From positions 1 to 38,783 of the forward strand of contig JAAFJS010000025.1 of the NCBI GenBank assembly GCA_013298985.1: a DNA stretch of 38,783 bases. The letters run 5' to 3'. This stretch comes from Cytophagales bacterium. GTDB lineage: Bacteria; Bacteroidota; Bacteroidia; Cytophagales; Thermoflexibacteraceae. Position numbers and translations under genes: made by a program. The first letter of the stretch is position 1; the number at the start of each line of letters is the position of its first letter. The notes beneath the pieces are model-generated. The model was given only the letters and a program-made list of their open reading frames with translations, was not told the origin of the DNA and did not search any database. Positions 1 to 38,783 of this stretch are shown piece after piece.

Positions 1-1
1 C

Positions 2-178
2 AGACACGTTAAAATCAAACAAAAAATCTCCATGTGTTTTAGAACGTTTGAGGGAGCTAAAATCTATGCCCGTATTCAAGGCGTAATTGATACCATCAAA
101 AAACAGGGACTTAATGTTTTTCAAACGCTCAAAAATATCAACCTGTATCAAAATTTCTCCTTTTTGCAAAACGGCTGA
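2..178 (+). CDS. IS66-family transposase, C-terminal end (cut by window edge)
   Basis: An open frame enters from the left edge and ends at TGA 176-178, giving the last 58 residues of a protein. It reads RHVKIKQKISMCFRTFEGAK and continues with YARIQGVIDTIKKQGLNVF. The pattern (K/R)xxKxKQKISxxFRTxxGAxxxxRIxxxIxTxxKxGxNVF is how short IS66-type DDE transposases end, just after the NxAERD catalytic segment, which would lie outside the window. Only 13 bases separate its stop from the next ATG, so there is little room for a terminal inverted repeat. It may be a fragment, or the end of the element may overlap the next gene. Family assignment rests on the C-terminal pattern only. Confidence 0.72.
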   Translation, partial: RHVKIKQKISMCFRTFEGAKIYARIQGVIDTIKKQGLNVFQTLKNINLYQNFSFLQNG

Positions 179-191
179 ATAGTTACATTTT

Positions 192-1478
192 ATGAACAAA
201 TTTTTCCGTATTGCTATGCTATCACTATTCATTTTGACAGCTTGCAGCAAAAATAATGATACTACTGTTGAATACCCTGATATGGCTGAGGCGGTAGGTG
301 CTACTATTTTGTCGGAAGTCAATGGTGTGAAAGTCTATAATGGCGGCTTTGGCTCCTCGATGGTACTTGACCCACAAGACGCTTCTGTGTTTTATATGCT
401 CACAGACAGAGGTCCTAACATTGACGGCACTGTTGCTAACTCAAAAGTGTTCTCTAATCCTAACTTTGCGCCTGAAATTGGTAAATTTCGCCTCAAAGGG
501 AAAGAATTGATTTTAGAATCAATCATAGAACTAAAAAATGAAAATGGTGTGAAACTCACTGGCTTACCCAATCCTTCTGGTCTGGGAAATACAGGAGAAA
601 TTGCTTTTGACCTTGCAGGGGCAACGCTTGCACCAAGTGCAGACGGCTTGGATTCTGAGGGTTTGGCGATTGCGCCTGATGGTTCGTTTTGGGTAAGTGA
701 TGAGTACGGACCTCATATTGTGCATTTTGACGCTACGGGACGCACTATCGAGCGCATCAATCCTTTTGGCTCTGGCAAAGGTGGACGCAAAATTCCTTTG
801 GTTTTTGCTCGCCGCCGTCCCAATCGTGGCATGGAAGGACTGACCATTACCCCAGACGGCAAAACACTGGTAGGCATGATGCAATTTCCTTTGTATAACC
901 CTTCGGCTGCCGCTATTTCAGGCTCATTGGCAATCCGAATCTTGACTTTTGACATTGCTTCGGGCGACACCAAGCAGTACGTCTATCTCATGGAAAGGGC
1001 TAACCTTCAAGCAAATAGCGAAATAGTGGCTATTACCAATACTACTTTCTTGGTCTTAGAACGTGATGGAGAATATGCCACAGAAGCTAATAAATCTACG
1101 GTTTTCAAAAGGCTTTACAAAATAGATTTGGCAGGAGCAACCGACATTTCTGACCCTGCGAACGGTGTAGCAGGCAAGCTATTTGGTGGGAAAACGGTCG
1201 AAGAACTCAAAGATGCTGCTACCCTCTCCTCTAATGGCATTACACCTGTTAGAAAGACGCTTGCGGTAGATTTAATGACTGATATTTCAACGCTTTATCC
1301 TCACGACAAGGCAGAGGGGATTGCCATTATCAATCCTTCATTAATTGCCGTTTGTAATGATGATGATTTTGGGATAACCACAGGCACAGGCGCAAAGTAT
1401 GTGGAGAAAACTTTGCCTTCTTTGAATAGTGTAGATAAAAATCGCATTTATTTCATCAAACTAAAATCTCCTTTGTAG
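192..1478 (+). CDS. Phytase-like (esterase-like) lipoprotein
   Basis: A 428-residue exported lipoprotein. The N-terminus MNKFFRIAMLSLFILTACS has a short basic start, a hydrophobic core and the lipobox LTAC (Cys18). The body matches the phytase-like/esterase-like beta-propeller family: a TDRGPN segment near residue 76, DSEGLAIAPDGSFWVSDEYG near 153-172, and GMEGLTITPDG near 214-224. Acidic residues in these loops would bind metal. Family members are thought to hydrolyse phosphoesters outside the cytoplasm; the substrate cannot be told. The gene starts 13 bases after a transposase remnant and ends at a hairpin shared with rpoC, so it is probably monocistronic or driven from the insertion element. 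Confidence 0.82.
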   Translation: MNKFFRIAMLSLFILTACSKNNDTTVEYPDMAEAVGATILSEVNGVKVYNGGFGSSMVLDPQDASVFYMLTDRGPNIDGTVANSKVFSNPNFAPEIGKFRLKGKELILESIIELKNENGVKLTGLPNPSGLGNTGEIAFDLAGATLAPSADGLDSEGLAIAPDGSFWVSDEYGPHIVHFDATGRTIERINPFGSGKGGRKIPLVFARRRPNRGMEGLTITPDGKTLVGMMQFPLYNPSAAAISGSLAIRILTFDIASGDTKQYVYLMERANLQANSEIVAITNTTFLVLERDGEYATEANKSTVFKRLYKIDLAGATDISDPANGVAGKLFGGKTVEELKDAATLSSNGITPVRKTLAVDLMTDISTLYPHDKAEGIAIINPSLIAVCNDDDFGITTGTGAKYVEKTLPSLNSVDKNRIYFIKLKSPL

Positions 1479-1560
1479 TTTTTTGATGAATTTAATAAGA
1501 AAATGCTATTTGAGTTTGAAACAAAACTTGGATAGTATTTTTTTTATGAACAAAACAAAA

Positions 1561-1591
1561 AAGCCCTTCGAGCATTGCTGTCGAAGGGCTT
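1561..1591. terminator. Bidirectional intrinsic terminator between phytase-like gene and rpoC
   Basis: An 11-base perfect stem (AAGCCCTTCGA, 1561-1571, and TCGAAGGGCTT, 1581-1591) closes a 9-base loop. An A-run precedes it and a T-run follows it, so it can act in both directions. It sits between two convergent stop codons (1478 and 1618). Confidence 0.9.
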
Positions 1592-1617
1592 TTTATATTT
1601 TAGTACATACCTAAACC

Positions 1618-4600
1618 TTAGTCTTGGTATTCTTTCTTCAATCGGAAATTCTCCTTAGATTCCTTCATAGAATCAAATTCCTCTTTGGAGTAAACCTTGA
1701 TGGTTTCGTAGTTTCGCATACCCGTACCCGCAGGGATTAAGTGTCCTACGATTACGTTTTCTTTTAAGCCCAATAGGTAATCCGTTTTTGCTCTGATAGC
1801 CGCCTCGCTGAGAACTTTGGTAGTTTCTTGGAAAGAAGCCGCAGAGAACACGCTTTTCGTACCAAGAGAAGCCTGTGTAATGCCTTGTAGCGTTGGTTTA
1901 GAAACGGCAGGTTGTGCATCTTTGACCTTCACTGTTTTCATATCTCGGCGTTTGAGGCTTGAGTTTTCATCGCGTAACCTTCTCGCACTCACTATCATAC
2001 CTTTTTTCATCAAGGAAGATTCACCTGAGTCCATGACGATTTTCTTGTCCAAAATCGTATCGTTGGCATCGCGGAACGAGAATTTATCTACTACCTGTCC
2101 TGGCAAGAACATGGTATCTCCTGGGTCAATGATTTCCACTTTTTGCATCATTTGACGCACGATTACCTCGATGTGTTTGTCATTGATTTTCACCCCTTGC
2201 AAGCGATAAACTTCTTGGATTTCGTTTACCAAATATTCCTGTACCGCAGTAGGTCCTTTGATAGACAAAATGTCAGAAGGTGTAATCGCTCCATCAGAAA
2301 GAGCGTGTCCTGCCTTTACAAAGTCATTTTCCTGCACCAAAATATGCTTAGAAAGTGGCACCATGTATTTCATCTTGACTCCATCTCTGGATTCTACAAA
2401 AATTTCTCTATTACCGCGTTTGATAGTACCATAAGTTACTACACCGTCAATATCACTCACTACGGCAGGATTAGAAGGGTTACGAGCCTCAAAAAGTTCG
2501 GTAATACGTGGCAGACCACCTGTAATATCTCGCATTTTGCTCAATGTTCTTGGAATTTTTACCAAGATTTGACCTGCTTTTACCGTCTGTCCATTTTCCA
2601 CTGACAAGTGCGCCCCTACAGGAATATTGCTGCTAATCACATTGCCTTGATTATTGCGAACCATGATTACAGGATTTTTTGTCCTATCTCTGGTTTCAAT
2701 AATTACTTTTTCACGATAGCCAGTCTGTTCGTCATATTCCTCTTGGTAAGTGATACCTTCCTCAATCGCTTCAAACTCAATTTTTCCATCATATTGTGAA
2801 AGGATAACTGCATTATAAGGGTCCCAATAACAGATATTATCACCTTTTGTTACCATTTGTCCTTCTTTCACACGCAAGAATGCACCATAAGGAACGTGCT
2901 GACTAATCAGCATTTGCCCGTTTTCGGTGCTGATAATTCTTACTTCTGCTGTTCTTGCCATCACCACATTGAGTTTTTCCCCATCATTGGTTACACTTGG
3001 CACCATTTTCATTTCCTCAAACTCTACTTTTCCTGTAAACTTGGCATTAACAGAAGAATCAACAGAAATATTTGAAGCAGCACCACCCACGTGGAAAGTT
3101 CTCAAAGTAAGCTGTGTACCTGGCTCACCGATAGACTGCGCCGCAATTACGCCCACAGCCTCACCGATTTGTACCATTTTGCCTGACGACAAGTTTCTGC
3201 CGTAGCACTTGCCGCAAACACCTTGCTTAGATTCGCAAGTAAGTACAGAACGAATTTCTACTTGCTCTATTGACGTTTCTTCTATCTTTTTGGCAATATC
3301 TTCTGTGATTTCGTCGCCCGAACCTACCAACAAATCGCTGGTAATGGGGTCAAAAACGTCATGCACAGATACACGCCCTAAGATTCTATCAGAAAGTTTT
3401 TCAATCACATCATCTTGGTCTTTCAGTGCCTCCATCGTAATGCCGCGCAGTGTACCGCAATCATCTTCGTTAATCACCACATCTTGCGCCACATCTACCA
3501 GACGACGAGTCAAGTAACCCGCATCTGCCGTTTTCAATGCCGTATCTGCCAGACCTTTACGCGCACCATGCGTAGAAATAAAATACTCAACTACGTCCAA
3601 ACCTTCCTTAAAGTTAGAAAGAATTGGGTTTTCAATAATTTCGCCCACCGAACCCTGTAAGTTCTTTTGCGGTTTTGCCATCAAGCCCCTCATACCGCCC
3701 AGCTGACGCACCTGCTCGCGAGAACCGCGTGCGCCTGAGTGCATCATCATATAAATAGGATTGAACCCTTGGCGGTCTTCTTCCAATTTTTTCAACAGAG
3801 TGGTCGTAATGTCATTGTTTACCTTTGTCCAAACGTCAATTACTTGGTTATAGCGTTCGTTATCAGTGATTAAACCCATGTAATAGTTGTTCCAAATCAC
3901 ATCAACTTCTTTTTTCGCTTCTCCAATCAGCACCATTTTATTTGGTGGAACTTGGACATCAGACAAACCGATGGACAAACCGCCTTTGAACGCCGTTTGG
4001 AAACCTAAATACTTAATATCATCTAAGAAATGAGCAGTGCGGTGCATTCCCACCGTCTTAAAGATATGAGAAATAATGATTTGCAGTTTTTTCTTAGTCA
4101 ATTCCTCATTCAAGAAACCTACTTCTTTGGGGACAAACTGGTTAATCAGCACCCTACCTGCTACAGTTTCAATGCTCTTGTAAACTAATTCTCCTGTTTT
4201 TTCGTCTTTTATCCAAGTCCTCACTTTTATCCATGCGTGTTTGTCTAACACACCCTCATTCATGGCAATATTTACTTCCTCAAAAGAGTAAAAACTCATG
4301 CCTTCTCCTTTTACGCGATATTCAGGCGTAGAGCGACGACCTTTGGAGAGGTAATAAAGCCCCAAAACCATGTCTTGGGAAGGAACGGTAACTGGTGTAC
4401 CGTTTGCTGGATTGAGGATATTATGCGAAGCCAACATTAATAGAGAAGCCTCTAACACTGCCGCCTGCCCAAGTGGTACGTGAACTGCCATCTGGTCGCC
4501 GTCAAAGTCAGCATTAAAAGCCGTACAAACCAATGGGTGTAACTGAATCGCCTTGCCTTCTATCAATTTGGGCTGGAAAGCCTGAATACCCAAGCGGTGC

Positions 4601-5931
4601 AAAGTAGGAGCGCGGTTGAGCAACACAGGGTGTCCCTTCAACACGTTTTCTAAAATGTCCCAGACCACAGGTAATTTTTTATCTACAATTTTCTTTGCAG
4701 ATTTTACCGTTTTTACAATTCCTCTTTCTATTAATTTCCTGATAATAAATGGCTTGAAAAGCTCTGCCGCCATATCTTTGGGCAAACCGCACTCATGTAG
4801 TTTGAGTTCGGGACCTACCACAATCACAGAACGACCAGAATAATCCACACGCTTTCCGAGCAAGTTTTGGCGGAAACGACCTTGCTTTCCTTTGAGCATA
4901 TCACTCAATGATTTCAAGGCACGATTGCCGTCTGCGCGTACTGCGTTCACCTTGCGAGAGTTATCAAACAATGAATCTACTGCCTCTTGCAACATTCTTT
5001 TTTCATTACGCAAGATAACCTCTGGTGCTTTAATATCTATCAAACGTTTCAGGCGGTTATTTCTGATGATAACCCTTCTGTATAAGTCATTTAAGTCCGA
5101 AGTGGCAAAACGACCACCGTCCAACGGCACAAGCGGGCGCAATTCTGGGGGAATCACAGGCACCATCTTGATAATCATCCACTCTGGTTTATTTTCTATA
5201 TTTCGTGCTTTGGCACTGCGAAAAGCCTCTACTACCTTCAAACGCTTCAATGCCTCAGCTTTGCGTTGCTGGGAAGTATCATTAGAAGCCAAATCGCGCA
5301 GGTCATAAGAAAGTTGGTCTAACTTGGTGCGCTGCAAAAGTGCATCTAAGGCTTCTGCGCCCATTTTGGCGATAAACTTCTGTGGGTCTTCGTCAGGAAG
5401 TAGTTGGTTTTCTCTTGGCAACTTATCTACAATATCCAAATACTCGTCTTCTGTCAAGAAATCCAATTGATTGACACCATCTTTTGCTTTTACACCAGGC
5501 TGTACGACCACATAGCGTTCGTAATAAATCACTTGGTCTAACTTTTTGGTGGGAAGCCCCAGCAAATAACCTATTTTATTGGGTAGGGAACGGAAGTACC
5601 AGATGTGCGCCACAGGAATCACCAGTTGGATGTGTCCCATACGCTCACGACGTACTTTTTTCTCCGTAACTTCTACGCCACATCTATCGCAAATGATGCC
5701 TTTGTAGCGAATACGCTTGTATTTGCCGCAATGACATTCCCAATCCTTCACAGGTCCGAAGATGCGTTCGCAAAACAACCCGCCCATTTCGGGCTTGTAG
5801 GTACGATAGTTAATCGTTTCTGGTTGTGTTACCTCGCCATGAGAACTCTCTAAAATGGACTCAGGAGAGGCAAGACTAATGGTAATCCTTGTAAAATCGT
5901 TGCTGATTTTCTTATTCTTTTTGAAAGCCAT
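1618..5931 (-). CDS. rpoC: DNA-directed RNA polymerase subunit beta'
   Basis: Full-length beta' subunit, 1437 residues, usual for Bacteroidota. The N-terminal zinc site is Cys66, Cys68, Cys81 and Cys84 in [19 protein letters not shown]. The active-site magnesium motif NADFDGD lies at about residues 473-479. The second zinc site is Cys825 with Cys899, Cys906 and Cys909 ([11 protein letters not shown]). The start [21 protein letters not shown] is the family's normal N-terminus. The odd point is context: rpoB, which normally lies just upstream, is absent. Upstream lie 650 non-coding bases and a divergent regulator gene. A strong promoter 49 bases before the ATG shows that rpoC is transcribed alone here. 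Confidence 0.98.
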
Positions 5932-5979
5932 TTGGGATATATATTAGATTTAGACCGCTACACTTTAACTTTGAACTTG

Positions 5980-6010
5980 CAAAGGTAAAACAAAAAACAA
6001 ATTTTGCAAA
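5980..6010 (-). promoter_or_regulatory. Promoter of rpoC
   Basis: Read on the minus strand this is TTTG, 19 bases, then TACCTTTG, an exact match to the Bacteroidota primary-sigma consensus (TTTG / TAnnTTTG). The -7 box lies at 5980-5987 and the -33 box at 6007-6010, placing the transcript start about 40 bases before the rpoC ATG. Confidence 0.75.
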
Positions 6011-6388
6011 ATCTTTGAAATTTTTATTTCATTTTTTACTTTTCAGCCTGATTTTTGCTAAAAGATATAAGATGCTGATTATCAATTATATACACCCAAA
6101 AATTATTTATTTTGGGTTGTACGTTGTTAATATCTTTTGTAAAGCATTGATTTTAAGAAAGATAGAAAACGGCATTTTTTTAAGAATGAAAAAGTGTTTT
6201 TAAAAATATGGTTGTTATTTGGCTAAAAAAGAAAGGAAAATACAATTTTATTTTTGTGGTTTGAAAAATAAATACTGAAAATAGTGTAGATTTTTTCAAA
6301 TTTACTCAATAAATGGTGATACTTTTGTAAAGGAAAAACAGAGATTATTTGCACCTAAGTGCGTTTTTGAGGGCGAAAGTTTTTAAGG

Positions 6389-6488
6389 GTGGATACAATA
6401 AAATTAAAAGTGGTTACAATAGTGTATCGATAGTAAATGCAATAAGTTTTAAAGTGGTTACAACAGTAGGTCGTAATAGCGGCTACAA
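6389..6488. repeat. Four spaced copies of GTGGTTACAA
   Basis: Copies are GTGGATACAA (6389-6398), GTGGTTACAA (6410-6419), GTGGTTACAA (6454-6463) and GCGGCTACAA (6479-6488). The steps are 21, 44 and 25 bases, roughly two, four and two and a half helical turns. They lie 95-195 bases upstream of an XRE-type regulator gene, so binding sites are one reading; a decayed tandem repeat is another. Confidence 0.5.
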
Positions 6489-6582
6489 AGGTAAAACAAA
6501 TTTTTGGAATAAAAAAGAACTGAAATGCGTATTTTTACACTCTCAGTTCATTTTTGAAAATATTTTTTAAGCTAATTTATAG

Positions 6583-6954
6583 ATGAAAGTAGTAATCGGA
6601 GAGCGGCTCAGGGCATTGCGTGCCATCAAAAAATATACAGTAGTGTCTGTAGCTCAGGCACTTGGCGTTTCGCCTACGGGTTATGCCAAGATTGAAAGTG
6701 GGCAGTCTAACGTAACAATAGAAAGATTAGAACAAATTGCCGCCTTTTTCGAGGTGAGCGTCGCTGATTTGCTGGCAGAAGAAACCTTAGAACTCACCCC
6801 AGAGGAAATCTCGCGAAAAGAAATAAAGGCGGAAATCAATACTGAAATGCAAAAGTTGCATAAGAGAATGAATAAAATAGAAACCATGCTCCAAATTATG
6901 CTCAAAGAAATTATCAGGAAAAAGAAAAAAGCAAAAAAAGAGGAGAAAGATTGA
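6583..6954 (+). CDS. XRE-family helix-turn-helix regulator with coiled-coil tail
   Basis: A 123-residue DNA-binding protein. Residues 5-64 form an HTH_3 domain: RLRALRAIKKYTVVSVAQAL, then GVSPTGYAKIESGQSNVTIERLEQIAAFF split across helices 3-5. The C-terminal half (about 76-123) is charged and heptad-like (KAEINTEMQKLHKRMNKIE), ending in a lysine-rich stretch, so it probably dimerises as a coiled coil. The start is the ATG that places the domain at the N-terminus. The long non-coding region ahead contains a spaced 10-mer repeat that could be its own operator. The following genes are on the other strand and broken, so its targets are unknown. Confidence 0.85.
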   Translation: MKVVIGERLRALRAIKKYTVVSVAQALGVSPTGYAKIESGQSNVTIERLEQIAAFFEVSVADLLAEETLELTPEEISRKEIKAEINTEMQKLHKRMNKIETMLQIMLKEIIRKKKKAKKEEKD

Positions 6955-6986
6955 TTGGGGGGCGTTGCTCTTTTAAATACATATTT

Positions 6987-7209
6987 TTAAGGTCTTAGCC
7001 AATCTTCTGCCTTATCATAGAGAAGCTCAAATAAATTACGGTTCGTGATTACAAATCTTGCTTTGGTGGTCATACCTTTTTTCAGGTGTCCTTTGTAGCC
7101 GTTTTTTAAAGAAAGAAAGGATTGGTCTAATTTACACTTTACCAAGAAAAGAGGTTGGTTATTTACAATGCTTATGTCATTGCTCACAGATTGAATTTTA
7201 CTACTTATT
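6987..7209 (-). pseudogene. C-terminal stub of an HlyD-type secretion adaptor
   Basis: On the minus strand this frame ends KGMTTKARFVITNRNLFELL then YDKAEDWLRP and stop. This closely follows the C-terminus of Bacteroidota HlyD periplasmic adaptors that work with peptidase-containing ABC exporters (typical ending KKGM..ARF...R.SLFxLLYDKVDDWLNP). Family similarity begins around SKIQSVSNDISIVNNQPLFL. Upstream of that the sequence switches frame and becomes a DNA methyltransferase, so only the last 70 or so residues of a protein of about 400 remain. No start, signal anchor or lipoyl domain is left. It is a relic, not a gene. Confidence 0.7.
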
Positions 7210-7210
7210 A

Positions 7211-7816
7211 TTATCGTAGAAACTGACCATCTTTTGCTGTAAAACTGCAATGTTCTATCACTGACAAATACAGTAAATCTATGATTTCCTTATATGGACT
7301 TTCTAAATTTTGAATAAGTGTTTTCCATTGTTTGAGTTCTGCTAAATTTTTTGGCAGAAAGGCAATTTTCATAATGCGTACATCTTCTGCCACTTCTGCC
7401 TCTGTCGCACTTGCTAAAAGATGCTTTGCTTTTTCATAAATTTCGGTGATTTTATTAGGCGTAATAGTTAAAATTTTAGGCAAAGTTTCAGAAATAAAAA
7501 CGCCTGTTGGCAGTCTATCTGTTCCTATGGATTGAATACCATTTACACAAGAGGTAAAAAGAGTTGTCCCCATTCCACAAAATGGGTCAAAAACATAGTC
7601 TTTTGGGGTAATGTTATATTCATTAAAAAAATCTTTTACAAGTTGGTATGAAAAAGCCTCTTTGTAACGGTACAAACGTAGAATAGGAAGATTTTTAAGA
7701 ATAGGAAGATTTTTATTTCCTTGATAAGATACCAAAGAGCCTATTTTTAGATTTTCTTGTAACTTATTACTGTATTTTTTTTCTAATTTGTTTCTTTGCG
7801 TTTCTTTTTTGTCCAA
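7211..7816 (-). pseudogene. N-terminal half of a DNA methyltransferase (truncated)
   Basis: The 201-residue frame contains the AdoMet-binding motif VFDPFCGMGTT (about residues 75-85) preceded by YRYKEAFSYQLV. This is the arrangement of N4-cytosine/N6-adenine DNA methyltransferases of the DpPFxGxGTT type. It breaks off at EHCSFTAKDGQFLR, where family members continue, and runs into an HlyD stub in another frame. The catalytic (D/N/S)PP(Y/W) motif is not seen, so the protein is almost certainly inactive. A 6-residue duplication (NLPILK) near residue 37 comes from an 18-base tandem repeat. A candidate -7 box lies 87 bases upstream. Confidence 0.72.
7681..7716. repeat. 18-base tandem duplication inside the methyltransferase remnant
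   Basis: GAATAGGAAGATTTTTAA (7681-7698) is repeated at 7699-7716 with one change in the last base. It is in frame and inserts six residues (NLPILK NLPILR). It is probably a replication-slippage event. Confidence 0.85.
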
Positions 7817-7902
7817 TTCTATAACTTTTTCCTTTTTAGGAATAGCGTTTAATTCAAAAAGTGTCTATTGTATGACATTCATAAATTGTTATTGATTTCT
7901 TG

Positions 7903-7910
7903 CAAAGATA
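7903..7910 (-). promoter_or_regulatory. Candidate -7 box upstream of the methyltransferase remnant
   Basis: TATCTTTG on the minus strand fits the Bacteroidota TAnnTTTG consensus, 87 bases before the ATG at 7816. No clear TTTG is found 19-21 bases further upstream, so only half of the promoter is supported. Confidence 0.4.
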
Positions 7911-8036
7911 AATCAATTTTAGTTTAATATTGCTTATATGACGTTTTTGTTTTTTGGAATAATGAGCAAAAACAGCTACACTACAGTTTACCTACTGCCA
8001 TAGTTAGCAACTAAACAAATTTTTAAATTCTCTAAA

Positions 8037-8771
8037 ATGAAAGACCTCTTTTCTCGTGATTCGAAGCAATACGCCAAGTTTCGCCCCACTTACCCTGCTG
8101 ACCTCTATCAATTTGTTTTTCAGTATGTGATGGAAAACAAAAATGCTTGGGACTGCGGCACAGGCAACGGACAAGTAGCACAAATCTTAGCACAACATTT
8201 TGAGCAAGTTTTTGCCACTGACCTCAGCCAAAAACAGTTGGACGAAGCCATACAACTACCTAATATCCAGTATCTTTGCTGTGATGAAAAGCATACGCCT
8301 CTTGCCGCAAACAGCATTGACTTAATTACCATAGGGCAGGCAATTCATTGGTTTGATTTGGAGAAATTTTATGCAGAAGTGCGTCGCGTCGCCAAAAAAG
8401 GCGCGATTATTGCTATTTGGGGTTATGGTTTACTCCATATTTCTCCCCCCATAGACGAATTGATTAGCTCTTTTTACAAGGAAACGGTAGGTAGCTTTTG
8501 GGACGCAGCACGCAGGCACGTAGATGAGGCTTACCAAAATATTGATTTCCCTTTTGAAAAAATACCAACTCCTCCTTTTCAAATGCAATTTTCTTGGAAT
8601 TTGGAAGCCTTCAGTGGCTACATCAATACTTGGTCAAGTGTGGGTAGATTTATCAAAGAAAAAGGTTATAATCCTGTACCTGAGTTAGTTATAAGTTTAA
8701 AACCTTTTTGGCAAGAAAATGAGGAGAAAACGATTGTTTTTCCTATTTTTGTGAAGTTGGGTAGGATATGA
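8037..8771 (+). CDS. Class I SAM-dependent methyltransferase (Methyltransf_11 type)
   Basis: 244 residues with a canonical Rossmann methyltransferase fold. Motif I is AWDCGTGNGQ (about 37-46), the acidic loop is FATDLSQKQLD, and motif IV is around NSIDLITIGQAIHWFDLEKF. The HWFD segment and the start YAKFRPTYP are typical of trans-aconitate-methyltransferase-like small-molecule enzymes (yeast Tmt1/Crg1 relatives) rather than DNA methylases. The acceptor is not predictable. A nuclease-like gene follows on the same strand within 31 bases, so the two are probably co-transcribed, but no functional link is evident. Confidence 0.85.
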   Translation: MKDLFSRDSKQYAKFRPTYPADLYQFVFQYVMENKNAWDCGTGNGQVAQILAQHFEQVFATDLSQKQLDEAIQLPNIQYLCCDEKHTPLAANSIDLITIGQAIHWFDLEKFYAEVRRVAKKGAIIAIWGYGLLHISPPIDELISSFYKETVGSFWDAARRHVDEAYQNIDFPFEKIPTPPFQMQFSWNLEAFSGYINTWSSVGRFIKEKGYNPVPELVISLKPFWQENEEKTIVFPIFVKLGRI

Positions 8772-8801
8772 GTAATGGTCTAAAATGATTTGGTTTTTTT
8801 T

Positions 8802-9410
8802 ATGGCTTATACTGATTTTACATTAGAGGATTTAGAAACACAGTTTGGCATCAAAAGCCACAGGAGAAAACTTTTTGGGCAGCTTACGCCTATCGCGCCA
8901 AGCGAAAAATTGCAAAGTGATTTGGAGTTGGTCAATGAGCTATATATTAAAAGTGAGAAGGCAAAGTCAGAAACGATTGTTTTCCCAATTTTAGTAGAGC
9001 TTCGTAGGCGCAACAACAAATATTTCACAATTTATTCGGGCGACACGCTAAATGCTGACGAGAGTAGAGGATTAAAAGGCGAATGTGATTTTATATTGGC
9101 AAAAGATATTAATTCTGCGGTGATTAACTATCCTATCTTTCAGTTGGTAGAGGCAAAGAGGAATGACATCGAGGAAGGCATAAGACAATGCTCGGCACAA
9201 CTGGTGGGCGCAAAAATTTTTAACGAACGCAAAGGAACGCCCTTAGAAAAATTGTATGGCTGTGCTACCACAGGTGATGACTGGCTTTTTATAGAACTTG
9301 TGGGCAATGACCTTTTTTTGGATACACAGAAATATTATTTAGGCGAACTTGATGAATTATTGGGTATTTTTCAATTTATCATAGATTATTATAAAAAAAT
9401 ATTAAATTAG
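8802..9410 (+). CDS. Conserved protein with PD-(D/E)XK nuclease-like core
   Basis: The ATG at 8802 is preferred to an upstream TTG at 8790 because the protein then starts MAYTDFTLEDLETQFGI, the form I know for this family; length is 202 residues. The core reads GECDFILA (Asp96) and, after about 20 residues, FQLVEAKRNDIEEGIRQC (Glu117, Lys119). This D...ExK spacing, the preceding SETIVFPILVELRRRN and the following Q-rich helix match the nuclease half of HsdR-like type I restriction subunits. No helicase domain is present. Family members occur as stand-alone small proteins of unknown role, often in accessory DNA; here it sits near a dead DNA methyltransferase. The activity is inferred, not shown. 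Confidence 0.7.
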   Translation: MAYTDFTLEDLETQFGIKSHRRKLFGQLTPIAPSEKLQSDLELVNELYIKSEKAKSETIVFPILVELRRRNNKYFTIYSGDTLNADESRGLKGECDFILAKDINSAVINYPIFQLVEAKRNDIEEGIRQCSAQLVGAKIFNERKGTPLEKLYGCATTGDDWLFIELVGNDLFLDTQKYYLGELDELLGIFQFIIDYYKKILN

Positions 9411-9510
9411 AATATTGTACTTATATTAAATTTCAAATTTCCCCCCGTTTTTTAGCCAACAGTTACACTAATGGTCAAAACATTAGCGTTTATAATTTTT
9501 ACCAATTTTA

Positions 9511-11757
9511 ATGAGGAAATTTTTTTCTTTCTTCTTCATTTTCAGCTATTTGACTTCCTTTGCCCAAACCGAGCAACAGGCTGATAGCTTATTGGCTTTG
9601 CTCAACCAGCAACAGGCAGACAACGAGAAAACGAATGTTTTGATAAAATTAGCTTCCTTTTTCTATGCGTTAGAGCAGCCGCAAAAAGTGATAGAGTATG
9701 CAAGTCAAGCTTATTCGCTGGCAGAAAAAGCGAATTATCAGCAAGGCATGGCGGAGGCACTGAGCAAACAATCTTCGGCTTATTATCTGTATGGAGATGA
9801 AATACGAAACCTCGAATATGCGTCAAAAGCGTTGTTGCTCTATGAAGAAATCAAGGATAAACCTCAGATTGCGTATCACTTAGGCTATGTGGGCTACGCG
9901 CACCGCAAGCTGGGCAACTATGTTTCTGCTTTGGATTATTCCTTGCGCTGCTTGAAGGCTTTTGAGGAACTCAAAGACAATCTGGGCGTTGCGAAGGTTA
10001 CGAGTTCGATAGGTATGATATACTTTGAGCAAGGAAATTTTGAGCAAGCGTATCACTTTAAAAATCAGTCGTTAGACGTTTTCAAAAAACTCAATGAGGT
10101 GAATGGGCAGATTGAAAATATGAAAGATTTGGGCAATATTTTGAACTCTGTGGGCGAGTACGAGCAGGCACTGAACTACTTGAATCAGGCAAATCAGTTG
10201 GCACAAGAAAACGGAAATCGGCGTGATTATGCAGTTTGTCTTAACGACATTGGGCGCGTGTATTTCAAACAAAAAATGCTCAAAGAAGCCATGGATTTTT
10301 ATTTGCACGCCTTAGAGATTTTCAAACTCATTGATAACAAGGGAGATAACATTATTACCCTTTGCAATTTGGGCGAGGTGTATAATCAGCAAAGCGAGCA
10401 TTTGAAGGCAATTTCTTGCTATCAGCAGGCGATACAGCAGGCGGAAGCCTACAAGCGTTTGCCTGACTTGCAAAAGGCATATCAAGGCTTGGCACAAACG
10501 TATTCTTATTTACAAAATTTTGAGCAAGCATTTGATTATCAGAGTAAATACGTGGGCATCAAAGATTCTATTTTTACCTTGGAAAGCCAGCAAAAAATAG
10601 TGAGCTTGCAGGTGGCAGCAGAAAACGAAAAACGCGAAGCAGTCATCAATGCCCAGTTTGCCAAAGAGAAGCAAAGTAGGTTTGTTTTTGTCGGTTTAAT
10701 TTCTGTTTTATTCGTTATTTCCGTTTTGACATTGATTTTTTATTATAGCAATTTCAAAAATAAGGAAATTAATGTAACCTTACAGAAACAAAATCAGGAA
10801 ATTGTCAAACAAAAAGAAGACATTACCGAGCAGGCAGGCGAGCTAAAAGAGTCCAGTGAAAAGATGTTGCAAAAAAATATTGTCATTGAGAAAAAAAACG
10901 AAGACATCACCGCCAGCATCAATTATGCCAAGCGGATTCAGAACTCCATGTTGCCTTCTATTGACACGATTTACAAGGCATTACCAGAAAGTTTTGTTTT
11001 TTTCCGCCCTCGTGAAATTATCAGTGGCGATTTTTATTGGTTTGCAGAAATTACAGGGCGCAAATTGGAGATTGGAAGTTTGAAAATAGAGCATTTGCAC
11101 GCGCAGCACGCCCCTGTTACGACTTCTAAAATTATATTGGTGGCGGCGGATTGTACGGGACATGGCGTTCCTGGCGCGCTGATGAGTATGCTGGGCGATT
11201 CCCTGCTCAATCAGATAGTGTATGACAAGGAAATTTATGCGCCTGACCTGATTCTCGCCGAATTACACAAGGGAATCCAAAAAGTATTGCACCAAGGCGC
11301 AACGGAAAATAAGGACGGAATGGACGTGAGCATCTGTACGATAGACATTGATAGGCGCGTATTGGAGTTTGCGGGGGCGAGCAATCCCTTAGTTTATATC
11401 CAACCTGATATTGCGGATATGCCTCAGATTCACCATATTAAGGGCGACCGTATGCACATTGGCGGCGGGACAGCGCGCAATAGAAATATGAACTTTCACA
11501 AACACACCATTCGCCTCGATAAGCCCACTACTTTTTATATCTTTTCTGACGGTTTCCAAGACCAGTTTGGGCAAGAGGAAAGTGATACCGAACCAAGAAA
11601 ATTCCTGCCCAAGCGTTTCAGGGATTTGCTCTACTGTATTCATCACTTGGATATGAAACAACAGCAAGAAATGTTACAACTTACTCTGCAAGACTGGAAA
11701 GGGAAAAAACATAAACAAACAGACGATATTTTAGTGATTGGTGTAAAAGTTGGTTAA
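9511..11757 (+). CDS. TPR-transmembrane-SpoIIE serine phosphatase
   Basis: 748 residues. A signal peptide (MRKFFSFFFIFSYLTSFAQ) is followed by about eight tetratricopeptide repeats (residues 25-360, e.g. GNFEQAYHFKNQSLDVFKKL). Next come a short helix, one membrane span (about 391-412, VFVGLISVLFVISVLTLIFYY), a coiled coil (420-465, QKQNQEIVKQKEDITEQAGE) and a C-terminal PP2C/SpoIIE domain. In the last, GDFYWF, ADCTGHGVPGALMSML (about 546-561), DGMDVSICTID and YIFSDGFQDQFG supply the metal-binding aspartates. The periplasmic TPR sensor is thus wired to a cytoplasmic phosphatase that in related systems dephosphorylates STAS anti-sigma antagonists. No such partner is encoded nearby. Such proteins are abundant in Cytophagales. 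Confidence 0.9.
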   Translation: MRKFFSFFFIFSYLTSFAQTEQQADSLLALLNQQQADNEKTNVLIKLASFFYALEQPQKVIEYASQAYSLAEKANYQQGMAEALSKQSSAYYLYGDEIRNLEYASKALLLYEEIKDKPQIAYHLGYVGYAHRKLGNYVSALDYSLRCLKAFEELKDNLGVAKVTSSIGMIYFEQGNFEQAYHFKNQSLDVFKKLNEVNGQIENMKDLGNILNSVGEYEQALNYLNQANQLAQENGNRRDYAVCLNDIGRVYFKQKMLKEAMDFYLHALEIFKLIDNKGDNIITLCNLGEVYNQQSEHLKAISCYQQAIQQAEAYKRLPDLQKAYQGLAQTYSYLQNFEQAFDYQSKYVGIKDSIFTLESQQKIVSLQVAAENEKREAVINAQFAKEKQSRFVFVGLISVLFVISVLTLIFYYSNFKNKEINVTLQKQNQEIVKQKEDITEQAGELKESSEKMLQKNIVIEKKNEDITASINYAKRIQNSMLPSIDTIYKALPESFVFFRPREIISGDFYWFAEITGRKLEIGSLKIEHLHAQHAPVTTSKIILVAADCTGHGVPGALMSMLGDSLLNQIVYDKEIYAPDLILAELHKGIQKVLHQGATENKDGMDVSICTIDIDRRVLEFAGASNPLVYIQPDIADMPQIHHIKGDRMHIGGGTARNRNMNFHKHTIRLDKPTTFYIFSDGFQDQFGQEESDTEPRKFLPKRFRDLLYCIHHLDMKQQQEMLQLTLQDWKGKKHKQTDDILVIGVKVG

Positions 11758-11803
11758 AAAGCTGTATTTTTGTACATTCGCACTATGAATTATTATATTA
11801 ATT

Positions 11804-11853
11804 CCCCCCGCTAAAGCGAGGGGTTATCTTTAACTACGCCTTTTAAGGCGTGG
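11804..11853. repeat. Pair of adjacent hairpins, possible IS200/IS605-type end relic
   Basis: Hairpin 1: CCCCCGCT (11805-11812), loop AA, AGCGAGGGG (11815-11823, one bulged A). Hairpin 2: CTACGCCTT (11834-11842), loop TT, AAGGCGTGG (11845-11853). Two short GC-rich hairpins with AT-rich joins are how IS200/IS605 element ends and their non-autonomous derivatives look. No transposase is nearby. A terminator for the phosphatase gene is the plain alternative, although a T-run is lacking. Confidence 0.45.
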
Positions 11854-11940
11854 AACTTTATAACTACTTATGGCACGAATGTAGGAAAAATATTTAATTT
11901 TCTTTGATAAAACCTTATTTGTAACTATTTTAAAATCAAA

Positions 11941-12123
11941 ATGTTACCTGAAAAAAGTAAAATCAAAATAGAAGACCTTTTAATTGAAGTGCGCGAAGGC
12001 GTTTTTACCTTTGACATTGAGGCACTTGAAAAAAACAGCAAAACCAAAAAAACTCCCCAAGACTGCTGCCACAGCTATCGCAAAGGAAAAAGATGCAAAG
12101 ATTGTCCGTTGCTTAGGTTTTAA
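11941..12123 (+). CDS. Small cysteine-rich protein (CC-x8-C-x2-C)
   Basis: A 60-residue protein with no signal peptide. The N-terminal half is an acidic stretch (EDLLIEVREGVFTFDIEALE). The C-terminal half is basic and ends DCCHSYRKGKRCKDCPLLRF. Cys42, Cys43, Cys52 and Cys55 with His44 could hold one zinc or an iron-sulfur cluster. The KGKRCKxCP ending recurs in small conserved Bacteroidota proteins of unknown function, and I do not know a named family. It is flanked by its own upstream AT-rich region and a strong bidirectional terminator, so it is transcribed independently. Confidence 0.7.
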   Translation: MLPEKSKIKIEDLLIEVREGVFTFDIEALEKNSKTKKTPQDCCHSYRKGKRCKDCPLLRF

Positions 12124-12128
12124 AAAAT

Positions 12129-12164
12129 AAAAAGTAGCAAACTTTTTAGAGTTTACTACTTTTT
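12129..12164. terminator. Bidirectional intrinsic terminator between small protein gene and gldM
   Basis: AAAAAGTAG-c-AAACT (12129-12143) pairs with AGTTT-a-CTACTTTTT (12150-12164) with a single C/A mismatch and a 6-base loop. A T-rich tail follows on the plus strand and A/T runs on the other. It lies between convergent stops at 12123 and 12182. Confidence 0.88.
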
Positions 12165-12181
12165 ATTTTTTGGCTAACTCC

Positions 12182-13780
12182 CTAATTTACAATTGGATAG
12201 GTTGCCACTTGCAAGCCTAAACCACTTACTGTTTCCGTCTGATTTTTAAAGTTCATGCGCTTAACTTCATGCACTTGGATTATCAGCCTGTCGCCTGCCC
12301 TTGCGTCTGCGGCGAAGGCGTTGAGGTCTATGCGACTACCATCTGTATAGCGTTGATTTTTCACCATTTGCTTGTTACGAGCCAGCGTAACTTCCACATT
12401 TGTAACCTTATAGCGAGCATCTTCGGGCAAAAACTCTCTGAAATCTGCCTCAGCAACGGCTTTGATAGAAATTTCCCTCAATGCGCTTCCGCCTTGGATT
12501 AGGTTAATCTGCCTATTGCCTGACAAATATTGGATAGTGGGCTGTGGAATCCTTTTGACCCTAAACCTCTGATTACCAATCAGAAAACCCTTATTTTTCA
12601 ATACCAAATCTACCTGAGCATTGTTCGGAACAACCGTAATTATCCCTTTCTGCCCTGTGGTTTGCACTTCTGCGCCTGTCGCTGAAAAAGAAGGCTCGTA
12701 ATGACTCCCCAACTCTGGCACTTGCACATTCAGTTTATTCCCACAGTTCAGGTACAAAGCCTGCACATTGGCAGATTGAATTTGCATATTCGGTTTTGCA
12801 ACAAAGTATTCTTGCTGAACTTCATACGTGGAATCTCCATTGGGCGTTGGTACGACAAAAGTTCCTTTCCAAACCCTTTTTGCCCTGCCTGTGGCATCAA
12901 AATCGCTGGCTTGGGCGATAAACTCTACGCTTCCTTCGCCATTTTCTCCCATTTTTACATTGCCAATATTTGCACTGATTTTGGGCGCATTGGACGAAGA
13001 AGTTACAGTAACAAACATCTTTGCTTTATAAGGTGTTCCTGCGGTAACTACTTGTGATTCAGCACTAATAACAGGTACAAACTTATCAAAAATCTGCTTT
13101 ACCCCTACCAAACTTGCCATTCTGTCTAAGGCTTTGGTTTCCACTTTGGTTACTTCGGTTTGCATTTGGCTGAGTACCGCCAAAGCCGCCGCCGTTGGGG
13201 TGTTCTCAAAATTCAGTTGAGCAAAATCTTTATTTTTTTGTCCATCTTTGTTTTTAAACTGTTCAATCTCTGCTGCGTCCAGTGCTAATGGCTTGATTTT
13301 GAGCGCAGTATCATAGTCAGAGATTTTCTTGGCGTAGGCATTGAGCATTTTTTGTAACTTGTAGGCTCGCCCGCTTTTGTTGTCGCCTGCGCCCAAAGCC
13401 AAGTTCATCACTTGGTCGTAGTCCGCCGCGCCTTTGTACGTTCCGTCTTCGTTTTTGCCGCCCGAAACCAGCTCGATTTGTTTGCGAAAATCATTGATTT
13501 CTGCCATTACAGCATCAGTTTCTGCCACAATCTCGTTTGCCTTTCGCCAAATGATGATGTCTTTGGGATTGTTGTTGCGTTTTTCGACTGCCTCTTTGAT
13601 GCCTTTGAGAATTTTGTCATTGTCCTTGCGTGCCTCACCAATGCCGTACTGCAAGCTATCGTCAATAAAAAGCAACTTTTCTAATACACTATTATCGACT
13701 TGTAAAGCCAGTAATGCGGTGAGAACCAAGTACATAAGGCTCACCATTTTTTGTCTTGGAGATTCTTTTAATCCTGCCAT
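12182..13780 (-). CDS. gldM: Gliding motility / type IX secretion protein GldM (orphan copy)
   Basis: 532 residues, close to the usual GldM length. The N-terminus MAGLKESPRQKMVSLMYLVL TALLALQVDNSVLEK is the family hallmark: a short cytoplasmic piece and a single membrane helix (about 12-28) that senses the proton motive force with GldL. The periplasmic remainder holds the helical domain and the Ig-like domains (e.g. VTAGTPYKAKMFVTVTSSSN, and a repeat-like PNMQIQSANVQALYLNCGNK). GldM normally sits in gldKLMN. None of gldK, gldL or gldN is within 12 kb upstream or 25 kb downstream, so this is a detached or extra copy. A 20-base palindrome lies 34 bases upstream of its ATG, and a matching one precedes the next gene. 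Confidence 0.9.
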   Translation of the reverse strand: MAGLKESPRQKMVSLMYLVLTALLALQVDNSVLEKLLFIDDSLQYGIGEARKDNDKILKGIKEAVEKRNNNPKDIIIWRKANEIVAETDAVMAEINDFRKQIELVSGGKNEDGTYKGAADYDQVMNLALGAGDNKSGRAYKLQKMLNAYAKKISDYDTALKIKPLALDAAEIEQFKNKDGQKNKDFAQLNFENTPTAAALAVLSQMQTEVTKVETKALDRMASLVGVKQIFDKFVPVISAESQVVTAGTPYKAKMFVTVTSSSNAPKISANIGNVKMGENGEGSVEFIAQASDFDATGRAKRVWKGTFVVPTPNGDSTYEVQQEYFVAKPNMQIQSANVQALYLNCGNKLNVQVPELGSHYEPSFSATGAEVQTTGQKGIITVVPNNAQVDLVLKNKGFLIGNQRFRVKRIPQPTIQYLSGNRQINLIQGGSALREISIKAVAEADFREFLPEDARYKVTNVEVTLARNKQMVKNQRYTDGSRIDLNAFAADARAGDRLIIQVHEVKRMNFKNQTETVSGLGLQVATYPIVN

Positions 13781-13814
13781 AGTTTTCTTGAATTATAAAT
13801 GATAAATTATTAAT

Positions 13815-13834
13815 TTGTTTACTCGTTTAAGCAA
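13815..13834. promoter_or_regulatory. Palindromic operator candidate upstream of gldM
   Basis: TTGTTTACTCGTTTAAGCAA is an imperfect 20-base inverted repeat centred on a CG step, ending 34 bases before the gldM ATG. It matches 17 of 20 positions of the site at 14798-14817. The core TTTA..CG..TAA resembles LacI/GalR-type half-site arrangements, but no regulator is assigned. Confidence 0.6.
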
Positions 13835-13861
13835 TTATTTACTTATTTTTAAAAAAAGTCA

Positions 13862-14764
13862 TTACAGTTTTTGAGTATCAATCACCCTAAAATACTCTTT
13901 ATCAAAGATTTTGAAATAAATCCACGCAGGATACAAGTGAAAAGCAGGCGCAAATTTTTTGATATTTTTCAAATCTTTTTGGGGGAAACTCTCCATGTAT
14001 TTCTTTTTATCACCCGCCCAATCATAAATATTAATTTCCACATTTGGTTCGGGCATCCCATCTACTTTATAGACCGTTTTGCCTGCGATGTATGGATTTA
14101 CGGAACTCCAGTTGTGCAACCTTTCTTTGACATTAATCGCCTCAGCCATAGATGGAGGATAGACAATTTGGTAGATTTTCTTGACTGAAAAGCCTGTTTT
14201 CGCTTGGTTTTGTTTGCAATAATCGACGACTAATTTACTCATAAAAACATGGTCAGGGTGTCCGTAACCGCCTATTTGGTCATCTAAGGAAAAGATAACT
14301 TCGGGCTGAAATTGGTCAATTTTTTCTGCCAAAGCACTGTAAGTCAAGTCAGTATTAAAAACAAACCCAAAGTTTTTAATAGCAATCGGCATAAAAGGCG
14401 TTTTGTTGGTATCGAGGTCGTTTCTGTGCTTGATACTTAGGAAATCTACGCCCACTAAGCCTTGTTTTCGCGCTATCTCCTCAAATATTTCATCGCGCTC
14501 CTTACCTTTCTGAGAGGTAAAACAGACGTGCCTAATCTCCCAGCCTTCGCTTATCAACTTACTGATAGTGCCTGCCAATGCAAAAGCGTCATCATCATGG
14601 GCGGTAACAATTAATGCTTTTTTGTTGTTGATATTTTCCAGAAATGTATCTTCGGGATAGGTTTCTGTGGCATTTAAGGTATTCAGATAGTACAGATGCG
14701 CTACAATAATCGTTGCAAAAAGAACAAATGCAAATGCGATACTTACTTTGAAAATTGGTTTCAT
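13862..14764 (-). CDS. PIG-L family deacetylase, membrane-anchored
   Basis: 300 residues. The N-terminal hydrophobic segment FKVSIAFAFVLFATIIVAHL (about 5-24) is an uncleaved signal anchor, placing the enzyme outside the cytoplasm. Zinc ligands are visible: AHDDDA (His56, Asp58/59) and the C-terminal-side GGYGHPDH. The segment KALIVTAHDDDAFALAGTIS is the standard LmbE/PIG-L opening. Members remove N-acetyl groups from GlcNAc-containing glycolipids, mycothiol precursors or similar amino sugars; the substrate here is unknown. Its 5' region carries a 20-base palindrome 33 bases before the ATG, nearly identical to that of gldM and at the same distance. Confidence 0.88.
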   Translation of the reverse strand: MKPIFKVSIAFAFVLFATIIVAHLYYLNTLNATETYPEDTFLENINNKKALIVTAHDDDAFALAGTISKLISEGWEIRHVCFTSQKGKERDEIFEEIARKQGLVGVDFLSIKHRNDLDTNKTPFMPIAIKNFGFVFNTDLTYSALAEKIDQFQPEVIFSLDDQIGGYGHPDHVFMSKLVVDYCKQNQAKTGFSVKKIYQIVYPPSMAEAINVKERLHNWSSVNPYIAGKTVYKVDGMPEPNVEINIYDWAGDKKKYMESFPQKDLKNIKKFAPAFHLYPAWIYFKIFDKEYFRVIDTQKL

Positions 14765-14797
14765 GGTTTTTTTATTTAAAAGTTATAAACTAAATAA

Positions 14798-14817
14798 TTG
14801 TTTAAACGTGTAAGCAA
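14798..14817. promoter_or_regulatory. Palindromic operator candidate upstream of PIG-L gene
   Basis: TTGTTTAAACGTGTAAGCAA is a near-perfect 20-base inverted repeat around ACGT, 33 bases from the PIG-L ATG. The flank (CAATTATT after TAAG) is also shared with the gldM site. Confidence 0.6.
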
Positions 14818-14854
14818 TTATTAATTAATGCTGAAATTTCAAAATTTTGAGATT

Positions 14855-14940
14855 AGACTTCTTGCAAAAGTGTTTTTTTATCGCCTCCCCCCAGCCCTCT
14901 CCTGCTAAGAGGGCAAAATTGTTACTTTCGCAAGAGGTCT
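14855..14940. repeat. 86-base MITE-like element with 17-base terminal inverted repeats
   Basis: Left end AGACTTCTTGCAAAAGT (14855-14871) and right end ACTTTCGCAAGAGGTCT (14924-14940) are inverted repeats matching at 15 of 17 positions. Inside is a stem GCCCTCT (14894-14900) / AGAGGGC (14908-14914). A diverged second copy lies at 18618-18686. No transposase gene is inside. Confidence 0.7.
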
Positions 14941-15182
14941 ATTAAATTCCAGATTAACGTCTTTTATGAATTTACTTTCATAATACTTGATATTGGAAAA
15001 GGTACAAAAAATGTAAAAAAAAAATCTTCTTTTTTTTCATTTTGCATAGTGGCTGAGAATTTGGCGTAGCTAAAAAACACAAAATGTGTGTATTATAGTT
15101 TTTCAAAAAAATATTTTATATAACAAACTGTTAGTGAATGATGAAGAAAATAAAAATAATAAGTATTTTAAGTACAATTTTA

Positions 15183-15190
15183 TACATTTG
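15183..15190 (+). promoter_or_regulatory. Candidate -7 box of the SMP-30-like lipoprotein gene
   Basis: TACATTTG fits TAnnTTTG, 19 bases before the ATG at 15210, implying a very short leader. No clear -33 TTTG was found. Confidence 0.45.
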
Positions 15191-15209
15191 CACTTAAAAT
15201 TTTAACTAA

Positions 15210-16157
15210 ATGAAAAACATGAATATCAAAATTTCAAGCCTATTGATGTTGGCAATTTTTGCATTGGCGGCTTGCTCGCCATCAGGGGACAAAGCCACGA
15301 CAGAGGTGGCGGCAGATACCACAAAAGCAGTGATTACAGACTCGGCGGTAGTAAAACCGCAGGCTGAGTTAGTCAAATTGTGGGAAACAGATAGCACTTT
15401 AACTACTTGTGAATCAGTGCTTTATAATCCTGTAGCTAACGTATTGTATGTAGCAAATATTCAGGGCGACCCCACAGCCAAAGACGGCAAAGGATTCATT
15501 TCTAAGCTCACACCAGAGGGCAAAATAGAAACGCTGGAATGGGTAAGTGGCTTAAATGCACCCAAAGGCATGGGGATTATCGGGAATAAATTGTTCGTTA
15601 CTGACATTACTGACATTGTAGAGATAGACATCGAAAAGGGTAAAGTTACTAAAAAATATCCTGTCAAAGGGTCAGTTTTTTTGAATGATATTACTACTGA
15701 TACGACCACAGGCTCGGTTTATTTTACGGATATGAAAAAGAGTAAAATCCAAGTATTGGCAAGCAAAACAGGTAAAATTACAGATTTTATCGCGGCAGAT
15801 TCTTTGGGAAGCCCTAATGGATTGTACTTTTTAGATGCTAATACGCTGATGCTGGCTACGAATGGAGATAGCAAATTCAAGAAAATAGACTTGACTACCA
15901 AGCAGATAAGTGTCGTTACCGAAGGTATAGACGCTGGGGACGGGATAGAAAAAGTAGGTGAAAATGCGTACTTGGTTTCAAGCTGGACTGGCGAGGTTTT
16001 TTACATTAACAATGGTGAAAAACTTAAACTGTTGGACACGCAAGCAGAAAAAATTAATGCAGCAGATATTGGCTACATTCCTGCTCAAAAAACGTTACTT
16101 GTTCCTACTTTTTTCAAAAACAAAGTAGTTGCTTATCAGTTGGTTATAAATCAGTAA
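15210..16157 (+). CDS. SMP-30/gluconolactonase-like beta-propeller lipoprotein
   Basis: 315 residues. The signal peptide ends at the lipobox LAAC (MLMLAIFALAAC region, Cys about 22), followed by a Ser/Asp/Lys linker, so it is a lipoprotein. An ATG three codons further in is a possible alternative start. The body is a six-blade propeller of the SMP-30/gluconolactonase/NHL type, with CESVLYNPVANVLYVANIQG, GLNAPKGMGIIGNKLFVTDI, VFLNDITTDTTTGSVYFTD and SPNGLYFLDANTLMLATNGD as successive blades. The NDI and SPNGL loops hold the metal-binding positions in family enzymes. Hydrolase activity is possible but unproven; many such periplasmic propellers only bind. Confidence 0.8.
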   Translation: MKNMNIKISSLLMLAIFALAACSPSGDKATTEVAADTTKAVITDSAVVKPQAELVKLWETDSTLTTCESVLYNPVANVLYVANIQGDPTAKDGKGFISKLTPEGKIETLEWVSGLNAPKGMGIIGNKLFVTDITDIVEIDIEKGKVTKKYPVKGSVFLNDITTDTTTGSVYFTDMKKSKIQVLASKTGKITDFIAADSLGSPNGLYFLDANTLMLATNGDSKFKKIDLTTKQISVVTEGIDAGDGIEKVGENAYLVSSWTGEVFYINNGEKLKLLDTQAEKINAADIGYIPAQKTLLVPTFFKNKVVAYQLVINQ

Positions 16158-16181
16158 TTGTTATTTGTAATCTATTTTTTT

Positions 16182-16261
16182 GTTGTTGGTGTTGCACACT
16201 GCGTTCAACACGCAACAACGGCATAAAAAAGCAGAAAACTTTTCAGGTTTTCTGCTTTTTT
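16182..16261. terminator. Tandem hairpins forming a bidirectional terminator
   Basis: The main hairpin is AAAAAAGCAGAAAAC (16225-16239) / GTTTTCTGCTTTTTT (16247-16261), a 15-base stem with a 7-base loop and a T-run. It serves the lipoprotein gene and gdhA, which converge here. A weaker stem, GTTGTTGGTGTTG (16182-16194) / CAACACGCAACAAC (16206-16219), lies before it. Confidence 0.88.
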
Positions 16262-16291
16262 TGTTTTCAAAAAATAAAAATAGGGCTTAGT

Positions 16292-17581
16292 TTAGTAACC
16301 ACCACGATATTTTAAAGTTTCTGATACTTTGGCGATAGCGACGATGTATGCCGCCAAACGCATGGAAACATTGTAATCTTTGGCAGCTTTATATACTCTT
16401 TCATAAGATTCTTGCATGATTCGGTCTAAGCGACGATTTACGCGGTCTTCCGACCACTTGTAGCCTAAGCGATTTTGCACCCACTCAAAGTAGGAAACTG
16501 TAACGCCACCCGCGTTTGCCAAAATGTCAGGCACTACGCTGATGCCTTTTTCATAAATAATACTGTCCGCCTTGGCGTTGGTGGGTCCGTTTGCCCCTTC
16601 TACAATCAACTTTGCTTGGATTTTGTGTGCATTAGCTGTGGTGATAACGTCTTCTTTGGCAGCAGGAATCAAAATATCTACCTTACTTTCAAGCAATTCT
16701 TCGTTAGTGATTCGTTCTGCCTCTTTGAATCCGTCCAAAATGCCACCATTTCCGTTTCTGAAACCAATCGCCTTGTTGATATCAATGCCTTTTTCGTTCC
16801 AGTATGCGCCAGTGTGGTCGCTAATTCCACAAATCTTGATGCCGCGTTCCTCAATCAGTTGGGCAGAAATAGAGCCTACATTTCCGAAGCCTTGTACTGC
16901 ACAAGTGGAACGACCTGGATTCAGTCGCAGTTTTGCCATTGAAGCTAAAGTGCTGACCATCACGCCTCTACCCGTAGCTTCTGTGCGCCCCAGCGAGCCG
17001 CCTACTACCAAAGGCTTACCCGTAACGACTGCGTGAACCGTTCTGCCCTGCGAACGAGAATATTCGTCCATGAGCCATGCCATCTCGCGAGGACCCGTAC
17101 CCATGTCAGGCGCAGGAATGTCTTGGTCAGGACCAAAAACATCTACCAGTGAAGAAGTATAGGCACGCGTGAGTCTTTCCAACTCGCCCACTGACATACT
17201 GCGAGGGTTACAGATAATACCGCCCTTGCCGCCGCCATACGGAATATCTACCACCGCGCATTTCCAAGTCATCCATGCCGCCAATGCCTTCACCTCGTCC
17301 AGCGTTACGCCCATGTCATAGCGGATACCGCCTTTGGAAGGTCCTAAAATATTGGAGTGAATGACGCGATACCCCTCGAATACTTTTTTCTTGCCATTGT
17401 CCATTGTAACGGGCAGAGAAACAATCACTTGCTTGGTAGGCGTTTTCAAAACCTCGTAAGTTTCTTCGTCCAAGCCCAGCAGCTGCGCCGCGTCGTGGAA
17501 ACGGGACATCATCGACTCAAAAGGATTCTCCTTGTTTATCGGTGCGGGTTCGATGTATGATGAATTACTTGTTGTTGTCAT
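16292..17581 (-). CDS. gdhA: Glu/Leu/Phe/Val dehydrogenase, glutamate dehydrogenase type
   Basis: 429 residues, the size of the hexameric class (about 410-450). The substrate domain shows PSKGGIRY (Lys83), WMTWKCAVVDIPYGGGKGGI (Lys107, catalytic Lys119) and PAPDMGT (Asp159). The Rossmann segment AVQGFGNVGS binds the nicotinamide cofactor, and the C-terminal VPDILANAGGVTVSYFEWVQ completes the fold. It interconverts glutamate with 2-oxoglutarate and ammonia in the cytoplasm. NAD versus NADP preference cannot be settled by eye. The gene stands alone, with a candidate promoter 77 bases upstream and a strong shared terminator. Confidence 0.92.
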   Translation of the reverse strand: MTTTSNSSYIEPAPINKENPFESMMSRFHDAAQLLGLDEETYEVLKTPTKQVIVSLPVTMDNGKKKVFEGYRVIHSNILGPSKGGIRYDMGVTLDEVKALAAWMTWKCAVVDIPYGGGKGGIICNPRSMSVGELERLTRAYTSSLVDVFGPDQDIPAPDMGTGPREMAWLMDEYSRSQGRTVHAVVTGKPLVVGGSLGRTEATGRGVMVSTLASMAKLRLNPGRSTCAVQGFGNVGSISAQLIEERGIKICGISDHTGAYWNEKGIDINKAIGFRNGNGGILDGFKEAERITNEELLESKVDILIPAAKEDVITTANAHKIQAKLIVEGANGPTNAKADSIIYEKGISVVPDILANAGGVTVSYFEWVQNRLGYKWSEDRVNRRLDRIMQESYERVYKAAKDYNVSMRLAAYIVAIAKVSETLKYRGGY

Positions 17582-17657
17582 TATAGTATTGCGTTGTTTA
17601 TGTATTTTTTAAAATGAAAACAAAATGATGTTTAAAAATTTATTACAAAGTTTATCG

Positions 17658-17689
17658 CAAAATTAATAAATTTGGATTGATAGAATCAA
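17658..17689 (-). promoter_or_regulatory. Candidate promoter of gdhA
   Basis: On the minus strand, TTG, 21 bases, TAATTTTG. This fits TAnnTTTG with a -33 TTG at slightly long spacing, about 77 bases before the gdhA ATG. Confidence 0.5.
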
Positions 17690-17853
17690 TATGCGCGGTG
17701 CTATTTTAAAAATAAAACTTTACTCACTCAAAAATTTACTAACTTGCGTTGCTTAGTGGTAAGATGTCTTTTGGAATAGTGGATATTTTGCTACAAAAAT
17801 ACCAAAATCTAACTGCTTTCATTAAGCAAAAATAAAATTACACCTCATTTATT

Positions 17854-18606
17854 ATGACTTTTGTTGATAAAAACCTCTTTGTGGAGGGGCATTATTTGGG
17901 CAAGCCCGCCGAATTTACAGATAGAATTATCCTAAAAAGAATTGCCCTCACCGAGCAAATCAAGGATTTTTGCGGGAAAGATTTGACACTTGCAGATGTG
18001 GGCTGTGGCAATGGCGCGTCTATGTTTTTGTTAGCAGATAAGATGCAAAAATGTGTGGGCATCGAAGTTTTTGGCACGCACCAAGCCGCATTTGAGCAGA
18101 TGAAGGCACAAACCAATGCCACCAACTGTGAGTTTATCGTCTTTGACATAGAGCAACAGACTTATCCTGAGCAGTTTGACCGAATAATTTGTTTTGAGGT
18201 GATTGAGCATCTGGCAGACGATAAAAACGTAAAAGCCCTTTACAATATGCTCAAAGCGGGCGGCAAAGCGGCGATTAGTGTGCCAAATAAATGGTGGATT
18301 TTTGAAACGCATGGCGCAAAACTGCCCTTGCTTCCTTGGAACAGAGTGCCTTTCTTTTCGTGGCTTCCGCGTCCTATCCACGAACGCTTTGCCAATGCGC
18401 GCATCTATACACAAGGCAGAATCCGCAAATTATTAGCAGAGGCAGGCTTTGAGATAGAGGAAATTAGCTACATCACCGCGCCCTTGGACGTGCTGAAAGA
18501 CAGCAAGTTAAAAAGCTGGTTACTGGAAAATATCTTTACAGGCAATACGACTAATGTACCTTTTCTTTCTACTTCTGTTTTTGTAGTGGTGAGCAAGCCT
18601 GATTAA
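17854..18606 (+). CDS. Class I SAM-dependent methyltransferase
   Basis: 250 residues. Motif I is LADVGCGNGASMFLLADKM (about 46-64), with CVGIEVFG as the acidic loop and FDRIICFEVIEHLADDKNVK as motif IV/V. The VIEHL signature and KAGGKAAISVPNKWWIFETHG are typical of ubiquinone/glycan-type Methyltransf_11/25 enzymes, often associated with cell-surface sugar modification. It lies just upstream of, and convergent with, a glycan biosynthesis operon, which makes a role in surface polysaccharide methylation plausible but unproven. Confidence 0.85.
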   Translation: MTFVDKNLFVEGHYLGKPAEFTDRIILKRIALTEQIKDFCGKDLTLADVGCGNGASMFLLADKMQKCVGIEVFGTHQAAFEQMKAQTNATNCEFIVFDIEQQTYPEQFDRIICFEVIEHLADDKNVKALYNMLKAGGKAAISVPNKWWIFETHGAKLPLLPWNRVPFFSWLPRPIHERFANARIYTQGRIRKLLAEAGFEIEEISYITAPLDVLKDSKLKSWLLENIFTGNTTNVPFLSTSVFVVVSKPD

Positions 18607-18617
18607 TTTATTTTTTT

Positions 18618-18686
18618 AGCAGTGCTTTTTTATCTCCTCCCCTACCCTACTGAAAAGTAGAAATTGGCTATTTGCAAAAGAAGTTC
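18618..18686. repeat. Second, diverged copy of the MITE-like element
   Basis: AGCAGTGCTTTTTTATCTCC (from 18618), then CTCCCC, CCCTACTG-AAAAGTAG and a right end ATTTGCAAAAGAAGTTC parallel the element at 14855-14940 in order: AGTG.TTTTTTATC.CCTCCCC, internal stem, then (C/T)GCAA(A)AGAAGT. The left terminal repeat is eroded. It sits between a convergent methyltransferase and glycosyltransferase. Confidence 0.5.
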
Positions 18687-18688
18687 AT

Positions 18689-19819
18689 TTATTTTTTTAC
18701 CAAAACACATTTAATTTCTTTTCCAAAAATGATGTCAAAAGCATAATCTGCAATGAACGCTTGGTTTTCGGCAATAAAATAAAATAGAAAATCACGTACA
18801 TTGACAAAATTGACGGCTTCGGTTTCAAAAGTAAAAAGTTCGGTTACGCGATAAAAAATGCCTATTTTTTCAAAAATTTGATTTATCTTAGAAAATAAAC
18901 CTCCCAAGCGAGATTTTCCGCTAATTTTGATATGTATAAATTCTTGATTAACAATGAGATATTCGCCTGAACGCAGTAATGAAAAAGTCTGTGAAAATAG
19001 AACAAAAGCCTGTAATGTAGGATAATCAAAAGTAAAGTTTGCAGGTATTTGTGATTGTAAAATGGGTAAAGCGGGTCTTTTTTGGGTAGATTTCTGAATA
19101 GAATTTAGGTAAGGTAACGGCAAAAGAGGCTTTGTTTTGGCATATTTTTCCATTGTGGCGAGCCAAAGCGAAGGCATGAGGTCTTTGGTAGTGGCATAGG
19201 CGTGCCATTGATGAAATGTAGGTGATTCACTGATAGACAGCACTTTACCTTCTAAATGAATGGCTTTCAATCTCTTTTTGAGGTCTAAGTCTTCTACTCC
19301 CCAGACCTTAAAATACTCATCATAGCCACCAATTTCATAGATTTTTTCTCTTGGAAACGCTATCAGCCCCGCCGCCATGTCTGTACTACTGACCTTATGT
19401 GGGTACGTTTTTTGGAAATCTAACTTTTCGTAATCGCGCACATTTTCAGGGAGATAATAACACTGATACTGCACAAAGGAGTTTTTATCTATTTTATTTT
19501 TGAGCAACCCCAAAAAAGTAGGCGAATAAATCAAATCTATATCGACTACCACTACAAAATCGCCTTGTACGCACTGTATGCCAAGGTTGAGCGCATGGGA
19601 GCGCGACCAAAACTGATAACGCGTATCAAAATAAAAATAGCGAAGCGAAGAAAATTGCTGACAAAGTTGTGCTATCTCTTTTTGGATTTCTACCTCACTA
19701 CCGTAATCAACAAAGATAATTTCAAAATCTGTAATACTTTGATTTTGAATTGATTGCAAACAATTTTTGACGCGTGCTACTTCTCGGTTGCGGTATGGAA
19801 CTACAAAGGAAAAATTCAT
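18689..19819 (-). CDS. Glycosyltransferase family 2 (last gene of glycan operon)
   Basis: The ATG at 19819 is chosen over a TTG five codons earlier because the protein then begins MNFSFVVPYRNRE, the normal GT-A start; length is 376 residues. NTP-sugar features: FVVPYRN, EIIFVDYGS (about 31-39) and VVVDIDLIYSPTFLG (DxD-type metal motif). Later, AAGLIAFPREKIYEIGGYDE and VWGVEDLDLKKRL are the acceptor-side galactosyl-transferase-like GYDExF..WG.ED elements of polymerising or chondroitin-type GT2 enzymes. The last 130 residues have no recognised domain. A TATATTTG box lies only 5 bases before the ATG. Even so, the 30-base gap to the aminotransferase gene suggests mainly operon transcription. Confidence 0.85.
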   Translation of the reverse strand: MNFSFVVPYRNREVARVKNCLQSIQNQSITDFEIIFVDYGSEVEIQKEIAQLCQQFSSLRYFYFDTRYQFWSRSHALNLGIQCVQGDFVVVVDIDLIYSPTFLGLLKNKIDKNSFVQYQCYYLPENVRDYEKLDFQKTYPHKVSSTDMAAGLIAFPREKIYEIGGYDEYFKVWGVEDLDLKKRLKAIHLEGKVLSISESPTFHQWHAYATTKDLMPSLWLATMEKYAKTKPLLPLPYLNSIQKSTQKRPALPILQSQIPANFTFDYPTLQAFVLFSQTFSLLRSGEYLIVNQEFIHIKISGKSRLGGLFSKINQIFEKIGIFYRVTELFTFETEAVNFVNVRDFLFYFIAENQAFIADYAFDIIFGKEIKCVLVKK

Positions 19820-19849
19820 GGTACAAATATACAAATTTTACATTACACA

Positions 19850-20986
19850 TCAGGGAAGCTGATAATACTGCTGGATTTGGTCAATCACCACATTTTGTTC
19901 CTCAGCAGTGAGTTCGTAAAAAAAAGGCAATCGTATCAATGTATCACTATAAAAATCACTGTTGGGCAACTCTCTGCCATCGTGTTTTGGGGTATAGTAA
20001 ACAGATTTGTGCAAAGAAAGGTAATGAAATACGGCATTGATACCTTTTTGTTTCAAGTGGCTGATTAAACTTTCTCTGTCTTTTGCCTTGTTGCAAACTA
20101 TGAAAAACATATGGGCATTGTTGCTGGCAAAGGCTGGCAAATGAGGCAAACGCAATTTCCCTTGTGCTGCCAAAGGTGCTAAACCTGCCTGGTAAGTATC
20201 CCAAATTTGTTTTCTGCGTTGCTGAATATCGTCTAAATTTTCTAATTGGGCATACAAAAAAGCTGCAATAATATCGGAGGGCAAAAACGAAGACCCCATG
20301 TCCACCCAACCATATTTATCTACTTCGCCTCTGAAAAAAGCACTGCGGTTTGTTCCTTTTTCACGTATAATTTCGGCTCTTTGGGCAAATTTTTCGTCAT
20401 TGATTGCCAACATTCCGCCCTCACCTGCCATAATGTTTTTGGTTTCGTGGAAAGAAAAAGCTGCCAAATGCCCAATGCTGCCCAACGGTCTGCCTTCATA
20501 ATAGCTGTCTATTGCTTGGGCTGCATCTTCTATGACGTACAAGTTATATTTGTTGGCAAGTGCCATGATTTTGCCCATATCACAGGCTATGCCCGCATAA
20601 TGCACAGGCACAATAGCCTTTGTACGTGGTGTAATCAGTGCTTCTATTTGGTCGGCATCGAGGTTTGGATTGGCTGCATTGCTGTCTGCAAACACAATTT
20701 TTGCCCCTCGCAACACAAAAGCATTGGACGTAGATACAAAAGTGTAGGAAGGCATAATGACCTCATCGCCTTCCTGAATACCAATCAAGAGAGCTGCCAT
20801 TTCGAGGGCATCAGTACAAGAAGTGGTAAGCAAACACTTTTTGAAACCGTATTTTTGCTCAAAAAATTGGTGGCATTTTTTGGTAAAAATTCCATCACCC
20901 GAAATTTTAGCAGACTGTACGGCTTGGTAAATATAATGTGTTTCCTTGCCTGTGAGGTAGGGTTTGTTGAAGGGAATGTGTGTCAT
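19850..20986 (-). CDS. rffA: dTDP-4-amino-4,6-dideoxygalactose transaminase (WecE/RffA type)
   Basis: 378 residues, same length as E. coli WecE and alike along the whole chain. Shared stretches include GDEVIMPSYTFVSTSNAFVL, RGAKIVF, PVHYAGIACDM, the PLP-binding SFHETK with Lys183, EIIREKGTNRSAFFRGEVDK and NAHMFFI. Asp154 (IEDAAQ) contacts the pyridine nitrogen. The enzyme transfers an amino group from glutamate to dTDP-4-keto-6-deoxyglucose, giving dTDP-Fuc4N, a precursor of surface polysaccharide. The gene upstream (5 bases away) is a NeuD-like acetyltransferase that could make the N-acetyl form. DegT-family members differ in sugar specificity, but similarity to WecE is stronger than to other branches I know. 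Confidence 0.9.
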   Translation of the reverse strand: MTHIPFNKPYLTGKETHYIYQAVQSAKISGDGIFTKKCHQFFEQKYGFKKCLLTTSCTDALEMAALLIGIQEGDEVIMPSYTFVSTSNAFVLRGAKIVFADSNAANPNLDADQIEALITPRTKAIVPVHYAGIACDMGKIMALANKYNLYVIEDAAQAIDSYYEGRPLGSIGHLAAFSFHETKNIMAGEGGMLAINDEKFAQRAEIIREKGTNRSAFFRGEVDKYGWVDMGSSFLPSDIIAAFLYAQLENLDDIQQRRKQIWDTYQAGLAPLAAQGKLRLPHLPAFASNNAHMFFIVCNKAKDRESLISHLKQKGINAVFHYLSLHKSVYYTPKHDGRELPNSDFYSDTLIRLPFFYELTAEEQNVVIDQIQQYYQLP

Positions 20987-20991
20987 TAGTT

Positions 20992-21663
20992 TTAGACAAT
21001 ATTTAAGTTTTTTATCTCTTTTGCAGGATAGCCAATCACATTTTTTTCAGAAGAAATGTGATTGATTATCACGCTTCCTATACCTATTTTGACATCGTTT
21101 TCTATTCGAATATTGTTAGCAATCGTAGTATTTGCCCCCACAAAAACACCATCATCAATTTGCACACAACCACACACACACACCATTGGCGCAAAGAAAC
21201 AAGCATCTCCAACTGTACTTTCATGGGAAATTGTAACAGAGTTATTGATGATACAGGCGTTACCAATTCTCACTTTTTGGTCTATATTCGATTTTGGATA
21301 GATATAAGTTGCCTTACCTATCAGTGCCGTTGGGTTTATATACGCAGTATGATGGATAAAATTAGGCGCGTTTCTATTCAAGTTTATTAATTCTTCAAAG
21401 ATAGCCTTTCGTTTGGCTAAATGTTTGTAACCCAATCCTATATAAAAATCAAGGTCAGCAAAGTTTTTTTGGGGATAATCATTAAAAGGCAAAACTTCTA
21501 ATTTATTAAAATCTCTATTTAGTATGCCTGAGCCAAGATTCTGAAAAAGAATATCGTCAAAAACAGTAGTTACCAAATCAGCGTTTTGGTATTTTTCTTT
21601 TAGAAATTCATGAATTTGTATGCCTAAACTTCCATAACCAATAATGCCTATTTTTGGAGTCAT
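20992..21663 (-). CDS. NeuD/PglD-type sugar O/N-acetyltransferase
   Basis: 223 residues. The N-terminal domain (1-95) is the PglD-like Rossmann piece (IGIIGYGSLGIQIHEFL, then DFYIGLGYKHLAKRKAIFEE). From about 108 on there are left-handed beta-helix hexapeptides (NPTALIGKATYIYPKSNIDQ, VRIGNACIINNSVTISHEST). His147 in ISHEST is the expected general base. Directly upstream of the WecE-type transaminase, it is the best candidate for acetylating dTDP-Fuc4N with acetyl-CoA. A (CA)6 run lies inside the gene at MVCVCGCV, a segment that is usually less Cys/Val repetitive. Other amino-sugar substrates are possible. Confidence 0.85.
   Translation of the reverse strand: MTPKIGIIGYGSLGIQIHEFLKEKYQNADLVTTVFDDILFQNLGSGILNRDFNKLEVLPFNDYPQKNFADLDFYIGLGYKHLAKRKAIFEELINLNRNAPNFIHHTAYINPTALIGKATYIYPKSNIDQKVRIGNACIINNSVTISHESTVGDACFFAPMVCVCGCVQIDDGVFVGANTTIANNIRIENDVKIGIGSVIINHISSEKNVIGYPAKEIKNLNIV
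21171..21182. repeat. (CA)6 dinucleotide run inside the acetyltransferase gene
   Basis: Twelve bases of CA on the plus strand, within a longer CA-rich stretch beginning at 21162. It encodes CVCGCV in the beta-helix. A slippage event here would shift the frame. Confidence 0.8.
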
Positions 21664-21690
21664 ATAACTTTATCAAAAAAAATGATAGTT

Positions 21691-22389
21691 TTAAAATACA
21701 TTTTTTAGATACATTTTTGCATTTTTTCCCTCATTCATCAGCAAATCTACGATGCTAACACCATGCTCGAAAGGAGGATATAATTGCCCATACTCTTGAT
21801 AACCTGAGTAATCCATATACCTAATCTCTATTCCTGCATTTTGAAAGAGAGCTTCATTCAGATATGCCTTTGCTGCGGGACCTGAATAATAAACATTCGC
21901 CTCTAATTGCTGACAAATATCAATGAGTCTTTGCGTTCTATCTTCTACTAATTCGAAGACTGTGGAAAAAACAAACTGTGTCTTTATATCCAAAAAAGAG
22001 CAAATATTGGACAAAAAAAGATGATTGATGTCTGTAAGAAATGTAAAATGCCCTGCTTGATGGTACAAATCTGCCAAAAAATCATAGCTTTCTCTGAATT
22101 TAGCCGCTTTTGCATAGTTGAGTTGGATAGTTTTAAGGTGTTTGCTGTGCCAGTTGGTGTCGTGAATTTTGCTATCCCTAATTTTTTGATGCAAAGAGTC
22201 TATCTTGACAGGAATAGTTATCCACTGCACGCCTTGTGGTGTTTTGATTTTATTGCGATTACGCCAATCATTTTTTGTATATTGCATATCATCATACACC
22301 ACAAAAATATCCGCAGATTTTATCATATCAAAATATCCTTTCCAAGGGATATAATTGGACTGACAAATACTCACTTTTTTTTTCATCAA
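21691..22389 (-). CDS. WbqC-like family protein
   Basis: 232 residues matching the WbqC family along its length. It starts KVSICQSNYIPWKGYFDMIK, followed by ADIFVVYDDMQYTKNDWRNR, then KTPQGVQWITIPVK and, near the end, YPPFEHGVSIVDLLMNEG. WbqC-like genes are found in O-antigen and capsule clusters beside amino-sugar biosynthesis; the biochemical role is not firmly known. It sits 4 bases after a methyltransferase and 27 before the acetyltransferase, so it is in the middle of the operon. Two adjacent ATGs (MM) make the exact start ambiguous by one codon. Confidence 0.9.
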   Translation of the reverse strand: MMKKKVSICQSNYIPWKGYFDMIKSADIFVVYDDMQYTKNDWRNRNKIKTPQGVQWITIPVKIDSLHQKIRDSKIHDTNWHSKHLKTIQLNYAKAAKFRESYDFLADLYHQAGHFTFLTDINHLFLSNICSFLDIKTQFVFSTVFELVEDRTQRLIDICQQLEANVYYSGPAAKAYLNEALFQNAGIEIRYMDYSGYQEYGQLYPPFEHGVSIVDLLMNEGKNAKMYLKNVF

Positions 22390-22393
22390 TTAC

Positions 22394-23245
22394 TTATTTT
22401 TCAGCTATAAAGCCAACATATTTGAATAGATTTCGACTCAAAGGCAAGGATTTTTGCAACGTCTGATTCATAATTGCTGCATACTTGAATCTATCTTCTT
22501 TGGTATATTGGGGGTCGTTTATCAGACCGCCTTCGCCAATAAACCAATGATAAAAGAAAGAGATTTTGGTAAAACCAACTTCATGGAGGGTCGCGATAAG
22601 GTCTTCTTCCTTGAAACCACCTTTGATGTTTTTACCAAATTCAGCATGATTAAAAGTTTCTTTGCTCACACCAAAACTCTTTTCAATATCCTCATCTTTG
22701 TAAGTTACAGCTTCGATTTCGCGTTTGACAATAAAATCATACTCGCCATGTCTGTCCAGTTTATTGACTCCTTCCCAGAAATAATAATTTGGGTCTAAAT
22801 CGACATATAATCTTCCACCATCACGCAAAGATTGATAGGCATTTTGCAAGGTAGGCTTTACTTCGTATAAGTGGTGTAAGAAAGAATAGGCAGTAGCAAT
22901 ATCAAAGTAGTTTTTGGGTAAAGCTGCCTTTGCTGTATCGTCATTGATAATAGTTATTTTGGCATCACCTGACATATCAATTCGGTCTGTCATTGCTTTG
23001 GTAACATCTACACCATAAATTTCTTTGACATACTTTTTGCCAATTAATATCATAAAACCTGTGCCACAACCCAAATCAAGCATTTTTTCAGCATTGAGGT
23101 TCGTGATAGCTTTGAGAAAATTAGCCTCTACTTTTTCTACGTTTTCATTACGGAAATGAGGCTCGCACGTATTGTAATGTGCAGACATTTTGGAATGTAA
23201 CTCTACATTTGCCTGTATAATCTGCTGATTTATATTTTCTTGCAT
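22394..23245 (-). CDS. SAM-dependent methyltransferase in glycan operon
   Basis: 283 residues. Motif I is MLDLGCGTGFMILIGKKYV (about 55-73), the acidic loop is IYGVDVTKAM, and FDIATAYSFLHHLYEVKPTL is the motif IV/V region. The RDGGRLYVDLDPNYYFWEGV segment and a long C-terminal extension are seen in methyltransferases of surface-polysaccharide clusters. Tight spacing to WbqC (4 bases) argues for co-expression. The acceptor is probably a sugar or sugar-nucleotide hydroxyl or amine, inferred from context only. Confidence 0.85.
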   Translation of the reverse strand: MQENINQQIIQANVELHSKMSAHYNTCEPHFRNENVEKVEANFLKAITNLNAEKMLDLGCGTGFMILIGKKYVKEIYGVDVTKAMTDRIDMSGDAKITIINDDTAKAALPKNYFDIATAYSFLHHLYEVKPTLQNAYQSLRDGGRLYVDLDPNYYFWEGVNKLDRHGEYDFIVKREIEAVTYKDEDIEKSFGVSKETFNHAEFGKNIKGGFKEEDLIATLHEVGFTKISFFYHWFIGEGGLINDPQYTKEDRFKYAAIMNQTLQKSLPLSRNLFKYVGFIAEK

Positions 23246-23297
23246 AAGAATCTATTATTGAAAATGAAAAATGGAAAGATTAGAATTTTAGAATTAG

Positions 23298-24089
23298 TTA
23301 TTCTGTTTTTTGTTGGAATTTTCGAAGTTCTGGTGGTGCATAGTATTCTTCATAATTGGCAGGTACTTGTGCCAAAAATCCAAGTTTTTGCTTTGCTTCT
23401 TGCGAAACAGAGGTCATATCAATATTTTGCATTGCTCTTGGAATATCTATGCGCTGTTTCATCCAAGAACGGCACATATTAATTGTAAGGGCGTGCCTCC
23501 ATTGCTGGGTGAGATTCTGCCCACCTGCGTGCCATACCCTCGCATTAAAAAACCATACAGTTCCAGCTTTGGCAATTACTCTTTTTCCTTGTTGATAAAA
23601 CTCTTCATCAGTAGGTTGCTCTGCTTTGGTCTGCGAAAAAGGAAGAAAATAGGTAGCTCCATTGTCCTCTGTAAAATCATCTAAGAGTATCGTAGCCCCC
23701 ATATTGGTAATATAATTAGGGATAATGCGTGGGCTATCTACATGAATCCGACGCGAGTAATTGGTTTTATTAGGAGGCATGGAGGAAGATGTGTAGGCAT
23801 AGACAATACAGCCCTCACCCAGTACAGCATTAAAAACCCCCGTCAAACGTGGATTATCAAACAAGTCTATAAAAATTTTGTCATACAAAGCGCAAAGCAT
23901 CACCATACCATAATCTTTGTATTGTGTGCCACCATGAAAACTTGCCTCCGCCTCTATCGCTTGGCTAAGTGCTACCTTTGCTTGGCTAATGAAATCTGCA
24001 TCTAATACTTCTGGTACGATGGCATAGCCTTGCGTATGAATTTGATTGGCAAATATTGCTAATTGTTCTTGACTAAAAGATGGATTCAT
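23298..24089 (-). CDS. Phytanoyl-CoA dioxygenase (PhyH) family oxygenase
   Basis: 263 residues, 2-oxoglutarate/Fe(II) oxygenase fold. The facial triad is visible: IHVDSP (His116, Asp118) and VWHAGGQN (His187), with Arg198 (QQWRHAL) as the likely 2-oxoglutarate anchor. GATILLDDFTEDNGATYFLP and AGTVWFFNARVWHAGG are the typical core strands. PhyH enzymes hydroxylate diverse small molecules. In this operon a sugar nucleotide or glycan-attached group is a reasonable substrate, but that is inference. The gene is 13 bases downstream of the first GT2 gene and 52 upstream of the methyltransferase. Confidence 0.87.
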   Translation of the reverse strand: MNPSFSQEQLAIFANQIHTQGYAIVPEVLDADFISQAKVALSQAIEAEASFHGGTQYKDYGMVMLCALYDKIFIDLFDNPRLTGVFNAVLGEGCIVYAYTSSSMPPNKTNYSRRIHVDSPRIIPNYITNMGATILLDDFTEDNGATYFLPFSQTKAEQPTDEEFYQQGKRVIAKAGTVWFFNARVWHAGGQNLTQQWRHALTINMCRSWMKQRIDIPRAMQNIDMTSVSQEAKQKLGFLAQVPANYEEYYAPPELRKFQQKTE

Positions 24090-24102
24090 TATTTGAATAG
24101 TT

Positions 24103-25047
24103 TTAATTAAAATTTATTTGCTCTCTGATAATAAATAACGGTCTATTTTGCACTTCTTTCAGCACCCTACCTATATAAAGCCCTGAAAGCCCTACCACCA
24201 CGACCTGTAAGCCGCCTACAAAAATAATAGTAGAAATAATGGAAACAAAACCATGCTGATAATCTATAAAAAATAGTTTAGTGATAAAGATAAATAACAA
24301 CAGCAAAAAGCCCACTCCTGCTACTAAAAGCCCAAATAAGGAAATTATTTTCAAAGGAATGTCAGAAAAAGAAATAATAGCATCTAAAGCAAGCAACATT
24401 CTCTTTTTGAAATTATAACTTGATTTGCCTCTCTTACGTTCTTGGTGATGTACTTCGATATAGCCATGCTTAAAGCCAAGCCAAGATTCCAAGCCAGGTA
24501 AGTAGCGGCTTTTTTCCTTCAAGGAGTTATACGCATCTACAAAGCGACGGTTCATCACTCGGAGTGTAGAAACATTGATAGGTGTATTATTGCCTGTCAG
24601 CTTGTTGAGCAAGGTATTGAATAAATAGGAGCTGAGTTTATCCCCAAAACTGCTAAAACGTGCTTTTCGCAACCCAAAAACCATATCTAAGTCATTGTTT
24701 TGGATATGGTCTAATAAAATAGGAATTTGGTCTGGTGATTCTTGCATATCTACATTGAGCATACCTACATACTCACCCACAGCATACTGATAGCCACAAG
24801 ACAAGGCAATATGCTGTCCAAAATTTCGACTCAAATCAATTACTTTTACAAAATCATATTCTTTAGCCACGTTTTTCAAATAGGAAAAAGAATCATTTTT
24901 ACTACCATCATTTACAAAAATAAGTTCTACTATTTCTTTAATATTTGTACTTTTAAGATAATTAACAAAAACCTTTCTAAATTCAATACAAAAATCGTCT
25001 GCTAACTCTCCATCATTATAAATAGGAACTATAAAAGAATATTGCAT
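24103..25047 (-). CDS. GT2 polyprenyl-phosphate glycosyltransferase with two membrane helices
   Basis: 314 residues and the first gene of the operon. The GT-A domain (1-220) has SFIVPIYNDG, ELIFVNDGSKNDSF and a metal motif NVDMQESPDQIP (98-109) where relatives have DADLQ(D/H)PP, so the first Asp is replaced by Asn. LSRNFGQHIALSCGYQYAVG is the DPMS/GtrB/ArnC signature. Two membrane spans follow (about 226-255 and 262-285, e.g. IISLFGLLVAGVGFLLLLF). Such enzymes transfer a sugar from a nucleotide to undecaprenyl phosphate at the inner face of the cytoplasmic membrane, usually feeding a flippase. Whether the Asn substitution matters is unknown; the second Asp is kept. Confidence 0.88.
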   Translation of the reverse strand: MQYSFIVPIYNDGELADDFCIEFRKVFVNYLKSTNIKEIVELIFVNDGSKNDSFSYLKNVAKEYDFVKVIDLSRNFGQHIALSCGYQYAVGEYVGMLNVDMQESPDQIPILLDHIQNNDLDMVFGLRKARFSSFGDKLSSYLFNTLLNKLTGNNTPINVSTLRVMNRRFVDAYNSLKEKSRYLPGLESWLGFKHGYIEVHHQERKRGKSSYNFKKRMLLALDAIISFSDIPLKIISLFGLLVAGVGFLLLLFIFITKLFFIDYQHGFVSIISTIIFVGGLQVVVVGLSGLYIGRVLKEVQNRPLFIIREQINFN

Positions 25048-25087
25048 TATACCAAAAATAAATTTAATCTCCTAAAAAAATCTGCCT

Positions 25088-25118
25088 CAAAGTTAGCCAA
25101 ATTATTTTTATACACAAA
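25088..25118 (-). promoter_or_regulatory. Promoter of the glycan operon
   Basis: On the minus strand: TTTG, 19 bases, TAACTTTG. This is the same exact architecture as the rpoC promoter, with the -7 box (25088-25095) 41 bases before the first ATG (25047). Confidence 0.72.
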
Positions 25119-25144
25119 AATAACAACAATATTGCCTTACTTAT

Positions 25145-25152
25145 TATCTTTG
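25145..25152 (+). promoter_or_regulatory. Candidate -7 box of corA
   Basis: TATCTTTG fits TAnnTTTG and lies 88 bases before the corA ATG, back to back with the glycan operon promoter. No good -33 TTTG at the right spacing was found. Confidence 0.45.
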
Positions 25153-25239
25153 CCTTCTCTAAAAATACCCCTTCTCAATCATGTTTGGCACTATATTTCT
25201 TATACAATCTTCAAAAAAACTTTTTGAAACCTTCAATAA

Positions 25240-26322
25240 ATGAAAACTGCAACAAAAAAAGAAAATACAACTCCACTCACCAAAATAATAGGGCGCATAC
25301 CAGGCGAACTCGTCTATGTGGGCAAAAAAGAATATCAACCTGCTGTTTTTCAGCTTATTACCTATAATGATGAGAAAAGTCAAACCTTCAAAACGGGTAA
25401 TGTCCAAGATTTGGTCAGCAAGATAGAAGAAAATAAAGTGAACTGGATTGACATGGACGGACTGAGCGACTTGGTAACTATCGAAAAGCTCACCAAGCAT
25501 TTCAACTTTCACCCTATGATGTCCGAAGATATTGTCAATACCGAACACCTACCCAAAGTCGAGGATTTTGGTAAATACCTGTTTTGCACCCTCAAAATGC
25601 TCCGAGTAAATCATAAAACCCAACTGATAGAGCAAGAGCATCTGAGCTTGGTCTTAGGCAGTAACGTGCTTTTTACTTTTCAGGAAGGCATGGAAGGTGA
25701 TGTTTTCGGTACAATTCGCGACCGCATTTTTGCCAACAAGGGCAGAGTTTGCAAGCTACGTGCCGATTATTTGTTCTACCTACTCGTCGACGCAGTCATT
25801 GACAACTACTATTTGGTACTGGAAAGCATACGCGAAAAGGTAGAAATGATAGAAGATGACATCATTGCACACCCTTCCAAAAATATGATGAACAATATTT
25901 TGGCACTCAAAAAGCAATTAGCTCTTATCCGCAAATTGGTTTTCCCACTGGACGAGGAACTGGGCAAGCTCATCAAAGAACACCCCGAATATATCCACAC
26001 CTCAAACCTCACCTATATACATGACGCGCACGACCACGTAAAGCACCTGATTAACACTTTTGAGGCTTTTCGCGAGATGCTTGGTGGGCTAATGGACTTG
26101 TATATGTCCAACCTGAGCCACACCATGAACGGTGTAATGAAAACATTAACCGTTCTTTCGGCTATTTTTATCCCACTTACTTTTGTGGCTGGGATTTATG
26201 GCATGAACTTCGAAAATATGCCCGAACTCAAATGGCAATGGGGCTATTTTACACTTTGGGCGATTATGATTACACTCACTACGGGTATGATTGTATTTTT
26301 CCGTCGCAAAAAATGGTTTTAA
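25240..26322 (+). CDS. corA: CorA-type magnesium/cobalt transporter
   Basis: 360 residues, normal for the family. The N-terminal cytoplasmic domain contains WIDMDGLSDLVTIEKLTKHF and HPMMSEDIVNTEHLPKVEDF. A long stalk helix is followed by two C-terminal membrane spans, with the signature YGMNFENMPE (Gly321-Met322-Asn323) at the end of the first. The basic tail FFRRKKWF is also typical. It is a pentameric channel for Mg2+ uptake in the inner membrane. It is transcribed divergently from the glycan operon, apparently alone. Confidence 0.95.
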   Translation: MKTATKKENTTPLTKIIGRIPGELVYVGKKEYQPAVFQLITYNDEKSQTFKTGNVQDLVSKIEENKVNWIDMDGLSDLVTIEKLTKHFNFHPMMSEDIVNTEHLPKVEDFGKYLFCTLKMLRVNHKTQLIEQEHLSLVLGSNVLFTFQEGMEGDVFGTIRDRIFANKGRVCKLRADYLFYLLVDAVIDNYYLVLESIREKVEMIEDDIIAHPSKNMMNNILALKKQLALIRKLVFPLDEELGKLIKEHPEYIHTSNLTYIHDAHDHVKHLINTFEAFREMLGGLMDLYMSNLSHTMNGVMKTLTVLSAIFIPLTFVAGIYGMNFENMPELKWQWGYFTLWAIMITLTTGMIVFFRRKKWF

Positions 26323-26388
26323 AATATTGTCTTTGAGCAATATACAAGAATGAATAAAAAATTTCTTAAAAAATAAAATTTTACACTT

Positions 26389-27618
26389 ATGAAACTCTTT
26401 AACGCATTCATTCTTGGTTTTCAAAATATAAAATCACATTTTCTGCACACTTTGCTCTCTATTTTGGGCGTAGTGATTGGGGTGGCGGCTTTGGTTGGCA
26501 TACTTTCCCTGATTGATAGCATGGAAAGCTACGTGGGCAAAAAAATTTCTAATACTACCAGTTTAGAGAGAATTGCTATTTTTTCCCTCACCTCCCAAAA
26601 GGTGGGAAACACGTTTGTCAAAAAAGAAAATTACCATTATTTGGATTATCAGCAATTTAGTTTGCTCAAATCCTCACTTTCTCTACCTATTCGCAATCAC
26701 TATCTTTATTGCGAAACACTCCACAAAATAACTGTCAAGGAAACGGCGGACAGCGTGGAAACCATCATCAGAGGCATTTCTTCTTTGGAAGGCAATACAA
26801 ACGATACGGTCATTCATGGTAGATTATTGACTGAAAAAGACCAACTGCCCACCCAAAAAGTAATTGTCTTAAATCAAGTATTGGCGGCACAGCTTTGCCC
26901 AAATGAAGCCATAGATAAATTAATCAGCAAAAAAATTATTTACAACCAAGATGAATTAGAAATTATAGGTATTTTAAAAACTACCGCCAACTTTGCCTAT
27001 GCGTATGTACCTATTACTTTGCTCCCCAAGCAAACTTTCAAAACAAATGCGCCACAGGCTTCTATCCAAGCCACCAAAATAGCAGATGTAGTTCCCCTGA
27101 AAAAAGAAATAGAAGACTGGCTTAAGAAAAATTTTAAAAATGCCACTACTGATTTTCAAGTATCCATCAGCGAGGGCAGGGTAGCCCAAGCCAAAGAAGG
27201 ATTCTTTTTAGCAAAAATAATTGCAGGCTTGATTGTGGGAATCTCCGTTTTGGTGGGCGGCATTGGCATTATGAATGTTTTGCTCATCTCAGTAACAGAG
27301 CGCACCATAGAAATAGGAATCCAAAAAGCAGTAGGCGCAAAGAAAATAGATATTGTCTTACAGTTTTTGTCCGAGTCACTTTGTATCTCCTTCATTGGCA
27401 GTGGTTTAGGCTTGGTATTAGGCGTATTAGGAACATTTGCTATCACACCTCTGATAACATTATTCATTCCCGAAATCACTGATTTCCAAGCACATTTCTC
27501 TTGGGGAACATTGATTACCGTAGGTGTAATTGCTTTAATTATTGGGGTTACTTTTGGCACTTATCCAGCCATGAAAGCGGCAAATTTAGACCCCGTAGAG
27601 GCAATAAGGCGAGAGTAG
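26389..27618 (+). CDS. ABC transporter permease of the MacB/FtsX type
   Basis: 409 residues. The N-terminal membrane helix lies about 12-42 (FLHTLLSILGVVIGVAALVG), preceded by NAFILGFQNIKSH. A periplasmic MacB_PCD domain spans about 45-265. Three C-terminal helices carry the FtsX motifs GLIVGISVLVGGIGIMNVLL, TERTIEIGIQKAVGAKK and FGTYPAMKAANLDPVEAIR. Members export peptides, lipoproteins or drugs together with a MacB-type ATPase, or move lipoproteins as LolCE does. No ATPase gene or membrane-fusion partner is adjacent, so it must use one encoded elsewhere. The stop is only 10 bases from the convergent next gene. Confidence 0.88.
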   Translation: MKLFNAFILGFQNIKSHFLHTLLSILGVVIGVAALVGILSLIDSMESYVGKKISNTTSLERIAIFSLTSQKVGNTFVKKENYHYLDYQQFSLLKSSLSLPIRNHYLYCETLHKITVKETADSVETIIRGISSLEGNTNDTVIHGRLLTEKDQLPTQKVIVLNQVLAAQLCPNEAIDKLISKKIIYNQDELEIIGILKTTANFAYAYVPITLLPKQTFKTNAPQASIQATKIADVVPLKKEIEDWLKKNFKNATTDFQVSISEGRVAQAKEGFFLAKIIAGLIVGISVLVGGIGIMNVLLISVTERTIEIGIQKAVGAKKIDIVLQFLSESLCISFIGSGLGLVLGVLGTFAITPLITLFIPEITDFQAHFSWGTLITVGVIALIIGVTFGTYPAMKAANLDPVEAIRRE

Positions 27619-27628
27619 AACTTTTCCC

Positions 27629-28312
27629 TCAAAAAACCTCAAACTGCACCTTGCCTATTGTATATTTTGCGCGCGCATTATCATACACAAAATCAAACTG
27701 TTGCTTTAACTGTATCAAATTTATATTTTTCCCATTGGCATCAATCATATTTCTATTAAACATCAGCTTGCCGTCTTTGACAGGAATACGAATAATATAG
27801 TTATCATTTTTCAGAAGAAAATGCGCTTCTTTTTTCAGTAAATTAGATGGAACGGGCAAAGAAAACATCACGTGTTTTTCTATAAAAAAGACTGTAATTA
27901 CCTCTGAATCAGCAGGATTGTCATACAGTGATGTACCAAAATCTTCCACATTTACGCTTCCGCTTTCTGTTCCTCTGGTTTCCGCAAAATAATAGTCCGT
28001 AACAGGCACAAGCACATTCGCCAGAGGAGAAGTAAGCTCACCTTTTTTGTTTTCAACTAATTTATTGGCACTAATTATCAGTTTGCCTTCCGTAGGCGAA
28101 ACGACTACAGCCCGCGCTGTAACACTACTAAATTTGAGATTTGCATTAAACGGAATCTTACTTTTTGCCTTCACAGGCTTATTATCTATAAAAATTTCTT
28201 CTTGCACAGAAACTACATAATACATTTTCTGGGCATACGTATTTCCATAAAAGACTGATAAATAAATAAATAAAATCAAGAAAAATATTTTCTTCATATA
28301 ATTTAAGTTCAA
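27629..28312 (-). CDS. Secreted protein of unknown function, tandem paralogue 2
   Basis: 227 residues with a clear signal peptide (MKKIFFLILFIYLSVFYGNTYA, cleavage about 25). The mature part starts YYVVSVQEEIFIDNKPVKAK, then LKFSSVTARAVVVSPTEGKL. The whole chain aligns with the neighbour upstream (28330-28998): same order (YYV.SV.EE, D.KP.K.K, KLIISA, YYF...G, V.V.DF, DNP..S..IT.FFI) and the same ending GK.QFE.F. The reading (V/I)xGKxxKxxDK reminds me of secreted Bacteroidota proteins whose role is unknown; I recognise no domain. It sits 17 bases after its paralogue, so the two form an operon. Confidence 0.75.
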   Translation of the reverse strand: MNLNYMKKIFFLILFIYLSVFYGNTYAQKMYYVVSVQEEIFIDNKPVKAKSKIPFNANLKFSSVTARAVVVSPTEGKLIISANKLVENKKGELTSPLANVLVPVTDYYFAETRGTESGSVNVEDFGTSLYDNPADSEVITVFFIEKHVMFSLPVPSNLLKKEAHFLLKNDNYIIRIPVKDGKLMFNRNMIDANGKNINLIQLKQQFDFVYDNARAKYTIGKVQFEVF

Positions 28313-28329
28313 ATTAGTTTTTCTACATC

Positions 28330-28998
28330 TTAAAAAATCTCAAATTTCATGCGCCCAAGCAAATAAGGATGTGCGGAACTCGAAGCGTGATAATAAAGGT
28401 CAAGCTGCGGAATAGACTGAATATTTACTGCCTTTCCCTGAGCATCTTCGAGGGCAGTTTTAAAGTAGAGTTTTCCATTTTCCACTGGCAAGCGCAACAA
28501 GTTTGCCTTATTGGACAGGGCAAAATAAGCCCCTTTTTCCAGTAAAATTTTAGGAACATTCACTACAAAAGGCTCATTATTAATAAAATAAATGGTAATT
28601 ATATCAGATTCTACAGGATTGTCTTGTAGCACACTCGCCAAGTCATCTAAGTTTACTTTTTCAGCATCTCCCCTGGAGCTATGAAAATAATAGTCCATAG
28701 GAAGCATCATCGACTCTTCCACGCGTAGCGTCAGAGATGGCTGATTTCCTCTCTTATCGCGGTGCGCGCTAATGATGTATTTGCCCTCATTGGGTGCGTA
28801 AATAATCGCTTTTGCCTCATGGCTACTAAAATATAGTTTGGACTTTGCAGAGATTTTGTCTTTGGGCTTAATGGGTTTTCCGTCCAAAAAAATAGGTTCT
28901 TCATCTACTGAAATTACATAATAAAATGGAGTCTGTGCATAGATTTCAACCACTGAAAATGAGATAAATAATAAAAACAAAAAGAATATACGTTTCAT
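28330..28998 (-). CDS. Secreted protein of unknown function, tandem paralogue 1
   Basis: 222 residues with a signal peptide (MKRIFFLFLLFISFSVVEIYA) and a mature start QTPFYYVISVDEEPIFLDGK. The pattern PFYYVISVDEEPIFLDGKP, then KLYFSSHEAKAIIYAPNEGK YIISA, is repeated in its downstream neighbour, showing a tandem duplication. Both end in a short Phe-rich strand (GRMKFEIF). No cysteine-based or enzymatic motif is evident; beta-rich composition suggests a periplasmic or surface-exposed domain. No strict promoter was found in the 200 bases ahead. Confidence 0.75.
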   Translation of the reverse strand: MKRIFFLFLLFISFSVVEIYAQTPFYYVISVDEEPIFLDGKPIKPKDKISAKSKLYFSSHEAKAIIYAPNEGKYIISAHRDKRGNQPSLTLRVEESMMLPMDYYFHSSRGDAEKVNLDDLASVLQDNPVESDIITIYFINNEPFVVNVPKILLEKGAYFALSNKANLLRLPVENGKLYFKTALEDAQGKAVNIQSIPQLDLYYHASSSAHPYLLGRMKFEIF

Positions 28999-29072
28999 AA
29001 AATAAATAGTTTTAATAATATAAACATACGAAGTATCACCAAAAATTGTTTTAGCTGTTTCAAAAAACTAAT

Positions 29073-29141
29073 TAACTTTGCCAGCTTTGTGGCGCAAAAA
29101 GTTAATGGATAGCATTTTTTTAATATAGAAGGTTATATTTG
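29073..29141 (+). promoter_or_regulatory. Two candidate -7 boxes upstream of the M3 peptidase gene
   Basis: TAACTTTG (29073-29080) and TATATTTG (29134-29141) both fit TAnnTTTG on the plus strand, 131 and 70 bases before the ATG at 29211. A TTG (29046-29048) is 24 bases from the first box; neither has an ideal -33. Confidence 0.4.
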
Positions 29142-29210
29142 CAATTTTGCATCACAAAAAAGGCAGAAAGTTCAGAAATGATTAAATTAACTTAAAACCA
29201 TATAACAAAA

Positions 29211-31202
29211 ATGAATCCATTATTGTTCTCTTTAAACCAACTCATTGATTTTCAAAATATTAAAATAGAACATATCGAAGAAATCAAAGACAAAAGTATT
29301 GCCAAACTCAATGAAGCCCTGCAAGAAATTTACCAAATTGAGGCTCAGTCGCGTACTTTTGGGAATACGATGATGGCTTATGATGCAATAATAAACGAAC
29401 TTTCGAGCATCTCTTCCCTGCTCTTTTTGCTGTCGAGTACGGTAGTAAATGACGATTTGCGAAATAAAAGTCGTGAAGTAGTAGAGGAATTAGAAAAATT
29501 TGGCAATCAGTTGGGCTTGGACGAAAATCTCTATCTGGCTATCAAAACGTATTCGCAAACTGCTGAAGCACAGACCTTAACAGGCTACCAGCAAAAATTG
29601 GTCATAGAAACAGTACGAAGTTTTGAAAAAAATGGCTTTGCTTTGCCCAAAGAAAAGCGCGCCGAACTTCAGCAAATCCAAGACCAACTCAGCGAGCAAA
29701 ACAATCTGTTTTACAAGCATATCGCTGAATACCAAGATGTTATCTTGATTACAGAAAAAGAAATGGAGGGCTTACCCGAAGATTTCAAAAAACAACATTT
29801 GCAAGCTGACGGAAGCTATAAAATCGGTTTAGAAGCCCCTTCCTACACACCTTTTATGCAGTACGCGCACGCCGAAGAGCCACGCAAACAGCTCTATCTC
29901 AAATTTTTAAACCGCGCAGCAGATACCAATTTGGCAGTTTTGAAAACAGTGCTATCTCTTCGCCAGCAAATGGTGGAACTACTTGGTTATCAGACTTTTG
30001 CCGCCTACCGCAATGAGGATTTGATGAGCAAAAAACCTGAAAATGTTTGGAACTTTGAAAATAGTTTGAAAGAAAAAATACGTCCTCGTGCAGAAGAAGA
30101 TTACCGCGAACTCTTGGCAATCAAGCGAGAAAAAACAGAAAACCCCAATGCACAAATAGTAAACCCTTGGGAATCTGGTTATTACAGAACCATTTTGCTC
30201 AGAGAAAAATACAGTGTCGACCCAGAAAAAGTCCGCGAATATTTTTCGCTTGATAATGTTTTGAATGGTCTTTTCCATATTTCAGCACAACTTTTTGATA
30301 CACAGTTTGTCGAAATAGAAAAACCTTCGGTTTGGCATCAGGAAGTTCGTTACTTTGAAATCAGAAATATTGCTGATAATCAGCTCATTGGGCGAATGTA
30401 CTTAGACCTTTTCCCGCGACCAAATAAGTACAATCACGCCGCTTGCTTTCCACTAATTCAGGGCAGAGAAACCGAAAATGGCTATCAAATTCCTGTATTG
30501 GCATTGGTCTGTAATTTTTCGCTTCCCACCGCAGAAAAACCGTCTTTGCTCAGGCACTCAGAGGTCGAAACCATGTTCCACGAGTTTGGTCATGCGCTCC
30601 ACGTGCTTTTGACCCAATCGCCAGTGGCAATTTTTGCAGGGACAAATACGGCACGCGACTTTGTAGAAGTGCCTTCGCAACTGCTCGAAAACTGGGCTTG
30701 GAGCTATGAATCGCTTTCGTTTTTTGCCAAACATTACCAAACAAACGAGGTTTTGCCAAAATCAATGTTCGATAAAATGCAAGCCGCCAAAGAGTTAGGC
30801 GTGGGAATATTTACCCAACAGCAAATTTTTTATGGCACTTACGACATGACCCTGCACGACAAATATGACCCCAATAGCGCGGAAAGCACCACAGACATTA
30901 TCAAACGCTTGCAAAATGAAATCACACTTTTCCCTTACGTCGAGGGGACGCACTTCGAGGCAGCTTTTGGACATCTCATGGGCTACGGCGCAAGCTATTA
31001 CGGTTATTTGTGGTCGCTGGTCTATGCAGAAGATATTTTTTCAGTTTTCGAACAAAAAGGCATCATGGACAAAGCTACGGGAATCAAATACCGCAATACC
31101 ATACTTGCCAAGGGCGGTTCCGAAGACGAAATGCAACAACTAAGAAATTTTTTGGGCAGAGAACCAAGTGAAACCGCTTTTCTGAAAAGTTTGGGTGTAT
31201 GA
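29211..31202 (+). CDS. M3 family zinc metallopeptidase (oligopeptidase A / Dcp type)
   Basis: 663 residues, no signal peptide, as for cytoplasmic oligopeptidases. The zinc site MFHEFGHALHVLL has His457, Glu458 and His461, and Glu486 in DFVEVPSQ is the third ligand. SMFDKMQAAKELGVGIFTQQ and GHLMGYGASYYGYLWSLVYA are conserved M3 core helices near the C-terminus; the YGASYYGYLWS segment shapes the substrate pocket. The enzyme cleaves short peptides, including degraded signal peptides, in the cytoplasm. The stop codon overlaps the start of the following glycosyltransferase by four bases, an unexpected pairing. Confidence 0.93.
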   Translation: MNPLLFSLNQLIDFQNIKIEHIEEIKDKSIAKLNEALQEIYQIEAQSRTFGNTMMAYDAIINELSSISSLLFLLSSTVVNDDLRNKSREVVEELEKFGNQLGLDENLYLAIKTYSQTAEAQTLTGYQQKLVIETVRSFEKNGFALPKEKRAELQQIQDQLSEQNNLFYKHIAEYQDVILITEKEMEGLPEDFKKQHLQADGSYKIGLEAPSYTPFMQYAHAEEPRKQLYLKFLNRAADTNLAVLKTVLSLRQQMVELLGYQTFAAYRNEDLMSKKPENVWNFENSLKEKIRPRAEEDYRELLAIKREKTENPNAQIVNPWESGYYRTILLREKYSVDPEKVREYFSLDNVLNGLFHISAQLFDTQFVEIEKPSVWHQEVRYFEIRNIADNQLIGRMYLDLFPRPNKYNHAACFPLIQGRETENGYQIPVLALVCNFSLPTAEKPSLLRHSEVETMFHEFGHALHVLLTQSPVAIFAGTNTARDFVEVPSQLLENWAWSYESLSFFAKHYQTNEVLPKSMFDKMQAAKELGVGIFTQQQIFYGTYDMTLHDKYDPNSAESTTDIIKRLQNEITLFPYVEGTHFEAAFGHLMGYGASYYGYLWSLVYAEDIFSVFEQKGIMDKATGIKYRNTILAKGGSEDEMQQLRNFLGREPSETAFLKSLGV

Positions 31203-32191
31203 AAATAACGATTATTACACCTTCTTTTAATCAAGGAAAGTATTTGGAAGCTACAATTCAGTCTGTTTTGAACCAAAAATATCCTGAACTGGAATATATG
31301 ATTTTTGACGGAGGAAGCACAGATGATTCAAAGCAAATCATAGAAAAGTACAAAAAAGAACTGACTTACTGGGAAAGCACCAAAGACAAGGGGCAAAGTG
31401 AGGCTATCAATAAAGGTTTTGCTAAAACGACAGGCGAAATCGTTACTTGGCTCAATAGCGACGACCAGCTCATGCCTGATACGCTTTTCAAAATTGCAGC
31501 CTATTTTGAGCAAAATCCTGACATTGCTTTTGTGCATGGGAAAACTATGCTCATCAAAGAAACCAGTGATAAAGAGGGAATCATCAAAGGTGCAGAAAGA
31601 AATGATTTGAATTACAGACTTTTAGCAGGGCTTCCCTTCCCACAGCCATCTTCTTTTTTCCGAAAAAAAATGCTTGACCAATTTGGTTTTTTGAATGAAA
31701 ACTATCATTATGGAATGGATTATGATTTTTTTCTCCAAATCAGTTTAAACTATGAAGGATTAAGAGTCAATGAGGTTTTTTCAACATATTTATTACACGA
31801 AAACAGCAAAACAGTGAGTCAATCGGCGGTTTTTGCACGCGATTACGCCAAAATATTCAGTAGGCTTTTGCGCTCTTTTCCATTTACAGCAGATTTGATA
31901 GCGCAAATGCAGCTATTAAAAATGTATGATGAAGGCATTAATCATTATCAAGTCAGTAAACACTTTACTATCAAAGACTTACAGATAGCGTTCTGTTATC
32001 ATCTACAAGCTCAACTGACTTTTTATTACGAGGCGGGCGAACTTAGCGAGGTATATAAAATTTCTTCTTTCTTAAAAAAATACTATGTTGAATTTTATAA
32101 CTCCATTCCTGAACTGGCAAAAGTACACTTACGCGCAAAGTTTTTGAATAAGCCCATGCTTTATTTATTGCGTAAGTTTTTGAGGAAATAA
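31199..32191 (+). CDS. Glycosyltransferase family 2
   Basis: 330 residues. The GT-A domain is clear: MKITIITPSFNQGKYLEATI, then YMIFDGGSTDDSKQII, KGQSEAINKGFAKTTGEIVT and WLNSDDQLMPDTL as the DxD-type motif. The acceptor side reads FPQPSSFFRKKMLDQFGFLN, then YGMDYDFFLQ. This is the WcaA-like subgroup, common in capsule and O-antigen clusters. The C-terminal 110 residues are helical and unassigned. It begins at an ATGA overlap with the M3 peptidase stop, so its translation is likely coupled to that gene although no functional link is known. It ends 5 bases from the convergent nuoK stop, without an obvious terminator. Confidence 0.88.
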   Translation: MKITIITPSFNQGKYLEATIQSVLNQKYPELEYMIFDGGSTDDSKQIIEKYKKELTYWESTKDKGQSEAINKGFAKTTGEIVTWLNSDDQLMPDTLFKIAAYFEQNPDIAFVHGKTMLIKETSDKEGIIKGAERNDLNYRLLAGLPFPQPSSFFRKKMLDQFGFLNENYHYGMDYDFFLQISLNYEGLRVNEVFSTYLLHENSKTVSQSAVFARDYAKIFSRLLRSFPFTADLIAQMQLLKMYDEGINHYQVSKHFTIKDLQIAFCYHLQAQLTFYYEAGELSEVYKISSFLKKYYVEFYNSIPELAKVHLRAKFLNKPMLYLLRKFLRK

Positions 32192-32196
32192 GCCAA

Positions 32197-32499
32197 TTAT
32201 TTTTCTCCTACTTCACTTATTTTGTCCAATTCGGGGGTTTGGAAATACTGATAAACTTGGAAAGCAAAAGCAAGAGCTACGGCGGTTTCGGCAGCAGCAA
32301 CCACCATTACAAAAAGTGCAAATAGCTGTCCTTGAATGAATTGAGTGTCATACTTACTAAAAGCTACTAAATTTATATTAGCGGCATTGAGCATCAGTTC
32401 TAAGCCAATGAGTACGGTAATGACATTTTTTTTGGTAATGGCAACGACCACGCCAACGCTGAAAAGAAAAGCACTCAAAAAAAGAAGTTGGTTGAGCAT
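32197..32499 (-). CDS. nuoK: NADH-quinone oxidoreductase subunit K (isolated gene)
   Basis: The ATG at 32499 is preferred; an upstream TTG (32547) would add 16 residues unlike the family and would begin inside a hairpin. Length is then 100 residues, normal for NuoK. Three membrane helices are visible: LLFLSAFLFSVGVVVAI, VITVLIGLELMLNAANINLV and LFALFVMVVAAAETAVALAF. Glu residues in GLELMLNAAN and AAAETAVALA are the conserved proton-path carboxylates of complex I. It is a membrane-arm subunit of NADH dehydrogenase. The oddity is its solitude: nuoJ and nuoL, its usual neighbours, are absent, with pdhA upstream and a glycosyltransferase convergent downstream. Confidence 0.9.
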   Translation of the reverse strand: MLNQLLFLSAFLFSVGVVVAITKKNVITVLIGLELMLNAANINLVAFSKYDTQFIQGQLFALFVMVVAAAETAVALAFAFQVYQYFQTPELDKISEVGEK

Positions 32500-32534
32500 A
32501 CTGGGTGAGGGAAAAAAATTATGAAAAGAGAAAG

Positions 32535-32585
32535 AACCTGTTGGCAAACCTTGTTTTATGTTATTAGATGATTTGCCAACAGGTT
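32535..32585 (-). terminator. 14-base perfect hairpin between pdhA and nuoK
   Basis: AACCTGTTGGCAAA (32535-32548) pairs with TTTGCCAACAGGTT (32572-32585) around a 23-base loop. On the minus strand it follows the pdhA stop by 27 bases and precedes a pyrimidine-rich stretch with T-runs. It may terminate pdhA or attenuate read-through into nuoK. The T-tract is not immediate, so efficiency is uncertain. Confidence 0.55.
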
Positions 32586-32612
32586 ATTGCTTATTCCCTT
32601 ATTGGAGAAAAT

Positions 32613-33629
32613 TTACTCCATAATAAATGGATAGTCCTGTTGCTGATACACGTCCGTAAATGCTTCAGAAGGGTCTGGCAAGGGAGAATTTTCTGCAAAG
32701 TCCACTGCATCAGCGACCTCTGCTTTGATTTCTTCTTCTATTTTCTCCAACTCCATCTCTGTAGCGATTCCCTGCGCCAAAATGGTTTCGCGTACCTGCT
32801 CTATGGGGTCTTGTCTTTTGTATTCCTCTACTTCTTCTTTGGTGCGATATTTGGCGGGGTCAGACATGGAATGACCTCTGTATCTGTACGTTCTAAATTC
32901 TAAGAGAGAAGGTCCATCACCGCGGCGAGCGCGTTCGGCGGCTTTGGCTACTGCTCTGTGGACTGCCTCGACATTCATTGCGTCGACTGGCTCAGAGGGA
33001 ATGTCGTAAGATTCGCCTAACTGGTACAGTTCCACCACATTAGAAGTTCTTTTTACGGAAGTTCCCATCGCGTAACCGTTGTTTTCAATCACAAAAATCA
33101 CAGGCAGTTTCCAAGTCATCGCCATGTTAAGTGCCTCATGGAAAGCACCTTGCCTCACTGCACCATCACCCATGTAGCACATACAGAGATTGCCCGTTTT
33201 ATTATATTTTTCAGCGAAAGCAATACCCGCGCCCATAGGCACTTGCGCGCCTACGATGCCATGCCCGCCAATGAAGCCCACTGATTTGTCAAAAATGTGC
33301 ATAGAGCCGCCTTTGCCTTTGGTCGTGCCTGTTGCCTTGCCGTAAAGCTCTGCCATGATAGCCCTCGAACTGGTGCCAAGTGCCAACGGGTGTCCGTGGT
33401 CGCGGTAAGCCGTAATCCACTTGTCGCCCTTTTGGAGCGCAGAAACTGCACCCGAAGCGCACGCCTCCTGCCCTATGTAGAGGTGGCAAAAGCCCCTGAT
33501 TTTTTGTTGTCCGTACAGCTGCCCTGCTTTCTCCTCAAACCTACGCATGAGCATCATGCTTCTGAACCAATACATATATGTTTCTTTGGAAAACTCCAAA
33601 TCGCTTGCTACTGCTGATTCTTCTGTCAT
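32613..33629 (-). CDS. pdhA: Pyruvate dehydrogenase E1 component, alpha subunit
   Basis: 338 residues, typical for the alpha chain. The thiamine diphosphate motif is GDG (154-156) to NN (183-184): CYMGDGAVRQGAFHEALNMA, then VIFVIENNGYAMGTS. HLYIGQEACASGAVSAL and GKGGSMHIFDK are conserved active-site elements. The phosphorylation-loop-like RTYRYRGHSMSDPAKYRTKE follows. It decarboxylates pyruvate as a heterotetramer with the beta subunit, feeding the E2 lipoyl domain. pdhB and E2 are not adjacent, as is common in Bacteroidota. Branched-chain 2-oxoacid E1 alpha is a related alternative but matches less well. Confidence 0.92.
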   Translation of the reverse strand: MTEESAVASDLEFSKETYMYWFRSMMLMRRFEEKAGQLYGQQKIRGFCHLYIGQEACASGAVSALQKGDKWITAYRDHGHPLALGTSSRAIMAELYGKATGTTKGKGGSMHIFDKSVGFIGGHGIVGAQVPMGAGIAFAEKYNKTGNLCMCYMGDGAVRQGAFHEALNMAMTWKLPVIFVIENNGYAMGTSVKRTSNVVELYQLGESYDIPSEPVDAMNVEAVHRAVAKAAERARRGDGPSLLEFRTYRYRGHSMSDPAKYRTKEEVEEYKRQDPIEQVRETILAQGIATEMELEKIEEEIKAEVADAVDFAENSPLPDPSEAFTDVYQQQDYPFIME

Positions 33630-33793
33630 TGTTGTTATTTTTTACGAATGTGTTTTATATTTTTGACGCTAAATTTTGTATGCTGTTCCAGTAAAACTAA
33701 AATTAAAATGTAAAGTTGTAAAGTTTTTGATAAAAAATCAATAGAGATGCTTATTTTTTAATGAAAGCCTAATAGAAAGCATATTTTACAAAA

Positions 33794-34852
33794 TTACTTT
33801 TTAAACACCGCTACTTTTTTATTCACATATTTGTCCTTATTTTCCTTCAAGTCCAAAAGCCAATTAGCGTACATATTTTTGGGCATTTGGCGGTAGCCCA
33901 AGCTATGAATTTGCTTGTAAACTTGGTTCATTTGGGCGAACTTTGCTTTGGTGCTTGGGTCGTCTTTGCCTTTGGTTTGCACCAATTTTTTGTACTGACT
34001 GAGTAGCGTTTCTCCTTGTAAGAGCAAGGCATTCACGCAGTTAGGGAAGTGCTGTAATGCCAATTCACAGCACTGCAATACAAATGAGCCATCATTTTCA
34101 GGGAATTTCTTGGTATATCCCTGTCCTAAATCTACTACACACAAGGCGACTGCCCTGTGCGTGCCTATGGTGTCCATATAAAGCGCATTCTGAACTGCCT
34201 CTAAGCTGATGTAGCCCGAAACCATGAGCCACGCATCTATGGGAAAAGTAGCACTCGTCAGTTCTGTATTGTACCAGCCTGTTTTCTTGCTGTGGTGCTT
34301 GATATAGAGGTGATTAGGGGCAAGTGCCAAATGTGCCTCTGCGCCTAACTCATCACACAAGATTTTGTAGAGGTAGGGCAGAGAGTGACAGTTGCCTGTC
34401 TTGGTAGCTAAGAGCTTGGTAACAAAGGTTTTAGACCAGTCCGTATCGCCAAAAAAATCGTTGAAGTCATAGCCGAAGGGGGAATGATAGGCTAAATTGC
34501 CACTATCTAATGCTACTTTGATAGTATCTGTGAGAATTTTAAAAACAGAACCATATTTTGCGACCTTTGCAATGTCTTTTTCTGGATATTCTAAGGCATT
34601 TGCCATCATAAATCTGGCACTTAAATCGGCTAAGAATAAAACTCTTTGATTAAATACTTCATATTCGATTTCATTATCTAAAAAAGCATTTTCTGTTAAA
34701 AAAACAGCTTTCTTAAAGTCATTTTTTTGTGTACCTTCAAGCATTTCAGCGATATTTTGATAGGCATTATCATAGTATTTTGAACCTGATTGGGCATATA
34801 TACAAATACAAGAGATACAGTAAAAAAGTAAGGTAAAACTAATTTTTCTCAT
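33794..34852 (-). CDS. Secreted protein with transglutaminase-like Cys-His pair
   Basis: The ATG at 34852 is chosen because it opens a signal peptide (MRKISFTLLFYCISCICIYA, cleavage near 20); a frame extension upstream adds 28 residues without sense. Length is 352. The centre carries TKTGNCHSLPYLYKILCDEL (Cys155), APNHLYIKH (His181) and WYNTELTS (Glu197). This is the order and spacing of the Cys-His-acid triad of transglutaminase-like cysteine peptidases, which use G-C-x-x-x-x-x-(Y/L/F). The C-terminal third is helical, TPR-like (SFVLQCCELALQHFPNCVNA). It lies 13 bases after a putative lipoprotein and ends the cluster that includes a GG-leader peptide. Function is unknown. Confidence 0.72.
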   Translation of the reverse strand: MRKISFTLLFYCISCICIYAQSGSKYYDNAYQNIAEMLEGTQKNDFKKAVFLTENAFLDNEIEYEVFNQRVLFLADLSARFMMANALEYPEKDIAKVAKYGSVFKILTDTIKVALDSGNLAYHSPFGYDFNDFFGDTDWSKTFVTKLLATKTGNCHSLPYLYKILCDELGAEAHLALAPNHLYIKHHSKKTGWYNTELTSATFPIDAWLMVSGYISLEAVQNALYMDTIGTHRAVALCVVDLGQGYTKKFPENDGSFVLQCCELALQHFPNCVNALLLQGETLLSQYKKLVQTKGKDDPSTKAKFAQMNQVYKQIHSLGYRQMPKNMYANWLLDLKENKDKYVNKKVAVFKK

Positions 34853-34865
34853 AAAATATTGATAT

Positions 34866-35627
34866 TTAATCTTTTGAAAATCCATTGAGAATATAATATA
34901 ATTCTGATAAACCGTTCCAATCATTGCAAGTTGCATCTGTTATTTGCAAAGTGTCTTTATTCTTGATAAGATAATAGTTAGTAGGATGTTCGCAACTTCG
35001 AGAAAGCTTCTTTATTTTTCGGAGTTCTACTTCTAATCGCCTGATGTCATTAATTTCTCTACCCAATTTTTTTGTAAAAAGTTCATCATTATCAGTACTA
35101 TCATTATTGATTTTCAACAAATTAACAAAATAATTATCTTGCGCTTTCCAAATTTTTATACTTTTATGATTTTTTGACCAGCCCAAATGAAAATCTACTC
35201 CAATAATGCGAAGTGTATCTCCTAATTTAAGTTCATTTATCATTAGGCTTTCTGTGTATTGTTGCCAATTATTTTTACATAAATCTATTTTTAATGTATC
35301 TATAGGCTCATGAATTTCAATTTGAGAAGTTATGACCTCATTATAGATATTTTTGTATTTTAATTTAAACTGCCCAAACAAGAGGCTGTCTATCAATAGG
35401 TTATTTTCTTTGATATACATCTTCAGTATTAATTTATCATTTCTGTCTAAAACTTCAATCGTATCATCATAGAAAATAAATTCTCTCTCTGGTTGATATG
35501 AACTATAAAAAAGCAACAACAAATTACCTTTTTTATGAGTAGAGGTACATTGAAAGAAGATTAAAAAACAGATTGTAAAAAAATATAAAACATATCTATT
35601 TACCATACTTTTTAGCTTTGTCATCAT
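34866..35627 (-). CDS. Putative lipoprotein of unknown function
   Basis: 253 residues from the first ATG; an ATG seven codons later (35606) gives a cleaner signal sequence, MVNRYVLYFFTICFLIFFQC, whose Cys would be the lipid site, although Gln at -1 is unusual for a lipobox. The rest is charged and beta/helix mixed with a Lys/Arg/Glu-rich segment REINDIRRLEVELRKIKKL. No family is recognised. Its start lies inside the 3' end of a decayed HExxH metalloprotease-like gene, whose stop is at 35596. That head-to-tail overlap is the usual arrangement of effector and immunity genes, so an immunity or partner role is one hypothesis. Confidence 0.65.
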   Translation of the reverse strand: MMTKLKSMVNRYVLYFFTICFLIFFQCTSTHKKGNLLLLFYSSYQPEREFIFYDDTIEVLDRNDKLILKMYIKENNLLIDSLLFGQFKLKYKNIYNEVITSQIEIHEPIDTLKIDLCKNNWQQYTESLMINELKLGDTLRIIGVDFHLGWSKNHKSIKIWKAQDNYFVNLLKINNDSTDNDELFTKKLGREINDIRRLEVELRKIKKLSRSCEHPTNYYLIKNKDTLQITDATCNDWNGLSELYYILNGFSKD

Positions 35628-36145
35628 AACCTTTCCATCTATGAATACTGTGTAATTTCATCAAAAAATTATATGTAGCAGCTTTATTAATCTGATTTGA
35701 AGTAGGACTTGTTGTAATTACAGGTGTACCAGCGTGGTCTTTCCTTGTTACCCCTCCTTTTTTTATTTCTCCAAATGCTATTGCTGTTTTCTACTCTGTA
35801 CCTGTAATCACTCTTTTCTCCTCTTTGTTCCCATATTGTTCGTCTTTCTCTTTTGCCCTTGTTTCATGTGCAGTATGATTTTTTGCATCATCATGAGCAT
35901 GGTCAGACTCATGGTCTAAGGCGATAGAACTGTTCCATTAGTAGTTTCAAGCCCTCCCAAAGGATTCCAATTAATGACACCATCATCATAATTATATATC
36001 TGCCTTTACGCAATAAAGATATTATTTTCTTTGAGTCCCCTTTAAATGAGATTTCTATGTTCTTTCTTATGATTTCTTCTGATGTCTGACCAAAAGAAAC
36101 ATAAAAAAATAAAGTAAAAATAAATGTTAAAGCATTGATTTTCAT
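35596..36145 (-). pseudogene. Decayed secreted HExxH metalloprotease-like (effector-type) gene
   Basis: A minus-strand gene broken in three places. It begins MKINALTFIFTLFFYVSFGQ (signal peptide) and reads to LLRKGRY. After a frameshift near 35995-36002 it continues YNYDDGVINWNPLGGLETTN. A one-base deletion at about 35920 leads to LDHESDHAHDDAKNH, with zinc motif HESDH. It then runs through YGNKEEKRVITGTE to an in-frame TAG (35791-35793), then KTAIAFGEIKKGGVTRKDHA, GTPVITTSPTS and KLHSIHRWKGYDDKAKKYGK to the stop at 35596. The GGLxTTNGTVLSP...HExxH...NKEEKRVI layout is one I associate with effector-type zinc peptidase domains found at the ends of Rhs-like and other secreted Bacteroidota proteins. 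The rebuilt length is about 180 residues. Confidence 0.68.
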
Positions 36146-36248
36146 TAGCTTAATAGTATAGTGTATTTTAAATGATTGATGTAATACAAGGAAGAAAGAA
36201 TCATCAAAATTTCATCATTCTAATGACTCTTTCAGATTAATTTAGGGA

Positions 36249-36410
36249 TTAGCAAAATCCTGAATTATTAAATTCTTCAACAGCAGCATCGGACTGTACT
36301 TTAGTGCCAAAGAAAACAATATAACGCAAAATTCCGCAATATGTTTCGAGTGGAATATAAAATATACCCCCTCTTACATTTTCCATTTCTTCAAAAGATA
36401 ATTTTTTCAT
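36249..36410 (-). CDS. Double-glycine leader peptide (exported peptide / RiPP-like precursor)
   Basis: A 53-codon frame from ATG 36408-36410 to TAA 36249-36251. The N-terminus MKKLSFEEMENVRGG is a textbook Bacteroidota GG leader: basic start, L-S-x-E-x-M-x-x-(V/I)-x-GG, with cleavage expected after Gly15. The 38-residue product starts IFYIPLETYCGILRYIVFFG and ends EEFNNSGFC; it has two cysteines (positions 25 and 53 of the precursor) that could pair. Such leaders are read by C39-peptidase ABC exporters working with an HlyD adaptor. No exporter gene remains here, only an HlyD stub 29 kb away. Peptide activity (bacteriocin, signal, other) cannot be told. No strict -7 box was found upstream. Confidence 0.75.
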   Translation of the reverse strand: MKKLSFEEMENVRGGIFYIPLETYCGILRYIVFFGTKVQSDAAVEEFNNSGFC

Positions 36411-36518
36411 TGTTTTGATTGTTTTAAAGTTTACGAAATTGATTATCGTAAAAAAATTACACTTGCAAGTTTTGTTCTTTTTACTTAGGGCAAAGTAAGA
36501 GGGTTTGTTTCAAAATAC

Positions 36519-36588
36519 CTGCATTTGTAGCTACGTATTTTATGGGTGTTGCCAATACGATATTGGTATTACCCATAAAATAATGCAG
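36519..36588. repeat. Long imperfect hairpin in the divergent region
   Basis: Arms ATTTTATGGGTGTTGCCAATA (split here: ATTTTATGGGT, GTTG, CCAATA; 36537-36557) and the matching TATTGGT-ATT-ACCCATAAAAT (36561-36581) pair except for a 4-base internal loop, with a 3-base apical loop CGA. An outer pair CTGCATT (36519-36525) / AATGCAG (36582-36588) extends it across an 11-base left bulge that itself contains GTAGCTAC. It sits between divergent genes, so it is unlikely to be a simple terminator. Confidence 0.7.
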
Positions 36589-36595
36589 TGATTTT

Positions 36596-36627
36596 TTTGA
36601 TAGATATGTAATCATTACTTAGCTTTG
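36596..36627 (+). promoter_or_regulatory. Promoter of the degenerate XRE gene
   Basis: TTTG (36596-36599), 20 bases, TAGCTTTG (36620-36627): a good match to the Bacteroidota consensus, about 74 bases before the ATG at 36701 and directly after the long hairpin. Confidence 0.65.
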
Positions 36628-36700
36628 CTTATCACTTTTACAGCACGAAGCTATACAATTTCTGATAAATATTACACCTAATCTTTTACTATTTTTTATC

Positions 36701-36898
36701 ATGCCTACAAAACACATCACCTTACGCGAACTTGCCCTACGCATCAGGGCTTTCCGCTTAGAGAAAAACTACAAACAAGAGGTAGTAGCTCAGGAGCTGC
36801 AAATCGGGCAGTCTGCCAAATCTTTGACCAAAGCAAAATTATTGCCCCAGTACAACTGCTCTCATTTACAAAAGTTCTTTATCTTTGCAAAAACATAG
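36701..36898 (+). pseudogene. Degenerate XRE-type helix-turn-helix gene
   Basis: The first 40 codons look like an HTH_3 regulator (LRIRAFRLEKNYKQEVVAQE LQIGQS). After QSA the sense is lost in the current frame (KSLTKAKLLPQYN). Nearby frames contain pieces of the expected continuation: AATCTT..GA.CAAAGCAAAATTATTGCC would give N-L-E-Q-S-K-I-I-A. This suggests a small deletion after QSA plus an inserted T. The usual fourth and fifth helices are missing and the protein ends at 65 residues. Its promoter looks intact. A -7 box for the next gene lies in its 3' end. Confidence 0.55.
36880..36887 (+). promoter_or_regulatory. Candidate -7 box of the MDR oxidoreductase gene
   Basis: TATCTTTG fits TAnnTTTG, 47 bases before the ATG at 36935, inside the end of the XRE remnant. 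The -33 element is not clear. Confidence 0.4.
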
Positions 36899-36934
36899 CT
36901 ATTTTGCTGGCTTAGGAAGACACCAAACAAAAAG

Positions 36935-37933
36935 ATGAAAGCATTACAAATTACTGATGACCCAAAGGAAAAACTAAAAATAGTGGAAATTCCCACGCCC
37001 AGCCTCAGTGAGGGCGAAGCACTGATTAGACTCACTACTGCCGCCCTCAATCATCGCGACCAGTGGATTCGAGAGGACAAATATCCTAACATCAAGCCCA
37101 ATACTACGCTGGGGTCAGACGGGTGCGGAGTGGTAGAAAAAGTGAGCAACGAAGCAGACCAACATTGGCTTGGGAAAACAGTAATTATCAATCCAAACAT
37201 AGGGTGGGGAGAAAATCCACGTTTTCAATCACCTCATTATCAGATTCTTGGAATGCCTACACACGGTACTTTTGCAGAATACATCGTTACCAAAACTGAC
37301 CGACTCCATATAAAACCTGAACATCTTACTGACGAACAGGCGGCAACCTTGCCCTTGGGTGGGCTGACTGCCTATCGTGCTGTTTTTACATTTGGAAACG
37401 CACAAACAGGCGATAATGTGTTAATTTCGGGCGTAGGTGGCGGTGTAGCTACACTTGCTTTGCAGTTTGCCTTGTCAAAAAAAGCAAATGTCTATGTAAC
37501 TTCGGGCAGTAAGGAAAAAATAGAAAAAGCAGTCGCAGCAGGCGCAATGGCAGGCGCAAACTATAAAGAGGCAAACTGGAACAAGGAGTTGCACGAAAAG
37601 ATAAAAGGCTTAAACTTGGTGGTGGATAGCGGCGGTGGCAAGGGTTTCAGCGATTTTATTCGCATGATGAAGCCCGCAGGAAAAATTGTATTTTATGGTG
37701 CTACACAAGGGCTACCCGTTACGCTGGATTTGTATAGAATGTTTTACTATCAAATTACTATTCAAGGAATTACCATGGGAAATGACGAAGAATTTGCTCA
37801 AATGATACAGTTAGTGAATGAGCAGAAAATTGTACCATTTGTAGATTCAGTGCGTCCATTTGCTGATATTATTTCTGCCTTTGACGAGATGAAAGCAGGA
37901 AAGCAGTTTGGCAAATTGGTCATTAAGTATTGA
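36935..37933 (+). CDS. Zinc-less medium-chain dehydrogenase/reductase (quinone oxidoreductase-like)
   Basis: 332 residues, MDR superfamily. The N-terminal GroES-like domain shows LNHRDQWIREDKYPNIKPNT LGSDGCGVVEKV; the catalytic-zinc cysteine seen in alcohol dehydrogenases is replaced by Asn-His-Arg-Asp, and the structural four-cysteine loop is absent. The nucleotide fold is VLISGVGGGVATLALQFALS (GxGxxG), followed by YVTSGSKEKIEKAVAAGA. LPLGGLTAYRAVF is the family's conserved hinge. It should reduce a quinone, enone or aldehyde with NAD(P)H in the cytoplasm; the exact substrate is unknown. It is apparently transcribed alone. Confidence 0.88.
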   Translation: MKALQITDDPKEKLKIVEIPTPSLSEGEALIRLTTAALNHRDQWIREDKYPNIKPNTTLGSDGCGVVEKVSNEADQHWLGKTVIINPNIGWGENPRFQSPHYQILGMPTHGTFAEYIVTKTDRLHIKPEHLTDEQAATLPLGGLTAYRAVFTFGNAQTGDNVLISGVGGGVATLALQFALSKKANVYVTSGSKEKIEKAVAAGAMAGANYKEANWNKELHEKIKGLNLVVDSGGGKGFSDFIRMMKPAGKIVFYGATQGLPVTLDLYRMFYYQITIQGITMGNDEEFAQMIQLVNEQKIVPFVDSVRPFADIISAFDEMKAGKQFGKLVIKY

Positions 37934-37946
37934 GCAGGGCAAGGGC

Positions 37947-38177
37947 TTAATCTTGCGCTTCTTTGACAAAATCTACTTGTTTGACAGGCGTAGGGTTAGG
38001 CTTAAGGGCATTAATAGAATCTAACTTATCTTCTTTCTGCCAAGAGATAATTTTTTCTTTGAGAGGAATGTGATTTCTATGCGTTGCGTAATCAAAAACG
38101 AGGCTTAGTGTGAGGTACAACAGCACAAAAGCAACAGAAGGAATGATAATCGCAAAACTTTTGTCTCGGTTTCTCAT
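37947..38177 (-). CDS. Small single-pass membrane protein of unknown function
   Basis: 76 residues: a short basic N-terminus (MRNRDKSF), one membrane helix (AIIIPSVAFVLLYLTLSLVF, about 9-28), then a hydrophilic tail rich in Lys, Asp and Pro (KPNPTPVKQVDFVKEAQD). No family is recognised. The N-in basic flank predicts the tail outside the cytoplasm. The stop is 13 bases from the convergent oxidoreductase stop. Regular codon use and a clean topology make it likely to be real, though it is short. Confidence 0.6.
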   Translation of the reverse strand: MRNRDKSFAIIIPSVAFVLLYLTLSLVFDYATHRNHIPLKEKIISWQKEDKLDSINALKPNPTPVKQVDFVKEAQD

Positions 38178-38371
38178 ATTTTCTTCTTTTAATTAAATGG
38201 TTAAGTTGGATATGTGCGTTAGGTCAAAGATGGTGAATGAAATTTGTGCATTTTGATATGCTTGTAAAGATACCAATAATTCTTGATTTTCTTATAAAAA
38301 TCCAAAAATTTATTTGAAAAAACAAAATCCAATATTTTAACCTAAAACTTTCGTCTTTTCAAAATACAAAT

Positions 38372-38379
38372 TAACTTTG
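38372..38379 (+). promoter_or_regulatory. Candidate -7 box of the transaldolase gene
   Basis: TAACTTTG fits TAnnTTTG, 85 bases before the ATG at 38465. Upstream T-rich sequence lacks a clean TTTG at 19-20 bases. The rest of the 38178-38464 gap shows no gene. Confidence 0.45.
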
Positions 38380-38464
38380 CAAGTATTTTTTTATGACGAA
38401 TGACTAATCGTTAATCATTGCTGGTTCATTCATTTTTATAATTTATAACTCATAATTCCCAAAG

Positions 38465-38783
38465 ATGGAACTTTACTTAGATTCAGTTGATATCAAAGAA
38501 ATAGAGGAAGCGTTCAAGCTGGGCTTTCTGACAGGGCTAACCACTACGCCAACGTTCATGCACAAAGAAGGTGTTACAGACATTGATGCCATGATTCTCC
38601 GCTTGGCGAAAATGGTGCCTATCTTGCAAATCGAGGCATTAGGTGAAACCGTAGAGGATATTTATGCAGAGGCGCACCGCCAGTTGGACATGGGCTTAGA
38701 CCGCACCAGAACCGTTTTCAAAATTCCTGTTTCGCTTCATGGCGTTGCTGCTTGTAAAAAGCTGGTAGATGAAGGCTTAATGG
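38465..38783 (+). CDS. Transaldolase / fructose-6-phosphate aldolase-like, N-terminal part (cut by window edge)
   Basis: An ATG at 38465 opens 106 codons that run off the right edge. It begins MELYLDSVDIKEIEEAFKLG, then FLTGLTTTPTFMHKEG; the class I aldolase opening is (F/Y)(L/I)D(S/T)A....I......G...G(V/L)TTNP. Here the usual TTNP reads TTTP. Asp6 corresponds to the conserved active-site aspartate. IEALGETVEDIYAEAHRQLD and TVFKIPVSLHGVAACKKLVD follow the TalC/FSA-type short transaldolases (about 215-230 residues). The Schiff-base lysine in the VKIP-like strand region appears as FKIP (Lys about 90). It acts in the pentose phosphate pathway or in a related aldol reaction. Confidence 0.85.
   Translation, partial: MELYLDSVDIKEIEEAFKLGFLTGLTTTPTFMHKEGVTDIDAMILRLAKMVPILQIEALGETVEDIYAEAHRQLDMGLDRTRTVFKIPVSLHGVAACKKLVDEGLM

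Follow-up and report, generated by a model that had tools for sequence, protein, structure and literature searches.

A small gene on the minus strand of the window, at positions 36249–36410, is probably an orphan precursor of a secreted, unmodified, bacteriocin-like peptide with two cysteines, which would be exported in trans. The window is the whole stretch of DNA that was analyzed, 38,783 nucleotides in length, and represents the complete contig C168 of a genome that totals 6.06 Mb over 383 contigs (G000, referred to below as the own genome), very probably from a Thermoflexibacter species (Cytophagales, Bacteroidota). This reading builds on an intact frame, the family of its leader, the layout of its cysteines, the exporters present in the genome, and a relation to a precursor that is located in a full operon of a congener.

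Translation of the minus strand from position 36410 to 36249 yielded 53 codons, beginning with ATG and followed by a stop codon, and the resulting protein is MKKLSFEEMENVRGGIFYIPLETYCGILRYIVFFGTKVQSDAAVEEFNNSGFC. Residues 1–15 constitute the leader, MKKLSFEEMENVRGG (36366–36410, minus strand), and residues 16–53 the core, IFYIPLETYCGILRYIVFFGTKVQSDAAVEEFNNSGFC, which is 38 residues long and contains two cysteines, at core positions 10 and 38. The coordinates, the strand, the three lengths (53, 15, and 38 residues) and the number of cysteines given in the preliminary description were all confirmed by this translation. The classical consensus of double-glycine leaders is LSxxE[LM]xx[IV]xGG. The window leader follows it and ends in GG, the feature by which peptides exported by C39-PCAT are recognized, and cleavage by a C39 peptidase is predicted after this GG. 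The pattern was also used in a chance test, having been picked after the frame had been seen: among ATG-started frames that stay open for at least 40 codons, one of the 358 qualifying frames in the window carries the consensus near its start, whereas none of 320,932 does so in 90.06 Mb of random sequence (first-order Markov, window composition), which argues that the leader did not arise by chance. The core has a computed average mass of about 4356 Da, which a disulfide would lower by 2 Da, a net charge of -2 and few Ser/Thr residues. Its Gly+Ala share is 0.13, whereas the 16 other complete cores for which it was computed have 0.26–0.50 in 14 cases and 0.13 and 0.15 in the remaining two; this comparison set includes two cores outside the leader set at E ≤ 0.01 (see below) and misses one inside it. 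A frameshifted core was considered and rejected, as the other two frames after the leader yield neither a Gly/Ala-rich nor a two-cysteine core. A single-sequence AlphaFold model placed helices at residues 6–16 and 21–49, with a mean pLDDT of 68 that is too weak for use.

A profile made from five leaders was used to search for relatives, in two genomes of the own genus (G001 and G002) and one of a second genus of the family (G003) among others; five of the matched leaders were members of the profile itself. At E ≤ 1, matches were obtained in 8 of the 13 genomes of the family, including four in the own genome, 11 in G002, five in G001 and nine in G003. At E ≤ 0.01, 24 matches were retained, all of them in these four genomes, i.e., in two genera. 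Conservation of the leader in related genomes, the lack of which the preliminary description had listed among the observations that would refute its claim, was hence found both within the genus and in a second one. With one match left out (G002 C115), the other 23 comprised four fusions to helix-turn-helix (HTH) proteins, three precursors cut by contig ends (including a copy on contig C373 described below) and 16 complete precursors including that of the window. In all 16, the first cysteine lies at core positions 2–14 and the last one 0–16 residues from the end, and 14 of them have exactly two cysteines. The two-cysteine layout is not universal, since a frame with a GG leader outside the E ≤ 0.01 set (L094:4323–4532) contains a single cysteine. 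With its cysteines at positions 10 and 38, the window peptide therefore keeps the common layout of the family, while its sequence is its own.

Several precursors with GG leaders were seen to be grouped on contigs C67 and C92 of G002, C90 and C185 of G003, and C30 of G001, some of them accompanied by ABC pumps and hydrophobic proteins. Against PF10439, one Gly/Ala-rich G003 peptide scored 26.9 bits (cut-off 27.1), and a peptide on contig C85 of G002 scored 24.4 bits against TIGR04149 (cut-off 25). Thermoflexibacter and the related genus possess a rich bacteriocin-like repertoire, with many precursors that share a two-cysteine layout and that could be tested in T. ruber DSM 9560.

The nearest gene is a precursor on contig C34 of G001, composed of the leader MKELSFEEMMDTVGG and the core GLCLDMAMQIGRCAASGDWYCVGYLGAAYVAYCIPPKEA. 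It is divergent from a clear HTH regulator, and the genes downstream of it encode a protein of 139 aa, a hydrophobic protein of 212 aa, a thioredoxin-like protein and a C39 exporter of 717 aa, so that it belongs to an exporter operon of the bacteroidetocin type. At the DNA level, 40 of 45 bases are alike between the window and G001 over the first 27 coding bases and the 18 bases upstream of them; in the next 120 bases, which cover the last 18 bases of the leader and the core, 45 are alike, where approximately 32 are expected by shuffling.

The own genome has two C39-peptidase ABC exporters (PF03412) scoring above the cut-off, located on contigs C83 and C255, and hence none on the contig of the window; the PCAT exporter anticipated in the preliminary description is present in the genome, not beside the gene. 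Adjacency of exporter and precursor is common in C39 PCAT systems and is not required. On C255, genes in one direction encode this exporter, a thioredoxin-like protein, a hydrophobic protein that matches nothing in Pfam, an ABC ATPase and a further two hydrophobic frames. The exporter, the frame of which is incomplete at the contig end, shares 51% identity over 469 residues with that of the G001 operon, and the thioredoxin and the hydrophobic protein are 34% and 25% identical to their counterparts there. Because its proteins are relatives of those in the G001 precursor operon, C255 is named here as the likely source of an exporter acting in trans.

Paralogs of the leader were also anticipated, and two further leaders were found in the own genome, both on contig C23: MKKLSLNEMQGVQGG, whose core runs off the contig, and KLSEDEMEKITGG, which lies within the C-terminus of an HTH protein of 126 residues. 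One cluster may be split between C23 and C255, since similar gene orders occur in L088 of G002 (HTH, precursor, two hydrophobic frames, ABC) and in L092 of G003 (precursors, hydrophobic frames, ABC, hydrophobic protein, thioredoxin-like protein, start of an exporter), with the families assigned by eye. In addition, a second copy of the coding sequence of the window was located at the very end of contig C373 (C373:1–146, L021), where 48 codons encode an identical protein. The two differ by one synonymous mismatch in 146 bases, 144 of them coding. The contig ends within the core of this copy, the similarity to the window stops two bases before the start codon with unrelated sequences upstream, and C373 continues into a divergent long frame that is CHAT/STAND-like by eye. 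Either the coding part was truly duplicated or the copy is an artefact of its place at a contig end.

The surroundings of the gene include several candidate regulatory elements. A terminator-like hairpin (36194–36233, minus strand; 17 pairs, three of them G-C) is situated about 15 bases past the stop codon and lends mild support to the reality of the gene; two sites of this kind were found in a scan of 1.5 kb, where shuffled sequences gave 0.7 on average. The upstream region (36411–36530, minus strand) holds the palindrome ACTTGCAAGT at 36461–36470, which recurs ahead of a gene with a GG leader on contig C85 of G002; this palindrome is a candidate operator and may have a regulatory role. A further hairpin at 36531–36588 (z-score -5.56), located between the peptide gene and a divergent HTH-like frame, had no further copy in the own genome among the 40 of 135 candidates that were scored. 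The divergent frame (36701–36898, plus strand; 65 aa) matched HTH_3 with an E value of 0.005 and 17.3 bits (cut-off 23); it is possibly decayed, and it gave no alignment with the HTH gene of G001. Four sigma-70-type sites were found near the peptide gene, against 6.6 expected in shuffled sequences. The -7 motif of Bacteroidota is TAnnTTTG, and upstream of the peptide gene this motif occurs with one mismatch and never in perfect form. Inspection by eye of the frames that neighbor the gene revealed no histidine kinase, peptide receptor or modification gene.

In both congeners, a hydrolase-like gene, and not the peptide region, precedes the gene that corresponds to the quinone-reductase-like gene of the window (36935–37933; both names assigned by eye), and the relative of the window gene at 32.6–33.6 kb is located mid-contig on another contig; the peptide gene is therefore placed at a synteny breakpoint. 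A run of short, disrupted-looking frames was observed at 35600–36145 (minus strand), where it separates the peptide gene from a gene of 253 residues; the portion at 35909–36145 had no convincing Pfam match. Also near the peptide locus, the gene at 33794–34936 (minus strand) showed a very weak transglutaminase match, and ten matching pieces of it were noted on five contigs of G002 (C117, C26, C25, C88, and C54).

Searches for relatives of the core returned the own genome and no homolog elsewhere. Among 59 genomes, the own one included, only the own genome matched better than E 0.08, and none of the 58 relatives has an ortholog of the peptide; among 395 Bacteroidota genomes, some of which also belong to the 59, only the own genome matched at E ≤ 0.01. 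Neither species genomes nor viral contigs contained a core relative in scans with exact 8-residue stretches of one peptide, which reach close relatives only and may omit the own genome, and a core relative was likewise absent from plasmids, phages and PDB sequences. The claim that the core resembles no recognized peptide thus held across genomes, viral contigs, plasmids, phages and PDB. Searches of Pfam and NCBIfam gave no match of the peptide above a curated cut-off: PF10439 (Bacteriocin_IIc) had none at E ≤ 10, TIGR04149 had none, and TIGR03949 scored 14.9 bits (cut-off 21.5). Weak matches of the whole peptide were obtained at E ≤ 1 in 14 of the 58 other genomes, the best at 0.08; when read in frame, all 17 of these places resembled, by eye, pieces of unrelated frames or of longer proteins. 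In the own genome, a weak place on C328 belongs to a peptidase-like frame (by eye), a second one is at C23:2031, and a DNA match on C257 is an AT-rich stretch ahead of a TonB-type gene (by eye) and contains no precursor. A new core sequence is added to the exported peptides of Bacteroidota.

The closest known system is that of the bacteroidetocins, class IIf bacteriocins of Bacteroidetes, which have a leader of 15–16 aa, a mature peptide of 35–50 aa and at least two cysteines, and whose genes accompany those for a PCAT and a TM protein and, in most cases, a thiol oxidoreductase (Coyne et al., 2019; PMC6671954). The leader length, mature size and cysteines of the window peptide fall within these descriptions, and the operon of congener G001 (hydrophobic protein, thioredoxin-like protein and C39 exporter) is comparable to the four-gene regions described there (PMC6671954). 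However, no operon of PCAT, TM protein and oxidoreductase accompanies the window gene, unlike the G001 gene on C34, which has such neighbors; because this operon is missing, the window gene is not filed as a bacteroidetocin. In addition, the window core is acidic (-2), in contrast to the basic bacteroidetocins A and B (PMC6671954), and the likeness is one of layout. With class II bacteriocins of the double-glycine type (PF10439, TIGR01847, and TIGR03949), the peptide shares the leader consensus LSxxEMxxVxGG, but it differs from them in lacking a PF10439 match, in scoring below the TIGR03949 cut-off and in having a core that is not Gly/Ala-rich. The GG peptides of Bacteroidota that are modified by radical SAM enzymes (TIGR04149) likewise have a short GG leader, but the window peptide does not match their model. 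Within the open-licence literature, no paper was found that joins double-glycine, Cytophagales and bacteriocin, which is no proof that such peptides are undescribed.

In the mechanism that we favor, the gene would be transcribed from the minus strand, with transcription ending at the hairpin behind the stop codon. The C39 domain of a peptidase-containing ABC exporter encoded elsewhere, most likely on C255, would recognize the 15-residue leader and, as the family suggests, cut after Gly15, and the 38-residue core would exit the cytoplasm. The two cysteines, lying towards opposite ends of the core, would form a disulfide, assisted by the thioredoxin-like protein and the membrane proteins that the exporter operon encodes. 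By analogy to bacteroidetocins, the exported peptide may then act on, and presumably kill, neighboring bacteria, probably related Bacteroidota. The gene would accordingly be an orphan in a variable region that is served in trans.

The main rival to this reading, which we consider less probable though worth serious attention, is that the gene is a relic: a precursor that has lost its cluster, with an intact leader and a core no longer under selection, so that the peptide would be rare or without function. A relic is possible because there is no exporter at the locus, the gene stands at a breakpoint relative to both congeners and the core is Gly/Ala-poor (0.13), and the disrupted-looking neighbors, the weak HTH neighbor and the lack of an ortholog among 58 relatives are in keeping with it. 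The frame, however, is intact, both cysteines are at the positions of the family, a terminator-like hairpin is present, no better core is offered by either of the alternative frames after the leader, and the second copy keeps the protein unchanged over 48 codons. The exported peptide could alternatively be a pheromone-like signal, and not a weapon, that is sensed by the producer or its kin; double-glycine peptides include pheromones, and a divergent HTH-like frame lies upstream. We regard this as unlikely, as the HTH match is weak, the neighboring frames contain by eye no histidine kinase or peptide receptor, and paralogs of the family adjoin ABC pumps that could serve self-protection.

The preliminary description had left the choice between an exported peptide and a RiPP precursor, and its general part was upheld by the leader paralogs, the exporters and the unmatched core, though the contig carries no exporter. 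A RiPP precursor with an enzymatically modified core, of the lanthipeptide or radical-SAM type, is very improbable: the shape of the leader is common to RiPP precursors of Bacteroidota and the G002 peptide on C85 comes close to the TIGR04149 cut-off (24.4 bits against 25), but TIGR04149 does not match the window peptide, no modification gene was seen in the neighboring frames and the core has few Ser/Thr residues. A lanthipeptide in particular is unlikely because no LanC-like cyclase was found in the own genome (0 matches at E ≤ 0.001, in a search whose control matched in one of 14 known genomes). As for a chance open reading frame, the short length and the core for which no homolog was found would agree with it; the leader family contradicts it, as does the random-sequence test, and on these grounds it was ruled out with a residual probability that is negligible.

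HTH proteins (HTH_11-like) belonging to the same family as the one on C23 were often observed to carry the double-glycine leader motif at the C-terminus, as in KLSEDEMEKITGG. Those at G000 C23:163–543 (L036, minus strand), L088:4627–4977, L091:5231–5614 and L093:1520–1888 are encoded directly upstream of a precursor with a GG leader, and others were located at L101:1785–2126 and in L132. The HTH family is present in 58 of the 291 genomes of the order. By a strict pattern, the GG motif was found in six of 34 distinct HTH frames, and by eye in 12 of the 34; the frames were picked out by an HMM search, and this share is biased upwards since the loci are the best matches to a profile in which four of five members bear the motif. 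After the duplicate loci L105 and L106 had been dropped, a script found a GG-leader frame or a relative of the exporter-operon proteins in the loci of 10 of the 12 motif-bearing frames (11 when the contig-cut precursor of C23 is counted). Eight of the 22 frames that lack the motif were likewise accompanied, one of these cases (L130) being the HTH frame itself. The association with export genes is a lead, as the frames were grouped once the data were known and the loci differ in length. In the open-licence literature, no paper evidently about HTH proteins with the recognition motif of an exporter was found. Such proteins offer a concrete and testable idea that links export with gene control.

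A broader and rather doubtful reading would treat these elements as parts of a modular arsenal: a single conserved leader would be combined with exchangeable cores, and the same motif is borne on the C-terminus of HTH regulators of the clusters. The C39 domain would recognize and perhaps cut the regulators, such that free exporter capacity would lead to more transcription of the peptides, and the two copies of the window gene would be products of exchange. On contig C689 of G523 (L130), an HTH protein of the same family has a leader-like motif at its N-terminus instead, with LSLSEMTETEGG preceding the HTH part.
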